Shown in pieces: positions 1 through 64,000 of a stretch of 64,000 bases of DNA. Numbering within the stretch: the first letter of the stretch is position 1; every line of letters begins with the position of its first letter. The DNA is from Acidobacteriota bacterium (GTDB lineage Bacteria; Acidobacteriota; Terriglobia; Acidiferrales; UBA7541): contig JABCZR010000012.1 of assembly GCA_013289585.1 (NCBI GenBank), positions 1-64,000 of the forward strand, written 5' to 3'. Under the pieces are notes generated by a model that ran no database searches, had not been told where the DNA came from, and saw only the letters and a program-made list of their open reading frames with translations. The position numbers and the translations under genes are program-made.

Positions 1-494
1 GTCTCGGCTTCTCCCCTGTGGTCACGTTTTCCTATGTCGATCCGGGGCTCGAAGCGGTCGCCGGATTTGTTACTCATCTTGGGCAGTATCAGACTCTCTT
101 CCGTGAACTAGCTGACTTCCGATTCCTCTATGTTTCGAGCACTCCAGCACACCTCGAAAAGGTTAGGGAACTCTTCAATTCTACAATCAAGATTCCGCTC
201 GAATCGGACATCGCCGCGGACCTCATCTGGTATTTCCGAGCACGCAGCATTTGGAACAGTTCCGAGTTCAGGACAGTGAGCAAGACCGATCTGCTGTTCT
301 TCAACGAAGCGAAGCGCAGATTTGCCGGCGATCACTTCGAAACCCTCTTCAGAAACTGGAAGGCCGGTCGCATTACCGAGGCCGAGCTCCGCGCCGAGTT
401 CCCGTCCAAGGCGCCGAACCGGAAGGTGTACTTCGAGACCTATTTGGTTCCGAAGCAGCCAGATTTTCGGGCCAAGGACGACGAATCAGGGTGA
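1..494 (+). CDS. C-terminal part of a mobile-element protein, possibly replication-relaxation family (5' truncated by window)
   Basis: The reading frame is open from base 3, so only the C-terminal ~163 residues are visible; the GTG at 18 need not be the start. The visible part has an alternating hydrophobic and aromatic pattern (TFSYVDPGLE, FRFLYVSS) followed by charged helices and a polar tail. The pattern and the position just before a conjugative coupling ATPase recall C-termini of replication-relaxation-type proteins of integrative elements, but I recognise no diagnostic motif, so this is an inference. Its TGA lies 288 bp before the next gene, and an 18-bp inverted repeat sits in that gap. 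Confidence 0.4.
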   Translation, partial: LGFSPVVTFSYVDPGLEAVAGFVTHLGQYQTLFRELADFRFLYVSSTPAHLEKVRELFNSTIKIPLESDIAADLIWYFRARSIWNSSEFRTVSKTDLLFFNEAKRRFAGDHFETLFRNWKAGRITEAELRAEFPSKAPNRKVYFETYLVPKQPDFRAKDDESG

Positions 495-626
495 ACGGGA
501 TGCAAAGGAATGCGTTCAGCGAGCCGTTCTGCTTGGGCGTCACCCGGAAGACGGGCGAAGCCAAGGAAGGACAAAGAGATGCAAAAGAGGCGGCGAAGAA
601 AAGCGACGGGGCTAAAACACGGAGTT

Positions 627-692
627 GGGCGGGAGCGACCCCACTTTTCGGCCCTTCGTTGCCGAAAGTGACCCGTGGGGTCGCTCCCGCCC
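627..692. repeat. Perfect 18-bp inverted repeat with nested second palindrome
   Basis: Arms 627-644 and 675-692 are exact reverse complements (left arm begins GGGCGGGAGCGACC), separated by 30 bp. Inside them a second imperfect pair lies at 642-652 and 661-670 (CACTTTTCGGC against GCCGAAAGTG, one extra T). The outer stem could fold as a strong GC-rich hairpin between the partial gene and the small protein gene. It resembles REP-type intergenic palindromes. No T-run follows, so a simple intrinsic terminator is not indicated. Confidence 0.7.
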
Positions 693-782
693 ATCGGCGC
701 AAAGTACAGCGCCGAGCGTTTTGGCCCCGTCGCCACAGGGAGAGGAAGAAAAAGGAACTAGAACAAAAGAAGGAGAAAGCAA

Positions 783-1037
783 GTGGCAAGGGATTCTGAA
801 CAGCCAGTCACCCTGGAGCGGAAAGTCCGGCTCGAACAAGACGCCGGTGAACTGCTCGAAGACTATGCCCGGTTCATCGGAATCAGTGCAGAGGATGTGT
901 TGAATATCGTGTTGAAAAAGATGATCGCCAATGACATGGAATTCCAGTCCTGGTTGAGTCAGCAGAACGTCCAGCAACAGGGCAGTCAACTCCCCCTCGA
1001 GCTGTCTGCCTGTCTGGTCGGAACGGAGGCGGCATGA
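783..1037 (+). CDS. Small hypothetical protein upstream of the coupling ATPase
   Basis: 84 residues from a GTG preceded by an AGGAG sequence about 9 nt upstream. The stop overlaps the start of the coupling ATPase as ATGA (1034-1037), so the two are probably translationally coupled. The protein is mostly polar and acidic helix (LERKVRLEQDAGELLEDYAR, then AEDVLNIVLKKMI). This arrangement is often seen in small DNA-binding or accessory proteins of mobile elements, but no ribbon-helix-helix or HTH motif is clear. Function not recognised; a relaxosome or coupling-protein accessory role is suggested only by position. Confidence 0.55.
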   Translation: MARDSEQPVTLERKVRLEQDAGELLEDYARFIGISAEDVLNIVLKKMIANDMEFQSWLSQQNVQQQGSQLPLELSACLVGTEAA

Positions 1038-3037
1038 TGCAGCGATTTCTCAATTCTAGAGGCATGGTCGCGTGCCTATTGGCAATGGCGACAGGAATGA
1101 CCCTGTATTTCAGGATGCCATTCCCCGAAGACAACGTCTTCTTCGAACTGATGTACCTCAGAGCAAGCCCCGTCTTCTGGGGATTCAAGTACACCTACAC
1201 CCTTCTTCTATTCACAACGCCCTTTATCGGGTATTCGATCGTGCTTTCGGGGTTGTACGTTTTTGCATCGAAAATTCGTCGGCCGGACAAGCCCGGGCGA
1301 CTACCGCGTTACCCCGACCCGCGTAAGCGCAACGACCTCTATATTGTGCTCGGAGAGGTCCACAATCCGCGTAAGCCAACACCCTCTCGAGATCCCCGGT
1401 GGTTGACGATTCCCGCGCGTGGACTATTTACCGGCATTGCGATCTTCGGCGCAATTGGGAGCGGCAAGACGAGTTGCTGTATGTATCCCTTCGCGGAACA
1501 GCTGATTGCCTATCAGGCCCACGACCGCGGGAAGCGTATCGGCGGACTGGTCCTAGAAGTGAAGGGAGACTTCTGCCGCAAAGTACGGGACATATTGCAG
1601 CGGTACAGAAGGGAAGGCGACTACGTCGAAGTCAGCCTCGATTCTGAGTACCGTTACAACCCCCTGCACAATGACCTCGACGCGCATGCCCTGGCGTACA
1701 ACATCGCATCCTTATTGAATAACCTCTTCGGCAAAGGCAAGGAGCCCTTCTGGCAACAGGCCTACACGAACCTTGTGAAGTTCATCATCCTGCTCCACAA
1801 GGTTGCCTTCGACTATGTGACCCTCTTCGATGTCTATCACTGTGCGATTTCGCCCGAGCTTTTGCAGCAGCGAATCGAGCAGGCGGAAGTGCTGCTTTTT
1901 GACCAGCATTTCATCGTCATTCCCAAGGCCACTTACGAAGAGCATATCCAGGTGCTTATCGACTTCGATTTCCTCCCGGATGAAGCCACAGATACGGACC
2001 AGTACCGGGCCCCAGCCACACTCGCGTTAGAACAGCATCTGAAAAAGCACGCGATCGAGTTCCGAAAGAAGACTGTCCCGGCGCCTGAGAAATCCGACCC
2101 GGACAAGCGTGCCCAATTAGAGGCCGTTAAACGCTGGTTTCATGACGACTGGCAACGGATCGAGCCGAAGCTCAGGACCTCGATTGTCGAAGGGATTTCG
2201 GTGTTCCTGTCCCTCTTCGACGACAACCCAAAAGTGAAGAGGGTTTTCTGCCCGCCGAAGGAGTGCTACGACAAGGAGGCCAACACGGATGGCAAATACG
2301 GCAAGCCTCTGCCTTCGTTCTCCTGGCTCATCGAAACCGGCAAGGTGTGCGCGCTCAATTTCCCCATCGGAATGAACCCCGGCTTGGCGAGGGCTATTGG
2401 AGTAATGATGAAGCTCGACTTCGAGCGAGCGGTATTGAACCGTGTGCCTCAGATAGAGGCTCACCCGGAACAGTATTTCCGGCAGGTCTTCTTCATCTGC
2501 GACGAGTACCAGCATTTTGCAACCGTCGGGGAGAACGAGCCGACCGGCGATGAAAAGTTCTTCAGTCTTTCGCGTCAACCGAAGTGCATCCCGATCATCG
2601 CCACGCAGAGCATCAGCTCGCTGAAGTCTTCATTGCCCGGTGAGACCTGGCGCACGCTCTTGCAGACCTTCCGCACAAAGATTTTCCTGGCCCTTTCGGA
2701 TGACTTTTCCGCGAAGATTGCCAGCGAGCTTTGTGGCAAGGAAGACCAGATCAAAGTGGGCTACAACCTTTCCGAAACTGGCCACGATACCCAGGTCAGT
2801 TTCCTGACGGGCAGTGCTCAATCCAACAGGGCCAATCTCACGACATCGAAGACCTACCACCAGCAGAGCGATTATCGGTTTGATATGAAGACGTTCACGG
2901 AGCTGCGCAACGCGCAGTCGGTGACGGTTGCCTACGACGGCCTCAATCCAATGCCGCCAACGTTCTGCTACCTGAAGCCCTATTTCAACGACCCAAACAA
3001 GTCTTATTTCCGGCAGGCAGCGGACGGGGAGTTGTGA
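1034..3037 (+). CDS. VirD4/TraD/TraG-type conjugative coupling ATPase
   Basis: Predicted inner-membrane ATPase that recruits DNA for transfer through a type IV secretion channel. Two N-terminal hydrophobic segments (about residues 11-27 and 54-77) would anchor it. The motor domain has a Walker A motif GAIGSGKTS (139-147) and a Walker B with acidic pair FICDEYQ (D490-E491), followed by IIATQS, a typical coupling-protein motif III. At 667 residues it is in the family's usual range. The start overlaps the preceding small gene (ATGA) and the stop overlaps a possible 31-codon frame (GTGA). No relaxase or mating-pair genes are visible, so the rest of the element must lie left of the window. Confidence 0.85.
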   Translation: MMQRFLNSRGMVACLLAMATGMTLYFRMPFPEDNVFFELMYLRASPVFWGFKYTYTLLLFTTPFIGYSIVLSGLYVFASKIRRPDKPGRLPRYPDPRKRNDLYIVLGEVHNPRKPTPSRDPRWLTIPARGLFTGIAIFGAIGSGKTSCCMYPFAEQLIAYQAHDRGKRIGGLVLEVKGDFCRKVRDILQRYRREGDYVEVSLDSEYRYNPLHNDLDAHALAYNIASLLNNLFGKGKEPFWQQAYTNLVKFIILLHKVAFDYVTLFDVYHCAISPELLQQRIEQAEVLLFDQHFIVIPKATYEEHIQVLIDFDFLPDEATDTDQYRAPATLALEQHLKKHAIEFRKKTVPAPEKSDPDKRAQLEAVKRWFHDDWQRIEPKLRTSIVEGISVFLSLFDDNPKVKRVFCPPKECYDKEANTDGKYGKPLPSFSWLIETGKVCALNFPIGMNPGLARAIGVMMKLDFERAVLNRVPQIEAHPEQYFRQVFFICDEYQHFATVGENEPTGDEKFFSLSRQPKCIPIIATQSISSLKSSLPGETWRTLLQTFRTKIFLALSDDFSAKIASELCGKEDQIKVGYNLSETGHDTQVSFLTGSAQSNRANLTTSKTYHQQSDYRFDMKTFTELRNAQSVTVAYDGLNPMPPTFCYLKPYFNDPNKSYFRQAADGEL

Positions 3038-3129
3038 ACACGGAGAGGAATGACGAGTGCCCCGAACGGATAGAAGCCAGCGTTTTTGCACAGGCCGACG
3101 GATTTGATGCGTCACCCTATGCACCATGA
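3034..3129 (+). CDS. Possible 31-codon small ORF coupled to the coupling ATPase
   Basis: A GTG overlaps the ATPase stop (GTGA) and opens a 31-codon frame ending in TGA at 3127-3129, just inside the left arm of the nested inverted repeat before the integrase. The peptide is acidic with one Cys (starts VNTERNDECPERIE). The overlap matches the neighbouring gene junctions and a GGGGAG lies close upstream, but such a short frame can occur by chance. Confidence 0.2.
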   Translation: MNTERNDECPERIEASVFAQADGFDASPYAP

Positions 3130-3167
3130 CTCTGCTAAACTTTCGCCCCATAGGGCGATTGAGTCAT
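3126..3167. promoter_or_regulatory. Nested inverted repeat before the integrase
   Basis: Outer arms ATGACTC (3126-3132) and GAGTCAT (3161-3167) enclose a perfect 6-bp hairpin TCGCCC-CATA-GGGCGA (3143-3158). The structure ends 17 nt before the integrase ATG. A GACTC copy recurs at 3179-3183. Plausible roles are an operator for integrase autoregulation or a recombinase accessory site. Nothing in the sequence decides between them. Confidence 0.45.
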
Positions 3168-3184
3168 CGAGAGAAAGAGACTCG

Positions 3185-4372
3185 ATGGCGAGACGCAGGT
3201 ATCAGAAGGGACAGTTGTGGCTTGAAGGAAAGACCTGGTATGGCCGATGGCGTGAGGACGTTCTCGTGGGCGGGGTTCGGAAGCGTATCCGTCGCCAAGA
3301 GGCGATCGGGTCGTCTAAGGACTATCCAACGAAACGGCTTGCTCAGCGTGCCTTGGATGACCAGATCGCTCACGTCAACAAAGTCAGCTATAGGCCAATG
3401 CCAACGGCCAAGTTCGCGGACTTCGCTCAGAACTGGAAAGCAAAAGTGTTGAGTCAATTCGGAGATTCCACGGCGATCAACTATCGGACTCACATTCGGA
3501 AGCACCTTGTTCCGTTTTTTGGTGAGTACCCGATGAAGGACCTCAATCCCGAGATGGTTCAGCAGTTCGTTTCCGGCTCTGTGGCGAGCGCGAAAACCAC
3601 ACGAAACATTTGCATCACACTCCAGAGCATGTGGACCACGGCAAAAGCGTGGGGCTATGTCTCTCACAACATCATGGAAGGCGTTGTGCTCCCGGACGTA
3701 AAGCGAGTGCAGCGCTTCTTCCTCTCTCAACGGGAAATCCAACTCATTCTTGCCAAGGCGCAAGAGCCACACCGCACATGGTATGGCCTTGCGGCGGAAA
3801 CTGGCCTGCGAGCCGGCGAGTTGTGCGGACTGACGGTGGATGACATAGACCTGGAACGTGGAATGCTTCAAGTGCGGCAGAGCTCGTGGCGGGGAAAACT
3901 GGGCGATCCGAAAACAGCTGAGTCAATTCGGGTGGTCGAGCTTTCACCTCAAGCCTCGAGGCACCTGAGGGCGTTCTTGGAATCGTGGCATCCGAACGAA
4001 CGTCGGTTGCTCTTCGCCACTCGTAACGGAACACCGTGGGATCAGAACTTGTTGCTCAAGCGAAAGTTCAGGCCTCTGCTTCGGGCGCTTGGTATCCAGG
4101 TGCCCCGCGGCAATGGCTTCCACTCGTTCCGTCACGCGAACGCAACTCTGATGAACAGCTTCGGGGCATCGCAGAAATTGCGTCAGCAGAGACTCGGACA
4201 CGCCGACGGCTCGCCAGTTACGGACACGATTTACACGCACGTGATCAGCGAGGACGGAAAGCGAATCGCGGCGCAGCTTGGCAACGCAGTCTGGGGAATT
4301 TTGGACGCCAGTTGGACGGAAAAGGAAAACGGCTCGAGAGTGGAGTCTCCCAAGCCGTTTGTTATCAACTAA
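3185..4372 (+). CDS. Tyrosine recombinase (phage/ICE-type integrase)
   Basis: Integrase expected to insert and excise the element by strand exchange at the adjacent tRNA gene. The 395-residue protein begins with an Arm-type DNA-binding region (MARRRYQKGQLWLEGKTWYG), then a core-binding SAM-like domain (about 70-160) and the catalytic domain. The expected catalytic residues are visible: R209 in ETGLRAGEL, H313 and R316 in HSFRH, H339 in RLGHADG and the nucleophile Y350 in TIYTH. The ATG at 3185 is preferred because the Arm domain begins there; an ATG at 3086 would add 33 unlikely residues across an inverted repeat. The stop is 3 nt from the tRNA-fMet 3' end, the classic arrangement for tRNA-targeting elements. 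Confidence 0.92.
   Translation: MARRRYQKGQLWLEGKTWYGRWREDVLVGGVRKRIRRQEAIGSSKDYPTKRLAQRALDDQIAHVNKVSYRPMPTAKFADFAQNWKAKVLSQFGDSTAINYRTHIRKHLVPFFGEYPMKDLNPEMVQQFVSGSVASAKTTRNICITLQSMWTTAKAWGYVSHNIMEGVVLPDVKRVQRFFLSQREIQLILAKAQEPHRTWYGLAAETGLRAGELCGLTVDDIDLERGMLQVRQSSWRGKLGDPKTAESIRVVELSPQASRHLRAFLESWHPNERRLLFATRNGTPWDQNLLLKRKFRPLLRALGIQVPRGNGFHSFRHANATLMNSFGASQKLRQQRLGHADGSPVTDTIYTHVISEDGKRIAAQLGNAVWGILDASWTEKENGSRVESPKPFVIN
4327..4360. terminator. Hairpin at the 3' end of the integrase gene
   Basis: AAACGGCT (4327-4334) pairs perfectly with AGCCGTTT (4353-4360), with an inner GAGA/TCTC match. It overlaps the last integrase codons and lies 16 bp from the tRNA. It could be a terminator shielding integrase transcription from the tRNA gene or a structural part of the attachment region. 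There is no long T-run, so a terminator role is uncertain. Confidence 0.4.
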
Positions 4373-4375
4373 GAA

Positions 4376-4452
<77 letters not shown>

Positions 4453-4457
4453 CAACC

Positions 4458-4486
4458 ACTATATCGGACGCGCGTGCTTCCGTCAA
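4458..4486 (-). promoter_or_regulatory. Sigma-70-type promoter of tRNA-fMet
   Basis: On the minus strand TTGACG (4481-4486) and TATAGT (4458-4463) are separated by exactly 17 bp. The predicted transcription start falls at or within a few bases of the mature tRNA 5' end (4452), so little or no 5' leader is expected. Confidence 0.75.
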
Positions 4487-4577
4487 ACTCGCGCGCAAAC
4501 TCTGGCAAACTCGGGCAAACCTCTGTGAACTGCGAACAAATCAGGTGTGCTGAATTATTTGTGCGTGCTGGAAACGA

Positions 4578-5021
4578 CTACCACTGGTTGTAAGGTGTGT
4601 TTTCGAACGGTGAGGTCAGAGGAGAGTTCGAATGAACATCCACCATGCCCGAACCCGCCTGATCGGGGCTCAGCACCACACTATCAAACTGCGGCACCCA
4701 GTCTGTTTGATCGGTGATTGGATCCTTGGGAACTTGCCTAAGATATCCTGCCTGCACGATATCTTCGAGTGACTGCGGGGCAGCTTGCTTATCGAGGGTA
4801 TAATTATCGATCGCTTGCCGCATGACCTGTAGGTCGTGATGTAGCGTCGCTTCTCGCGCGCGTAACACCGACTTTTGGTAGTTCTGCGCCGCCATGCCGA
4901 TGAGGATCAGGATGATTGTAATCACAATCATCAGCTCCATCAGCGTAAATCCAGATAACACGCCAGCACGGCGATTGCGCGGCAGACTCAAATGTCTGCG
5001 ATTTTGCGATATCAGTTTCAA
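4578..5021 (-). CDS. GspG-like type II secretion pseudopilin
   Basis: Prepilin-like protein of 147 residues. After a basic leader it has the prepilin peptidase site SG|FTLMELMIVI, with Glu five residues after the cut, and a hydrophobic N-terminal helix. The globular part has the GspG-type pattern (REATLHHDLQVMRQAIDNY, VPKDPITD). It would be cleaved and methylated by PilD/GspO and join a pseudopilus in the periplasm. The start is TTG with an upstream AGGGA. It is last in a minus-strand group after the secretin gene and a second pseudopilin, 18 bp downstream of the latter. Confidence 0.85.
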   Translation of the reverse strand: MKLISQNRRHLSLPRNRRAGVLSGFTLMELMIVITIILILIGMAAQNYQKSVLRAREATLHHDLQVMRQAIDNYTLDKQAAPQSLEDIVQAGYLRQVPKDPITDQTDWVPQFDSVVLSPDQAGSGMVDVHSNSPLTSPFENTPYNQW

Positions 5022-5039
5022 TGCAATCCCTCGTTCGAA

Positions 5040-5552
5040 CTACCAATCCGAATACTTCGTCCCATCGAGCGCCGTCCCGATCGATTTCGAGTATACGTCG
5101 AATACGTTTTTTCCGCCCCAGCTGGTGGAGTCCGGATCATCCTGAACAGCACGCAGGCCCCATTCGGCTTTGCCGGTCATCGGGTCAACTGGAATCCTTC
5201 GCAGGAAACGGATTTTCCGGTCGCTCCCAGCGCCCAGTTGCACGCCTTTCACCAGTGTCTCGAGGTCCGGCGGATAGCCTTCGCTGCCAATCTCCACGCG
5301 AATCTGGTTACGATCCGCGGTGTCCTTATAACGGTCAATCGCGTCGCGCATCTCGCGCAGGTCACGATGAAGTTCCGCTTCCTTCTGCCGAATGACGGTG
5401 TATTTAAAAATGGGCAGCGCCGCGGAAGAAAGGATCATCAGGATGGAACAGGCGATGATCAGCTCGAGAAGCGTCATTCCCGCTTCGCGGGAAGGCCGTC
5501 TCGGAGTGATTCGACTGGGAACCGGCCTGGTGGATTGGATCATGCTCAACAT
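5040..5552 (-). CDS. GspG-like type II secretion pseudopilin (second copy)
   Basis: 170 residues with prepilin cleavage site EAG|MTLLELIIA and a following transmembrane helix. The body shares with the next gene the pattern KEAELHRDLREMRDAIDRYK and RRIPVDPMTGKAEW, the GspG Ca-binding-domain region. ATG at 5552 or 5543 could both start translation; 5543 has the better-spaced AGGG. It lies 16 bp after the secretin gene. Two diverged GspG paralogues beside one secretin suggest a specialised secretion or pilus-like machine whose ATPase and inner-membrane platform are encoded elsewhere. Confidence 0.85.
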   Translation of the reverse strand: MLSMIQSTRPVPSRITPRRPSREAGMTLLELIIACSILMILSSAALPIFKYTVIRQKEAELHRDLREMRDAIDRYKDTADRNQIRVEIGSEGYPPDLETLVKGVQLGAGSDRKIRFLRRIPVDPMTGKAEWGLRAVQDDPDSTSWGGKNVFDVYSKSIGTALDGTKYSDW

Positions 5553-5568
5553 CCCTGCATCGATTCCG

Positions 5569-7866
5569 CTACGGCTGGACCTGCAGCGTCGCCTCGCTCG
5601 TAACTAGCGGTATCAGTTTCTGCTGCGAATCTTTTGCGTTGACCTGCACGATCGACAGGTTCGAAGTGCCCGGCGCGAGTGCCTTCACCACAATGCCGAT
5701 CAACGTACCGGTCCCGCTCACACCCGGAGTGTTGGGTTGGCGCGTCGCGCTGACAATCGTCTGGCCATGCTCTTTGTCGTTGCGCTGCACCAGAGCGATT
5801 TCCTGCGTGCCCCCGGACAGGAACCCTCCGTGCTGCACTTCCTCCACGCTGATGACTGCGGGATTGTATTGCAGCAAGAGGGGAATCGAGAACAAGTCCG
5901 TCACATTTTCGACCACGACTCCAATGGTGGCTGTCTGCCCGACTTTCAAGGAGAGTGAATGCGGCTCGAAGTGGATCTTACCCGGTTGTGTTCCTGCGGC
6001 AACTGTTGGAGGAAGCGCGGCAGCGCCGGGAGGAGCCGCCGCCGGACCCACCGGTTGCGGATTTTGATTCATCGGTTGTTGCTGCTGTGTTGGCGGCGCC
6101 ACGGCCGGTGTGCGAATGTCGCTTTCATGCTTAACTTGCACATTGGTTTCGGAACCGGAATAGAGAGGCCGCAAATTCGCTTTCGACCACTCCGGCATCC
6201 GCACAATGCGCGGTGTCATCACGATAAGGACTTCATTTTCCTCGTGATCAATCTTGTCCTCGGAGAACAGGTAGCGGAACACAGGAATCTTTGCGAAACC
6301 AGGCCAGCCGTTCAAAGTTCGCGCTTCCGTCCGCTCAAATAGTCCGCCGAGAATGCTGACCTCGCCTTCCTTCAGCCGGATGTCCTGCTCAATTTTTCGC
6401 TGGCTGATGATGGGCTGCTGAATTCCGCCGATCGTTGCCGTGCCCGTCTGCGAGGAGACTTCGATGACCACTTTGAGACTGATTTCGTGATTCGGATGGA
6501 TGCGAGGCGTGATGTCTACGTTGACGCCGACATCGAGATAGGTGAACTGCGTGTTCACCAAGGGATTCACGAAGCCGGAGGTGCCGGTGGATCCCACGCC
6601 AACGCCGGCCTGGAAGCTTCCCGTAGCTACGGGGATGCGATCTCCGACTTTCAGCTTTGCCGTTTGTCCTTCGACCGAGCGTATTTCCGGATTCTGAATA
6701 ATCTTTGTGAAGGTGTCGGTCAAGACCGCATTCGCTGTCGCGCCCGGGAGCGTAATACTGTAGTCGGCCGTACTCAGGTGCTTCAGCTCATTCAGCGGCA
6801 GTGAGCCGCTTGGTGTCGTGGTGCTGCCGGTTGTACCAGTGCTCGTCGAGCTTGTGCCGTTTGGCGTGAACGTCACCGTGGCCTGCTGGCCGGGCAGCAC
6901 ACCGAGGTCCCGCAAGCGGTCCGTCCGAGCCTGCAAGACTTCGACCTGCACGACGACTTCCGGCTTGGCCTTGTCGATGTCGCGAATCATTTTTTCCGCG
7001 AGCATCAGCTTGTCCGGCGTATCCCGCACGATGATGGCGTTCTGCGAATTGACCTGCGAAATGCGCTTCAGGTCCAGCAATTGCCGCAGCCCGGTCACGA
7101 TTTCCGTCAAATCCTGCGGCTGCACGGTGTTCGAAAGATAGATGGTTTTGATCAGCTGCTCTTCGTAGTCGCGACGCTTCTGCGGCTGGTCCGGAAAAAT
7201 AAAGATGCTGTTTTCCGTCACCGGCTTCCAGACCGCTTTACTTTCCAGGGACACGATATCCAGCGCTTGCTCCAGCGTCACATTGTTGAGATCCACGGTG
7301 ATCCGCCGGGCAGGGAAGTCCGGATCATAAATTACCGTCAGCCCGGCCAGCTTTCCGATGGTGTCGAAGACAATCTTCGCGTCTTGCGAGGCCTTATAGG
7401 TGATGGGAGCGTGCGAAAGCGGTTTGATCTCCGGAGGCATGGATGCCAGGAGAGGCTGGCCCGTATCGCTAGTGGTCTCCGCTGCGGCGTTGGCCTCGCG
7501 GTTTTTCTCCGCAATCATCTCCACCGTAATGCGCAGCTCCTGATCGGCGATGGAGCTCGATGGATCGATGGCCTGGGCCCTTTGGAATTCAGCTGCTGCC
7601 CCGGTAAGATCGCCCTTTTTCCTCAGTGCCACGCCCGCCTTGACGTGTTGTTCGCCTGCTTCGAAACGAATCTGATCCAGCTTGATTTTGTAGTTTGCGT
7701 TGTAGGGGTCTGCCTTGAGGGCCTTCTGGTAATAACTCAACGCCGCGTCGTAGTCCTGGAGGGTCTCTGCCTTCTTGCCTAGATCATAGTCCTTGCCGCC
7801 CTTCGGGCAGCCTGCTGCCAATAGCCCAAAGCCGATGCATAGACATAAGTATCCCCAACGGCGCAT
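5569..7866 (-). CDS. Secretin (GspD/PilQ family) lipoprotein with TPRs and C-terminal cohesin domain
   Basis: Outer-membrane channel subunit of a type II secretion or type IV pilus-like system. The 765 residues show a lipoprotein signal with lipobox LLAAGC (C20), TPR-like repeats (about 25-120), a secretin N-domain (about 155-240, with VTLEQALDIV), a second N-domain (about 235-310), and the secretin core (about 370-560: VEGQTAKLKVGDRIPV, LKEGEVSILGGL, EVLIVMTPRIV). A Pro/Gln-rich linker leads to a cohesin-like beta domain (about 640-765: LSLKVGQTATIGVVV, NPAVISVEEV). ATG at 7866 follows GGAGAG. The cohesin tail is unlike E. coli GspD; it could bind partner domains or cap the channel. Heads the operon with the two pseudopilins. 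Confidence 0.9.
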   Translation of the reverse strand: MRRWGYLCLCIGFGLLAAGCPKGGKDYDLGKKAETLQDYDAALSYYQKALKADPYNANYKIKLDQIRFEAGEQHVKAGVALRKKGDLTGAAAEFQRAQAIDPSSSIADQELRITVEMIAEKNREANAAAETTSDTGQPLLASMPPEIKPLSHAPITYKASQDAKIVFDTIGKLAGLTVIYDPDFPARRITVDLNNVTLEQALDIVSLESKAVWKPVTENSIFIFPDQPQKRRDYEEQLIKTIYLSNTVQPQDLTEIVTGLRQLLDLKRISQVNSQNAIIVRDTPDKLMLAEKMIRDIDKAKPEVVVQVEVLQARTDRLRDLGVLPGQQATVTFTPNGTSSTSTGTTGSTTTPSGSLPLNELKHLSTADYSITLPGATANAVLTDTFTKIIQNPEIRSVEGQTAKLKVGDRIPVATGSFQAGVGVGSTGTSGFVNPLVNTQFTYLDVGVNVDITPRIHPNHEISLKVVIEVSSQTGTATIGGIQQPIISQRKIEQDIRLKEGEVSILGGLFERTEARTLNGWPGFAKIPVFRYLFSEDKIDHEENEVLIVMTPRIVRMPEWSKANLRPLYSGSETNVQVKHESDIRTPAVAPPTQQQQPMNQNPQPVGPAAAPPGAAALPPTVAAGTQPGKIHFEPHSLSLKVGQTATIGVVVENVTDLFSIPLLLQYNPAVISVEEVQHGGFLSGGTQEIALVQRNDKEHGQTIVSATRQPNTPGVSGTGTLIGIVVKALAPGTSNLSIVQVNAKDSQQKLIPLVTSEATLQVQP

Positions 7867-8007
7867 GCACTCTCCGAGGCCTCGACACGAAGCCTATGCA
7901 GTCTAACACCCGGTTTAGAGGCCGGGCAAGGATGGTAAGGTTGGCTGCCCTACATCTGGTAATGCAGGGGTAGTTAAGATTTCGCACAACAGCTATGATA
8001 GGAGATT

Positions 8008-8505
8008 GTGGCCAAGCCATCCAAAAAGTCAGAGAAGGACGCAAAGTCTGGCGAGCAGATCGTCGCGCAGAATCGCGCGGCCGGGTATAACTACCATATT
8101 CTAGAGAAGCATGAAGCTGGCTTGGTGCTTCATGGGACGGAGGTAAAGGCGCTTCGCGAGGGCAAGGCGAACATTCGGGATGCCTATGTGGACTTCAAAG
8201 CGAACGGGGCATGGCTCGTTAACGCGCACATTGCACAGTACTTACCCGGAGGCCCGTGGAACCATGAGCCGCTTGGCTCGCGCAAGCTCTTGCTCCATAA
8301 GCGCGAAATCCACAAGCTTTCCGGCCGCACCGAATCCAAGGGTTTGACGGTTATCCCCTTGAGGATTTACTTTCGTAACGGCATTGCCAAGGTCGAAATC
8401 GCTCTGGCGCAAGGCAAGAAGTCTTGGGACCGCCGCCAGGACGAACGCACCAAGGAAGCTCGCAGGGAAGTGGAAGAATCCATGTATCGCAATCGGAGGC
8501 GATAA
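8008..8505 (+). CDS. smpB: SsrA-binding protein SmpB
   Basis: Partner of tmRNA in rescuing stalled ribosomes. The 165-residue protein has the SmpB beta-barrel signature (YHILEKHEAGLVLHGTEVKA, REGKANIRDAYV) and the basic C-terminal tail (GKKSWDRRQDERTKEARREV) that enters the mRNA channel. The start is GTG, 4 nt after an AGGAG. pepA follows 6 bp later and is probably co-transcribed. I did not find the tmRNA gene (ssrA) in this window. Confidence 0.96.
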   Translation: MAKPSKKSEKDAKSGEQIVAQNRAAGYNYHILEKHEAGLVLHGTEVKALREGKANIRDAYVDFKANGAWLVNAHIAQYLPGGPWNHEPLGSRKLLLHKREIHKLSGRTESKGLTVIPLRIYFRNGIAKVEIALAQGKKSWDRRQDERTKEARREVEESMYRNRRR

Positions 8506-8511
8506 AGGACC

Positions 8512-10002
8512 ATGCAGATTACGCTCATAACCCAGCCGTTCGCGGGGATCGAAACCGAGGCTCTGGTTTCGTATGTCTTTGAGGAAACCGATCCCATTCA
8601 GGGACGCATCGGGGAAATCGATCAAGCGCTTGCAGGATTGCTGCGCAAGCTTGCGAAGAGTGGCGAGTTGACCGGCAAGACTCTCGAATTCACATTGATC
8701 CATGCGCCGGCGGGCGTGAAAGCCGCGCGTTTGCTCCTCGTGGGAGCAGGGAAGCGCGAGCAGTTCAACGGTGCAACATTGCGAAAAATCGCCGGGGCTG
8801 CCCTGCGTTATCTGAAATCGCGCTCGATAAAAAATTTCGCGGTCGTCGCTCGCGAAGGCGACTCCGCCGAAGAAACTGCGCAAGCTGTCGTGGAAGGCGC
8901 CCTCGCCGCCAATTTTGAAACGGACAAATACAAAACCGACAGGAAGAACGACAAAAATATCGAAACAATTTTTATTGCGGGATATTCGGACGCCGAACGC
9001 GCTGCGGGAGAAAGAGGTCTTTCGAAAGGCCGCATCATCGCGGAAGCGCAGAATTTCACGCGTGACCTGGTCAACGAGCCGTCGAACAAACTCACGCCGC
9101 GCATCCTCGCCGAAAAAGCCGAAGCCATGGCCAAAGAAGCCGGGCTATCCGTTGAAATCCTCGACGAAAAGAAAATCGCTGATCTCAAGATGGGCGCGCT
9201 CCTCAGCGTTTCCCAAGGTGGTCCGGAGCCGCCTCGCATGATTGTGGTCACTTACAACCCGTCAAACGCCAAGCCTGGTGCACCGGTGATTGGACTGATT
9301 GGAAAAGCCGTGACCTTCGACACCGGCGGCATCTCCATTAAGCCCGCCGATGGCATGGAAAAAATGAAGTACGACATGGCCGGCGGTGCAACCATGCTCG
9401 GCGTCATGCGCGCGCTTGCCGCTCTCAAACCGAACGTAAAAGTCATTTGTGTCGTCCCGTCCACCGAAAACATGCCCGGCGGCGCAGCGCAGAAGCCCGG
9501 CGACATTCAGACCGCCATGTCCGGCAAGACCATCGAAGTACTCAACACTGACGCCGAAGGCCGCCTCATCCTCGCCGACGGCGTGCACTACGCCAAGCAA
9601 CTCGGCGCCACTCATCTCGTCGACGCCGCCACTCTCACCGGTGCTATCGTCGTCGCGCTCGCAAACATTAACGTCGGCGTCTTCGGCTCGGATCAAGCCT
9701 GGACCGACAAACTCCTCGCCAGCGCCAAAGCCGTCGGCGAAAAAATGTGGCAACTTCCGATGGACGACGAGTATCGCGAATTCATCAAGGGCAGCTTTGC
9801 CGACATTCAAAATATCGGCAGCGGCAAAGGCGGCGGCTCAATTACCGGCGCTTGGTTCATTCGCGAATTCGCGGGCGACTCCCCGTGGATTCACCTGGAC
9901 ATCGCCGGCACCGCCTGGAACGACGACGCCAAACCGTGGCTCGCCAAAGGTCCCACCGGCGTCGCCCTGCGCACCCTCGTTCACCTCGTCCTGTCGTATT
10001 GA
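8512..10002 (+). CDS. pepA: Leucyl aminopeptidase (M17 family)
   Basis: Cytosolic two-metal aminopeptidase that removes N-terminal residues from peptides. The 496 residues comprise the N-terminal macro-like domain and the C-terminal catalytic domain. Visible active-site features are GKAVTFDTGGISIKP (about 264-278, with the catalytic Lys and first metal ligands) and the M17 signature NTDAEGRL (about 345-352). The GGGSITGAWF region near the C-terminus is also typical. AAGGA stands just before the ATG. It ends 57 bp before the convergent end of argS, with a REP-like palindrome in the gap. Confidence 0.95.
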   Translation: MQITLITQPFAGIETEALVSYVFEETDPIQGRIGEIDQALAGLLRKLAKSGELTGKTLEFTLIHAPAGVKAARLLLVGAGKREQFNGATLRKIAGAALRYLKSRSIKNFAVVAREGDSAEETAQAVVEGALAANFETDKYKTDRKNDKNIETIFIAGYSDAERAAGERGLSKGRIIAEAQNFTRDLVNEPSNKLTPRILAEKAEAMAKEAGLSVEILDEKKIADLKMGALLSVSQGGPEPPRMIVVTYNPSNAKPGAPVIGLIGKAVTFDTGGISIKPADGMEKMKYDMAGGATMLGVMRALAALKPNVKVICVVPSTENMPGGAAQKPGDIQTAMSGKTIEVLNTDAEGRLILADGVHYAKQLGATHLVDAATLTGAIVVALANINVGVFGSDQAWTDKLLASAKAVGEKMWQLPMDDEYREFIKGSFADIQNIGSGKGGGSITGAWFIREFAGDSPWIHLDIAGTAWNDDAKPWLAKGPTGVALRTLVHLVLSY

Positions 10003-10017
10003 GTGTTTCTTTCGCTT

Positions 10018-10042
10018 TGTAGGGGCGCAGCGCAGCTGCGCC
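10018..10042. repeat. REP-like palindrome (TGTAGGGGCGCAGC family), copy 1
   Basis: TGTAGGGGCGCAGC followed by GCAGCTGCGCC folds as GGCGCAG/CTGCGCC with a 5-nt loop. It sits between the convergent ends of pepA and argS and could act as a bidirectional terminator or RNA-stabilising hairpin. A second copy with the same 14-bp head lies after metG (16110-16134), which marks it as a repeated intergenic element. Confidence 0.6.
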
Positions 10043-10059
10043 TTCGATCGTGCGCCGGG

Positions 10060-12039
<1,980 letters not shown>

Positions 12040-12224
12040 GTGTCCTCAGTCAGCGTAAGTCTCAAGATTAGAATCCCGCCAGTATAGGAGATGCTGCTGA
12101 CAAGGGTCAAAGAAAGCACAAGCCGCCGGTTGACCCGGATCGCGTAATGCTGCTTGCCCACATCGCCCATGTAGGGATTTTGCTTCAACCGCGCTTTAGT
12201 TCTAGTACTATAACGTTATCATTA

Positions 12225-12253
12225 TTGACAAGCTAACCTACCCATGCTATCAT
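12225..12253 (+). promoter_or_regulatory. Strong sigma-70-like promoter in the argS-larC gap
   Basis: TTGACA (12225-12230) and TATCAT (12248-12253) are 17 bp apart. A TAACGTTA palindrome lies just upstream (12211-12218). The predicted start, near 12260, is about 660 bp before larC, so the transcript would carry the whole repeat block as a leader or produce an independent RNA. Confidence 0.6.
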
Positions 12254-12350
12254 CGGTTGTGAATTCTCGACACGCTCGCCGCTGCTCTGTCCATCCGCTT
12301 CAGCTTCATCGCCGCGGTGTAGAACCTGTCATTGCAAGTCCTTTAAATTC

Positions 12351-12745
12351 CGCTCTTTTAGACCTTCACACCCATAACCTCATTAGAATCCGCTCTTACG
12401 GAAAATGGCGGGTGTCACCTTCTCCCCACAACAAAAACCTCATCTCCTACTCGAGATTACTGTCCACAGTCCGCGCTCTTTGCTCGCTCTTTTCACTCTT
12501 CGCAGCAAGAGTGTTTCACAACTCCTTTGCACACAGACGCTTCCGCACTCTTTCTCAAAAATGCCGGGTGTCACCCTCTCCTCCTCCCTGGTTCTTCAAG
12601 TCTTACTTGAACTTCGACTCCTCCGGTCGCTCTTATCGCTCTTTTTTGCCGCTCTTTGCACCAAGAGTGTTTCCCAATTCCTTTATCCATAACCGCTTCC
12701 GCACTCTTTCTATAAAATGCCGGGGTGTACCCCTCCCCTTCACAA
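12351..12745. repeat. Three diverged tandem repeats of 156 bp
   Basis: The shared core AAAATGSCGGGTGTCACC recurs at about 12402, 12558 and 12714, an exact 156-bp period. The second and third units match over a longer stretch, beginning CTCTT at 12496 and 12652; the first is the most decayed. Each core is an inverted repeat, GGGTG-T-CACCC in unit 2 but GGGGT-GT-ACCCC in unit 3, so pairing is kept while the bases change. A hairpin CACTCTT/AAGAGTG ends unit 1 (12494-12513), with a shorter version ending unit 2. Apart from this block and the promoter I see nothing gene-like in 12040-12920; a 226-codon open frame across it is discussed among the rejected items. Confidence 0.75.
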
Positions 12746-12920
12746 TTTGGAACCGGCCCACGCCTTTTTCATCCGTTCTCCTGGCTCGGCTTGGTCACCA
12801 GTTTCTCGTGACCATTCACTTCCCTCGTTTGACACCTTCAGCCTCCGCCGATAGTATCAATCTGCATCCCGCGGACAGGTCATTCAATCGGAAATCCCAC
12901 CCGCGCGACGGCGGCATCCC

Positions 12921-14108
12921 ATGAAACTCGCTTATTTTGATTGCTTTTCGGGCATTAGCGGCGACATGACCCTCGGCGCTCTGGTCGACGCCGGGTGCTC
13001 CGTAGACCATCTCCGTGCCGAACTTCGCGGCCTGCAAGTCCCGGGCTGGGACCTCACCGCCGAAAAAGTATGGAAGAACGGCATGGCCGCCACTTACGTT
13101 AAGGTCACGACCCAGGATCAGCTAAAGCACCGCTCGCTTAGCGCGATCCTGGAGATATTGCAAAAATCCCAGCTTGCGCCGCAGGTGCGCGAACGCGCCG
13201 CGGCGATCTTCACCAAACTTGGCGTAGCCGAAGCCCGGGTCCATGACGTGCCTCTCGAAAAGATTCACTTTCACGAAGTCGGTGCCGTGGACGCCATCGT
13301 GGACATTGTCGGTGCTTGCATCGGTTTCCACGCTCTCGGCATTGAAAAGTTTGCGTGCTCGGAGCTGAACGTCGGCGGTGGAACGGCAAAAATGGCGCAC
13401 GGTGTCTTGCCCGTGCCTGCACCGGCCACGGCAAATCTGTTGCAGGGCAAGCCGACGTACTCCAACGGCGTGCAGAAAGAACTCGTCACCCCCACCGGCG
13501 CAGCCATTGTCGCGACGCTTTGTGATTCGTTCGGTCCGCAGCCGGCGATGAGTGTTTCTGCGATCGGATATGGTGCTGGAACAGCCGATCTTGAAGGCCA
13601 ACCCAATGTCGTCCGCATCATGGTCGGCGAAGCCGCGGAAAAAACGATCGCAGGATTCGACGAAGAAATCGCCGTCATCGAAGCGAATCTCGACGACATG
13701 AATCCGCAGATTTACGGCTACTTCCTCGAAAAAGCCTTGGGCGCAGGCGCGCTCGACGTTTACACCACACCTGTGCAGATGAAAAAGAATCGTCCCGGCA
13801 CGCTGCTCACGGTTCTGTGCAAGCCGCAGGATACCAATACGCTGATGTCCCTGATTTTTGTGGAGACCACCACGTTTGGCGCGCGTACCTACCGCGCGCA
13901 ACGCCGCACGCTGCCGCGTGACTTCGTAAACGTCGCAACCGCCTTCGGCAATGTGCGCATCAAGATTTCCCGTGTCAATGGCCGCATCCTGCATGTCGCG
14001 CCAGAGTACGACGACTGTCGCAAGCTGGCCGCCGAAAAAAATGTGCCCTTGCAACGCGTGATCAGCGAAGCTCTCCGAGCCTTTGAAGCGGGTGGGAAAA
14101 CACACTAG
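12921..14108 (+). CDS. larC: Nickel-pincer cofactor biosynthesis protein LarC (DUF111)
   Basis: CTP-dependent nickel insertase for the nickel-pincer nucleotide cofactor used by lactate racemase-type enzymes. 395 residues with the family's N-terminal signature MKLAYFDCFSGISGDMTLGA, the KIHFHEVGAVDAIVDIVG segment, and the C-terminal half with NLDDMNPQIYGYFLEKALGAGALDV. It is followed 2 bp later by metG. larE, another pathway gene, lies about 7 kb away (21432-22319, minus); larB and larA are not in the window. The only promoter-like sequence seen is far upstream at 12225. Confidence 0.93.
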   Translation: MKLAYFDCFSGISGDMTLGALVDAGCSVDHLRAELRGLQVPGWDLTAEKVWKNGMAATYVKVTTQDQLKHRSLSAILEILQKSQLAPQVRERAAAIFTKLGVAEARVHDVPLEKIHFHEVGAVDAIVDIVGACIGFHALGIEKFACSELNVGGGTAKMAHGVLPVPAPATANLLQGKPTYSNGVQKELVTPTGAAIVATLCDSFGPQPAMSVSAIGYGAGTADLEGQPNVVRIMVGEAAEKTIAGFDEEIAVIEANLDDMNPQIYGYFLEKALGAGALDVYTTPVQMKKNRPGTLLTVLCKPQDTNTLMSLIFVETTTFGARTYRAQRRTLPRDFVNVATAFGNVRIKISRVNGRILHVAPEYDDCRKLAAEKNVPLQRVISEALRAFEAGGKTH

Positions 14109-14110
14109 AG

Positions 14111-16099
14111 ATGCCAGCCAACAAGCCTAAGTATTACATCACCACGCCGATCTACTACACGAACGGCTTGCCGCATATCGGCCACACTTACTCGACCATC
14201 GTATGCGACACCATCCGCCGCTACAAGCGCATGCGCGGTTACGACGTGGTGATGACCACCGGTACGGATGAGCACGGCGTAAACGTCGAGCGCTCCGCGA
14301 AAAATGCCGGCGTTCCGGAATCTGAATTCGTTGCGAAAATGGCCGCGGAGTGGCGCGCGCTTTGGGATGAGCTGGGAGTGCAGGGCGACGAATTCATCCG
14401 CACCACAGACCTGAAGCATGCGCATACGGTGCAGTGGCTCTTCAAACTGTGCCGTGAAAACGGTTTTGTCTATCCAGGACACTACACCGGCCAATACTGC
14501 ATCTACGACAATGCCTACGTGGACGTGAAAGCAGGAGAAAATTGTCCCGACTGCGGCCGGCCCACCGAAACAGTCACCGAGCCAAACTATTTCTTCAAGC
14601 TTTCCGCGTTTCAAAAGCCGCTGCTCGATTGGTACGCCAAGCATCCGGATTTCATTCAACCCGAAGCGCGTCGCAACGAAGTGCTCAGCTTTGTAGAGGG
14701 CGGCCTTCGTGACCTCAGCATTACGCGCACCACGGTTCGCTGGGGGATTCCCGTTCCCGGCGAAGAGCCGCACGTTTTCTACGTCTGGTTTGATGCGCTC
14801 ACCGCCTATCTCAGCGCCGTCGGCGGCCCGCAATATGAAAAAACCGGTTTCTGGCCCGCGGATGTTCATCTCGTCGGCAAGGAAATCATTCGTTTTCACG
14901 CCGTGTATTGGCCCGCATTTCTGATGGCTGCCGGCCTTCCGTTGCCGAAGCAGATATGGGCGCACGGCTGGCTACTCATGGACAGCACCAAGATGAGCAA
15001 GTCGCTGGGCAATGTCGTTCGACCGCGGCCGATCGTGCATGTCCTCGGAATGGATGCGCTTCGTTACTATCTTCTGCGTGAAACAGTTTTCGGCCAGGAT
15101 GGCAATTTCAGTTACGATGCGCTCGTCCAGCGCTACAACAGCGACCTCGCCAATGGTCTCGGCAACCTCGCCAGCCGCACCGCGGCGATGATCGAGAAAA
15201 ACAGCGGCGGAAAAACTCCAAAGCCGGGCGCGCTGCAGCCGCAGGACACTGCGTTGGCGACGAAAGCTCAGGAAGCGATTGGCGAAGTCCTGGAGCAGTT
15301 CGACAAGCTAGGATTCTCTCTAGCCCTGGAAGAAATCTGGTCGCTGATCGCTGCAACAGACAAATATCTGACAATTGAGCATCCGTGGTCGCTCAGCGAA
15401 AGCGACTCCGACAAGGAGCGCCGCGCAACAATTCTCTGGACCACGGCAGAAGTACTGCGAATTGTAGCGGCACTGACTCATCCCGTTTTGCCGGAGAGCA
15501 CCACAAAAGTGTGGGGGCTGCTCGGCCAACCGGGACTGCCCGGATCTATCGCTTTGGACGGACTGCGCTGGGGACAGCTTGCGCCGGGCACGCCGCTCGG
15601 CAAGTCACAAGCGCTATTCCCACGCATTGAAAAAGCAGAAGCAATCGAGAGGATGGAAACCATGGAACACGAAGTACAAAAGCAGCCCTCACCCGTGACC
15701 GCTCCAGCGCCTGCCAGCGCTCCAGCCGCGGGCGGCGCCGCTGCTGCTGCAGCTCCGCAAGCAGCGCCGGAGAAAATCGGCATCGAGGACTTCATCAAAG
15801 TCGAGATGCGCGTCGGCCAAATCAAAACCGCCGAGCGCATCGTCGGCGCGGATAAACTGCTGAAACTCACCGTGGACATCGGCGCGGAGATTCGCCAGAT
15901 TTGCGCCGGCATCGCGCAATACTACGAACCGGAGGCGCTCGTCGGCCGCAAAGTCGCCGTAGTCGTGAATCTAGCCCCGCGCAAACTCCGTGGCGTCGAA
16001 TCCAACGGCATGATCGTCGCCGCCTCCGTGGGCCCCGAAGGCCGCCCCGTCCTCGCCGGCTTCCTCGAGGAAGTCGAAGTCGGTGCACGCTTGAAATAA
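14111..16099 (+). CDS. metG: Methionyl-tRNA synthetase
   Basis: Class I synthetase charging elongator and initiator tRNA-Met. 662 residues with HIGH motif (LPHIGHTYST, about 22-25), a single-knuckle zinc region (CPDCGRP, near 139), KMSKS (about 294) and an anticodon-binding helical domain. After a Pro/Ala-rich linker (about 525-555) comes a fused C-terminal Trbp111-type tRNA-binding domain (EDFIKVEMRVGQI onward). The start is 2 bp after larC, so the two are co-transcribed. A REP-like palindrome follows the stop. Confidence 0.96.
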   Translation: MPANKPKYYITTPIYYTNGLPHIGHTYSTIVCDTIRRYKRMRGYDVVMTTGTDEHGVNVERSAKNAGVPESEFVAKMAAEWRALWDELGVQGDEFIRTTDLKHAHTVQWLFKLCRENGFVYPGHYTGQYCIYDNAYVDVKAGENCPDCGRPTETVTEPNYFFKLSAFQKPLLDWYAKHPDFIQPEARRNEVLSFVEGGLRDLSITRTTVRWGIPVPGEEPHVFYVWFDALTAYLSAVGGPQYEKTGFWPADVHLVGKEIIRFHAVYWPAFLMAAGLPLPKQIWAHGWLLMDSTKMSKSLGNVVRPRPIVHVLGMDALRYYLLRETVFGQDGNFSYDALVQRYNSDLANGLGNLASRTAAMIEKNSGGKTPKPGALQPQDTALATKAQEAIGEVLEQFDKLGFSLALEEIWSLIAATDKYLTIEHPWSLSESDSDKERRATILWTTAEVLRIVAALTHPVLPESTTKVWGLLGQPGLPGSIALDGLRWGQLAPGTPLGKSQALFPRIEKAEAIERMETMEHEVQKQPSPVTAPAPASAPAAGGAAAAAAPQAAPEKIGIEDFIKVEMRVGQIKTAERIVGADKLLKLTVDIGAEIRQICAGIAQYYEPEALVGRKVAVVVNLAPRKLRGVESNGMIVAASVGPEGRPVLAGFLEEVEVGARLK

Positions 16100-16109
16100 A
16101 TATTTTCCC

Positions 16110-16134
16110 TGTAGGGGCGCAGCATGCTGTGCCT
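16110..16134. repeat. REP-like palindrome (TGTAGGGGCGCAGC family), copy 2
   Basis: Same TGTAGGGGCGCAGC head as the element after pepA, here continuing ATGCTGTGCC, giving a GGCGCAGC/GCTGTGCC stem. It lies in the 55-bp gap between metG and tatD. Confidence 0.6.
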
Positions 16135-16154
16135 GACTCGGCAAAAGTTCCACC

Positions 16155-16976
16155 ATGGACCTGATCGATTCACACGCGCACATCGACTTCCCGCAATTTG
16201 CGGAGGACCGCGACGCTATGTTGGATCGCGCCCGCGCGGCTGGAGTCTCTGCATTGCTCGCCATCGGCACCGGTCCGGGCCCCGAAAAACTGGATTCCGC
16301 TATCCCCTTCGCCGAGCAACATGACTGGATTTACGCCACGGTTGGTATACATCCGCACGAAGCGGAACAAGTCACACCCAAACATCTCGAACAGCTCGCC
16401 ACGCTTGCCACACATGAAAAAGTCATTGCCTGGGGCGAAATTGGCCTCGACTATTTCTACGACCACTCTCCGCGCCACGTGCAGCAACGCGTTTTTCGCG
16501 AGCAGATGGCGCTCGCGCAGCAAGCTAAGCTTCCCATCATCATTCATTGCCGCGACGCGTGGCCCGATTGTCTGAATCTTCTCGAAGAAGTCTGGAAACC
16601 TGCCGGCCTCGGCGGAATCTTGCATTGTTTTACCAGCAGCCTGGAAGATGCGCGGCGGGGGATTGAAATGGGTTTTCTGATTTCTTTTGCGGGAAATTCG
16701 ACCTATCCGAAAACGCAGTACATTCGCGATATTGCGAAAGAATTGCCCCTGGAAAAGATTTTGATTGAGACGGACGCTCCGTATCTTGCGCCGCAAACTT
16801 TTCGCGGCAAGCGCAATGAACCTGCCTACGTGGCGGAAGTAGCGCGCACGCTTGCGAGTGTGAGAAACTTGTCGCCGGACGAAGTGGCCGCCGCGACCTC
16901 CGAAAATTTTCGGCGCTTCTTCGGCCTTTCCCGGCCGGCGCGTCTCGCGGCCTCAGGTCACAACGAAAAGGGTTAG
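16155..16976 (+). CDS. TatD-family metal-dependent hydrolase/DNase
   Basis: TIM-barrel metallohydrolase, probably a 3'-5' exonuclease or D-aminoacyl-tRNA deacylase-like enzyme as known for the family. 273 residues. Metal-binding motifs are DSHAHIDFPQF at the N-terminus, GEIGLDYFYD in the middle, IIHCRDAWPD, and ETDAPYLAPQTFRGKRNEP near the C-terminus. ATG start shortly after the palindrome behind metG. The next gene, a prenyltransferase, follows within about 15 bp. Confidence 0.92.
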   Translation: MDLIDSHAHIDFPQFAEDRDAMLDRARAAGVSALLAIGTGPGPEKLDSAIPFAEQHDWIYATVGIHPHEAEQVTPKHLEQLATLATHEKVIAWGEIGLDYFYDHSPRHVQQRVFREQMALAQQAKLPIIIHCRDAWPDCLNLLEEVWKPAGLGGILHCFTSSLEDARRGIEMGFLISFAGNSTYPKTQYIRDIAKELPLEKILIETDAPYLAPQTFRGKRNEPAYVAEVARTLASVRNLSPDEVAAATSENFRRFFGLSRPARLAASGHNEKG

Positions 16977-16991
16977 TTCAGGAGAAACGCT

Positions 16992-17975
16992 ATCGCGCTG
17001 CTGACGGTCAAAGAGATTTTTGATCTTGTCCGTGACGACCTTGTCCTGGTCGAAGAGGAGCTTGCACGCCAAAGCGATACGGCTTTCCCGCCCGTGTCTG
17101 AAATTACCGCTTACCTTTTGGGTGGAGGGGGGAAGCGCCTTCGTCCTGCACTCCTGCTGCTTTCGGCAAGCATGGCGGGCCGCAAAGATTGCAGCGCCAT
17201 TCGCCTCGCCGCGGTCGTAGAGCTTCTTCATAGCGCCACGCTCATTCATGACGACGTGATTGACAGCGCGGACACGCGCCGCGGACGTCCCTCCGCCAAT
17301 TCCCGATGGGGCAATCATCGCAGCGTGCTCACCGGCGACTGGCTGTACATGCAATCGTTTCAAATGGCCTTGGAAGAACGCAATTTTCGCATTCTCGATA
17401 TCCTCATCGATCTGACGCAGAAAATGGTGGAAGGCGAACTGATTCAGCTTTCCAAAATCGGGCGCATTGACGTGACGGAAGAAGACGCTCTGCGGCTGGC
17501 CACCTATAAGACCGCGTGCCTCTTTAGCGGCTGCGCGCGTCTTGGCGCCGTGCTTGGCGGCCTCGAAGGCCAAGAAGAGCAGGCGCTTGCAGATTACGGC
17601 AGGTACGCCGGCCTCGCGTTTCAACTTGTGGACGATCTGCTGGATTTCACGGCGTCGGCGCAGCAACTGGGAAAACCAGTCCTGAGCGATCTGAAAGAAG
17701 GCAAGGTCACGTTGCCCCTGATTTACGCGATGGAAAACGGACACCGCGACGCGCGCGAAATGGTGGCGCGAGTGCTCGCGGAAAAAGAGTTCATTTCCGT
17801 TCGGCCGGAGACCATCGTCGCGCTGGTGAACGAGTCCGGCGCGCTCGATCGGGCAAGAAATCTCGCGCAGGATTACGCGCAACGCGCCAAGGACTGCCTC
17901 AATGGCGGCCGCGATTCCGAGTACCATCGGGCCCTTGCCACGCTGCCGGATTTCATTCTCGAGCGCGAAAACTAA
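16992..17975 (+). CDS. Long-chain polyprenyl diphosphate synthase (start codon uncertain)
   Basis: Trans-prenyltransferase making an all-trans polyprenyl diphosphate, probably a quinone side-chain precursor. Both Asp-rich motifs are present: LIHDDVIDSADTRRG and LVDDLLDFTASAQQLGKP. The first ATG/GTG in frame is GTG 17094, which gives 293 residues and cuts off a family-typical N-terminal helix (VKEIFDLVRDDLVLVEEEL). The homologous frame extends back to the tatD stop without ATG, GTG or TTG. The best-placed initiator is ATC at 16992, six nt after AGGAGA, giving 327 residues, close to the normal length. AUC initiation is rare, so this start is an inference. Confidence 0.85.
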   Translation: MALLTVKEIFDLVRDDLVLVEEELARQSDTAFPPVSEITAYLLGGGGKRLRPALLLLSASMAGRKDCSAIRLAAVVELLHSATLIHDDVIDSADTRRGRPSANSRWGNHRSVLTGDWLYMQSFQMALEERNFRILDILIDLTQKMVEGELIQLSKIGRIDVTEEDALRLATYKTACLFSGCARLGAVLGGLEGQEEQALADYGRYAGLAFQLVDDLLDFTASAQQLGKPVLSDLKEGKVTLPLIYAMENGHRDAREMVARVLAEKEFISVRPETIVALVNESGALDRARNLAQDYAQRAKDCLNGGRDSEYHRALATLPDFILEREN

Positions 17976-17989
17976 TCGCGTCACGCGCC

Positions 17990-18925
17990 ATGCTGCCGTT
18001 CAAAATTGTCTATCATGAACGCTACGATTTGAATCTTGGCCCGCACGTTTTTCCCTCGCAAAAATTCAGATTGATTTACGAAATGCTTTTGCGCGAAAAC
18101 ATTGCAACAAAAAGCGATTTTCTTATCCCCAATCCCGCGAGCGACGAAGATATTCTGCGCGTGCACACGCCAGACTGGGTGCGCAAACTGAAGACCGGCA
18201 CGCTCGCAGCCAGCGACGTGATGAAGCTCGAAGTGCCGTACTCGCCGGAACTTGTCGAGGCGGTATGGCTCGCGGCCGGTGGAACCATTCTCGCGGGCCA
18301 ATCCGCGCTGCGCGACGGGTTCGCTTCGAATCTCAGCGGCGGATTTCATCACGCTTATCCGGGCCACGGTGAAGGATTCTGCGCGATTCATGATGTCGCC
18401 GTTGCGATTCGAAAGCTGCAGGCGGACGGCGCGGTGAAAAAAGTCATGGTCGTGGATACGGACGTGCATCACGGAAACGGCACGGCGGCAATCTTTCGAA
18501 ACGACCCGACTGTTTTCACCATCTCCATTCACCAGGAGAACAATTACCCGGCGCACAAGCCGCCTTCGAGCATCGATCTGAATATGGACGATCGCGCCGA
18601 TGACGATGAATACTTGGGCGCGCTGATTCCTGCGATCCAGAAAGCGCTCGATGAGTTTCAGCCGGAGATCCTGTTCTACGTCGGCGGCGCCGACCCGTAT
18701 TGCGAAGATCAGCTCGGCGGACTGTCGCTAACGAAAGAAGGACTGAAGGAGCGCGACCGCAAAGTATTTGAAGACGCGCGCTGCAGAAGGATCCCTGTGG
18801 CGACGGTTCTGGCCGGGGGCTACGCGCGGCGGGTCGAAGACACGGTGCGCATACACGTCAATACGATTCTGGCTGCGCGGGACGTCGTCGAAAAATATCC
18901 GCAGTCTTCCTCAACGCACGGTTAA
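17990..18925 (+). CDS. Histone deacetylase superfamily / AcuC-like deacetylase
   Basis: Zn-dependent deacetylase of the HDAC fold (311 residues). Visible active-site features are the His pair in GGFHHAYPGHGEGFC, zinc ligands in DTDVHHGNGT, a further Asp ligand in GGADPYCEDQLGG and the transition-state Tyr in VLAGGYARR. The natural substrate cannot be told from sequence; bacterial relatives act on acetylated proteins, polyamines or acetoin-pathway enzymes. It starts 14 bp after the prenyltransferase and its stop overlaps the convergent thioredoxin gene by 4 bp. Confidence 0.88.
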   Translation: MLPFKIVYHERYDLNLGPHVFPSQKFRLIYEMLLRENIATKSDFLIPNPASDEDILRVHTPDWVRKLKTGTLAASDVMKLEVPYSPELVEAVWLAAGGTILAGQSALRDGFASNLSGGFHHAYPGHGEGFCAIHDVAVAIRKLQADGAVKKVMVVDTDVHHGNGTAAIFRNDPTVFTISIHQENNYPAHKPPSSIDLNMDDRADDDEYLGALIPAIQKALDEFQPEILFYVGGADPYCEDQLGGLSLTKEGLKERDRKVFEDARCRRIPVATVLAGGYARRVEDTVRIHVNTILAARDVVEKYPQSSSTHG

Positions 18926-20295
18926 CGAGCGGGATCGTTCGCAGGGACCGTGGCATCCGTTCGAACAAGCGCGCGCCGCACCGCGGCGGCGAGATCCTGC
19001 TCAAAGGTTTCGGGGCTGAACCCATCGGAGCGATACGCAATTGTGCCGTCGCGATCGATGACCAGGATAGTAGGAAAAGACTTGACGGCGAAAAGCCTGT
19101 CGATGCCGTCCGCGAATACGACGGCGGTGCGGGGTTTGTCCTCCTCCAGGTAGGGAGCCACCAAAGTTTCGTCTTCGTCGCAATTGGCGGCCAGAAAGAG
19201 CACATCCGAAGAGCCCTGAAATTCCATGGCGACGCGCGCGAATTGCGGCTCCAGGGCGTGACAGGGACCGCACCAGGTGGCCCAGAAATTCAGAACAAGA
19301 ACTTTGCCTTTCGTGTCGCGCAAAGGGAAGGCGGTGCCTTCGGGGGCTTTCCGAACAGTGAATTCCGAAATTTCGCGAGCTTGCGCGTTTTTCTTCGGCT
19401 TTGTTGTGCCGGAAAGTTGCGAGACTTGGTCGTAAGTGCGGAGCAGATATTCACCCAATCCATCATCAGAGCGGTGCGCCATACGCCAGACATTTCCCAG
19501 CTTCTGGCGGATTTCCTTGCGGCTGACATTGCCGCTTTTTCCTTCGGCAAAGGCGAAGGCGCGCGCGTATTCGGTGATAGCGGTATTCCAATCTTTTCTA
19601 AGCTCGGCAATTTCTCCTAGTCTTTCCGCGGCACCGGCGCCCGGAAGGAGCTGATAACTGGCCTGGAAATCCTGCTGTGCGGCGGTGAAGTCCTTCAACT
19701 TCATATAAATATCTCCGCGCAAGAGAAGCGTGGACGCCTGGTCAGTCTTTTTCTCGAGATTCCATTGTTCTTCGGAGACTCGCAGGGATCGCTCGGAAGA
19801 AGCGGTGGCATTGACGTAGTCCAGGACGCGAGTTGCATAGGTGATGGCGCGGCGAAGGCTGGCTTCATTGCTTTGGCGTTCCAAAAGTTGAATGGTCAGC
19901 AGCGTGATCGAGATGTCGTTGGGGTTTAATGCAACGATGCGCTCGGCGTAATCGGCGGCGCGCGCGTTATCGCGCAATTGCAGGCTGGCTTCCACCAGGG
20001 CGCGATAGATCTGAACTCTGTTCGGTGCTTCGGGATACTTTTTCAAGAAAGCTTCCAGATTGCGAACCAGAGTCACGCGATCGCTTCCGGCGGAGCCGAT
20101 GGCCAGCTGTAACTCCTCTTCCGGCGTGGGCTCCTTGGCAGGGGCGGGTTGCTTTGCGGCGGTGCCTTTGGAAGGCGGCTGCGAATTGCTTTGGCTCTTC
20201 TCTATCGGCGCCCCGACCTGGCCGCAGACGAGCATCGGCGTCGCGTAGAAAAAGGTCAGAGCCAACGCCCCGACTTTAAAAGTTGAAAAAGACAT
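18922..20295 (-). CDS. Secreted TPR protein with C-terminal TlpA/ResA-like thioredoxin domain
   Basis: Predicted periplasmic or membrane-tethered thiol-disulfide protein. A signal peptide (ALALTFFYATPMLVCGQ) is followed by a Pro/Gln-rich spacer, a TPR region (about 55-280: AADYAERIVALNPNDI and similar) and a thioredoxin-like domain from about 310 with active site NFWATWCGPCHALEPQ and cis-Pro in SFPTILVIDRDG. Such domains reduce exported thiols, for example in cytochrome c maturation. ATG at 20295 is preferred over a TTG 21 nt upstream because the signal peptide begins there; neither has a good ribosome site. It is the last gene of a long minus-strand run. Confidence 0.85.
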   Translation of the reverse strand: MSFSTFKVGALALTFFYATPMLVCGQVGAPIEKSQSNSQPPSKGTAAKQPAPAKEPTPEEELQLAIGSAGSDRVTLVRNLEAFLKKYPEAPNRVQIYRALVEASLQLRDNARAADYAERIVALNPNDISITLLTIQLLERQSNEASLRRAITYATRVLDYVNATASSERSLRVSEEQWNLEKKTDQASTLLLRGDIYMKLKDFTAAQQDFQASYQLLPGAGAAERLGEIAELRKDWNTAITEYARAFAFAEGKSGNVSRKEIRQKLGNVWRMAHRSDDGLGEYLLRTYDQVSQLSGTTKPKKNAQAREISEFTVRKAPEGTAFPLRDTKGKVLVLNFWATWCGPCHALEPQFARVAMEFQGSSDVLFLAANCDEDETLVAPYLEEDKPRTAVVFADGIDRLFAVKSFPTILVIDRDGTIAYRSDGFSPETFEQDLAAAVRRALVRTDATVPANDPAR

Positions 20296-20379
20296 ACGTA
20301 GGAATTCTAAAGGCAAGCAGGAGAATTGTCGCTATACGATCGTTGTTACTTCCGCGTGGAGAAGCGCCGGATTCCGCGC

Positions 20380-21363
20380 CTAGTTCGAACCGCTGACGCG
20401 AATTTCGCCGGAGACCGTCTGCACGTCCACACGGGCGCCACCATTGCCCATGCGCGCGCGGAGGGAATGCTTGCCCTGTTCTTCAATCATGATCGGGACG
20501 TCCGTTCGAATTTCGCCGGAGAGGGCTTGCGCGGAAAGATTGAAATTCGCGGCGGCAGGGACGTTCAATTGGATGCTGCCCGAGGTCGTTTTCAGTTCCC
20601 AGTAGCTGTTTGCGGCGGGATTTCCCCGGACGGCTACGCGGCCGGAAACGGCGTGTGCTTTCAGGTCATTCGAAGCGCCCTGGATTTCGATTGCACCGCT
20701 CGCGGTCTCGGCTTCAACGCGTCCTCCCGGCGCAGCGATCTGGATGTCTCCCGAAATGGCGGTGACTCTCACATCCCCTTTAGTATTCGAGACATTTGTG
20801 GATCCGGTGGCGCTGTTGATCTGTACGTCGTCGCCCACATCCGTCGCCGAGACAGAACCGCTCATAGTAGTTAGCTGGGTGTCGCGGTCGATTTTCTCGA
20901 CGCGGATGGAACCCGAGGCAGCCTGTACCTTTACGGGGCCGCGCACGCCACGGATTATCTGTGAGCCGGAGGCGACGTTGGCGCTGACCTCGGTGTCATG
21001 AGGGACTTGAATGGTGTAGGTGATTGAAATATTGCGCATGCTGGAAATGTCTTTCCCAATTCGAATGGTGCCGCCTTTTTGTTCGATGGGAGGATTTGCG
21101 ACAGTATCATCCAAGCGCTTTTGCGTGTTGGCGAATCCCATTCCGGAGGCGTGCAGTTCGCCATGGACGTGCACCTTGCCGTCGGCGCTCCCGGTGATGC
21201 TCGCATCGCCCGAAGCATTGTTGAGCTCGAGGCGGATGGGGCCCGAGACGCTGAACTCGCGGTCGAACTTGCCGCTAACCGACGGACCGGTCTCACAAGC
21301 CGCCAACCCAGCGATGGCCGTGGTCAACAGAAACAGAAAAAAAAGTTTGCGATCGCGGCCCAT
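20380..21363 (-). CDS. DUF4097-type beta-repeat lipoprotein
   Basis: Lipoprotein signal with lipobox AGLAAC, then about 300 residues of short repeating beta units (SGSVSATDVGDDVQINSATG, VSGRVAVRG, SGEIRTDVP), the pattern of DUF4097 proteins, predicted right-handed beta-helices. The biochemical role of the family is not known to me; it probably sits at the periplasmic face or outer membrane. ATG start directly followed by a basic stretch and the signal sequence. It lies between larE (68 bp upstream) and the TPR-thioredoxin gene. Confidence 0.78.
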   Translation of the reverse strand: MGRDRKLFFLFLLTTAIAGLAACETGPSVSGKFDREFSVSGPIRLELNNASGDASITGSADGKVHVHGELHASGMGFANTQKRLDDTVANPPIEQKGGTIRIGKDISSMRNISITYTIQVPHDTEVSANVASGSQIIRGVRGPVKVQAASGSIRVEKIDRDTQLTTMSGSVSATDVGDDVQINSATGSTNVSNTKGDVRVTAISGDIQIAAPGGRVEAETASGAIEIQGASNDLKAHAVSGRVAVRGNPAANSYWELKTTSGSIQLNVPAAANFNLSAQALSGEIRTDVPIMIEEQGKHSLRARMGNGGARVDVQTVSGEIRVSGSN

Positions 21364-21431
21364 TCATCCTCCGGCAGACTTCAAATTTTCGCTCCGTGAT
21401 GCTTCCTAGATAGTTACGCAAAAACGAAGGA

Positions 21432-22319
21432 TTATGTTCCCGATGTAGCTTTTAGAGAGCGATCGCCGGGTGGCGAAAGAGTTTCGTTCAGCGAGCCTTG
21501 CCGGTAGCCTTCAAGATCGAGAGAAACGTAGGTGAAGCCAATGGCCTTCAGGCGCGCAGCGATCGTGGCGGGCATGGGCGGTGCGAAGGCACGCGGCATT
21601 TCTTCCGGCGAAATCTCCACGCGAGCAAGCTTGTCATGGAGGCGAACGCGGAATTGACGGAAGCCGAGTTCGCGAAGCGCGGCCTCCCCCCGTTCCACCA
21701 AGCCGAGGCGCTCCGGGGTGACTTCGGTGCCGTAGGGCAGACGCGACGCGAGGCATGCGGAGGCGGGACGGTCCCAAGTGGGCAGTCCTGCGCGATGCGA
21801 AAGCATGCGAATCTCAGCTTTGCGCAAGCCGGCATCCAGGAGTGGCGCCAGAACCTGGTGCTCAGTGGCGGCGCGATGGCCGGGGCGAAAATCGAGCGTG
21901 TCATCGGCGTTGACGCCGTAGGCCACGGCAGCCAGTCCGCGTGCGCGGGCCAAATCATCCAGCGCCGAAAACAGCTCGTCTTTGCAGAAGTAGCAGCGGT
22001 CAGCGGCATTGGCGCGGTAGGCGGGATTTTCCATCTCGCGAGTTTCAATGAATTCGTGGCGCACGCCGAGCTTGCAGACGAAACCTTCCGTCATCGCGCG
22101 ATCGTGAGCGGAGAAACTCGGTGAGAGCGCCGTGACGGACAACGAGCGGCTCCCCAGCGATTGGTGAGCGGCCCACGCGAGGTAAGCGGAGTCCGTTCCC
22201 CCGGAGAGCGCAACGATGAGCGACGGAAACTGGGCCAGGTGCGAAAGAAGAAGTGCTTCTTTTTCTTCCGGTGAAGCCGAATCTCCGTCGACGGAACGAA
22301 TATGGACGAGTTCTTTCAT
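21432..22319 (-). CDS. larE: ATP-dependent sulfur transferase LarE (nickel-pincer cofactor)
   Basis: Adds sulfur to the adenylated nicotinic acid-derived precursor of the nickel-pincer nucleotide. N-terminal PP-loop ATP pyrophosphatase motif ALSGGTDSAYLAW; then CYFCKDELF (C109, C112) and SACLASRLPYG (C189). In sacrificial LarE enzymes a single Cys in the last motif donates its sulfur. The three Cys here match the variant known to carry a [4Fe-4S] cluster that may act catalytically. 295 residues. It works with larC about 7 kb away; neither larB nor a racemase gene is visible. Upstream is the POTRA protein gene (61 bp). Confidence 0.92.
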   Translation of the reverse strand: MKELVHIRSVDGDSASPEEKEALLLSHLAQFPSLIVALSGGTDSAYLAWAAHQSLGSRSLSVTALSPSFSAHDRAMTEGFVCKLGVRHEFIETREMENPAYRANAADRCYFCKDELFSALDDLARARGLAAVAYGVNADDTLDFRPGHRAATEHQVLAPLLDAGLRKAEIRMLSHRAGLPTWDRPASACLASRLPYGTEVTPERLGLVERGEAALRELGFRQFRVRLHDKLARVEISPEEMPRAFAPPMPATIAARLKAIGFTYVSLDLEGYRQGSLNETLSPPGDRSLKATSGT

Positions 22320-22379
22320 CTCAGCGGTGAGTATATCCCAGAGTGCCCCACGGATTGCAGCCTGGGATGTGGCGGCGGA

Positions 22380-23693
22380 TCACTTGAAATCCAGAAGGAC
22401 ATCCACGGTGCCCTTGGCCGGATCCGTTTGCAAAAAATGTCCCACGGTTTCGTAATGCACCGGCAACTCTCCGAAAACCTGCTCGTGATGGGACTGCAGT
22501 TTAAGGAGAAGCTCTTCGAACTTCGTTTTGTCGAAGACGTTGGTAGTGGCGATGGGCCACGCCGCGTAGAGCTTGCGTTCGCCGGCCAGAGAGAGTCCCG
22601 TCAGGACCATCTTTCCGAAATGAAATTGAACGCCCTCTTGCACGCTTACTGCGTAGGAAACGGTGTGGGCCTGGTCATCGTAGGTGATGACAGGATCAAG
22701 CTTTGCCTCGAGATAGCCGAGATGGCCGTACTCTTCACGAATGCGGTCCCAACCTTCTTCCAATTGCATGCCATTCGCCACATCACCTGTTTTTTCGCCC
22801 AGCAATTTGGTTAACGTGAATTCCGAGATGACAGAGTTCCCGGTCCATTTGACTCCCTTCCACCGAAAGACCGGGCCGGGCACAATCGGCACGTAGATGG
22901 GGATTCTGTCAGGGAGCTTCTGATTTGGATTGCCGGTCAAGCGCACTTCTGGTGGCCCAAGTTTTACGCGCAGATAGCCCTGCTGCAAATAAATCGGCCT
23001 AACCGCTTCCGTGAGAAAAAGATCGATGGCCATCCGGGAATAAGCTTTCCCCTGGATTTCGGAGAGATGCTGCTGAAGGGCCTTGGATTCGTTCAGAGCG
23101 GGATCGCCGAATTCCAGTTTCGAGATCTGCAGGGCCGCGCCTTCGATCTGAAACTCCTGAACATTGCCTTCGCCGATGGGATTGGCGAGAACGGTGTGCG
23201 CGAGCGAAGCCTGCAAGCCGCGGGATGAGAGCAGGTCCTTGACGGCGGCGGCGGCTTGCTCCACGGCAGCGCCGGCTTCGGGGAGTGTGCCATCGAAAAA
23301 CGGGATGGTCTTGCGAATGGCGTCGCCCAACTCCGAATCGGAGTACCAGGGAATATTGTCAAAGTAGACCGGGACGCGCGGCGACTCCTCGACGTGATAG
23401 GTGACTACTACACCTCCGTTGCGAGTTTGAAAGCTGAAATTCACTTTCGAGAACAGGCCTGTTTGTACCAGGAGGTCAGCGGCAGTCTGCAAATTGTTCT
23501 TGCCAACCTGCAAGCCGGACTGGAGCCCCGTCAGCGAGACGACCTGAGCTTCGGTGAGGATCTTGGCGCCCTCGACGTGCACTTCACGGAGCGGCGCAGT
23601 GGCCGCGTCAGGAGTTTGCGCGAAGGTTGGGACTACAGAAGCCAAAAGGAGGAACGGGCATGCGCACAGAGTCGCCCGGAGGGTTCGAAACAT
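22380..23693 (-). CDS. Secreted POTRA-repeat protein without a beta-barrel
   Basis: 437 residues with a signal peptide (LLLASVVPTFAQ) and several POTRA-like modules, the first beginning REVHVEGAKILTEAQV and later ones VFRWKGVKWTGNSVISEFTL and HFGKMVLTGLSLAGERKL. BamA and TamA have such modules in front of a 16-strand outer-membrane barrel, but here the protein stops right after the last module (ending VDVLLDFK). It is therefore likely a soluble periplasmic POTRA protein, perhaps an accessory of outer-membrane assembly. It is 27 bp downstream of glmS and upstream of larE; no functional link to either is evident. Confidence 0.75.
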   Translation of the reverse strand: MFRTLRATLCACPFLLLASVVPTFAQTPDAATAPLREVHVEGAKILTEAQVVSLTGLQSGLQVGKNNLQTAADLLVQTGLFSKVNFSFQTRNGGVVVTYHVEESPRVPVYFDNIPWYSDSELGDAIRKTIPFFDGTLPEAGAAVEQAAAAVKDLLSSRGLQASLAHTVLANPIGEGNVQEFQIEGAALQISKLEFGDPALNESKALQQHLSEIQGKAYSRMAIDLFLTEAVRPIYLQQGYLRVKLGPPEVRLTGNPNQKLPDRIPIYVPIVPGPVFRWKGVKWTGNSVISEFTLTKLLGEKTGDVANGMQLEEGWDRIREEYGHLGYLEAKLDPVITYDDQAHTVSYAVSVQEGVQFHFGKMVLTGLSLAGERKLYAAWPIATTNVFDKTKFEELLLKLQSHHEQVFGELPVHYETVGHFLQTDPAKGTVDVLLDFK

Positions 23694-23720
23694 GCCTTCA
23701 TTTTAGCGAAAACGACCGGA

Positions 23721-25586
23721 CTACTCCACTGTGACGGATTTCGCGAGATTGCGCGGCTGGTCGACGTCGCAGCCCAGGCGAACAGCAATGTGATATGCGA
23801 GCAATTGCAGGGGAATGATCTCCAGCAGCGGAACGAGCAGCTCCGGCGCGGGGGGCAGCTCGATGATGTGGTCGGAGGCTTCGCGAGCGAGATGGTCGCC
23901 ATTGGTAACGATGGAGATTACGATGCCGTCGCGCGCTTTGACTTCCTTGATGTTCGAAACACTTTTTTCGTAACGGGTCATGGCTTCGGGATCGGATTCG
24001 TCACGGGTTGCGAGCACGACGACAGGCAGATTCTCGTCGATCAAGGCGTTGGGGCCGTGCTTCATCTCTCCGGCAGGGTAGCCTTCGGCGTGGATGTAGG
24101 AGATTTCCTTCAGCTTCAGAGCGCCTTCAAGAGCGATGGGATAGTGGATGCCCCTGCCGAGGTAGAGGAAGTCGGTAAAGCGAAAGAATTGCCGGGCCAG
24201 ATTTTCGTAGAATCCCGATTCATCCGCCTGCAAAACGGTTTCGATCTTGTGAGGCATGCGGGTGAATTCCTGCATCAAGGTTCTCGCCGCTTCTTCCGTC
24301 ATTTTTCCGCGGACCTGTCCAAGATAAGAAGCCAACAGAAGCAGCGCAGTCAATTGCGAGGTGAAGGCTTTGGTCGAGGCAACGCCGATCTCCGGCCCGG
24401 CGTGAGTGGGAATTGTACCGGCGGCTTCGCGGGTGATCATGGAGCCAATGACGTTGCAGATGGCAAGAGTGGGAGAACCTTTGGATTTTGCTTCGCGCTG
24501 CGCGGCGAGAGTGTCCGCTGTTTCGCCAGACTGGCTGATGCATACGGTGAGGGTATTCGAATCGATGATGGGGTCTCGGTAACGGAATTCACTACCGTAA
24601 TCCACCTCGACGGGCAGGCGCGCAAGGCGCTCGATCATGAATTTTGCGGCCAGGGCGGCGTGCCAACTGGTGCCACAGGCGACGATGCGTACGTTGTGAA
24701 ACTCTCGGAACTGTTTCTCGGTGATTTTCATTTCATCGAGAAAAACTTTTCCGGTGTCCTGGGAGATGCGGCCGAGCAGCGTGTCGCGCACGGCGCGCGG
24801 CTGCTCAAAGATTTCCTTCTGCATGAAATGCTTGTAGCCGCCTTTTTCCGCCATGATGGGATCCCACGCCACGCGGTGCGAGGGACGCTCGACGGGGCGG
24901 CCGTCGTGGTCCATTACGTGCACACCTTTGGTAGTGAGAACGGCGATGTCGCCATCGGCGAGGAAAAACATCTGACGGGTGTGTTCGAGCAGCGCCGGGA
25001 TGTCGCTGGCGACGAAGTATTCTCCTTCACCCAGCCCGATGACTGAAGGAGGGCCGAGGCGGGCGGCCACGATTTTTTGCGGATCCTTAGCGGAAAGGAA
25101 AACCAACGCGTAGATGCCGCGCAATTCCTTGAGCGAACGGCGCACCGCTTCCTCCAGCGGGACGCCGCCTTGCGAATTCTTTTCTACCAGGTGCGCCACG
25201 ATTTCCGTATCGGTTTCCGTAACGAACTTGTGGCCTTCACTCTGGAGTTTTTCTTTCAGTTCGAGGTAGTTTTCGATGATTCCGTTGTGGACCACGACGA
25301 TCTGCCCGGTACAGTCGCGGTGCGGGTGAGCGTTTTCTTCCGTGGGACGGCCATGGGTAGCCCAGCGAGTGTGGCCGATGCCATAGGTGCCTTCGATGGG
25401 AGACTTGGCGATGACCTCTTCGAGGTTGCGCAGTTTCCCGGGAGCGCGGCGAATCTCCAACTTGCCGTCTTTTGTAACCACGGCGATCCCGGCGGAATCG
25501 TAACCGCGGTATTCGAGCTTGCGCAGGCCCTCAATGATGACCGGCACAACTTTCTTGGGGCCAATGTAGCCGACAATTCCGCACAT
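23721..25586 (-). CDS. glmS: Glutamine-fructose-6-phosphate aminotransferase
   Basis: Makes glucosamine-6-phosphate for peptidoglycan and LPS. 621 residues beginning MCGIVGYIG, whose Cys becomes the N-terminal nucleophile of the glutaminase domain. [11 protein letters not shown] lies in the glutaminase active site, followed by two SIS domains ([25 protein letters not shown], and GAL near [18 protein letters not shown]). The C-terminus AKSVTVE is the family's typical ending. I looked for a glmS ribozyme upstream and saw no convincing one in the 88-bp gap. Confidence 0.97.
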
Positions 25587-25674
25587 TAGCGGTGTCTCCT
25601 GGAAGCGATTTTAAGAGCGTAGCATGCCCGCCAATTTGCCACGGCGAAATCCGGGGATCGTGTCGCGAATGAGG

Positions 25675-26049
25675 TTACGGCTGCGGGGCAGCATCGGAGG
25701 CCGGGGCGAGCTCGTAAGTTGTGAGCTTACCAGCGGCATCAAAATGAAAAGTTACGCGGGCCGTGGCAGGTTGGAGGGTGTTCGTGTCCACATGGTGGAC
25801 GACGGCCACGAGTACCTTCGCGTCGGCGGAATTCTCCAGAGGGAAGGCTTGCGTGTTGAGGAAGAAGATCACGCGCGACTTCGGAGTGCCTTGCGGCAGT
25901 TGCGTGTTGAGCATCTCATCGATCTGCCGCAGGTGGGGATCGGAAGTGTGCGAGCTGGTACTGCAACCCGCCAGCGCCAGTACCAGAAAAAGGCCGACCA
26001 AGCGAGAGCTCAAGCGGAGCGAAAATGAATACCTGGTGCCTCGGTTCAT
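25675..26049 (-). CDS. Small hypothetical lipoprotein
   Basis: About 124 residues with a lipoprotein signal (LVGLFLVLALAGCSTS, lipobox LAGC). The mature part has a conserved-looking segment RQIDEMLNTQLPQGTPKSRV and a beta-rich end (ATARVTFHFDAAGKLTTYEL). No family recognised. ATG 26049 or GTG 26058 could start it. It lies 21 bp after purS and before glmS in the same direction. Confidence 0.7.
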   Translation of the reverse strand: MNRGTRYSFSLRLSSRLVGLFLVLALAGCSTSSHTSDPHLRQIDEMLNTQLPQGTPKSRVIFFLNTQAFPLENSADAKVLVAVVHHVDTNTLQPATARVTFHFDAAGKLTTYELAPASDAAPQP

Positions 26050-26070
26050 TTTGATCACGGAGTCGGCCGT

Positions 26071-26313
26071 TCAGTCGACGATCTCGAACCGGTATTCCTC
26101 AATGACGGGATTGGTTAGCACTTCTTTCGAAATGTGCTCGAGCTGCTTCTGCGCTTCCTCGCGATTCCAGCCATCAAGATTCAGCACGAAGAATTTTCCC
26201 TGACGGACATCTTTCACGGCGGCGTAACCGAGGCCGGAGAGCGCGTGCTGAATGGTTTGGCCCTGCGGATCGAGCACCGTGCGTTTTGGCATCACCCAGA
26301 CGTGTGCTTTCAT
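26071..26313 (-). CDS. purS: Phosphoribosylformylglycinamidine synthase subunit PurS
   Basis: 80-residue subunit of the three-part FGAM synthase (PurS, PurQ, small PurL) of de novo purine synthesis. Typical PurS pattern: VWVMPKRTVLDPQGQTIQHA, GKFFVLNLDG and the C-terminal NPVIEEYRFEI. Its presence implies separate purQ and purL genes, which are not nearby. Adenosine deaminase lies 30 bp upstream on the same strand, so two purine genes are adjacent. Confidence 0.93.
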   Translation of the reverse strand: MKAHVWVMPKRTVLDPQGQTIQHALSGLGYAAVKDVRQGKFFVLNLDGWNREEAQKQLEHISKEVLTNPVIEEYRFEIVD

Positions 26314-26343
26314 GCCTTCAGTATAACATTGGCACCGGCTGGT

Positions 26344-27342
26344 TCATGCTCTTGACGTTTCACCGGCCGGGGAAAATGCGTGCTGGAATCCCATCTCGAC
26401 GATGCGGGCAAGTTCGTCTTCGTGCAGCCCCATGCGAGCAGCGTTTTCGTATTCCGTTTGCAAGGTGGTGTGGAACATCGCCGGATCATCGGTGGAGAGA
26501 ACGACGGGAATTCCGTGGCGCAAGAGTGCCGGCAACGGGTGGTCTTCGATGGTTGCTGCGTTCCGGCCGAGTTGCAGGGCGAGGGCGCCCGTTTTGATGT
26601 TGCTGCCGGGACAGACTTCAAGCGGAATTTGGCGCTCCGCGAGCAATTCCATCAAATCTGGATCGTTGATCGCAGCAATGCCGTGTCCAATCCGCTCGGC
26701 GCCCAGCAGCTCGATGGCTTCGCGGATTTTTTCCGGGCTACCCACCTCTCCCGCATGCATCAATCGGTGTAAGCCGATTTCCGCGGCTCTTTCGTAGACA
26801 GATTGAAAAGCCTCGGTCGGAACGCTGAGTTCGTCGCCGCCAATCCCAAATGCGACGATGGCTCTTGAGCCGCAGCGCTTTGCGGAGCGGACGACTTCCA
26901 TCGCGGCTTCAGCGCCGAATTGGCGCGCGGCGTCGAACACCCAGCGGATTCGCAGGCCGCGGTGTTCGAAGGGCTCGGTGGCGCGGAGCAGAGCTTCAAA
27001 ATTGGCTTCGGGCCGCTGTTTGCGCAAGAGCATTACTCCAACCGACAGCGTGACCTCGGTGTAGACCACGCGCTGAGTGAGCAAATGTTCGGCAAGATCG
27101 CGAACGATGAGGGCGTAATCTTCTGGCCCGCGCAAAAAAGAAGTTACCCATTTAAAAGCTTCAATGAATTCGGGGAAGTCGCGGTAGGCGTAACGCTGGC
27201 GGACTCCGCCTTCGCTGAGGTGGACGCCGTGCCGGGCCGTCAGCGCACAGACGGTAGCGGGTTGGATGGAGCCTTCAAGATGGAGGTGCAGCTCGGCTTT
27301 TGGAAGGGAAGCAATACGAGGAGGAAGCAGAGACGGCGGCAT
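26344..27342 (-). CDS. add: Adenosine deaminase (or adenine deaminase-type) family protein
   Basis: Zn-dependent amidohydrolase deaminating adenosine or a related purine. Motifs: first metal site KAELHLHLEGS at the N-terminus, LMHAGEVGS in the middle, ERIGHGIAAI, and STDDPAMF near the C-terminus with metal and catalytic Asp. ATG 27342 puts the start 10 bp after the upstream gene's stop and just before the HLHLEGS motif; a longer frame to 27414 would run into the neighbouring gene. Size 332 residues, normal for the family. The adenine or adenosine preference cannot be settled by eye. Confidence 0.88.
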   Translation of the reverse strand: MPPSLLPPRIASLPKAELHLHLEGSIQPATVCALTARHGVHLSEGGVRQRYAYRDFPEFIEAFKWVTSFLRGPEDYALIVRDLAEHLLTQRVVYTEVTLSVGVMLLRKQRPEANFEALLRATEPFEHRGLRIRWVFDAARQFGAEAAMEVVRSAKRCGSRAIVAFGIGGDELSVPTEAFQSVYERAAEIGLHRLMHAGEVGSPEKIREAIELLGAERIGHGIAAINDPDLMELLAERQIPLEVCPGSNIKTGALALQLGRNAATIEDHPLPALLRHGIPVVLSTDDPAMFHTTLQTEYENAARMGLHEDELARIVEMGFQHAFSPAGETSRA

Positions 27343-27352
27343 CCGCGAGCAG

Positions 27353-28210
27353 TCACTTAGGAAGCTGGGGCCGGCCGGCATTGATCCAAGCCGTGAGCCA
27401 GTAGGAGCCAACATCGGAGGCCGCGTCGGAAAGCTGGCGGATCAGAATGGCCGCAGCCTGATTGTAGAAGCGATCGTAATAGTCGTCGTTGTAGGAGTTT
27501 TCGCCGCGGCGCGCGTTGCGATCGGCAAGTAGAACGGTTTCCAGCCAGCTATGAGCGCTCAGGCAGGCTTCAAACGCGTGATCCGTGGGGTCCTCGATGA
27601 AGACGGCGTCGTTTGGCCGCATGGGGAAAAAAGAGGAATAGCGGTCGATCAGCCCGGCCCCAAAGCGTTCGTTGACGCCGATCTGGCCGCTCAGGTGCCC
27701 ATCGAAATTATCGGTGGTGTTAAACGGGTCGTGCGCATCCGCCACGTAATTTGCAAGGATGGCAGCGTCGAGCCTTGCCTCTTCCCACTTTCCCGCTTTC
27801 ATTGCATCGGTCAGCTTCTCGCTGTACACGCCTATCTGCCAGGGGAGGAGCCCGTTTGCTTCCAGCTTCGCTTTGCCATATTTCGCCAAGGCGAGTTTAT
27901 AAACGCGCGGCAGGGCGTCGTAGGGAAATCTCCCGTACTTGTCGATCGCAATGAAGTGATTGTGGCGTTCGGCAGGTGTCTTTCCGATCGCCTCCAGGGG
28001 ATCGGTCACGTGCTCCAGCAGAAAGCTGCGATTATTTTCAAAATATTCCCGCAGACCCTGGGGAAGGGTATCAATGGCCTTGTTGACGACGAGCTTCGAT
28101 CCGCTCTTGCCCCACGCCCGCGAATCCGGCGGAAGCGAAAGCGCGAGGACGAGGGAAACGAGCGCGGCGACTGCTTGCTTCCACGGATAGCATTTCGACC
28201 ATCGCTGCAT
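27353..28210 (-). CDS. S1/P1 nuclease/phospholipase C-fold secreted protein with lost zinc ligands
   Basis: Signal peptide ending PPDSRA, then mature N-terminal WG (W33), as in zinc-dependent phospholipase C and S1/P1 nucleases, where the N-terminal Trp binds zinc. The core motif, normally H-x3-D-x5-H...H-x3-E, is kept in spacing but altered: N154, D158, N164, N180 and G184 (ANYVADAHDPFNTTDNFDG, then GVNERFG). RHNHFIAIDKYG (H83, H85, D90) resembles the first metal region. Three His are replaced by Asn and one Glu by Gly, so it is probably catalytically dead. ATG 28210 follows AGAGGA; it lies 13 bp after the permease and 10 bp before add. 285 residues. Confidence 0.7.
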   Translation of the reverse strand: MQRWSKCYPWKQAVAALVSLVLALSLPPDSRAWGKSGSKLVVNKAIDTLPQGLREYFENNRSFLLEHVTDPLEAIGKTPAERHNHFIAIDKYGRFPYDALPRVYKLALAKYGKAKLEANGLLPWQIGVYSEKLTDAMKAGKWEEARLDAAILANYVADAHDPFNTTDNFDGHLSGQIGVNERFGAGLIDRYSSFFPMRPNDAVFIEDPTDHAFEACLSAHSWLETVLLADRNARRGENSYNDDYYDRFYNQAAAILIRQLSDAASDVGSYWLTAWINAGRPQLPK

Positions 28211-28223
28211 CTGGCGATTCCTC

Positions 28224-29759
28224 TTACGCGCGATTTGTTGCTCTAAGAGTGCTGTGCTTCCGGCCATAAGAATAATAAAGAATCAGCCCGAGGATCATCC
28301 AGACAAAGAATCGAATCCAGTTCATGATCGGAAGGCCGGCCATCAGCAGGAGGCACGTGATAATCGTGACGACAGGCGCAATCGGTCCACCGGGCGCGCG
28401 GAAAGCTCGCGGGCGGTCCGGTTCGCGGTAGCGAAGAATGAGTACGCCTCCCGCGACCAGCGCAAAGGCGAAGAGCGTGCCGATGTTCGAAAGATCGGCG
28501 AGAGTGCCGATATCGAGAAGCCCGGCTGGAATACCAACGACGAACCCGGCCATCCAGGTGGAGAAATCCGGCGTTTGAAAGCGCGGGTGCACGCGGCCAA
28601 AAATTCTGGGGAAGAGGCCGTCGCGGGACATCGCAAACCAGACACGGGCCTGTCCGAGCTGGAAGACCAGCAGGGAAGAGATCATCCCCATCAGTGCGCC
28701 GATGAGCACGACGAGGCGAACACCCGTGAAATGAAGTTTCTTAAGCGTATTGACGACGGGGGCGGCGTCGTCCACCAACGTGTCCCAGCGAACCAGTCCG
28801 GTAAGCACCACGACCACGGCAATATAGAGAAGCGTACAGATGACCAGTGTGGCGATGATGCCGATGGGCAAGTCGCGCTGCGGATTCTTACACTCTTCGG
28901 CGGCCGTCGAGACGGAATCAAACCCGATGTAGGTGAAGAAGACGATTGAACCGCCGGTCAAAATTCCAGGCCAGCCATTTGGCGCAAAGGGATGATAGTT
29001 CGCGGGATGGATGAGCTTGGACGCGAAGCCTACAAATACAAGGATGGCCACGATTTTCAGCATCACCATGATGTTGTTGGTGCGCGCGGACTCTTTAATG
29101 CCGCGGACCAGAATCACCGTCAACAACATCACGATAATGAACGCGGGCCAGTTAAATCCGAAATGCCAGCCGGGACCATAAAGCATGTTTCCCTGCAGGT
29201 CGCTCAGGCCGCTGGGGAGGTAGGCAGGGGAAATCCAGCGAGGATTTGGATTTACGCCAAACCAGTCCAACAAATTGACCATGTGCTGAGAAAAACCAAC
29301 GCTGACGGCCATATTGCTGACGGCGTACTCCAGAATCAGGTCCCAGCCGATAATCCAGGCGATGAGTTCACCCATCGTGGCGTACGTGTAGGTATACGCG
29401 CTGCCCGCGATGGGGATCATGGCGGCGAGCTCCGCGTAACACACGGACGCGAATCCACAAGCAATGGCCACAAGAATAAATGAGAGAGCAATGGCCGGTC
29501 CGGCGCCGGGCCTCCCAAACGAGGCCGAATGGTGGATCAGATATTCAAGGAGCGGGGCATTGAGAATGGAAGAAGCTTGAAACTTTTGACCGGCTATCGC
29601 CGTGCCAACGATGGTAAAGATGCCGGAGCCAATCACCGCGCCGATGCCGAGCGACGTCAGGCTCAGCCATCCAAGAGACTTTTTTAACCGGACTTCAGCG
29701 TTTTCCGAATCCGACAGCAGCTGGTCGATACTCTTGCAGCGGAAGAGTTCTGATCCCAC
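28224..29759 (-). CDS. APC-superfamily amino acid permease (cationic amino acid transporter-like)
   Basis: Inner-membrane amino acid transporter of 511 residues with about 12 or more hydrophobic segments. TM1 has the APC signature LTSLGIGAVIGSGIFTIVG. The arrangement of TM3 (ELAAMIPIAGSAYTYTYA) and the region FFTYIGFDSVSTAAEE match the CAT/YfnA group. GTG start with GGAGAG six nt upstream. Substrate cannot be assigned. Confidence 0.88.
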   Translation of the reverse strand: MGSELFRCKSIDQLLSDSENAEVRLKKSLGWLSLTSLGIGAVIGSGIFTIVGTAIAGQKFQASSILNAPLLEYLIHHSASFGRPGAGPAIALSFILVAIACGFASVCYAELAAMIPIAGSAYTYTYATMGELIAWIIGWDLILEYAVSNMAVSVGFSQHMVNLLDWFGVNPNPRWISPAYLPSGLSDLQGNMLYGPGWHFGFNWPAFIIVMLLTVILVRGIKESARTNNIMVMLKIVAILVFVGFASKLIHPANYHPFAPNGWPGILTGGSIVFFTYIGFDSVSTAAEECKNPQRDLPIGIIATLVICTLLYIAVVVVLTGLVRWDTLVDDAAPVVNTLKKLHFTGVRLVVLIGALMGMISSLLVFQLGQARVWFAMSRDGLFPRIFGRVHPRFQTPDFSTWMAGFVVGIPAGLLDIGTLADLSNIGTLFAFALVAGGVLILRYREPDRPRAFRAPGGPIAPVVTIITCLLLMAGLPIMNWIRFFVWMILGLILYYSYGRKHSTLRATNRA

Positions 29760-29908
29760 TCATGCTCTCCGATCGCATCCGGGAAGACTGGAAGCCGGAT
29801 ATCAGCCGTCACGCCTGTGGTGAATGATTGCGTGCCTCAATGTACCCTGAGAAACGCTGCCGCGCAACCTGCGTGGAAGCTCCTTTTCAGGCGATGGTTT
29901 CCATTTTG

Positions 29909-32200
29909 CTACGCCTGTTCGAGCTGCGCGTAGCGCTCGACAAACTTCTTCGTGCCGCGCCCGGGAAAGCTCACGGAGACGCGCCGGTCCTCGTCATCGC
30001 CTTCCACTCCCACGATTGTTCCGACGCCGTAGCTGGGATGCCGCACCTTTCGCCCAAGCATGGGATGCGCGTCGCCGCCGCGCTTCGAGGCGGGCCGTCC
30101 AAACGAGCTCGGAGACGCTTGTTTGCGCGGAGCCGCCACAGCTGGTTTTGACCCTGTGCGCACGCGCCGCGCGAATTCTTCAGGAGAATAAGAGTATTCC
30201 GGGTCGGGCTCATACCGGCGCTTCTCGCCAATCTCTGCCATGGAGCCGCGAACCGTATCCACCAGCTCGCTGGGAATTTCCGCCAGGAAGCGCGAGGGAA
30301 GGGAAGCGCGCAGTTGCTGCTCGTTGCCGAAGATACGGCGATAGACCGCGCGCGTCATGGTCAAGGACTGGCGCGCCCGAGTCATTCCCACGTAGACCAG
30401 CCGGCGTTCCTCTTCGATGCCTTTTTCTTCATTCAGCGAACGGCTGTGCGGGCAGATGCCTTCTTCCATGCCCGTCAGAAAAACATGATCGAATTCCAGC
30501 CCTTTGGTGCTGTGCAGAGTAATCAGTGTCACGCCGGGCTTGCCTTCGAATTGATCCGCGTCGCTGACGAGCGCCGCGGCATCCAGAAAATCGGTAAAGG
30601 TCTCCCCAGCTTCCATGCTTTCGGCCACCGCGCGCGCCAGTTCCTCGAGGTTTTCGATGCGCGCGACATCTTCCGGAGTGTTGCGGTCCTTTAACATTTC
30701 CATGTAACCGGATTCTTCCAATACCACACGCAGAAATTCTGCGGGCTCCTTTTCCGCCAAAGCTGCCTGGAGCTTGTCAATGATTTCGCGGAACGCCCGC
30801 AAAGGAGTAACCGCCCGGCCTGCGGATGCGCCGGAAATAAATTTTTCGATGGCGTTCCAAAGCGGTGAACCGTCCGCGCGCGCCGTTTCCCGCAGCGTGT
30901 CCACCGTGGTTTTGCCGATACCGCGGGGAGGCACGTTCATCACGCGCAAGAGCGAAATGTCATCTTCTGGATGCATGGCCAGCCGCACGTAGGCCAGGGC
31001 ATCCTTCACTTCCGCGCGATTGTAAAAGCTGAAGCCGCCAACCAGTTTGTAGCGCAAGCCGCGGCGGCGAAAGACTTCTTCGAACGCGCGCGACTGAAAG
31101 TTCGTGCGGTATTCGACGGCGCAGGTCTGGTCCGAATCATCGTTGAGGATGCGATCCAGTTCACCGGCGACAAACTCCGCTTCCGCCTGGGCGTCGCGAG
31201 CTTCGAAATACTTGAGGTTGGCCCCGCCCCTTTTTTCCGCGTTGAGCGACTTTCCCAAGCGCTCCGAATTATTGGCGACGACCGCGCCGGCGGCGTCGAG
31301 GATGTTTTGCGTCGAGCGATAGTTGCGCTCGAGCTTGACGATCCGAGCCGCAGGGAAATCGCGAGAAAAACTCAGCAGGATGGAAACGTCCGCTCCACGC
31401 CAGCGGTAGATGGACTGGTCTTCATCGCCAACCACGCAGACATTCTGCTGAGGCCCGGTAAGCAGGCGCATCAGTTCGTACTGAACTCGATTGGTGTCCT
31501 GGTATTCGTCCACGTGGATGTATTGGAAGCGCTGCTGCCATTTCAAGCGGGTAGGCGTGGATTCCCGAAGCAGACGGGCCGAGCGCAGAAGAAGGTCGTC
31601 AAAATCGAGCGCTTTGCTGTCGTGAAGAAGTTTTTCGTAAGCGGAGAAAATATCTGCTATCCGTCGCCCATCCTGATCAAAGGCTTCCGCACGCAACTGT
31701 TCCGAAGTCTGTCCATGATTTTTGGCGTAACTGATCCCGCTGAGAATATTTCGCGGGGTCAGGGAATCGTCTTCGATCTGCAATTTGTTCATCGCCAGTT
31801 TGACCGCGGCGATCTGGTCGTCGTCATCGTAGATGGCGAAATCGCGCGGAAGTCCGGCAGCCGCTGCCTCGCGGCGCAGCAGCCTTGCGCAGAGCGAATG
31901 AAAGGTCGAAAGCCAGGGCTGGGCTGGGGGTATCCCAGCGCGCAGCAAAAGGCCGGAGACCCGATTGCGCATCTCCTCGGCGGCTTTGTTGGTGAAGGTC
32001 ACGGCGAGGATCGCGTCTGCGGGCACTCCATTGGCGATCAGATTGGCCATTCGAAAGGTGATGGCGCGCGTCTTCCCGGTTCCCGCACCCGCAAGGATCA
32101 GCACCGGCCCTTCGACCGTTTCGACTGCCAGCCGTTGTTCAGGATTCAGTTCGTCGAGAAGAGTGAGCATTTGTTCGCGGTGTGGGATGAAAGTTTGCAC
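29909..32200 (-). CDS. pcrA: UvrD/PcrA-type ATP-dependent DNA helicase
   Basis: Superfamily 1A 3'-5' helicase for DNA repair and replication-conflict resolution. Motifs in order: LNPEQRLAVE (Q motif), LAGAGTGKT (Walker A), FTNKAAEEMRNR, DEYQDTN, VGDEDQSIYRWRGAD, ERNYRST, TLHSTKGLEFDHVF and VGMTRARQSL. The C-terminal Tudor-like domain (GRKVRHPSYGVGTIVGVEGD onward) is the RNA polymerase-binding part of PcrA/UvrD. GTG 32200 or ATG 32170 may start it; the ATG places the Q motif near the N-terminus, but neither has a clear ribosome site. Confidence 0.93.
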   Translation of the reverse strand: MQTFIPHREQMLTLLDELNPEQRLAVETVEGPVLILAGAGTGKTRAITFRMANLIANGVPADAILAVTFTNKAAEEMRNRVSGLLLRAGIPPAQPWLSTFHSLCARLLRREAAAAGLPRDFAIYDDDDQIAAVKLAMNKLQIEDDSLTPRNILSGISYAKNHGQTSEQLRAEAFDQDGRRIADIFSAYEKLLHDSKALDFDDLLLRSARLLRESTPTRLKWQQRFQYIHVDEYQDTNRVQYELMRLLTGPQQNVCVVGDEDQSIYRWRGADVSILLSFSRDFPAARIVKLERNYRSTQNILDAAGAVVANNSERLGKSLNAEKRGGANLKYFEARDAQAEAEFVAGELDRILNDDSDQTCAVEYRTNFQSRAFEEVFRRRGLRYKLVGGFSFYNRAEVKDALAYVRLAMHPEDDISLLRVMNVPPRGIGKTTVDTLRETARADGSPLWNAIEKFISGASAGRAVTPLRAFREIIDKLQAALAEKEPAEFLRVVLEESGYMEMLKDRNTPEDVARIENLEELARAVAESMEAGETFTDFLDAAALVSDADQFEGKPGVTLITLHSTKGLEFDHVFLTGMEEGICPHSRSLNEEKGIEEERRLVYVGMTRARQSLTMTRAVYRRIFGNEQQLRASLPSRFLAEIPSELVDTVRGSMAEIGEKRRYEPDPEYSYSPEEFARRVRTGSKPAVAAPRKQASPSSFGRPASKRGGDAHPMLGRKVRHPSYGVGTIVGVEGDDEDRRVSVSFPGRGTKKFVERYAQLEQA

Positions 32201-32254
32201 ACGTCATGTTAGCCGACCGCGACGAACTCCGCAAACGGGCTCGTTTTTCCTGTG

Positions 32255-32926
32255 TTAGTTACCGCCGGGCCGGCTCAAATCGATTTCAAAAAAAGTCAGA
32301 GAGCGATTCTTCTCCATCACCATGAGATCCGGGACGTAAAGATGCGCGGTGCTCAAGAGGTCGAATTGTCCCTGCAAATCGAAGTAGAGCAGTCCTTGCA
32401 CAGTGCTGTGCGGCGCAACGACGTTTGTCGGAACACCTGCGTTCTCCGCCTGCTTCTGGATTTCAAACCAATTCTTATCGGGTGTGGTTTTCGGCGGACC
32501 CGTGGGGAAAGGAAAAGTCTTTCTTTTCGAGGTGGGATCTTTCCTTGTGGGAGCGAGCGTTCCATAGGCGACCTGGTCAGCGGTAAGAGGCGCGATTTGC
32601 TGACGATTTTCCTCATCGAGTTGCAGCGACAGACGAATGCGATCGAGGCCCAGTTTCACGCTCTGGTCAGAATCGTTTCGAAACACTACCATCACCGCCA
32701 GGATCCCGGCCGTGAACGGAGACTTCTTTGGAAACTTGGCTTTGTACAGCGCGGGATCCATCCAAGGCACAGCGGAGATGGTCATAGCCTCGTGCGATTG
32801 CAGGGAGGCCGTTTTCAGGGAATCCGGCTGCTGGGTGGTTCCCGGCATGGCCGCCAGAAGCGATAGAGCAAAAACGGGAATTGAGATGGATAGTTTTGGC
32901 ATCAGGTTATAATAGACTTTTCTCAT
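32255..32926 (-). CDS. Secreted protein of unknown function
   Basis: About 223 residues with a signal peptide (SISIPVFALSLLAAMPGT). The mature part is beta-rich with a conserved-looking centre (AVMVVFRNDSDQSVKLGLDR) and the end HLYVPDLMVMEKNRSLTFFE, suggesting an immunoglobulin-like or DUF-type periplasmic domain. No family recognised. ATG 32926 has GAAGG upstream; ATG 32902 is the alternative. It is divergent from waaA, sharing a 95-bp promoter region. Confidence 0.6.
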   Translation of the reverse strand: MRKVYYNLMPKLSISIPVFALSLLAAMPGTTQQPDSLKTASLQSHEAMTISAVPWMDPALYKAKFPKKSPFTAGILAVMVVFRNDSDQSVKLGLDRIRLSLQLDEENRQQIAPLTADQVAYGTLAPTRKDPTSKRKTFPFPTGPPKTTPDKNWFEIQKQAENAGVPTNVVAPHSTVQGLLYFDLQGQFDLLSTAHLYVPDLMVMEKNRSLTFFEIDLSRPGGN

Positions 32927-33021
32927 CTCGAGGCCTTCGATTCCTGGGGGACATGCAGGGTTGCCCTGCGTCGCGCGCCGCCAGTTGCTTGCGGTGCGGG
33001 GACAGACCGGAGCCACACTTA

Positions 33022-34380
33022 GTGTATTTCATTTATAGCCTGCTCATGGGCTTCACGGCCCTTTTGCTTTTGCCCTACTGGCTTGTGCAGGGCTTACGCC
33101 AGGGCAAATACTTGTCCAATCTTGGCCAGCGGCTGGGTTTTTCCTTTCCGTCGCTCGCGAATCTTCCCGGGGACCGTCCGGGTGCGATCTGGATACATGC
33201 CGTTTCCGTGGGGGAAGCGCTCTCGGGCGTGACGCTTGCACGCCGGTTGAAGGAAGCCTACCCCAGCCGGCCTCTGATTGTCTCCACGACGACCATCACC
33301 GGTCAGGTGCTCGCGCGGGAGCGCATGCCGTTTGCCGACGCCGTCATCTATTTTCCGCTCGACTGGGCCTTTTGCGTACGGCGCGCACTGGAAGCCGTGC
33401 GGCCTTCGCTCGTACTCGTTCTCGAGACGGAAATCTGGCCGAATTTTCTGCGGGAAGCGGAGAAGAGAAAGATTCCGGTACTTTTTATCAGCGGGCGGAT
33501 CTCAGACCGGTCCTTCGAGCGGTACCAGCGTTTTCTGGGACCCTTCGGTTTCTTTCTTCGGCCGTTCCTGAAGGATGCGCTTTCGAAGGCCAGCGGCTTC
33601 CTCATGCAAAGCGAAAGAGATGCCGAGCGCATTTGCGCGCTTGGGGCGCCGGCGGACCGTGTGCGCGTCAGCGGCAACTTGAAATATGACTTCGAGCTCC
33701 CCGTTGCAACGCCGCTCTCGAATTGGCTCGAGGAAGAAGCGAAACGCCGGGGACGCTCGCCGATCATTGTTGCTGGGAGCGTGGTAGCTACCGAAGAGCC
33801 GCACGTCCTCATCGCATTTGGAACCTTGCAAGGCGAGTATCCGAAGGCGCTTTTGGTTCTGGCGCCGCGTAAGCCGGAACGCTTTGATTCCGCGGCCGAG
33901 TTCATTGATGAATCGCATCGCAAATTTATCCGGCGGTCGAAGCTGGCGATACCGGGGCCGTCCCGCGCCGCCGGCGGCTCAGAGAACGGCGCCATATCCG
34001 ATGATGTTACGGTCGTGCTGGTGGACAGTATCGGTGAACTCGCGTCGCTTTATCGCGTCGCTGACGGCGTGTTCGTAGGAGGATCGCTGGTACCTTCGGG
34101 CGGACACAACATACTCGAACCTGCGGCTTTCGGTAAAATTCCAGTGTTCGGGCCTTCGATGGAAAATTTCGCGGAGATTGCTTCGCGCTTCGTCAGTGCG
34201 GGAGCCGCTGTGCAAGTGGAGAGCCCCGAGGACGTTGGAGTTGCCTGGATTGGATTTTTTCGCAACCCCGAACGCATGAACAGAATGGGAGAGACCGCGC
34301 GGAATCTCGTCGAAGGCAGCCGCGGCGCTGCGGACCGTGCCGTCGCGGAAATCGGGAAACTTTTGGACGGCGCTGCTTGA
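33022..34380 (+). CDS. waaA: 3-deoxy-D-manno-octulosonic acid (Kdo) transferase
   Basis: Membrane-bound glycosyltransferase adding Kdo to lipid A precursor. 452 residues from a GTG at 33022, where the N-terminus (VYFIYSLLMGFTALLLLPYW) matches the WaaA membrane anchor; starting further upstream gives an unusual Cys-rich head. Catalytic and Kdo-domain features: IWIHAVSVGE with the active-site Glu, ETEIWPNFL, and GGSLVPSGGHNILEPA in the donor-binding half. First gene of an eight-gene operon; its stop overlaps lpxK by ATGA. Confidence 0.93.
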   Translation: MYFIYSLLMGFTALLLLPYWLVQGLRQGKYLSNLGQRLGFSFPSLANLPGDRPGAIWIHAVSVGEALSGVTLARRLKEAYPSRPLIVSTTTITGQVLARERMPFADAVIYFPLDWAFCVRRALEAVRPSLVLVLETEIWPNFLREAEKRKIPVLFISGRISDRSFERYQRFLGPFGFFLRPFLKDALSKASGFLMQSERDAERICALGAPADRVRVSGNLKYDFELPVATPLSNWLEEEAKRRGRSPIIVAGSVVATEEPHVLIAFGTLQGEYPKALLVLAPRKPERFDSAAEFIDESHRKFIRRSKLAIPGPSRAAGGSENGAISDDVTVVLVDSIGELASLYRVADGVFVGGSLVPSGGHNILEPAAFGKIPVFGPSMENFAEIASRFVSAGAAVQVESPEDVGVAWIGFFRNPERMNRMGETARNLVEGSRGAADRAVAEIGKLLDGAA

Positions 34381-35390
34381 TGAATTTTTCATTGCCAGTA
34401 CGAATTCTGCTCTGGCCGTTGTCCTTGCTCTATGGCGTCGTCGTTCGAATTCGCGTTTGGCTGTATGCGCGCGGCTGGCTGAAGCAAAAGAAACTGAAGG
34501 GAGCGGTGATCAGTGTAGGCAACCTCACTGTTGGAGGTACTGGCAAAACTCCCATGGTGATCTGGCTGGCCGAAAGATTCCTTTCGGAGGGGAAATACGT
34601 AGCCATCCTCAGTCGCGGCTATCGCGGCGCAAACGGCACCAGCGACGAAATCGAGTTGATGAAATTCCGGCTAAAAGATCGCGTCGCTTTCGGAGTCGGC
34701 AAAAATCGTTACGAGGAGGGTATGCGCCTCGAATCACAGCGATCCGTTGACATCTTTCTCCTCGATGACGGCTTTCAGCATATGCAACTCGCCCGTGACG
34801 TAGATATTCTCTTAGTTGATTCATCGCGTCCGCTGCGCAACGAATCCCTGCTTCCCAGTGGCCGCCTGCGTGAACCTCTTTCTGGCATTCACCGCGCGGA
34901 CTTAGTCGTTTTCACTAGAGTGACTGACCAGCTTCCCGTAAAGCGGGCTATTCAGGAGTTTCCGGAGTTTCCTATCTTTCCGGCAACAACTCGTTTACTC
35001 CGTTACAGACGAGTAACGACCTCCGAAGGTGAGGTCGCCTCTGACATTGAGCTGCCTCCTCAGCCCGTATTCGTATTCTGTGGGATCGGCAACCCGGACG
35101 CTTTTCTCGCCGACGCGGACCGATGGGGAAACTATATTGCCGGTCGTTCTATTTATCGCGATCATCATTCCTACAGCGTGCACGATATCCGGCGGTTGGA
35201 AGAATCTGCGAAAAGCTCCGGGGCTCGCGCATTGCTCACGACCGAGAAGGATGCCCAAAATTTGGGCGAATTGAGGTTTTCTTCCTTGCCGCTCTACTAC
35301 TGCGAGATTGACGTCAAGCTCGCAGATACGGAAGAGTTTCAGAAGACGTTGAAGCGCAAACTCCAAGCGCGCAATGGGGTTGCAGCGTGA
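34377..35390 (+). CDS. lpxK: Tetraacyldisaccharide 4'-kinase
   Basis: Phosphorylates the lipid A precursor at the 4' position at the inner membrane. 337 residues; N-terminal membrane-associated helix, P-loop GNLTVGGTGKTPMV, and the DDGFQHMQLARDVDI segment with the catalytic Asp-Asp, all as in LpxK. Overlaps waaA by 4 nt and waaF by 4 nt, indicating translational coupling within the LPS operon. Confidence 0.94.
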   Translation: MMNFSLPVRILLWPLSLLYGVVVRIRVWLYARGWLKQKKLKGAVISVGNLTVGGTGKTPMVIWLAERFLSEGKYVAILSRGYRGANGTSDEIELMKFRLKDRVAFGVGKNRYEEGMRLESQRSVDIFLLDDGFQHMQLARDVDILLVDSSRPLRNESLLPSGRLREPLSGIHRADLVVFTRVTDQLPVKRAIQEFPEFPIFPATTRLLRYRRVTTSEGEVASDIELPPQPVFVFCGIGNPDAFLADADRWGNYIAGRSIYRDHHSYSVHDIRRLEESAKSSGARALLTTEKDAQNLGELRFSSLPLYYCEIDVKLADTEEFQKTLKRKLQARNGVAA

Positions 35391-36433
35391 AGATCCTGAT
35401 TCGCGCGACGAACTGGGTCGGTGACGCCATTATGGCGCTGCCGGCGCTGCGGGCGGTGCGTGGCCGATTTCCTGAGGCGGAAATCGCGATTGTCGCGCGG
35501 CCTTACGGAGCCGAAATCTACCGCGACCAACAAATCTGCGATCGACTCATCCATTATGACCCGCAAGGCGTCCACGGCGGTTTTTCCGGCCGCGAGCGAC
35601 TTGCTGCGGAACTTCGCGCGCAGAGATTTGACGTTGCTCTTCTTTTGCAAAATGCATTTGATGCGGCGTGGCTTGCGTGGCGCGCAAAGATCCCCGAACG
35701 TATTGGCTATGCTCGGGATGGACGCAGTTTTCTGCTCACTAAGGCACTGCCCGTTCCGAAGCTTGGGGAAATCCCTGCGCACGAAAAGTTCTATTATCTG
35801 GAACTCGTTCGCCGCGCAGGATGGATTGAGTCAGTATCAGACGAATCATTCATTCGCATGAATGTTCCCGAAGAGAAGCAGCGGCAAGCCTCGGAGTTCC
35901 TGGCTCAATGGGGATCGCGGCCGCACGCCCTGCGGATCGCCATTGGTGCGGGTGCCTCCTATGGCTCCGCGAAATGCTGGCCGCCATCTCGATTCGCGGA
36001 AGTCGCCAATCATCTGCAGTCGCAAACCGGCGCAGACATCATTCTTTTCGGCACTGTGGCAGAAACAGCTGTTTCGAACGCCATTGCCACCGAACTGCGC
36101 CGGCCGCCCCTTGACCTCACTGGAAAAACTGCGATTGCCGATCTCCCCGCGCTGCTTTCGCAATGTCATCTCTTCATCGGTAATGACTCCGGGGCAATGC
36201 ACGTTGCCGCCGCGGTGGGCTTGCCCGTTGTTGCCATTTTCGGCCCCACGGATCCGCAGGGCACGGCGCCCGTCACTCCGCGCTGTACGGTCGTCCAGGA
36301 AAAACCGTATTGCAGCCCATGTTTTCTCCGGCGCTGCCCAACCGATCATCGCTGCATGACGAGAGTCACCGCGGACATGGTGGAGGCTGCGGTGAAACCA
36401 TGGCTATCTTCGATCGAGGTGCAGCGTGCCTGA
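35387..36433 (+). CDS. waaF: ADP-heptose:LPS heptosyltransferase II
   Basis: GT-B glycosyltransferase (GT9 family) of LPS inner core synthesis, 348 residues. It starts KILIRATNWVGDAIMALPAL, the WaaF pattern, and has GASYGSAKCWPPSRFAEVA and the donor-site segment FIGNDSGAMHVAAAVGLPVV. The C-terminal CSPCFLRRCPTDHRCM Cys cluster is also usual in WaaF. GTG start overlapping lpxK (GTGA); the end overlaps gmhB by 8 nt. Confidence 0.93.
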   Translation: MKILIRATNWVGDAIMALPALRAVRGRFPEAEIAIVARPYGAEIYRDQQICDRLIHYDPQGVHGGFSGRERLAAELRAQRFDVALLLQNAFDAAWLAWRAKIPERIGYARDGRSFLLTKALPVPKLGEIPAHEKFYYLELVRRAGWIESVSDESFIRMNVPEEKQRQASEFLAQWGSRPHALRIAIGAGASYGSAKCWPPSRFAEVANHLQSQTGADIILFGTVAETAVSNAIATELRRPPLDLTGKTAIADLPALLSQCHLFIGNDSGAMHVAAAVGLPVVAIFGPTDPQGTAPVTPRCTVVQEKPYCSPCFLRRCPTDHRCMTRVTADMVEAAVKPWLSSIEVQRA

Positions 36434-36995
36434 GCAGACGGCGCTTCGCCCGGCTGTATTCCTCGATCGCGATGGAACGCTCGCCGAAGAAGTTGGCTAC
36501 TTGAATCATGCCAGCCGTTTTCGTATGTTCCCTTTTGCCGCGGAGGCCATTCGCAGGCTCAATGGTGCGGGACTGCCGGTTGTAGTCGTGACGAATCAGT
36601 CCGGAGTAGGACGCGGATACTTCCCGGAGTCGCTCGTTCGAACGGTGAATGAACTCATGACGCAGCAACTCGCAGCGGCCGAGGCGCGCATCGACGCAAT
36701 TTATTATTGTCCGCACACTTCCGCCGATAACTGCGATTGCCGCAAGCCTAAAACCGGGATGTTGGAGCGTGCGGCTCGTGAACATGCGCTGGACCTGCGC
36801 CGCTCGTTCGTCGTGGGCGACCGATACGGCGACGTCGAGCTAGCGCGCAACGCGCAAGCTCGCAGCGTCCTTGTTCGAACGGGATACGGCGAAGGTGAGC
36901 TGGCCTGGCATTCGGCAAAGTGGAGCACACAACCTGATCATGTCGCGGAAGATCTAAGAGACGCGACAGACTGGATCCTGAGGCAACCGAAATGA
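36426..36995 (+). CDS. gmhB: D-glycero-D-manno-heptose 1,7-bisphosphate phosphatase
   Basis: HAD-family phosphatase of ADP-heptose synthesis, 189 residues. Motif I FLDRDGTLAEE, motif II VVVTNQSGVGRGYF, the zinc-binding CPHTSADNCDCRKP, and motif III SFVVGDRYGDVELA. GTG start; overlaps both waaF (8 nt) and the heptose kinase gene (4 nt). Isomerase gmhA is not in this cluster. Confidence 0.93.
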   Translation: MPEQTALRPAVFLDRDGTLAEEVGYLNHASRFRMFPFAAEAIRRLNGAGLPVVVVTNQSGVGRGYFPESLVRTVNELMTQQLAAAEARIDAIYYCPHTSADNCDCRKPKTGMLERAAREHALDLRRSFVVGDRYGDVELARNAQARSVLVRTGYGEGELAWHSAKWSTQPDHVAEDLRDATDWILRQPK

Positions 36996-38050
36996 ATCGA
37001 GCGTCTGCGCAGAAACCAGCTACAACCTCTGTTGATCTTGTAGCTCTCGCGGAGTGCGTGGAACAATTCTCTTCGAAGACTATCGTTTTGTTCGGGGACT
37101 TTGTCGCGGACGAATTTCAGTACGGAGAGATTTCCCGCGTTTCGCGCGAGGCACCGGTGTTAATCCTCAAACATCGCGAGACGCAACTTGTTCCCGGTGG
37201 CGGAGCCAATGCGGCGAATAATCTCGCCTCTCTCGGGGCGCGGGCCCTGCCCGTGTCGGCCGTGGGCGATGACCCAGCGGGCGATGCGCTGATCGCGTAT
37301 TTTCGCCGTAAGCGGGTCGATGTCTCCGGAATCCAACGTGTCAAGGGCTGGATTACGCCCACGAAAACCCGTTTTCTTGCCGGTTGGGCGCACACTGCCG
37401 CGCAGCAGGTGCTTCGGGTCGATACGGAGCCGAAATCGAATTTGACAGATGCTGTGCGGGAAAAACTCAGAAAATCGCTTGCAGCCAAGTTGAGCCGTGC
37501 CCACGCGCTCGCGGTGTCCGATTATGGATTTGGCGTTGCCTCTCCGCAGCTTTTGCAAAAAGCCATGGACAAGCGCAAAGCGGCAATTCCTGTCACGCTT
37601 GATGCACGCTATGATCTGCACGCTTATTCGAAAGCAGGCATTACCGCCGCGACGCCCAATGAAGCCGAACTCGAGGCTCAACATCGCATCACCATCGGCC
37701 AGAACATCGAAGAGCTCGCACGCGCGGGGCGCGAAACACTGGTCGCGATGAGGCTTCGATCGCTCCTCGTCACTCGCGGTAGGCACGGTGTCGCTCTACT
37801 CGAAGGCGGCGATCGGCTCACGCACATTCCAGTTCACGGCGGTGATCAAGCTGTCGATGTGACCGGTGCCGGCGACACAGTTCTCGCCGCTTACACTCTC
37901 GCGCTCGCCTGCGGCGCCTCTGCGCTTGAAGCCGCGCACATCGCCAACATCGCGGGAGGCCTCGTGGTCATGAAAAGGGGCACCGCCACCGTCTCGCGTG
38001 AAGAACTTCTGGAAGCGATTCGCGGCGAAGCTTCTGGAGCAGCCTCCTAA
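36992..38050 (+). CDS. D-glycero-beta-D-manno-heptose-7-phosphate kinase (RfaE1)
   Basis: Ribokinase-family kinase for ADP-heptose synthesis, corresponding to the N-terminal half of E. coli HldE. 352 residues; VLFGDFVADEFQYGEISRVS near the N-terminus, VPGGGANAANNLASLG, and the anion-hole motif DVTGAGDTVLAAYTLALA. Here kinase and adenylyltransferase are separate proteins, with the second gene 3 bp downstream. Confidence 0.93.
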   Translation: MNRASAQKPATTSVDLVALAECVEQFSSKTIVLFGDFVADEFQYGEISRVSREAPVLILKHRETQLVPGGGANAANNLASLGARALPVSAVGDDPAGDALIAYFRRKRVDVSGIQRVKGWITPTKTRFLAGWAHTAAQQVLRVDTEPKSNLTDAVREKLRKSLAAKLSRAHALAVSDYGFGVASPQLLQKAMDKRKAAIPVTLDARYDLHAYSKAGITAATPNEAELEAQHRITIGQNIEELARAGRETLVAMRLRSLLVTRGRHGVALLEGGDRLTHIPVHGGDQAVDVTGAGDTVLAAYTLALACGASALEAAHIANIAGGLVVMKRGTATVSREELLEAIRGEASGAAS

Positions 38051-38053
38051 ATC

Positions 38054-38545
38054 ATGCGCACTGCCGCATCGAAGATTGTCACTCGTGATGTGCTGCGCGA
38101 AAGATTGGCGGAGCATCGGCGGCGCGGCCAGCGAATCGTCTTTGCCAACGGCTGCTTCGATACTTTGCACGTCGGGCACGTCCGTTATCTTGAGGGCGCT
38201 CGAAGCGAAGGTGATCTTCTCGTCGTCGGCGTGAATGCGGATTCGAGTGTGTGCGCCCTGAAGGGCCCCGGCCGGCCCATCCTCGATGAGAACGCGCGCA
38301 CCCAGCTCGTCGCCGCGCTCAAGAGCGTAGACTACGTTGTGCTCTTCGCCGAACCAAACGTGGAAGTCCTATTGGAAACTCTGCGGCCAGACGTGCACGC
38401 CAAAGGTACCGACTACACCGCGGACACGGTACCCGAGGGGGCAGTCGCAGCGCGGCTCGGTATTCGCGTTGCCATTGTCGGGGACCGGAAGGATCACTCC
38501 ACGAGGGAGCTTCTGGAATCCATCCGCAAGGCGCCGCATGAGTGA
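38054..38545 (+). CDS. D-glycero-beta-D-manno-heptose 1-phosphate adenylyltransferase (RfaE2)
   Basis: Nucleotidyltransferase corresponding to the C-terminal half of HldE, producing ADP-heptose. 163 residues with VFANGCFDTLHVGHVRYL (the HxGH nucleotidyltransferase motif), ADSSVCALKGPGRPI and HSTRELLESIRK (ending of the ISSTxxV-type region). ATG 3 bp after the kinase; 8-nt overlap with the next heptosyltransferase. Confidence 0.93.
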   Translation: MRTAASKIVTRDVLRERLAEHRRRGQRIVFANGCFDTLHVGHVRYLEGARSEGDLLVVGVNADSSVCALKGPGRPILDENARTQLVAALKSVDYVVLFAEPNVEVLLETLRPDVHAKGTDYTADTVPEGAVAARLGIRVAIVGDRKDHSTRELLESIRKAPHE

Positions 38546-39566
38546 TCCGCGACTTCTGGTCGTGCGCCTCAGCTCGCTGGGTGACATTGTGCACACGTTT
38601 CCGGCGGTTGCGGCGCTGCGCGAATCATTTCCAAACGCCGAGATGATCTGGCTCACGCATCCGAGATGGAAACTTCTTGTGGAGAGCAGCGGGCTCGCTT
38701 CGGAGGTCTGGGCCACGGAGACGCGGTCCCTGAAATCGCTCCAATCGGTCGTCAGCGGTATTCGCGATAAATATTTTGGCACCGCTATCGACTATCAGGG
38801 ATTGTGGAAGTCGGCGGCCCTTCCATTCTTCGGTAAAGTTCCACGCAGGATCGGTTTTTCATCGGAAACGATCCGCGAATATGGTGTTCCACTGCTTTAC
38901 ACGGACCCGGTCCGATGCACGCGGGCGCACATAGCAGAGCAAAATGGAGAACTATCACAGCGGGCTGGTGCGCGCTGTACAACGGCAGCGGTGAAGCTGA
39001 ACGTACCACCGTCGGACGAGTCGATATTTCTTGAGTACTTGCGTAGGGCGGGCGTAGATCGCTACCTAGCTCTCAGTCCTGGAGGAGGCTGGCGCTCGAA
39101 GTGCTGGCCGGCCGACCGATTCGGGGCCCTGTGCAAAGAAATACGTGATTCACTGAATCTGCGATGCATCGTCAATTACGGCCCAGGCGAAGAAAGTTTA
39201 GCCGCTGCCGTGCGCGACGCGAGTGGCAATGCGGATCCGCTTCTCTGGTCGGGAGAGCTTGGACAGCTCATGGCCCTCCTGCGCAACGCGATTTGCATTG
39301 TCGGTGGCGACACCGGGCCGCTGCATCTTGCGGTCGCACTCGGAACTCCGGCAGTCGGACTCTTTGGGCCTACCGACCCGGCGCGTAACGGACCGTATCG
39401 ATCTGTGAGTGCCGCCGGAAACGCCTCTCCCACTGACATCGTTTTACGAACTTCTCGCGCGGTCACCAGCTACAAACGCGGCGACCAACCTGACCCTTCC
39501 ATGCTGGAAATCGAAGTAGACTCGGTCTTCGATGCAGTGCGCCGTCAGGTCCAGGTTCACTCATGA
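38538..39566 (+). CDS. waaC: Heptosyltransferase I-like LPS glycosyltransferase
   Basis: GT9-family ADP-heptose transferase. The real N-terminus is MSDPRLLVVRLSSLGDIVHT, the WaaC pattern, so the ATG at 38538 is used rather than frames further upstream inside the previous gene. Donor-site segment VGGDTGPLHLAVALGTPAVG and FGPTDPARNGPY are visible. 342 residues. The stop overlaps the methyltransferase gene (ATGA). Assignment to heptosyltransferase I rather than another GT9 enzyme rests on the N-terminal pattern and operon. Confidence 0.88.
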   Translation: MSDPRLLVVRLSSLGDIVHTFPAVAALRESFPNAEMIWLTHPRWKLLVESSGLASEVWATETRSLKSLQSVVSGIRDKYFGTAIDYQGLWKSAALPFFGKVPRRIGFSSETIREYGVPLLYTDPVRCTRAHIAEQNGELSQRAGARCTTAAVKLNVPPSDESIFLEYLRRAGVDRYLALSPGGGWRSKCWPADRFGALCKEIRDSLNLRCIVNYGPGEESLAAAVRDASGNADPLLWSGELGQLMALLRNAICIVGGDTGPLHLAVALGTPAVGLFGPTDPARNGPYRSVSAAGNASPTDIVLRTSRAVTSYKRGDQPDPSMLEIEVDSVFDAVRRQVQVHS

Positions 39567-40120
39567 GCGCCCCGGGAGCATTCTTTGTCCGCTGGCGCGT
39601 TCGTCTCGGCTACCCCTTGGCGATTGCCGTTCTTTGGTTTGCCCGGCCCACACCGCGCACCCTTCTGTGCGGTGCACTGGTTGGGCTAATCGGCTTATGG
39701 ATTCGTGCCTACGCGGCGGGGTATCTTCACAAGCAGGAAGTCCTTACCGTGGCTGGTCCCTACGCCTACACTCGCAATCCTTTGTATCTCGGCAGCGCTG
39801 TCCTTGCTCTTGGTGTGGGCATTGCCACGCGCTCCTGGGTCTCCCTCGCAATTCTTTGCACCTATTTCGCACTCTTTTATTCCATCGTCATGCGGCGTGA
39901 AGAGAACGAGCTGCGCCCCCGTCACGGCGATTCCTTTGAAGAGTACGTTCGCGCAGTTCCCCTTTTTCTCCCGCGGTTGACGGCTGCAAAATTACCTGGG
40001 GAATCCTCGGGCGCGTTTTCCTTCGCGCAGTATAAGAAGAATCACGAGTGGCAGGCTGCCGTGGGCTTTTTATTGCTTCTCGCCACGTTGCTGGTGATCT
40101 GGTACGTCCGCACTCATTGA
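39563..40120 (+). CDS. Isoprenylcysteine carboxyl methyltransferase-family membrane methyltransferase
   Basis: 185 residues, four to five hydrophobic segments and the PEMT/ICMT signature (TVAGPYAYTRNPLYLGS, then REENELRPRHGDSFEEY). This family transfers methyl groups from SAM to lipids or other small acceptors at the membrane. As last gene of the LPS operon it may modify an LPS or lipid intermediate; that is an inference. Its 3' end overlaps the convergent comEC gene by 51 bp. Confidence 0.82.
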   Translation: MSAPGAFFVRWRVRLGYPLAIAVLWFARPTPRTLLCGALVGLIGLWIRAYAAGYLHKQEVLTVAGPYAYTRNPLYLGSAVLALGVGIATRSWVSLAILCTYFALFYSIVMRREENELRPRHGDSFEEYVRAVPLFLPRLTAAKLPGESSGAFSFAQYKKNHEWQAAVGFLLLLATLLVIWYVRTH

Positions 40121-42763
40121 AGGTGTTATCATCGCCGCATCGGGACAGGCGGTGAAGCAAGTGATCTCCAGTCGCGTTCCATCCGTCAAGACGTGTATGG
40201 CGCCATCGTGGTCCGTCCGCAAGATACGCACGCCGGCATTCTCCAGTCGATCCATCAGTTCAGAGTTCGGATGCCCATAAGGATTGAATTCCCCCGCGGA
40301 GATGATTCCCACCTGCGGCCCCACAGCGGCGAGAAATTCAGGGGAAGTTGAATTCTTGCTTCCGTGATGTCCGATCTTCAGAACATCCGCGTGAAGGACT
40401 TCGGCCGGATTTTCTGCGAGAATCTCGCGTTCGGCCTGCTTTTCTGCATCTCCGGTCAGAAGCACGGTTCGCTTCCGGTAGCGTAGCTGCAACACGAGCG
40501 AATCATCGTTTTTTGGAGCTGCTAACCGTTCTTCCGCGGCTGTCTCTGGCCACAAAAAGACGCCTTCGACACCGTCCCAGGAAAATGCCTTGCCATGCAA
40601 CTCGTGTACGATCTGAATTCCTTTCGATTTCGATATTTCCTCGAGATGGGCAAGCGCGGGCGAGGATACTTCTCGCCCGATCCAAAGTGTTGCGACGTGA
40701 AAGTTTTCGAGGATCGCGGTCAGTCCGCCAAGATGATCCTGATGCGCGTGCGTCAAAGCCACCACGTCCAGTTTTTGAAATCCCCGCGACCACAGAAAGG
40801 GTGACACCGCTTCCTCGCCTGGGTCGACGCCGTTATTGTTCCGTTCGCGGCCGGGGAATCCGCCGAACGCGCCTCCGCCATCGATTAGCAACGTCCTGCC
40901 GCCGGGTGACACAACAAAAATAGAGTCGCCCTGACCGACATCCAGCACCGAGACCTCCAGTTTGCCCCGCTCCCATTGCGAACCAAACGGATAGATGGCC
41001 ACAATCAATGCGCTGGCCATCAATGCGAACCACGAACCCAACGCAACCCTCGAGTTTTTCATGCGGAATGCGGCTGCGAGCACAAGTGCGGAAACAAAAA
41101 AGAACACGATTAGCCACGGAGATGGTCCTGGAATCCGGTAACTCCACCGCGGAATACTTGCGAACCACTGAACCACGTGAATCAGCAACACGGTGACCCA
41201 GGCCAGCGGCGCCGCGAGAATCTTTCCCAAAGCGGAAAACAGCAACCCCGTGCCTAGTGTAAGGAATCCAAGCGGGACAATCACGCCCGTTAACGGCACG
41301 GCAACGAGATTCACCATAGGGCCTGACAAACTAATGCGGTGAAAATCGCGGACCATTAAAGGCAACATGCCGATTTGCAGTACCACAGTCACGGCAAGCA
41401 GCTCCCAGGCTCGCAGCGTCAGAGACAGCCCGCCAACCAGCGAGTCTTCCGCCATTCGAACAAGACCCCGCGGCATTCGCGTGGAAATCCATTGCGCCAT
41501 CGAACGCAGATCGATACGAAACTGCGTGGCGCGCGGCTCGTGAGCAGCGTCACGGGTTACATCCCTCCAGCCCCGCAGTGCTCGCACGTACGGCTGAACC
41601 GTTTTCTCCAGCCACGGCACCGCCAATCCCGCAATCGAGCCGATGGCGACAAAGCTTAGTTGAAAGCTCGAATCGCGCAGCGCGAGCGGTTTGGCTACCA
41701 GCAACACCAGCGCGGCCACCGCAGCGGAATTCAGCAGGTCCAGACGCCGGAAGAAAAATCCGCCAAGCACGACGATTGCCGCCATCATCGCCGCGCGTAG
41801 TACGGGTGGGCGCTGTTCCACGACCGCGACGTAGGCAAACAGGAGTGTGAGCGTTAGGAATCCGGTCCATCCTTTTGGCAGTCTGAGCCTGCGCGCCACC
41901 CAGTAGAGTGCGAACGCGAGTGCACCAACGTGGAGACCGGCAACCACCAGCACGTGAAATACGCCGGTCTTCTGAAAATCCGCGGATTCGGCGCGATCGA
42001 CAAAACTGCGGTCACCAAGAAGCATTCCCTTCAAAACACCTGCGACCTGTGAACCCGCTCCAAATAAATCATCGATTTCGTCACGCAGCCGCCGCCGGGC
42101 TCGCGCCAGGAGCGTTGCCGCAGTTGGACTCGCCGCGCGGACGCGCTCGATCAAGTCCGGGGCTCTGAGCGTTGCGACCAGATCGATATTCTGCTGTGCC
42201 AGGTAAGCGCGCCGATCGAATGCGCCTTCATCCTGGAATACCTGCGGCTGCCGGGCTTCCGTCAGGACGGAGACTTCATCGCCAGCATGAAGCGCTACCG
42301 GCAGGCCACCTTCCGGAAGCGGCACAAAGCTCAAGCGCAAGCCTCCGCTTACGGAGCGCAACTCGCCTTCGAATTCAACGCTTGAAAGATCGATTTCATA
42401 TCCAGCGCCCCAGGGAAGCGGTGTGGGCTCATCGCGAAGGCGACCGTGCCACCGCAGCGCCGTGCTCAAGCCAATGCGCCGCTGCTCGATGAGAGAAGTG
42501 ATGTGGTCCGCAGCCACCGGTTGTTCCGCGATGCTAGTCCCGAGAAAACCAAGCAAAACCCAACCCAGAAGTGTAGCGGCGAGAGCGGGGAAGAGACGGT
42601 TGAACTTCACCACTAGGATTCCAACGAATACGAATAGCGCGGTCAGAGAGAAGGTAGAGAGAAGAAAAGTAGCCGATGAGGCGTGACGAACAGCCGCCGG
42701 TTGCAGGCCGAGAACGATACCGCAGGCAAACGCCGCGGCAATCGTCACGGCCGGCAGCCTCAC
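40070..42763 (-). CDS. comEC: ComEC/Rec2 DNA-uptake channel with metallo-beta-lactamase domain
   Basis: 897-residue inner-membrane protein for DNA internalisation in natural transformation. N-terminal hydrophobic helices and an OB-like DUF4131 region (about 90-220), the multi-helix competence domain (about 245-540) and a C-terminal metallo-beta-lactamase domain (LDVGQGDSIFVVSPGG, LTHAHQDHLGGL, LKIGHHGSKNSTS). Full length, so uptake competence is possible if a pilus is encoded elsewhere. The ATG overlaps the rlmD stop (ATGA). The C-terminal end overlaps the convergent methyltransferase gene by 51 bp. Confidence 0.93.
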   Translation of the reverse strand: MRLPAVTIAAAFACGIVLGLQPAAVRHASSATFLLSTFSLTALFVFVGILVVKFNRLFPALAATLLGWVLLGFLGTSIAEQPVAADHITSLIEQRRIGLSTALRWHGRLRDEPTPLPWGAGYEIDLSSVEFEGELRSVSGGLRLSFVPLPEGGLPVALHAGDEVSVLTEARQPQVFQDEGAFDRRAYLAQQNIDLVATLRAPDLIERVRAASPTAATLLARARRRLRDEIDDLFGAGSQVAGVLKGMLLGDRSFVDRAESADFQKTGVFHVLVVAGLHVGALAFALYWVARRLRLPKGWTGFLTLTLLFAYVAVVEQRPPVLRAAMMAAIVVLGGFFFRRLDLLNSAAVAALVLLVAKPLALRDSSFQLSFVAIGSIAGLAVPWLEKTVQPYVRALRGWRDVTRDAAHEPRATQFRIDLRSMAQWISTRMPRGLVRMAEDSLVGGLSLTLRAWELLAVTVVLQIGMLPLMVRDFHRISLSGPMVNLVAVPLTGVIVPLGFLTLGTGLLFSALGKILAAPLAWVTVLLIHVVQWFASIPRWSYRIPGPSPWLIVFFFVSALVLAAAFRMKNSRVALGSWFALMASALIVAIYPFGSQWERGKLEVSVLDVGQGDSIFVVSPGGRTLLIDGGGAFGGFPGRERNNNGVDPGEEAVSPFLWSRGFQKLDVVALTHAHQDHLGGLTAILENFHVATLWIGREVSSPALAHLEEISKSKGIQIVHELHGKAFSWDGVEGVFLWPETAAEERLAAPKNDDSLVLQLRYRKRTVLLTGDAEKQAEREILAENPAEVLHADVLKIGHHGSKNSTSPEFLAAVGPQVGIISAGEFNPYGHPNSELMDRLENAGVRILRTDHDGAIHVLTDGTRLEITCFTACPDAAMITPSMSADVPDHQQRGEKQ

Positions 42764-44067
42764 GGGATCCTTCTCAGCCTGACGAGCGTTTCGATATGAA
42801 ATGTTTGCGGGAACAGATCAAACAAATGCATTTCTGTGATTTCGTATCGAACGCTCAGCGCAGAGACTTCCTTCGACATGCGCGGCGAGCCTGTCAAAAC
42901 GGCGAGGTCCCGCGCAAGAGTGGAAGGATCGCACGACAGATAAACAATCTCCGCAACGCCAAGTTCCGCCAGCATCCGCGCCGCCTCCGCGCCCAAACCT
43001 GCGCGTGGCGGGTCCAAAATCACGAGGTCGGCTTTTTCTTGCGTTTTTTTCAGGAAGTCTTCCACGTGTTCGTTGTGTGTCGTGACCTCGACGCCCGCTG
43101 CCTCCGCATTGGCATAAAGGTCGCGCGTTGCTGCAAGATTTGCGTCTACGCTCACAACCTTCCTGAATGTCTTGGCCAGCGGCAATGTGAAGAATCCCAC
43201 CCCAGAATAGAGATCGAGCGCCAGCCCGCCCTTGGCATTCGCAGTCACCGTCTTCAACAAATCTTCGATCAAGAAGCGGTTCACCTGAAAGAACGACAGA
43301 TGGCTGACACGGAACTTGTATCCACCGGCCTCATGTACCAAATAGCCCGGCCCCGTCAGTTCGAAGCGGTCCTTCTTTTTGTCCAGCAGCAGCAAGGCTT
43401 CAAGTTGAGGTAGGTGAGCGCTAAAGGCTGCGGCAAGCTCCGCTGCCGGCTTCGAGAATTTTTCGAACGCCACGTTCAAGGCAATCTTTTCGTCATTCGA
43501 ATCCGCAAATGCTTCGATCTCCTGGATCCCAACGGGAAGCACCCCAGAACGCGCCATTTCCTGCAGCTGCAAAAACGTCTGCGTAAGCCGGGGTGAAAGC
43601 ACCGGGCATTCGTCAATGGGCACAATCACCGAACTCTCTGGCAAAAAGTATCCCAGCGCCCGCGGCATCCCGCTGCGCACCGCCCATTGCGCCCGGTTTC
43701 TGTAACCATACTGTTCCGCGGAGTGTTCGATGATGGCGCCGTCCCACGCGATACCCCCAAGCCGCGAGAGTGTTTCCCGCAAGATCTCTTTCTTCAGTCG
43801 AAGCTGTTCCGCCGCAGGAATATGCTGATAGTGGCACCCGCCGCACTTCTGAAAATGCGGGCAGTTCGCCCTGCCGCGTTCTTTTGCCGCTTTCGTCACT
43901 TCCAGCAGTTCGGCCCAGATCAGTTTTTTCTTTTTTGTTTTCGTCGCGGCGCGCACCTCTTCTCCCGGCAGCACATAAGGCACAAACACCGTGTTTCCGT
44001 CGGCGTGCGCCAAGCCATCTCCTCCGTATACAAGCTTCTCAATCGTTAATCTTAACTCATCAGCCAT
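42760..44067 (-). CDS. rlmD: 23S rRNA (uracil-5-)-methyltransferase, RumA/RlmD family
   Basis: SAM-dependent RNA m5U methyltransferase, 435 residues. N-terminal TRAM domain (TIEKLVYGGDGLAHADGNTV), a [4Fe-4S] Cys set (ANCPHFQKCGGCHYQHI plus DECPVLS), SAM-binding LDLYSGVGFFTLPLA, ILDPPRAGLG, and the catalytic YLSCDPSTLARD. RlmC, RlmD and TrmA-type enzymes are similar; the iron-sulfur site favours the RlmD group. Just upstream of comEC with a 4-nt overlap. Confidence 0.85.
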   Translation of the reverse strand: MADELRLTIEKLVYGGDGLAHADGNTVFVPYVLPGEEVRAATKTKKKKLIWAELLEVTKAAKERGRANCPHFQKCGGCHYQHIPAAEQLRLKKEILRETLSRLGGIAWDGAIIEHSAEQYGYRNRAQWAVRSGMPRALGYFLPESSVIVPIDECPVLSPRLTQTFLQLQEMARSGVLPVGIQEIEAFADSNDEKIALNVAFEKFSKPAAELAAAFSAHLPQLEALLLLDKKKDRFELTGPGYLVHEAGGYKFRVSHLSFFQVNRFLIEDLLKTVTANAKGGLALDLYSGVGFFTLPLAKTFRKVVSVDANLAATRDLYANAEAAGVEVTTHNEHVEDFLKKTQEKADLVILDPPRAGLGAEAARMLAELGVAEIVYLSCDPSTLARDLAVLTGSPRMSKEVSALSVRYEITEMHLFDLFPQTFHIETLVRLRRIP

Positions 44068-44131
44068 TATGGTGTTTCCCTTCTGCGACTTTTCGCGTGG
44101 AAAAGAAAGTTGCGTCTTGCTCGAATCAGCT

Positions 44132-44854
44132 TCAGGAAAAATAGTAGAGGCTCAGCCGCGGCAAACCAAATTCCTCCAGCAGCCTCTTGTGGACGTACTG
44201 TTTCTCGACCGTGGCCAGTTGCTCCGCCTTCATCTTCCGGCGGTACATGGCCAGCTGCCCATCCACTTCGCGCCGGATTTTCAACATTACTTCTTCCGTC
44301 GCGTGAGTGGTGAGCGCGGCATGCAGCTTCTCGTCCAGAATGGTCAGCCGCCGCTCCAAATCTTCCAGGTCCAGCGCGCCGGGCGAATCCAGCAGCGTGA
44401 TAGTGGACTCAAGCGATTCGGAAATTTCTCTTAACCTGTTGCTCATGTCTGCCGGCCGCGAGTCATTTGGCGCTGTCGCCCGCTTCAATGCTTCGATGTT
44501 CTTCGCGAAATACGCTTTCAATTCCTCTCTCGAGAAAATTTCCTTGGCCGCTCCCTGCGTACTTTTCGGCCCGCTGCCCGCGGCTGCCTCGAGCTGCTCT
44601 TCCGCTGCTTCCAGCACCGCGTCCGTGCAGTACGCTAGGCTCTTCAATGGTTTATTCGCTCCGCGCCGCGATCGTAGGTAGCTCTCAAACGCGTTGTCGA
44701 TCCCCTTCAACGCCGCTTCCAGGGGCACGCCCGCTTTCTGCCACGCCTCCATGATCGCCCAATCCAGCGGCGACACCAGCAGATGCGCCCCGCGCTTCTT
44801 CCAGAAATACGCTTCGATTTCCGTGAAGTAATTGAAGTAGTTCCAGCCGTCCAT
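44132..44854 (-). CDS. Conserved-looking hypothetical protein
   Basis: 240 residues, largely alpha-helical, no signal peptide. N-terminal aromatic-rich part (WNYFNYFTEIEAYFWKKRG) with LDWAIMEAWQKAGVPLEAAL; C-terminal half mostly charged helices with coiled-coil character (LEDLERRLTILDEKLHAAL, EVMLKIRREVDGQLAMYRRK). The ATG at 44854 and codon use match its neighbours. No function recognised. It lies between coaX and rlmD on the same strand. Confidence 0.7.
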   Translation of the reverse strand: MDGWNYFNYFTEIEAYFWKKRGAHLLVSPLDWAIMEAWQKAGVPLEAALKGIDNAFESYLRSRRGANKPLKSLAYCTDAVLEAAEEQLEAAAGSGPKSTQGAAKEIFSREELKAYFAKNIEALKRATAPNDSRPADMSNRLREISESLESTITLLDSPGALDLEDLERRLTILDEKLHAALTTHATEEVMLKIRREVDGQLAMYRRKMKAEQLATVEKQYVHKRLLEEFGLPRLSLYYFS

Positions 44855-44919
44855 TTCGATGGTTACCGCAGCGGGGTTCTATTATGGCCTAAGTGACGGC
44901 TTATGTTTCTCAACGCCAG

Positions 44920-45738
44920 CTATCGTTGCGCTTTCTTGGCGGCTTCCGCCGCCGCGCTTTTCCCATGCTCCGAGCCTTGATTTTTCTCCCAGATCAAGCG
45001 CAGCCCCGTCAGCGTAAGAAACTCGTCCGTGTACTGAATGTGCTTCGAACCCTTCGCCACCAGCTTTGCCTGTCCACCCGTTGCCACAACTTTGGAATCT
45101 TCGCCCAGTTCCTTTTTCATCCGTGTGAGCATTCCGTCCACCATGTCCACCGCGCCGTAGTACAGCCCAGCCTGCATGTGACTGACCGTGTTTGTGCCGA
45201 TCACTTTTCCCGGATCCTTGATTTCCACGCGAGGCAGCCGCGCCGTTCGCGCGAACAGCGCTTCCGAGGAGATCCCCAGCCCCGGCGCAATCACCCCACC
45301 AAGATATTCTCCCTTCGCCGAAATCGCATCAAACGTGATCGCCGTTCCGAAATCCACCACGATGCACGGTCCGCCGAACTTGTGATACGCCGCTACGCCG
45401 TTCACGATGCGATCCGCGCCAACTTCTGATGGGTTATCCACCAGCACGGCCATCCCGGTCTTCACGCCAAGCTCCACAAACAGCGCCTTCTTGCCGAAAT
45501 AAATCCGCGCCATCTCGCCGAGCGTCCAGTTCACGGGCGGCACTACGGAGCTGATAATCACGCCTGTAATCGCGTCGCGATCCAGCCCACCCAGGGTAAA
45601 AAGATTCCGCGTCAGAACGCCATATTCATCGACCGTCTGTTCGCGGGCCGTTGTCAGCCGCCAATTCGCGATCAGCTCTTCGCCGCGGAATACTCCCAGC
45701 ACCGTGTTGGTATTGCCCACATCAATCGTCAGAAGCAT
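44920..45738 (-). CDS. coaX: Type III pantothenate kinase
   Basis: First step of coenzyme A synthesis. 272 residues of the ASKHA fold with MLLTIDVGNTNTVLGVF (phosphate-binding), EVGADRIVNGVAAYHK and IVVDFGTAITFDAIS, all typical of CoaX. Starts directly after the birA stop with no spacing, so the two form an operon, a common pairing. Confidence 0.95.
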   Translation of the reverse strand: MLLTIDVGNTNTVLGVFRGEELIANWRLTTAREQTVDEYGVLTRNLFTLGGLDRDAITGVIISSVVPPVNWTLGEMARIYFGKKALFVELGVKTGMAVLVDNPSEVGADRIVNGVAAYHKFGGPCIVVDFGTAITFDAISAKGEYLGGVIAPGLGISSEALFARTARLPRVEIKDPGKVIGTNTVSHMQAGLYYGAVDMVDGMLTRMKKELGEDSKVVATGGQAKLVAKGSKHIQYTDEFLTLTGLRLIWEKNQGSEHGKSAAAEAAKKAQR

Positions 45739-46743
45739 CTATCGTGCCTCCGTCACGTCGCCGGCAATGACGGTCATGACTTTTCCATCGTCGCGCTGCA
45801 CTTGCAACAAACCTTCAGGCCCGAGCCCCGCCGTTGTGCCAACATAACTTTCCGTACCATTCGTCACGCGCACGCGTTTGCCCTTTGCGTAAGTCGAGAC
45901 CTCTTCGAACCGCGCCACTACGCCTTCCATGCCTTCGCGCAGAAATCGATTGTAGTCGTTCTCGAATTCGCGCAGCAACCGCACCAGCAGTTCCATGCGA
46001 GATTGGGATTTGCCCGTCTCCACTCGCAGCGAAGTCGCCGTATCTGCAAGCGCTCCCGGAAATTTCTCTTGATTCACGTTCAACCCGATTCCCACAATCA
46101 CGAAGCGGATTTGTCCGGGCTCGGCGTGCATCTCCGTCAAAATTCCGCCGGTCTTTTTGCCATTCAGAAGCAAATCGTTTGGCCATTTCAAGTCTACCGT
46201 GAGGCCCGTCACCGCCTGCACGGCCGAACGCGCCGAAAGCCCCGCCATCATCGTCAACAGCGGGGCCTGCACCGGGGCCAGCCGCGGCCGCAACAACACC
46301 GTCACATAAATTCCCACCGCGCGATCCGAATGCCACAAGCGCCCCGCACGCCCGCGCCCGGCCGTTTGCTCTTCCGACAGCACGACGGCGCCTTCCGCCT
46401 CGCCTGCATGCCCCAATTCCAGCGCCACGCGATTCGTGGAATCGGTTTTGAAAAAATGGTAAATGTGTTTCCCGAAAAGGCTTCCCTTCAACCTTTGCCG
46501 CAGCATATTCGGAGTAAGAATATCCGCTGTTTGTTCCAGAAAGTATCCGGTGGCCGGCTGGCCTTTCACCTTCACGCCCAATGCGCGCAGCCGCTGCACC
46601 CAGCGCCACACTGTCGATCGCGAAACACCAATCTCTTTCGCGATCCGCGCGCCGCTGATTACGATCATGGAATTCTCCGCCAGCAGCGTGAGCAGTCCCG
46701 CCAGCCGCCGGTCGGTTGTTCCTGGAAGAGTGTCTTGTGCCAT
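45739..46743 (-). CDS. birA: Biotin-[acetyl-CoA-carboxylase] ligase / biotin operon repressor
   Basis: 334 residues. N-terminal winged HTH (SGARIAKEIGVSRSTVWRWV) fused to the biotin ligase domain: AGRGRAGRLWHS (biotinyl-AMP loop, a variant of GRGRRGR), VDLKWPNDLLLNGKKTGGIL and a C-terminal SH3-like domain. The HTH suggests it also represses biotin genes, but no operator was found here. The ligase attaches biotin to acetyl-CoA carboxylase. Upstream of coaX. Confidence 0.93.
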   Translation of the reverse strand: MAQDTLPGTTDRRLAGLLTLLAENSMIVISGARIAKEIGVSRSTVWRWVQRLRALGVKVKGQPATGYFLEQTADILTPNMLRQRLKGSLFGKHIYHFFKTDSTNRVALELGHAGEAEGAVVLSEEQTAGRGRAGRLWHSDRAVGIYVTVLLRPRLAPVQAPLLTMMAGLSARSAVQAVTGLTVDLKWPNDLLLNGKKTGGILTEMHAEPGQIRFVIVGIGLNVNQEKFPGALADTATSLRVETGKSQSRMELLVRLLREFENDYNRFLREGMEGVVARFEEVSTYAKGKRVRVTNGTESYVGTTAGLGPEGLLQVQRDDGKVMTVIAGDVTEAR

Positions 46744-46813
46744 GAGAATGGAATGGAGCGCTCTTGCGCCGCCTTAGCTTACGTTTCCTGGTTGTCGTCC
46801 ACAAGCAGACTCG

Positions 46814-49513
46814 TCAAGAACCCTTTTCAAGCTGCCTCAATCGTTCCTGCAATTTTTGCAGCTCGATACGCTGTTCAGCAAGCGTCGCTTCCAACCCCTT
46901 GATGATTTTCTCCGGCGCCCGGCTGCGAAAGGTCTCATCGCCGAGTTGCCGCTCTTTCGAAGCGATGGCCTTTTGTAATCCCTCAATTTCTTTCTTCAGC
47001 CGAGCTATTTCTACCTGCGGATTGACTATTTCCGTAAAAGGAATACGAAGGTCAAACGCCGAGGTGCTGCGAGTCATTCCATCTCCCTGGAGTCGCTCGG
47101 AGGTCACGCGCAATCCGGATAGTGCTGCGAATCTCTCGATCGCAGCTCGGTTTGCCACGATCAAATCACGAGCGATCGCATCCCCTGCAGAGAAGTCCGC
47201 TTGTACTTTCTTCTTCGGATCGAGTTTCAATTCCGCGCGAATCGTCCGCATCGCTGTAACCACTTCCTGGATCAAAGCGACATCACTCAAAGCCTTTGTG
47301 TTTTTCCAATCCACTCTCGCTTCCGGAAACCGGTCCAGCGCGATCGATTTCGCACCCGCTTTCTGCGGCAATTGGTGCCAGAGCTCTTCCGTCAAGAATG
47401 GCATGAAAGGATGCAGCAACCGCAACGCGGCATCGAATGCCGCAAATAAATTCTTCCACGCGGCGATCGCACGCTCGCGGTCGGTATTCTGCAGTTCCGG
47501 CTTCACCCACTCGATATACCAGTCGCAAAAATCTCCCCAAAAGAATTGATACACACCTTGCGCAGCTTCATGGAACCGGTAATTCTTTAGCGCTTCGTTC
47601 ACCAATTCAATCGCCCCGGCCAGCCGCGCAAACAGCCAGGCATCCACCAACGGCACTTTCCCGCTCACGGCGTATGGAGCCTTCGCGCGTGCTTCCGGAG
47701 TTGCCAATTCCTCTAACTTCGTCCCGCCTTCCTCAAACTTGTCAAGATTCACAAACAGGAACCGCGCCGCATTCCAAATCTTGTTTGCAAAATTTCGCGC
47801 TCCCGCCAGCCGGTCATCCGATAAAATAATGTCCGTCCCCGGCGCGGCCATCGACGCCAGGCAAAAACGCATGGCATCCGTTCCGTACTGCAGATTGAGC
47901 GCGACCGGATCCAGCCCCGTTCCCTTGGACTTGGACATCTTCTCGCCGCTCGCCGTGCGCACCAACGAGTGCAGATAAACCGCCCCAAAGGGGACCTTGC
48001 CGGTAAAGTGGATTCCCAGCATGATCATTCGCGCCACCCAGAAAAACAGGATGTCGTATCCCGTGATCAAAAGTGTCGTCGGATAATACTTCTTGAAGTC
48101 CGCGGTTTCCTCCGGCCAGCCCAGCGTCGAAAAGGGCCACAGCCCCGAACTAAACCACGTATCCAGAACATCGGGATCCTGTTCCAGATTTGCCGAGCCG
48201 CACGTCGCACACTTTGCCGGCGCCTCTCGCGCAACGGTGATATGCGCGTGTTCTTTGCAGTACCACGCCGGAATCCGGTGCCCCCACCACAATTGCCGCG
48301 ACAGCGTCCAGTCCCGGATATTCCGCATCCAGTTGAAATATTCCTCGCGCCGGTTATCCGGTACCATGCGGATTTCTCCGCGCTCCACCGCCGCAATCGC
48401 CGGTTCGGCCAGCGGCTTCATCCTGCAGAACCATTGCGTCGAGATGCGGGGCTCCACGATCGTCTTGCTCCGCTCGCAAATTCCGATCGCTGTCGTATGC
48501 TCCGTTATTTTCTCAAGCAGGTTCTGTGCCTTGAGGTCTTCCACAACCCTCTTGCGCGCCTCAAACCGATCCAGTCCTGCGTACGCTCCTGCGTTGGCAT
48601 TCATGCGCCCGTCGTCCGTCATCACGTCGATCTCAGCCAGTTTGTGCCGCCGTCCCACCTCGAAATCGTTCGGATCGTGCGCGGGCGTGATCTTCACCGC
48701 CCCTGTTCCAAACTCGCGGTCCACCATCTCATCCGCGATGATCGGAATCTCGCGGTTCATCAGCGGCAGCAAAACTTTCGTGCCGATCAAGCCCTTATAA
48801 CGTTCGTCTCCCGGATTTACCGCTACCGCCGTGTCGCCCAGCATGGTCTCCGGGCGCGTCGTTGCCACCACAACAAACTCCTTCGTCCCCACCACCGGAT
48901 ACTTGATGTGCCACAGATGTCCTTGCCGCTCTTCGTGCACCACTTCCAAATCGCTCAGCACCGTCAAGCACACCGGGCACCAGTTCACCAGTCGCGTTTC
49001 CCGGTAGATCAATTTCTCTTCATACAGCCGCACAAAAACTTCGCGGACCACCCGTGACATTTCCGGAGAAAGCGTGAACCTCTCCCTCGACCAGTCGCAG
49101 CTTTCCCCAATACCCTTCATCTGCTGCGTAATTTGGCTGCCCGCTTCTGCTTTCCACTTCCACACCTGTTTCTCAAACTCCTCGCGCCCGAGTTTCTTGT
49201 AGTCGATGCCCTGATCCATCAGGTGCTTCACAACCACGCGCTGCGTGGAAATTCCCGCGTGGTCCGTGCCAGGCAGGTACAAAGTGTTGTACCCACGCAT
49301 GCGGTGCCATCGCGTCAGGATGTCGATCTCCGTGTGCTCCAGCATATGTCCGATGTGCAGCGAGCCTGTCACGTTCGGCGGCGGAATCACGATGGAAAAA
49401 ACCGGCCCCGGTGCGTTCGAATCGGCCTTGAACAGCGCTTCTTTCACCCAGTACTCCGCCCAGCGCGGCTCAATCTGCTGCGGTTCGTACGCTTTGGCGA
49501 TCTCGCGAGCCAT
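46814..49513 (-). CDS. valS: Valyl-tRNA synthetase
   Basis: Class I synthetase charging tRNA-Val with an editing domain. 899 residues: PPPNVTGSLHIGHMLEH (HIGH), KMSKSKGTGLDP, the editing insertion and a C-terminal coiled coil (EIARLKKEIEGLQKAIASKE). ATG 49513 follows AGGAGA; an ATG 14 codons upstream lacks a good site. Monocistronic as far as can be seen. Confidence 0.96.
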   Translation of the reverse strand: MAREIAKAYEPQQIEPRWAEYWVKEALFKADSNAPGPVFSIVIPPPNVTGSLHIGHMLEHTEIDILTRWHRMRGYNTLYLPGTDHAGISTQRVVVKHLMDQGIDYKKLGREEFEKQVWKWKAEAGSQITQQMKGIGESCDWSRERFTLSPEMSRVVREVFVRLYEEKLIYRETRLVNWCPVCLTVLSDLEVVHEERQGHLWHIKYPVVGTKEFVVVATTRPETMLGDTAVAVNPGDERYKGLIGTKVLLPLMNREIPIIADEMVDREFGTGAVKITPAHDPNDFEVGRRHKLAEIDVMTDDGRMNANAGAYAGLDRFEARKRVVEDLKAQNLLEKITEHTTAIGICERSKTIVEPRISTQWFCRMKPLAEPAIAAVERGEIRMVPDNRREEYFNWMRNIRDWTLSRQLWWGHRIPAWYCKEHAHITVAREAPAKCATCGSANLEQDPDVLDTWFSSGLWPFSTLGWPEETADFKKYYPTTLLITGYDILFFWVARMIMLGIHFTGKVPFGAVYLHSLVRTASGEKMSKSKGTGLDPVALNLQYGTDAMRFCLASMAAPGTDIILSDDRLAGARNFANKIWNAARFLFVNLDKFEEGGTKLEELATPEARAKAPYAVSGKVPLVDAWLFARLAGAIELVNEALKNYRFHEAAQGVYQFFWGDFCDWYIEWVKPELQNTDRERAIAAWKNLFAAFDAALRLLHPFMPFLTEELWHQLPQKAGAKSIALDRFPEARVDWKNTKALSDVALIQEVVTAMRTIRAELKLDPKKKVQADFSAGDAIARDLIVANRAAIERFAALSGLRVTSERLQGDGMTRSTSAFDLRIPFTEIVNPQVEIARLKKEIEGLQKAIASKERQLGDETFRSRAPEKIIKGLEATLAEQRIELQKLQERLRQLEKGS

Positions 49514-49670
49514 CTCTTGCAGTTCTCCTGAAAATACTTCCGGCGCGGCCTGCACACACCCGCCATTTCTCGTTCAGAGTAATCCTTGACTATACGAGGT
49601 GGAAAGCAAGCGCGTCAATTCGGCGCTATCTATTGATGGATGGTGAGTATTGTTGCAGACGAGCAGGGAA

Positions 49671-51272
49671 CTACGACTTCTTCGAATTCATCTCTTCCTT
49701 GACCATGGATTCGATCACCGGCTTCAGGATCTCTCGCGTCACCGCTTGCAGGACATCCGGACTCAACTTCGCCAACACTTTGGCGACGAGTTCGTCCATG
49801 CTTGGGGCCGTCGCCTCGCTGGACGGGGGCTGCGCTTCCGCGGCAGCTTCTTTCGAAGCCGAGTGGACCGGTGCAAGCGCGGCGTCTTCCGCAACCTGAG
49901 CCGCTTCTTCTCGAATCGCTTCGACGGCCGCCGCAGGAAGGACCGTTTCTTCAATCACTGCTTGGACCGCCTCGCTGGAAATCGGCAACTCTGCCGTTTT
50001 TCCGGTCCCGTTGGTCGACTCGTGGTTGGGTGTTACAGGTGCCGCCGCAGAATCCCAAGTGGACGCCAGGCGGTTGGCCTTCTGAATTTCTGAATCCCAC
50101 GGACTGGACGCCGAAGAAAACCAGCTGCTCCCGGAGGGCTTCTGTTCCGGCTCGATGGGAGTTGCTTCGTAGGCACTGACTGCAGCAGGCTCCACGGATG
50201 ATTGTGCGTGCCTCTCCGCTGCCACAACTTCTTCCAGCGAACCCACGGTCTCCTCAGCGGGTTTCTTCTCTGCGCCGGATGCAATCACAGCTGCCCACGC
50301 GTCCGAAGCAAAGGGCGCTGCTGGGATTTCCGCTCTCGTTTCAGGTACCGCTGCCGCCGCGGGTGCTTCTTGCACCCGTGCGCTTACTTCATGAAGTTCG
50401 GGCTTTTCTTCTGCGGGTTCCCAGGCGTCTACCTGAGTTATCCCGGACTGAACCGGCTCGAATCCACCCGTGGAGCGCCAGGTTTTCTTGGGTGAGTCCG
50501 ATTCTCCATCGGCAAAGGTTTCAGCTTCCTCACGACGCCATGCTCCCGTTGGCTCTTCTTCCTCTTCTTCTTCGTCTTCTTTGGGTGCGGGATCGCGCCA
50601 ATCTCGTTCCGTCGCCAATTCCGAATTTGCCGGCGGCATGAACGCCGCTTCGTCCTCCGGCTCGCTTGCCGGTGTGTCCAGAAGGCTTCCGAAGGCCACG
50701 GTATTCGAACCGGCGTCAATCCGGACGGGCTCGGGATGAGCAGGAACCTCGTCGACAAAACTTTCGCTCTCCAACGCCACAATTGGCGCATCAGGCAGCG
50801 CAGCCGGCGTCACCGCAGGTACACGAGGCGCCAGGAAATCCGTTGCTTTCACCGGCGCAGGCTCCGGAGTCTTGGCAGCATTCGCCGCCGCAAGAATCAC
50901 ACCGGCGCGCGCCAGCGCCGACTTCACCATGGAAATCAGGGGGTCCGGCGGAACAAATGGCTTTTTCAAAACGCCGTCAGCGCCAACTCGCTGCGCCTCT
51001 TGCTCGTCCAGCGGATCGAACGCTCCCACCAGGAGAATTACTGGAATGTGCGAGAGCGTGGAGTCCGTCTTTACGTACTCGCACACTTCATACCCATTTC
51101 GTACAGGCATAAATACATCGGCCAGCACCAAGTCGGGGTGTATATCCGAAATTTTTCGCACGGCGGCCTCGCCGTTGCCCACGGCAACGACTTCAATGCC
51201 TTGATCCTTCAAGGCAAGTCCCACCATCTTCTGGATGTTGCTGTTGTCGTCCGCAACCAGAATCTTGGCCAC
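49671..51272 (-). CDS. Response regulator receiver protein with a very long acidic/Pro-Ala-rich tail
   Basis: Receiver domain at the N-terminus (VAKILVADDNSNIQ; phosphoacceptor D52 in LVLADVFMP; conserved Lys in LKKPF), followed by about 400 residues rich in Glu, Ala, Pro and Ser with no recognisable output domain. A short helical region ends the protein (ELVAKVLAKLSPDVLQAVTR). GTG at 51272 is chosen because GGAGG lies seven nt upstream and the receiver begins there; upstream codons are not homologous. The tail is likely intrinsically disordered; its partner is unknown. 533 residues. Confidence 0.85.
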   Translation of the reverse strand: MAKILVADDNSNIQKMVGLALKDQGIEVVAVGNGEAAVRKISDIHPDLVLADVFMPVRNGYEVCEYVKTDSTLSHIPVILLVGAFDPLDEQEAQRVGADGVLKKPFVPPDPLISMVKSALARAGVILAAANAAKTPEPAPVKATDFLAPRVPAVTPAALPDAPIVALESESFVDEVPAHPEPVRIDAGSNTVAFGSLLDTPASEPEDEAAFMPPANSELATERDWRDPAPKEDEEEEEEEPTGAWRREEAETFADGESDSPKKTWRSTGGFEPVQSGITQVDAWEPAEEKPELHEVSARVQEAPAAAAVPETRAEIPAAPFASDAWAAVIASGAEKKPAEETVGSLEEVVAAERHAQSSVEPAAVSAYEATPIEPEQKPSGSSWFSSASSPWDSEIQKANRLASTWDSAAAPVTPNHESTNGTGKTAELPISSEAVQAVIEETVLPAAAVEAIREEAAQVAEDAALAPVHSASKEAAAEAQPPSSEATAPSMDELVAKVLAKLSPDVLQAVTREILKPVIESMVKEEMNSKKS

Positions 51273-51444
51273 CAAACGTCCTCCGACGATTCCACGCCAC
51301 CGCGCGCCACGCCAAATCCCGCGTGGCCGCACTGAACCGTCTTCCTCGATATATTGGAGCACTCGAATAGGTAGGCGTCAACGCTTACGGGTCAAGGATG
51401 TGTCGGAAGTGAATATGGTGCTTTCGCGCCCTGCCGGGGACGTC

Positions 51445-51479
51445 AAAAAGCACAAGGGGTGCGGAAATGTCCGCACCCC
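51445..51479 (-). terminator. Intrinsic terminator after bamD
   Basis: On the minus strand a perfect 10-bp GC-rich stem (51470-51479 pairing with 51456-51465, loop of 4) is followed by a T-rich stretch ending CTTTTTG. It lies 35 bp beyond the bamD stop. Confidence 0.75.
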
Positions 51480-51513
51480 CTCTGCCTCTACGAATTCGCC
51501 TTCTGAGCCACTT

Positions 51514-52959
51514 CTACCAGGGGACGAGCTTCTTCAGCCCCTTCTTTTTCTTGCTGGTTGACTCTTTCGAATTGTCCGTGCTTTGCGGCTGCGTGCCGTC
51601 GGTCTTGGCGGCATCGGCAGCCGGTTGCGTACCGGCGGCTGGATCTGTCTTTGCCGCATCGTCTCCCGTCGGCGCCGCTGAGTCTGACTTGGCTGGGGCG
51701 TCGGCCGTTGCAGCGGGGACTGTGCCTGTGCCGTTGGCTGAATCGCTCGTGGCAGGTTTGTTCGGATCAGCTACTGGCGTCACGCTGTTCGGATCGGTTT
51801 GTGTTCCGGACTTGTCGGTGCTCCCGTCCGCAGGGGGCGCTACCTCTTCCGCCGTGCCAGTCCCAGCGCCATTGCCGCCTACAGCTATCGTTTGGACGAT
51901 TCCCGTCGTACTCCCCGCTTTCCGGGTTTGGTCCCCGCCCGTCAGAGTTTCCACTCCCGCGGAACTTTCTGGTTCCGGTTCGAGTGGTGGTTTTCCGGCC
52001 CGGGACGCCACTTGAAACTCCTGTACGGGCCCCGAATGGAGAATAGACAGCGGTTTCATGACCAGGCTGGTGTGCGGCCTCGGCGCATTCTGTTCTGCTG
52101 TCATCCACGCCACTGCTTTCGGATCAGGCTGCGGTATAGGCGCGCCCATGGCCTTCAGCCGTCCCTTTGCATCCGGAACGAGGGGCGACAGCGGGTAGTT
52201 GCGCACAATCTGCGCGTAATAATTCGCGGCGAACTCTTTCTTTTCCGTTCCTTCCCAGAGATTCCCCAGCATCCACAACGCCTGATCCGACTTGCTGTAA
52301 AGCGGATACCGTGTCGCCACACTCTTAAGTCTCGATTCCGCGGCCTTTTTGTCGCCCTTCACGTAATAGTAGTAGCCAATGCGGAAGTCACCCTCGGCCA
52401 GCACTTCCTGCACTTCTCGCAGGTGCTGTTCTGCTTTTCCCTCCAGCGGATCATTTGGATACTTCTTCAAATAAGTCTGAAACTCATCCTCCGCAGCGCG
52501 CGCTTCGGTTCGGTCGCGGTCTGGTTTTTCCATCTGCTTGTAGTGCGCCATTGCCACTTGCAGTTGCGCGTAGGCCGCTTCCTGCATGAACGGGAAGAAC
52601 ACGATGAAATCTTTGTAGGCCTGGATTGCCTGGGTCATGTTCGCTTTGCCGCCCTCTTTAAAGTAGGAATCGGCAATCGAGAGTTTGGCTTTGGCGAGGT
52701 ATTCGCTGTCGGGATAGGTATTGATCAGCGTCTGCAGGTTCAGCCGCCCGACCTCTTGTCTCCCGTGCTTGATGTCATCCATTGCCTTGTCATAGAGGAT
52801 CTTATCGGGCTCGGCGGTATTGTCCGCGCTGGTCGATTTATTGACCTTTTTCTTGTGAAAAATTTGGGCTTCGCACCGGGTGGCGCTTAGGAGAAACAGT
52901 CCGGTCACCAAAACTAGGATCAACCGTATCGCAGTTGTTTCTGACGAAGTTCGGTGCAA
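51514..52959 (-). CDS. bamD: Outer-membrane assembly lipoprotein BamD homologue with long Thr/Pro/Ala-rich tail
   Basis: TPR protein of the BAM complex for outer-membrane protein insertion. Five TPR-like units in about 50-270 (KHGRQEVGRLNLQTLINTYP, AIQAYKDFIVFFPFMQEAAYA, DEFQTYLKKYPNDPLEGKAE). From about 320 the sequence turns into a low-complexity Asp/Thr/Pro/Ala tail and a Lys-rich end, absent from E. coli BamD. The signal sequence ends SATRCEAQ; the residue before Cys is Arg, so the lipobox is not canonical and lipidation is uncertain. TTG start behind GAGAGGTGACG. Single gene with a terminator. Confidence 0.85.
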   Translation of the reverse strand: MHRTSSETTAIRLILVLVTGLFLLSATRCEAQIFHKKKVNKSTSADNTAEPDKILYDKAMDDIKHGRQEVGRLNLQTLINTYPDSEYLAKAKLSIADSYFKEGGKANMTQAIQAYKDFIVFFPFMQEAAYAQLQVAMAHYKQMEKPDRDRTEARAAEDEFQTYLKKYPNDPLEGKAEQHLREVQEVLAEGDFRIGYYYYVKGDKKAAESRLKSVATRYPLYSKSDQALWMLGNLWEGTEKKEFAANYYAQIVRNYPLSPLVPDAKGRLKAMGAPIPQPDPKAVAWMTAEQNAPRPHTSLVMKPLSILHSGPVQEFQVASRAGKPPLEPEPESSAGVETLTGGDQTRKAGSTTGIVQTIAVGGNGAGTGTAEEVAPPADGSTDKSGTQTDPNSVTPVADPNKPATSDSANGTGTVPAATADAPAKSDSAAPTGDDAAKTDPAAGTQPAADAAKTDGTQPQSTDNSKESTSKKKKGLKKLVPW

Positions 52960-53277
52960 ACGTCACCTCTCTCGCAAATCTAGTGTTCCTCGACGCACTC
53001 TGCCAGACCGCCGGGAGCTCGCTGATTCAGCGTCGCTTGGAACGTCCTAGTATACCCTGAACGAAAGGCCAGGCCGAACAACAACTTTGCCCCTTCGGCC
53101 AGGTCTCTTAAGACTACCTTACTGTCTGATGCCGCCTCGCTCCACAAAAGGTTGCCTCCCATGGGCCGTGGGCGCACCCCAGCGGCTTCCAATTTGCCCA
53201 GAACTAGGCCTCATCCCCCCCAAAGTCAAGCATCGCCGGCGTTCGGAGAGGCTCTTCAAAACTCACCTTGCCGAACC

Positions 53278-53305
53278 TGTCGATTTCGCTGCCCCTCATG
53301 CGACG
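53278..53305 (+). promoter_or_regulatory. ECF-type promoter P1 (TGTCGA-N17-CGACG)
   Basis: TGTCGA at 53278-53283, a 17-bp spacer, CGACG at 53301-53305, then TGTAAGTAAG. It is 41 bp before the small membrane protein gene at 53346. The remaining 318 bp from bamD (52960-53277) show no gene I can support. Confidence 0.8.
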
Positions 53306-53345
53306 TGTAAGTAAGGGTAAAGAACTCGCTATTCTGGAGGCCAAC

Positions 53346-53672
53346 ATGACGCGACAGCTCACACTCCCTAGGGGACCCAAATCCATCGCGGGAACGGCCC
53401 TCGTTGGCCTTGGGCTCCTGATTCTGTTCGGAAATGTGGCGGAGAGGGCCGCAGTCCAGTTGAGCTGCCCCCTCGGGAATACCGCGGGAGAGGCTCTAGG
53501 AATGCTGCCCACATTTATCCTTGCAGCAGCATCGCAAGCCTTCCAGGCCTGCGTCATTAATCAACCGGAGTTTTTGCAGGGCCTCTTTCAAATGTTGGTA
53601 TCCTTTTGGCTCCTGCTCTTCGTTATCGTCGGAGCACTGTTGTTGAGGGCTGCCTTCGCGACTAGAGGCTAA
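53346..53672 (+). CDS. Small membrane protein under the ECF promoter P1
   Basis: 108 residues with two strong hydrophobic segments (TALVGLGLLILFGNVAE at about 20-36 and FQMLVSFWLLLFVIVGALLL at about 80-100) and two Cys between them (QLSCPLGN, FQACVIN), so a two-helix membrane protein with a Cys-bearing loop. ATG 53346 follows GGAGG; upstream Met codons are out of the ribosome site. Family not recognised. It shares its promoter type with three DGPF genes and is therefore a likely member of the same sigma-factor regulon. Confidence 0.7.
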   Translation: MTRQLTLPRGPKSIAGTALVGLGLLILFGNVAERAAVQLSCPLGNTAGEALGMLPTFILAAASQAFQACVINQPEFLQGLFQMLVSFWLLLFVIVGALLLRAAFATRG

Positions 53673-53716
53673 GATACCTGAGCCAACCGAGTACGTTTAA
53701 AAAGTGAGACCGTACA

Positions 53717-53744
53717 TGTCGATCCGGCTGCCCCTCGTTCGACG
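53717..53744 (+). promoter_or_regulatory. ECF-type promoter P2 (TGTCGA-N17-CGACG)
   Basis: TGTCGA 53717-53722, 17-bp spacer, CGACG 53740-53744, followed by CCTAAGTAGA. The first DGPF gene starts 86 bp downstream. The spacer end CCCCTCGTT nearly repeats that of P1 (CCCCTCATG). Confidence 0.82.
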
Positions 53745-53829
53745 CCTAAGTAGAGAAAGAGCATAGCCGGTTAAGACTGGCAGGAAGCCCGGGTCCGAAC
53801 CGGAAATCGAACCACAAGGAGATAAGCCA

Positions 53830-54270
53830 ATGCGGGTCATGGTGATCGTCAAAGCAGACAAGAATTCGGAAGCGGGGATTCTGCCGACCAAGGAGACCAA
53901 GGAAACCTTTGCCGCCGTGGGGAAGTTCAACGAGGAGCTGGTAAAGGCCGGGGTGATGCTCGCAGGCGAAGGGCTCCAACCCAGCTCCAAGGGCAAACGG
54001 GTCAGGTTTTCGGGACAGCAGCGGACGGTGATCGACGGGCCCTTCGCCGAAGCCAAGGAACTCGTCGGAGGATTCTGGCTGTGGCAGGTGAAATCCATGG
54101 AAGAGGCAGTGGAGTGGCTGAAGCGCGCCCCGTTCGATGGGGGAAAGGAGGTCGAAATCCGCCAGGTATACGAAGCATCTGACTTTCCGGCTGAGGTCCT
54201 TTCTGCTGAAGACGCCGCGCGTGAGCAGGAGCTGCGCGACGAGCTGCAGAGGAAAACCGCAAAGCGGTAG
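53830..54270 (+). CDS. DGPF/YCII-domain protein 1
   Basis: 146 residues of the YciI-related fold, a small ferredoxin-like domain. The family motif is seen as TVIDGPFAEAKELVGGFWLW. The C-terminal extension after about 115 is charged. Proteins of this type are found next to ECF42-type sigma factors, here at 55417; their biochemical role is not established. ATG follows AAGGAGATAAGCC. No close neighbour in the same transcript is needed, since P2 lies upstream and P3 downstream. Confidence 0.88.
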   Translation: MRVMVIVKADKNSEAGILPTKETKETFAAVGKFNEELVKAGVMLAGEGLQPSSKGKRVRFSGQQRTVIDGPFAEAKELVGGFWLWQVKSMEEAVEWLKRAPFDGGKEVEIRQVYEASDFPAEVLSAEDAAREQELRDELQRKTAKR

Positions 54271-54315
54271 TCGTAGCGCGCACCTGTTGCAGAACGAAAA
54301 ACAACAGACTTGTCG

Positions 54316-54343
54316 TGTCGATTTCGAAGAGCGTCATTCGACG
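54316..54343 (+). promoter_or_regulatory. ECF-type promoter P3 (TGTCGA-N17-CGACG)
   Basis: TGTCGA 54316-54321, 17-bp spacer, CGACG 54339-54343. The second DGPF gene starts 82 bp after the motif. The spacer ends CGTCATT, slightly different from P1, P2 and P4. Confidence 0.8.
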
Positions 54344-54424
54344 CACCATTGAGCGGGAAATTGCAGATGTTCCCGAGTACCCGGCAGTAAAGCAGTGAAT
54401 CCAGACTCACAAGGAGAGACGATC

Positions 54425-54796
54425 ATGAAATTCCTAAGCATCTATAAGACCGCGGAAAGAAGCGTTCCCCCTTCACAGGAGGAGATGGCCAGGATGGGCA
54501 AGCTGGTCGAAGACGGGATGAAGGCCGGCTTCCTGCTTGCCACCGAAGGGTGCCTGCCAACCGCGCTTGGCGCGCGCGTTCGAATGTCCGGCGGGAAGCT
54601 CACCGTGACCGACGGGCCATTCGCTGAAGCCAAAGAGGTAGTCGGTGGCTTCGCGCTCCTTCGGGCGAACTCAAAGGAGGAAGCTCTCGAGATGGTCAAG
54701 AATTTCCTCCAGGTAGCCGGGGATGGTGAGTGCGAGCTTCGCCAGCTGTATGAAGCCGGCCAAAATAAATGTGCCGATGCTGCCGCAAGTTCCTAG
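54425..54796 (+). CDS. DGPF/YCII-domain protein 2
   Basis: 123 residues, starting MKFLSIYKTAERS, with the motif VTDGPFAEAKEVVGGFALL. ATG 54425 follows CAAGGAGAGACG; an earlier ATG-frame would add ten residues without a ribosome site. Paralogue of the genes on either side. It belongs to the same predicted ECF regulon. Confidence 0.88.
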   Translation: MKFLSIYKTAERSVPPSQEEMARMGKLVEDGMKAGFLLATEGCLPTALGARVRMSGGKLTVTDGPFAEAKEVVGGFALLRANSKEEALEMVKNFLQVAGDGECELRQLYEAGQNKCADAAASS

Positions 54797-54854
54797 CCGC
54801 CGTGCGCCTTGGTTTACTCGGGCGCATTGTGGGTTCGACAAATCGTTTCGCGCT

Positions 54855-54882
54855 TGTCGATTCTGTTGGGCCTCGTTCGACG
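54855..54882 (+). promoter_or_regulatory. ECF-type promoter P4 (TGTCGA-N17-CGACG)
   Basis: TGTCGA 54855-54860, 17-bp spacer, CGACG 54878-54882, followed by CTTAAATAGA. The third DGPF gene starts 81 bp downstream. P4 would also transcribe the sigma-factor gene (78-bp gap, no own motif), giving positive autoregulation. Confidence 0.82.
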
Positions 54883-54963
54883 CTTAAATAGACCACAGTT
54901 TCGATCGGTCGAGACCGACAGGGAACTGAGCTCAGGATCCTAAATTAGAATGGAGATAGAACG

Positions 54964-55338
54964 ATGCGATTCATGATGATGGTCAAGCACTCTGAAAACC
55001 AGGGGCCCCCGCCCAAGGGATTCATGGAGGTGATGGCAAAGCTTGGCGAAGACGCGGTCAAAGCTGGCACGATGGTCATTAGCGGCGGGCTGGCCGCGAC
55101 TGCCGCGAGTACGCGTGTGCGGCTTTCAAAAGGACAGATTAACGCCATTGACGGGCCCTTCACCGAGGCCAAGGAGGTCGTCGGCGGGTTCGCGATTCTT
55201 GAATATAAGTCGAAGAAAGAAGCGCTCGAAGGGGCCGTGGCATTTATGGAACTTCACAAGAAGCACTGGCCGGGCTGGGAGGGTGAAACCGAAGTTCGCC
55301 AGCTCCTAGGGCCGGAAGACTTCTGTCCCAAACCCTAG
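54964..55338 (+). CDS. DGPF/YCII-domain protein 3
   Basis: 124 residues with motif AIDGPFTEAKEVVGGFAIL and a C-terminal end containing WEGETEVRQL. ATG follows ATGGAGATAGAACG. It is the DGPF gene directly before the sigma factor and probably in one transcript with it. Starts MRFMMMVKHSENQ, as is common for this type. Confidence 0.88.
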   Translation: MRFMMMVKHSENQGPPPKGFMEVMAKLGEDAVKAGTMVISGGLAATAASTRVRLSKGQINAIDGPFTEAKEVVGGFAILEYKSKKEALEGAVAFMELHKKHWPGWEGETEVRQLLGPEDFCPKP

Positions 55339-55416
55339 GATCGCTTCAAGGCCGCGAAGAAGTGGTCTCTCTGCCCATCTTGCATGGATGGATCGAACGT
55401 GGTGTGATCGGTAGCC

Positions 55417-56703
55417 GTGACGGTTGCCGATACACATCGCGCCATCGACGCAGTCTGGCGCATCGAGTCCGCTAGGATCATCGCCGGCCTCGCGCGCATC
55501 CTCCGAGACGTTGGTCTTGCCGAGGAACTCGCCCAGGATGCGCTCGTCGCCGCGCTCGAGCAATGGCCCGCGTCGGGCATCCCCGACAACCCGGGCGCGT
55601 GGCTCATGGCCGTTGCCAAGCATCGTGCGATCGACCGGCTGCGCCGCAGCAAGCTCTTCGAGCAGAAGCAGGGAGAGCTTGCTCGTGAGCTCCAGTCGCG
55701 GCAGGAGAAGGCCGTGGCGGATTTCGAAACCGCGATCGATGATGACATCGGAGACGATCTTCTTCGGTTGATATTCACGGCTTGTCATCCGGTGCTTTCC
55801 CCCGAAGGGCGCGTGGCGCTCACTTTGCGTTTGCTGGGCGGCTTGAACACGGAGGAGATTGCTCGTGCTTTCCTCGTCCCGGAGCCTACCGTCGCCCAGC
55901 GTATCGTTCGGGCCAAGCGCGCTCTTGCCGACGCCCGCATCCCTTTCGAGGTCCCACGCGGCAGCGAGCGCGCCGCTCGACTTTCATCCGTGCTCGAAGT
56001 CATCTACCTGGTGTTTAACGAGGGCTACACTGCTACCGCGGGTGATGACTGGTTGCGGCCTGCTCTTTGCGAGGATGCCCTGCGTCTCGGGCGCATCTTG
56101 GCCGAGCTGACTCCCAAGGAGCCGGAAGTCCACGGCCTCGTAGCGTTGATGGAAATTCAGGCCTCGCGCTCCAGGGCGCGCGTGGGCTCAGCCGGAGAGC
56201 CCATCCTACTAATGGACCAAGACCGTTCCCGCTGGGATCAACTCCTCATCCGTCGTGGTCTTGCCGCGCTTGACCGCGCGGAGAAGTTAGCTGCCGCACG
56301 TGGCCCGTACACGGTTCAGGCAGCAATCGCCGCGTGTCACGCGCGAGCACGTACCCCAGCGGAGACGGACTGGCCACGCATCGTGTCTCTCTATGAGGCG
56401 TTAGCACAACTCACGCCGTCTCCCATCGTGGAGCTCAATCGTGCGGTCGCCATCGCCATGGCCTTCGGTCCGGCAGCAGGACTTGAGGTCATCGACAATC
56501 TTGCCTCGGAGCCGTCTCTCATCGCCTACCACCTCTTTCCTAGCGTCCGCGGCGACTTTCTCTTCAGGCTCGGTCGCTTCCCCGACGCGCAAGCGGAGTT
56601 CGAGCGCGCCGCGTCACTCACTCGCAACGCCCGCGAAAGCGAACTCCTCCTGGGCCGTGCCCGAGCGTGCGCACAAGCACAAATGCGGTCGGGCAGTCCG
56701 TAA
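55417..56703 (+). CDS. ECF42-type RNA polymerase sigma factor with C-terminal TPR-like extension
   Basis: 428 residues. N-terminal sigma region 2 (GLAEELAQDALVAALEQW, NPGAWLMAVAKHRAIDRLRR), region 4 (LRLLGGLNTEEIARAFLVPE, TVAQRIVRAKRALADARI), then a long C-terminal domain (about 180-428) with helical repeats, as in ECF42 sigma factors. These lack a usual anti-sigma factor and are encoded beside DGPF proteins. GTG start with only a weak ribosome site, so low translation is likely. Four matching promoters upstream make it the probable regulator of this cluster. Confidence 0.9.
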   Translation: MTVADTHRAIDAVWRIESARIIAGLARILRDVGLAEELAQDALVAALEQWPASGIPDNPGAWLMAVAKHRAIDRLRRSKLFEQKQGELARELQSRQEKAVADFETAIDDDIGDDLLRLIFTACHPVLSPEGRVALTLRLLGGLNTEEIARAFLVPEPTVAQRIVRAKRALADARIPFEVPRGSERAARLSSVLEVIYLVFNEGYTATAGDDWLRPALCEDALRLGRILAELTPKEPEVHGLVALMEIQASRSRARVGSAGEPILLMDQDRSRWDQLLIRRGLAALDRAEKLAAARGPYTVQAAIAACHARARTPAETDWPRIVSLYEALAQLTPSPIVELNRAVAIAMAFGPAAGLEVIDNLASEPSLIAYHLFPSVRGDFLFRLGRFPDAQAEFERAASLTRNARESELLLGRARACAQAQMRSGSP

Positions 56704-56906
56704 AAACAGTTGGGCTTCTCGCGCGTTGCGCGAATTACAAGCAGGCCCGCTCGCAGCCACCTGGCAGTGTATTCGGAAATCGACCCAACATTCTCGGATG
56801 GCCCGTCCTCCTCGAGTTCTTTAACACGCCGTAACAATCGCCTGGCCTGATTTCGGCTACAATGCCATCTTCGCTTATCGGCAGTCAGGAGCCGCGCTCT
56901 CTTCAC

Positions 56907-58193
56907 ATGGAAAAACGCAAATTTCTCTTTGTCTCGCTCTCGGGTCTTATCGGTGACATCGCCTGGCAAGTTCTCAAGGAAGGCCACGACGTTCGTTACT
57001 ATATCGAAGCCGAAAAAGAGCGCGATATCGGCGATGGTTTCGTCCCCAAATCCAAGGACTGGGAAAAAGATGCTAAATGGTCCGACATCATCGTTTTCGA
57101 CGACACTCTCGGTCAAGGCGCTAAGGCTCAAGCTCTCCGCGCCGGCGGCAAGCCCGTCATCGGCGGCACTCCCTACGCCGACCGTCTTGAAGACGATCGC
57201 TCCTTCGGCCAGGAAGAGCTCAAATCTGCGGGAGTTAGCATCATTCCCTACGAAGACTTTGATTCTTTCGATCCTGCCATCGAATTCGTCAAGAAAAATC
57301 CCGATCGCTACGTCATTAAGCCCAGTGGGGAAGCGCAAAACGTCAAGCGCCGCCTCTTCGTCGGCGAAGAAGAAGACGGAGAAGACGTCATTCGCATGCT
57401 CGAGGCTTACAAGAAAGCCTTCTCCGACGAGATCAAAGTCTTTCAACTCCAGCGGCGCATCAACGGCGTCGAAGTCGCCGTTGGCGCGTTCTTCAACGGC
57501 AAGAAATTCGTCACCCCGGTCAACATCAATTTCGAGCACAAAAAACTTTTCCCTGGCGAAGTCGGGCCTCCCACTGGTGAAATGGGCACCGCCATGTTCT
57601 GGAGCGAGCCCAATCTCCTCTTCAATCGCACGCTTCTCAAAATGGAGTCCAAGCTCGCCGAAGAAGGCTACGTCGGCTACATCGATCTCAATTGCATCGT
57701 GAACAACAACGGTATTTACCCCCTTGAATTTACTTCGCGCTTCGGTTATCCCACTATCAGCATCCAGCAGGAAGGCATGCTCACGCCCATCAGCGATTTC
57801 TTTTGGGAGCTCGCCACCGGCGTCGAGCCCAAGTGGCGCACACGCAGTGGCTTTCAGATCGGCATTCGAATCGTCGTCCCGCCGTTCCCTTTCGACGACG
57901 ACGCCACCTTCGAATCCTTCTCCAAAAACAACGCCATCGTCTTCAAAAAGCCCAACATGGAAGGCATTCACATCGAAGACGTAAAAGAAGTCAACGGCCA
58001 GTGGCTCATCGCGGGCACCTCCGGCGTCGTTCTCGTCGTCGTCGGCCTTGGACAAACCATGAAGCAGGCTCAAGCCCAGGTCTATTCCCGCACAAAAAAC
58101 ATTCTCATTCCCAATATGTACTACCGCACCGACATCGGCGACCGCTGGGCCGAAGACTCCGACAAACTCCACAACTGGGGTTACTTGCGCTGA
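56907..58193 (+). CDS. PurD-like ATP-grasp protein of unknown substrate
   Basis: 428 residues from ATG 56907 (MEKRKFLFVSLSGLIGDIAW). N-terminal Rossmann-like domain, then an ATP-grasp fold (RYVIKPSGEAQNVKR, FQLQRRINGVEVAVGAFF, GYVGYIDLNCIVNNNGIYPLEF) resembling phosphoribosylamine-glycine ligase. It is longer than a strict PurD match would suggest at the C-terminus (about 400 on: VYSRTKNILIPNMYYRTDIG) and lacks purine neighbours. It may be a PurD paralogue for another carboxylate-amine ligation. AGGAG lies 15 nt upstream of the chosen ATG. Confidence 0.72.
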   Translation: MEKRKFLFVSLSGLIGDIAWQVLKEGHDVRYYIEAEKERDIGDGFVPKSKDWEKDAKWSDIIVFDDTLGQGAKAQALRAGGKPVIGGTPYADRLEDDRSFGQEELKSAGVSIIPYEDFDSFDPAIEFVKKNPDRYVIKPSGEAQNVKRRLFVGEEEDGEDVIRMLEAYKKAFSDEIKVFQLQRRINGVEVAVGAFFNGKKFVTPVNINFEHKKLFPGEVGPPTGEMGTAMFWSEPNLLFNRTLLKMESKLAEEGYVGYIDLNCIVNNNGIYPLEFTSRFGYPTISIQQEGMLTPISDFFWELATGVEPKWRTRSGFQIGIRIVVPPFPFDDDATFESFSKNNAIVFKKPNMEGIHIEDVKEVNGQWLIAGTSGVVLVVVGLGQTMKQAQAQVYSRTKNILIPNMYYRTDIGDRWAEDSDKLHNWGYLR

Positions 58194-58271
58194 ACGCTTT
58201 TCATCGCGAACAGTACGCCAGCTTTGTTGGAATCATCGCGCCCGCTTGTTCTGGCGACTGTGAAGATTTCC

Positions 58272-58901
58272 TCACAGCGCCTTCTTATCTTTGTCATCGC
58301 CTCGCGCTTCCACGTAAACCAACTGGAAAAGGCTCCCTTGTCCATCCGGCTGGATGGCAACCAGGTGCTGCTTCTCCTTTGTCCCCGCCTTGAACAAAAG
58401 CCCGCCTTTTTCCGGCTTGTCATCCTCACAAGTGAGCTGGTTCGAAGTTCCGTTCTTCTCCTTGACATTTTTTCTTTGCGAGGCTTCAGAGCAATCCAAG
58501 ACCGTCCCGTACTTCGCCAGTGCCTTTTTATAGAAATCCGCAATCTTCCCCGGCGCATCGCCGGACTCCATCTTCATCACCGCCAGCTTGAATCCAAACG
58601 TGCTCCCCCACAGTCCCAATTGAACAGAAGGTGAATCGTCCTTTTCGTCTTTGTGCAACTTTGCTCCAGGATAGGCGGGCAATCCCACTTCTTTAGGAGT
58701 TGCCTGCTTGCTGATGGTCACACCAGCCCCGTCCTTATCCTGATCTCCCCAACTGACGCCTGCTCTGGATGGTGTAGCTTGAATCAAGGACAGCGCACCA
58801 ACAACAGCAAAGAAAGTTCCGAAGAGCACAAGGCTCCCAATAGCACCGGCTCCGCGGCAAAGCCCCTGTAGCTTCCCATTATTATTGTTTTGTTTGCCCA
58901 C
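58272..58901 (-). CDS. Secreted/membrane-anchored hypothetical protein
   Basis: 209 residues with an N-terminal hydrophobic segment (GAIGSLVLFGTFFAVVGALSLI, about 20-41), which may be a signal anchor. The periplasmic part has GLPAYPGAKLHKDEKDD and KIADFYKKALAKYGTVLDC, with a C-terminal beta-rich end. GTG start behind a strong GAGGAGG. No family recognised. Convergent with the ATP-grasp gene. Confidence 0.72.
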   Translation of the reverse strand: MGKQNNNNGKLQGLCRGAGAIGSLVLFGTFFAVVGALSLIQATPSRAGVSWGDQDKDGAGVTISKQATPKEVGLPAYPGAKLHKDEKDDSPSVQLGLWGSTFGFKLAVMKMESGDAPGKIADFYKKALAKYGTVLDCSEASQRKNVKEKNGTSNQLTCEDDKPEKGGLLFKAGTKEKQHLVAIQPDGQGSLFQLVYVEARGDDKDKKAL

Positions 58902-59065
58902 AAGACCTCCTCGTGCTCATAGATACGCGATTCAGACCGCTTAAGTTCCTCCGATTCCCGTCTCGCGAATATTAGGGAATATTTTGGCCATTCCTGTGGT
59001 ATTACTCGACAGGCGGGGTGTAAGCTTCCGCTGTTGCTCGCTTTTTGACTCATAAGAGGTTTTCT

Positions 59066-59650
59066 ATGAAACGCAAGATCGCTCTCGGCCTCCTGATCGC
59101 TGCCGCCCTCGCTGCCGCCCCGGTGCTGCCGCAGGCCGAAAAGTCTCAAGTTGCCAAGATGTCCCTCAAGGTCGGTGACACCGCCCCGGACTTTACTCTT
59201 CTCAGCGACGGCTGGAAAACCGTGAAGTTGAGCGACTACCACGGCAAGAAAAACGTCTTTCTTGCCGTCTACGTCCTGGCTTTCACCGGTGGTTGAACGA
59301 AGCAACTTCAGGCGGTCCAGGCTGGAATCGCCTCAGGCAAAATCGACACCTCGGATACGGAAGTTTTTGGAGTCTCTCTGGATAGTCCCGCCGCCAACGC
59401 CGCGTTTGCCAAACAAATCGGCGTTACCTTCCCGCTTCTCAGCGACATGAACCGCAAAATGCTCAAGACCTACGGCATCCTTAAGGGATACAATGTCCAG
59501 GATGAAACGTATGAGTGGGCTCTGCGCGCCAACATTGTCATCGACAAGCAGGGCGTTATCCAGTTGATCGATGAAGGCGACAGCGCCGTCGATCCCAACA
59601 CCGCTCTGACCATGTGCACCACCCTGCACAAAAAGGACGCCGCGAAGTAA
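59066..59650 (+). CDS. Predicted selenocysteine-containing periplasmic peroxiredoxin (AhpC/TSA family), in-frame UGA at 59294-59296
   Basis: Reading through TGA 59294-59296 gives 194 residues of the AhpC/TSA thioredoxin fold: signal peptide (MKRKIALGLLIAAALAAAPV), VGDTAPDFTLLSDGWKTVKL, then the active-site line LAFTGG-U-TKQ. The UGA sits exactly where the peroxidatic Cys is in TxxC peroxiredoxins, as U77. The frame continues with good similarity to the family after it (VFGVSLDSPAANAAFAKQIG, FPLLSDMNRKMLKTYGIL) to TAA at 59648; a C-terminal Cys in ALTMCTTL could resolve. A SECIS-like hairpin follows the UGA. ATG 59066 has AGAGG upstream. The alternative is a pseudogene or a sequencing error; selA/selB/selC/selD are not in the window. 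Confidence 0.8.
59310..59333 (+). promoter_or_regulatory. Predicted bacterial SECIS element
   Basis: Strand 59310-59318 pairs with 59324-59333 (9 bp, one bulged A at 59326, one G-U) around the 5-nt loop AGGCU. The loop starts 22 nt after the UGA and has G as second base, both within the usual bacterial SECIS pattern. Confidence 0.6.
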
Positions 59651-59874
59651 TCCTCTTTCTCCGAATCTCGCCGGGACGCTGTTATTGTGTCTCGCAATGG
59701 TTTCACGGCGAAGGTTCAGTCCGTCGTGTGTGTCGTCATCGCTGTGCGGTTGGAACGAGCACTGGAAAACATTGCCATAGTGTCGCAAGATAATGGTGCT
59801 GGGGTCAGGGCTCCAGTTTTCTTGCTCCCGGCAAGCGTGGTCTGCGCGGCCGGCGAGCAACCCAATAAGGAACG

Positions 59875-60081
59875 ATGACCGCTAAGACTCCCGAACAGAA
59901 AAAAGCCGCCGTCGGAGCTCGCGGCCTCAGTCCGGAAGAACTGCAAACCCTCGGCCGCGAACTCTGCACCTGCGGCCACCGGGCCATCAACCACGCCGCT
60001 CTCAAATACGCCTGCCAGTGCCCCGGCGACCGCAAGGGCTACTGCCCCTGCATGCGCTTCCTCCCGAAGTCCCCTAGTTGA
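59875..60081 (+). CDS. Small Cys-rich (probably metal-binding) protein
   Basis: 68 residues. The C-terminal half has the pattern CTCGHRAINH, then CQCPGDRKGYCPCMRFLP, that is six Cys and two His in spacings suited to zinc or iron-sulfur binding. N-terminal part is charged and helical (KTPEQKKAAVGA). ATG follows AAGGAACG. No family recognised. It lies between the predicted selenoprotein and the kinase. Confidence 0.7.
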   Translation: MTAKTPEQKKAAVGARGLSPEELQTLGRELCTCGHRAINHAALKYACQCPGDRKGYCPCMRFLPKSPS

Positions 60082-60306
60082 ATCCGACTGACGACGGCTT
60101 CGCGATCCTCTAAGGCGGCAACAGATACCTCGGCGCTTCTCTGGGTCTTGTTTTGACCCGCGGAGAACGCTTCGATCCGGTCCTCAGCCTCAGTCGTCCC
60201 CAGGTTCCCCACACAATAGGACCCTCGCGGTCTGAGTTTGCCCCCTCCCAGCACGACTGTTAATTTTATCAGTAGGTGCACACGCTTAACTGGCGCAACA
60301 TCAAGC

Positions 60307-63261
60307 ATGCCCGAATCCAATTCCGTGACGGGTCGAACCATCTCGCACTACCGGGTGCTGGAGAAACTCGGTGGTGGAGGCATGGGTGTGGTCTATAAGG
60401 CTGAGGATCTCACCCTCCACCGGTTTGTCGCGCTGAAGTTCCTTCCAGACCAGTTAGCCCGGGACCCTCAAGCCCTGGAACGATTTCGTCGGGAGGCCCA
60501 AGCCGCTTCTGCGTTGAATCATCCGAATATCTGCACGATCCATGGAATCGGGGAGCATGAAGGAGAGCAATTTATCGCCATGGAGTATCTGGATGGCGTG
60601 ACTCTCAAATATCTCATTGCCGCCCATACATTGGATACCCAGCGCATCGTAGCGATTGCCATCGAAATTGCCGAAGGGCTTGATGCGGCGCATGCCGAGG
60701 GTATCGTTCATCGCGATATCAAGCCCGCGAACATTTTTGTGACCAAGCGCGGCCACGTCAAGATCCTCGACTTTGGGTTAGCCAAAGTGGCCTACGTCAC
60801 TAGCCGTCAGGCTGCCATGGCAGGAGTCATAGGTGACGAAACGCTGGCCTCCAGCGCGGAGCACCTGACCAGCACGGGCGCTACTCTCGGCACGGTCCAT
60901 TACATGTCGCCCGAGCAAGTACGCGCCAAAGAACTGGACGCCCGCACGGATTTGTTCTCCTTCGGCGTGGTTCTCTACGAGATGGTTACCGGACGAATGC
61001 CGTTCCGTGGTGAGAGCTCGGGCGTGATCACGGAGGCCATCTTGAATCGCACTCCAGTGGCCCCCGTCCGGCTCAACCCTGAGATTCCACCCAAGCTGGA
61101 AGACATTATCAATAAGGCGCTGGAGAAGGATTGCAATCTTCGCTACCAGACTGCGTCTGACCTTCGCACGGACTTGCAACGATTGATGCGAGACACACAG
61201 TCCGACCGAGCGCCAGTAATCGAAGAAGACGAAGAGGAGTACGTCCCATTACCAGTCAAAAGCGGTCCTCGCTCCAGTGAAAAACGGAAGGAAGTGATTT
61301 CGCAGCCGGAGCCGGCCGAGAAACGAGGGCGTGGTCGCCGGAGGATGGTGGCATCCGTGGCGGCGTTCGTGGTGCTCGTCCTCATCATTGGTGGACTCTA
61401 CTGGCGTACGCACCGACCAGTGATGTTTACGGCCAAAGACACGCTTCTGCTGGGAGATTTCGAGAACAAGACCGGGGAGGCCATTTTTGATGGCACGCTC
61501 CGGCAGGGCCTTGCAGTGCAACTCCAGCAATCACCGTACTTGAGTTTCCTGCCGGGGCCACAGGTCCGGGAGACGCTGAAGATGATGGGACACGCTTCCG
61601 ATGACCGAATCACAGCGGAAATGGGGAGGGAAATCTGCGAACGCCAGGGATTGAAGGCGTTCGTCGCGGGAACGATTTCTCCGTTAGGGAGCCACTACGT
61701 CCTCACTCTGGTGGCGGTCAACGGGCACAGTGGCCTAATGCTCGCCCACGAACAGGAGGAGGCGGCAAGCAAGGAGGAGGTGCTGGGAGCGCTTTCGAAA
61801 GCCGCGACGCGGCTTCGCAAACAGTTGGGTGAATCTCTGAGTTCCATCGAGAGGTTTGATAAGACAATTGAGCAAGCCACCACATCGTCACTCGATGCGC
61901 TGCATGCTTACAGCCTGGGATACGAGATCAAGGACACAAAAGGCGACGAAGCGGCCGTTCCACTATTTGAAAGAGCCATTGAATTGGACCCGAAATTCGC
62001 AATGGCCTATGCCTTGCTTGCGACGAGCTACTCGAATTTGGGAGAGAGGAACCGAGCCGGCGAGATCATGACGAAGGCGTACGAGTTACGCGAGCGGGTG
62101 AGCGAACGAGAAAAATACTATATTGAGTCTTATTATCACGACTTGGTCGTCGGTAATCTGGATAAGGCGCTCCAAGTCTATGAACTCTGGGCTCGAGTTT
62201 ATCCCCGAGATGACGTACCCGTGGGCAATTTAGGACTCGTGTACGGCTATCTCGGGCAATATGAAAGAAGCCTTGAGGAAACAAGCGAGGCACTTCGCCG
62301 TCATCCCGAGAGCAGTCTGAGGTACGCCAACCTCGTCCAGAGCTATTCTCATCTGAATCGCCTGGATGAAGCGCACACAGCGGCCGAGGAGGCGCACGCA
62401 AAAAACCTCGATTCTCCTTTTCTGTGCTTCTATTCCTACCGGCTGGCCTTCTTGCAGAATGACGCGAGAGGGATGGCGCGCCAAGTGGCTTGGTCCGCGG
62501 ACAAACCGGGAGTACGAGACATGCTTCTGGGAGCCGAGGCGGATACAGCCGCATTTTTCGGCCGACTGGAAAAGGCCCGCGAGTTTTCACGCCAGGCGAT
62601 CGCTTCCGCTCAACAAGTAAAAGAGAACGAAACAGCCGCGGGCTATGAAGACGATGCCGCCCTGTGGGAAGCCCTCTTCGGCAATCTCGCCGACGCACGG
62701 CGGCACGCAGACGCAGCACTGGCGCTTTCGAATGGCCGGGATGTGACATTTGGAGCAGCGCTTGCTCTGGGCTTTGCAGGCGAAACATTACAAGCGCAAA
62801 AACTGGCTGATGGCTTAGCCAAGCGATTTCCGGAAGATACTTTAGTGAGATTCAACTACTTACCAACTATCCGAGCGCAAGTCGCCGTAAACAACCGCGA
62901 TTCTGCCAAAGCCATCGAGACTTTAAGCGTTGCGATTCCCTTCGAGTTCGGACAGCCCGGCGATTCTGCTTTTACGCCTTCTCTCTATGCCGTCTATGTG
63001 CGTGGAGAAGCCTATTTGGCTGCGCATAAGGGCAACGAGGCGGCGGCTGAATTCCAGAAAATTCTCAACCATCGTGGGGTAGTAACCAATGAACCGATCG
63101 CAGCACTGGCAGTTCTAGTTATCGCCCGTGCCCGCACCGCGCGGGGAGACACCGCAAAAGCCCGCACCGCCTATCAGGATTTCTTCACGTTCTGGAAAGA
63201 TGCTGACCCTGACATTCCCATCCTGAAGGAAGCCAAAGCCGAATATACGAAGCTGCAATAA
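60307..63261 (+). CDS. Membrane Ser/Thr protein kinase (Hanks-type) with extracytoplasmic TPR domain
   Basis: 984 residues from ATG 60307. Kinase domain with Gly loop [10 protein letters not shown] (22-31), catalytic Lys K44, [10 protein letters not shown] (H135-R136-D137) and DFG (D155). A transmembrane helix (about 346-370, [19 protein letters not shown]) separates it from an extracytoplasmic region with a domain that may bind ligands (about 385-520) and TPR repeats ([25 protein letters not shown]-like units) to the C-terminus. An upstream ATG at 60238 would add 23 residues. No ribosome site is convincing at either start. Its substrates are unknown. Confidence 0.88.
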
Positions 63262-63348
63262 CCGCCGGCGCGAGGAACTGGATCCGCGAAGCGTATTTTA
63301 CTTGCTTGGGCTTACTCGTCCTGCGGCACCTGTTCGCTCCAGCGATGG

Positions 63349-64000
63349 CTAGACCACATCAAACCGCGCCATCATGTTGTGATCCTCATGCTCAAGATTG
63401 TGGCAGTGCATCAGGTAGCGGCCCCGGTGCCCGTCAAACTTCATGATGATCTTCACTTCTTCTCCCTTGCCCAGCGAAACAGTGTCTTTCCAGCCTCGCT
63501 CCCACGGCTTCGGAGGTTCTCCGTTTCGTTCGAGAATCTGGAAATTGACCAGATGCACGTGCACAGGATGGAGCTTCTCCAGCGATCCAAACTTTCGATT
63601 CTTCAGATGCCAGATTTCCACCTGGCCGTACTCCACGTTCGCCAGGCTCGCATTCGGATTGAATTTTTTGCCGTTAATCGTCCAGATGAGCGGATGAATA
63701 TTAAACTCCATCGAAATTCCAAACTCGATTTCACGCGTCCGCACGGCAAGTTTCGGGTCAAGCGGTTCCCAATCGCTCAGTTTTTCGGGAATGGTATTCT
63801 CGTCGCGTTCCTCGCGCGTTACATCGAAGCGCATGATTTCGCTTTTCGGGCCTTCGCCCCCCACGTTGTTCAAAACAATCTGCGTGCCAAGGGGATATCC
63901 CGAAAAATCGACGATCACCTCGGTCCTCTCAGCCATCGCCAGCGGGATACTCGGACACTCGGTCGGCCTCGTAAGTAATCCGCCTTCCGTCGCAATCTGC
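63349..64000 (-). CDS. C-terminal part of a multicopper oxidase (CotA/bilirubin oxidase-like), truncated by the window
   Basis: The reading frame is open to the window end, so the N-terminal cupredoxin domains lie outside; the ATG at 63936 is internal. The C-terminal domain has copper ligands HPVHVHLVNF and HCHNLEHEDHNMM (type 1/type 3 sites with the axial Met). The spacing of HCHxxxHxxxxM is that of CotA-type laccases. It would oxidise phenols, bilirubin or metals, probably in the periplasm or outside the cell. Confidence 0.88.
   Translation of the reverse strand, partial: QIATEGGLLTRPTECPSIPLAMAERTEVIVDFSGYPLGTQIVLNNVGGEGPKSEIMRFDVTREERDENTIPEKLSDWEPLDPKLAVRTREIEFGISMEFNIHPLIWTINGKKFNPNASLANVEYGQVEIWHLKNRKFGSLEKLHPVHVHLVNFQILERNGEPPKPWERGWKDTVSLGKGEEVKIIMKFDGHRGRYLMHCHNLEHEDHNMMARFDVV

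Follow-up and report, generated by a model that had tools for sequence, protein, structure and literature searches.

An acidobacterial peroxiredoxin-like gene with an in-frame UGA codon very probably read as selenocysteine

Within the 64,000 nucleotides analysed (contig JABCZR010000012.1 of an Acidobacteriota bacterium, hereafter the window), the reading frame of an AhpC/TSA protein is interrupted by a single TGA codon. Is the gene broken at this point, or is the codon read as selenocysteine? The initial annotation had placed the TGA exactly where the catalytic cysteine of a peroxiredoxin stands, and the features that bear on this proposal are collected in Table 1. The read-through product matched PF00578 with 97.4 bits (cut-off 26) over residues 36-167, and upon alignment with the nearest solved chain, 2ywn, the cysteine of the AFTQVCTK segment of that chain fell on residue 77. 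The local motif at the UGA is TGGU, of the TxxU type. A sequencing error is unlikely, because the same TGA is present in the genome of another species, at 96% identity.

Table 1. Coordinates, in the window, of the features discussed in the text
Feature	Position	Strand	Description and basis
Selenocysteine peroxiredoxin-like gene (predicted)	59066..59650	+	194 codons (amino acids) and stop TAA; 585-nt frame
Likely ribosome-binding site AAGAGG	59054..59059	+	6 nt 5' of the ATG; proposed from reading the sequence
N-terminal hydrophobic, signal-like segment	59066..59140	+	About residues 1-25; Kyte-Doolittle, pattern
Val70 codon	59273..59275	+	Pro position of PxxxTxxC/U; motif count across the family
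UGA codon 77, very probably read as selenocysteine	59294..59296	+	Peroxidatic position; alignment to homologues and 2ywn
SECIS hairpin, within the coding sequence	Stem 59310-59319 with 59323-59333, apical loop GGC 59320-59322	+	Conservation, covariation, folding
Cys184 codon, candidate resolving Cys	59615..59617	+	C-terminal helix; conservation, model

The position of the TGA was then compared across homologues. Among 97 distinct homologous proteins, column 77 was UGA in 81 cases, Cys in the other 16, and nothing else, with the reservation that the search query and patterns had Cys at 77, a slight bias toward UGA or Cys homologues, and that matches with a BLASTP score below 70 (frame listing) or below 89 (97-protein set) were left out. 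Placement of the codon at the catalytic cysteine is thus borne out, homologues with Cys at this position exist, and the sequences continue past the site instead of being truncated there. The presence of TAA or TAG at codon 77 was tested by a search of 88 match places in which stops were read through, the other frame listing being split at these two codons. All 87 places covering the site had TGA or a Cys codon, and none of the extra TAA or TAG codons seen in some matches lay at codon 77. At E 1e-20, 69 of the 101 genomes searched gave a match, at least one UGA form being found in 62 and Cys forms only in 7. Nearer relatives were mostly Acidobacteria MAGs, the closest (96%) labelled gp2; exceptions in the labels were one near relative given as Betaproteobacteria and a farther one as Myxococcaceae. 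The protein also matched 107 plasmid records, all below 60% identity, and one PHROGs family of unknown function (42.6 bits). Damaged copies were seen at related loci, in two relatives: the frame of L079 and L134 is broken at roughly codons 100-110, and L125 has a changed C-terminus. Three relatives carry tandem pairs of such UGA genes (L136, L139, L164).

Selection on the protein was estimated between the target and six UGA relatives (dS up to 1.6). Ratios of dN/dS were 0.045-0.172 before the UGA (codons 33-76) and 0.028-0.132 after the hairpin (codons 93-194). The low values past the UGA indicate that this part is selected as protein, and the frame, as the initial annotation had it, is intact on both sides of the codon.

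The selenocysteine machinery that this proposal implied was found in the genome (4.73 Mb in 32 contigs, completeness 97.24%), with selA at 572 bits (cut-off 268), selB at 363 (cut-off 242), selD at 353 (cut-off 125) and a tRNA-Sec with anticodon TCA (UCA) at 65.6 (cut-off 47). Across genomes, selB was above cut-off in 59 of 62 with the UGA form, versus 29 of 39 without it (Fisher p 0.004, uncorrected for kinship); this co-occurrence is weak evidence, as selB is present in 88 of the 101 genomes. Three genomes with the UGA form stood apart: G006 had a selB match of 231.8 bits, below cut-off (positions 73-578), G058, 59% complete, had no match, and in G079, 88% complete, the best match (190.9 bits, below cut-off) is probably EF-Tu. 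For G079, sequence is perhaps missing. The genome under study holds two further PF00578 genes with a UGA. The second (G000:C4:70517-70903, L002, UGA at 1621) is BCP-like, has an NTSGUT motif and forms a hairpin when the 60 nt counted from the UGA are folded; the third (G000:C11:163176-163613, L005, UGA at 1666) has an RGYWUPFC (UxxC) motif, N-terminal hydrophobic stretches and a hairpin after the UGA.

The hairpin described downstream of the UGA was recovered with the geometry announced: it starts 13 nt past the codon and is topped by AGGCU (59319-59323), a 5-nt loop with G at position 2, reduced to the 3 nt GGC should the A and U pair. A small apical loop with a G, just after the UGA, agrees with the loop criterion for bacterial SECIS elements given in the available part of PMC1088965. 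Folded as a single sequence, the region did not stand out (z -1.36; an equally good fold in 15 of 200 dinucleotide shuffles), RNAalifold returned 4 pairs only (-1.19 kcal/mol), and a search of Rfam over 56000-62000, with E values allowed up to 10, gave no match. Given the weakness of the single-sequence fold and of RNAalifold, covariation and synonymous-codon controls were used instead. The 76 distinct UGA regions were divided into 54 that aligned without gaps (A1), 15 from a clade with a QMQN motif (A3) and 7 distant ones placed in neither; from the 36 distinct Cys regions, the 11 nearer homologues formed A2, and the other 25 entered only the per-gene pair counts.

In A1, 418 of 486 pair cells (86.0%) were paired, and covariation reached 0.271, compared to a shuffled mean of 0.113 (sd 0.015), none of 500 shuffles being as high; sliding the partner strand brought it to 0.019-0.124. 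Compensatory changes were frequent, one pair occurring as U-A (34 regions) or C-G (19), a second as G-C (24) or C-G (17). As such shuffles ignore kinship, a null with synonymous codons, which preserves the protein, was added. It gave a mean of 281.9 paired cells (sd 7.6), and 0 of 2000 samples were as high as the observed count. Taken by itself, the target gene has 8 of the family structure's 9 pairs; synonymous codons gave 4.8 on average and reached this number in 0 of 300 samples. As for the hairpin, the earlier argument against chance was upheld, not by the single fold, but by pairs that covary and exceed the synonymous null. In A2, only 41 of 99 cells (41.4%) were paired, with a shuffle mean of 46.1 and a synonymous-codon null of 43.4 (1611 of 2000 as high). 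We conclude that the hairpin is kept by compensatory changes in these 54 UGA genes, and is absent from the 11 nearer Cys homologues.

Per-gene counts went the same way, with on average 5.99 of 9 pairs in the 76 UGA regions (null 4.19) and 4.11 in the 36 Cys regions (null 4.14). Among seven genes, synonymous variation affected 2 of 9 conserved degenerate codons over codons 82-91, and 25 of 34 and 47 of 62 elsewhere (codons 33-76 and 95-194, respectively). Some UGA genes have a poor hairpin, no better than their synonymous nulls (L083 with 2 of 9 pairs, L074 with 6 of 9). A covariance model of the hairpin, R1, run on the genome itself, scored the target at 60.3 bits and two further weak places at 17.8 (E 0.218) and 15.7 bits (E 0.842); the genome's two further UGA peroxiredoxin-type genes were missed. 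The paralogous UGA clade with the QMQN motif (L141, L143, L145, L147, L151-L154, L156-L158, L160-L163, L174) forms a hairpin of another kind, its loop 13 nt long, in which 99.0% of 105 cells are paired. Its covariation, 0.084 for 0.028 in shuffled alignments (8 of 500 as high), is only suggestive of a separate element.

Could the UGA be accounted for without selenium? Decaying genes can have single in-frame stops, and damaged copies, as mentioned above, occur among related loci; the TGA might thus be a true stop truncating a former Cys protein at codon 76, or else an error of sequencing. Against this stand the UGA at the identical codon in 81 distinct proteins, the TGA or Cys codon in all 87 places covering codon 77, the low dN/dS past the UGA and the covarying hairpin, and we regard this explanation as extremely unlikely. 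Hardly more probable is read-through by a near-cognate or suppressor tRNA that inserts a different residue. The frame would stay open likewise, but the sel system is complete, the RNA hairpin is confined to UGA forms, and Cys is the sole alternative residue at the site. Selenocysteine at position 77 is strongly supported by the machinery, the UGA/Cys column, the low dN/dS and the covarying hairpin restricted to UGA forms, and we conclude that UGA77 is very probably decoded as selenocysteine, in a gene that is almost certainly intact despite its apparent stop.

The history of the UGA and Cys forms was examined on a tree of 95 proteins, made by a quick method and unrooted, in which 28 of 92 inner branches are weak and long branches are flagged. 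Five changes between UGA and Cys were needed. One starred clade (97) consists of seven Cys proteins (L034, L036-L039, L044, L125), and these, together with six UGA genes, make up another (98), nested in UGA lineages. All seven belong to the 11 Cys genes that lack the hairpin. The simplest reading, on this unrooted tree, suggests a replacement of Sec by Cys accompanied by loss of the hairpin. Sec decoding was not lost on this occasion, since the seven genomes concerned (G014, G032, G012, G019, G030, G024, G018) all have selB above cut-off, and six of them, all except G012, also carry a UGA paralogue. The accessible part of a 2006 survey (PMC1794560) reports no Sec-to-Cys event among 12 Sec peroxiredoxin genes; the present tree suggests at least one.

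We next consider what the protein may do. The structure model (mean pLDDT 86.1) has U77 at the start of a helix (75-90) and Cys184 within a C-terminal helix (178-192), and Sulfolobus Bcp1 and Bcp4 and mycobacterial AhpE were among the best of 50 PDB fold matches listed. The proline of the peroxiredoxin motif PxxxTxxC/U was looked for and is replaced by Val70 in the target, which is why we name the gene peroxiredoxin-like. Among nearer proteins (BLASTP score of at least 120; 73 UGA and 11 Cys, 84 in all), this position was Val in 54, Ile in 18 and Ser in 1 of the UGA proteins, and Val in 8 of the Cys proteins, including all seven of the nested clade. By its sequence, Val70 in place of the proline speaks against a standard peroxidase site. 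Thr or Ser was found at -3 of residue 77 in 97 of 97 proteins, and Arg154 is among the conserved columns, at 1.00 in the same 97; the conserved Arg of peroxiredoxins is catalytic. The Cys184 column, the only other widely conserved Cys column, is Cys in 71 of 81 UGA and 10 of 16 Cys proteins (81/97), and a Cys lies within the last 30 residues in 71 of 73 nearer UGA and 10 of 11 nearer Cys proteins (81/84). Position +4 in the active-site helix is occupied by Leu or Met in this family, and not by Cys.

The signal peptide proposed earlier finds a counterpart in a hydrophobic, signal-like N-terminal segment (Kyte-Doolittle 12-residue maximum 2.73), where pLDDT is low (residues 1-5 and 9-29). Such a segment precedes the domain in 80 of the 84 nearer proteins; none of these has a lipobox-like pattern, nor has the target. 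The protein is probably exported, on hydropathy only. Five neighbour genes were scanned and 37 related loci compared: no thioredoxin was found among the five neighbours, which name no functional partner. Each of two upstream genes was matched in 6 of the 37 loci and a sigma-type gene in 2, many flanks being short; with the same short flanks, the kinase, the multicopper oxidase and a small Cys-rich ORF were matched in none. The latter, downstream at 59875-60081 (68 aa), has no Pfam match.

A mechanism may be proposed from these elements. SelB-GTP, carrying Sec-tRNA(Sec), would bind the hairpin just past the UGA and deliver selenocysteine, and the full-length product would be exported by its signal-like N-terminus. 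The selenolate of U77 would then attack peroxide, as in a peroxidase of the peroxiredoxin type, the fold of which is supported by profile and model. The resulting selenenic acid would be resolved by Cys184, and the selenylsulfide so formed would be reduced by an extracytoplasmic thioredoxin-like protein. For the step between U77 and Cys184, the chances appear about even. The enzyme might instead be a selenoprotein peroxidase of the 1-Cys type, in which an outside thiol is the direct reductant and Cys184 has a structural role: one of the nearest solved chains, that of mycobacterial AhpE, bears the title of a 1-Cys peroxiredoxin, and the +4 position of the active-site helix has no Cys. Conservation of the Cys184 column, and of a C-terminal Cys in nearly all nearer proteins, makes this somewhat unlikely. 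The motif proline is replaced in each of the 73 nearer UGA proteins and in 8 of the 11 nearer Cys ones, which would also suit a selenoprotein that uses the peroxiredoxin fold mainly for something else, for instance as an exported thiol-disulfide or selenyl oxidoreductase. Against this stand the invariable Thr or Ser at -3, the conserved Arg154 and the clear PF00578 match, and we hold it to be quite improbable. As judged from its sequences, the family most likely works like a Sec peroxiredoxin. The complete proposal, that is, an exported acidobacterial selenoperoxidase subfamily of VxxxTxxU type, with a U77-Cys184 selenylsulfide and a natural Sec-to-Cys replicate in which the SECIS decayed and selB was kept, is put forward tentatively, its chances falling slightly short of even.

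Sec peroxiredoxins with TxxU are already catalogued, according to the available parts of PMC13188914, PMC9312934 and PMC1088965, the first being the Eubacterium acidaminophilum enzyme, as cited in the first two, which are reviews; PxxxTxxU is the motif given in what is available of PMC13188914. Our gene shares with these enzymes (PF00578/COG1225) the AhpC/TSA fold, a UGA at the peroxidatic TxxU and a SECIS just 3' of it, but lacks the motif proline and has a signal-like N-terminus and the conserved C-terminal Cys184. It scored 51 bits with the PrxU model (NF040737.1, an NCBI equivalog), below the cut-off of 270. Its best NCBIfam model was BCP/PrxQ (PRK09437.1, NF006960), at 70.1 bits, again below cut-off (140); many matched Cys homologues of BCP/PrxQ type have a second Cys at +4 or +5, whereas the target family does not. 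AhpE of M. tuberculosis, Bcp1 and Bcp4 of Sulfolobus and the S. tokodaii peroxiredoxin (2ywn), which rank among the closest solved chains both in sequence and in fold, have no Sec, unlike the predicted target protein, and the C-terminal Cys kept by the target family sets it apart from AhpE, titled 1-Cys. Prx-SUH (NF045827), another catalogued Sec thiol peroxidase, gave 29.7 bits for a cut-off of 298, and its motif is catalogued as CxxU, not TxxU, in the available part of PMC13188914. For Acidobacteria, the accessible text of the 2006 survey counts 3 families and 4 selenoproteins, and that of the deep-Sep paper (PMC12013277) one genome with 3 known selenoprotein genes. Among the literature matches listed, no paper on this acidobacterial subfamily was recognised by its title or the opening of its abstract; some members may already be annotated in sequence databases.

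The enzyme type is thus already known to use selenium, and what is new here is the acidobacterial variant with Val or Ile for Pro. In many Acidobacteria genomes, an annotation without selenocysteine rules would split or drop this gene, of which the UGA form occurs in 62 of the 101 relatives searched. The joint occurrence of a lost motif proline and of Sec usage poses a concrete question of structure. As the family has orthologues of both UGA and Cys form, some with the hairpin and some lacking it, the benefit of Sec over Cys is directly testable in one scaffold. A UGA gene of the same fold, with motif DWTPVU and the motif proline retained, was also seen in Calidifontibacillus oryziterrae ZYK (L084:5133-5135), a named strain, the culture of which may make bench testing easier.
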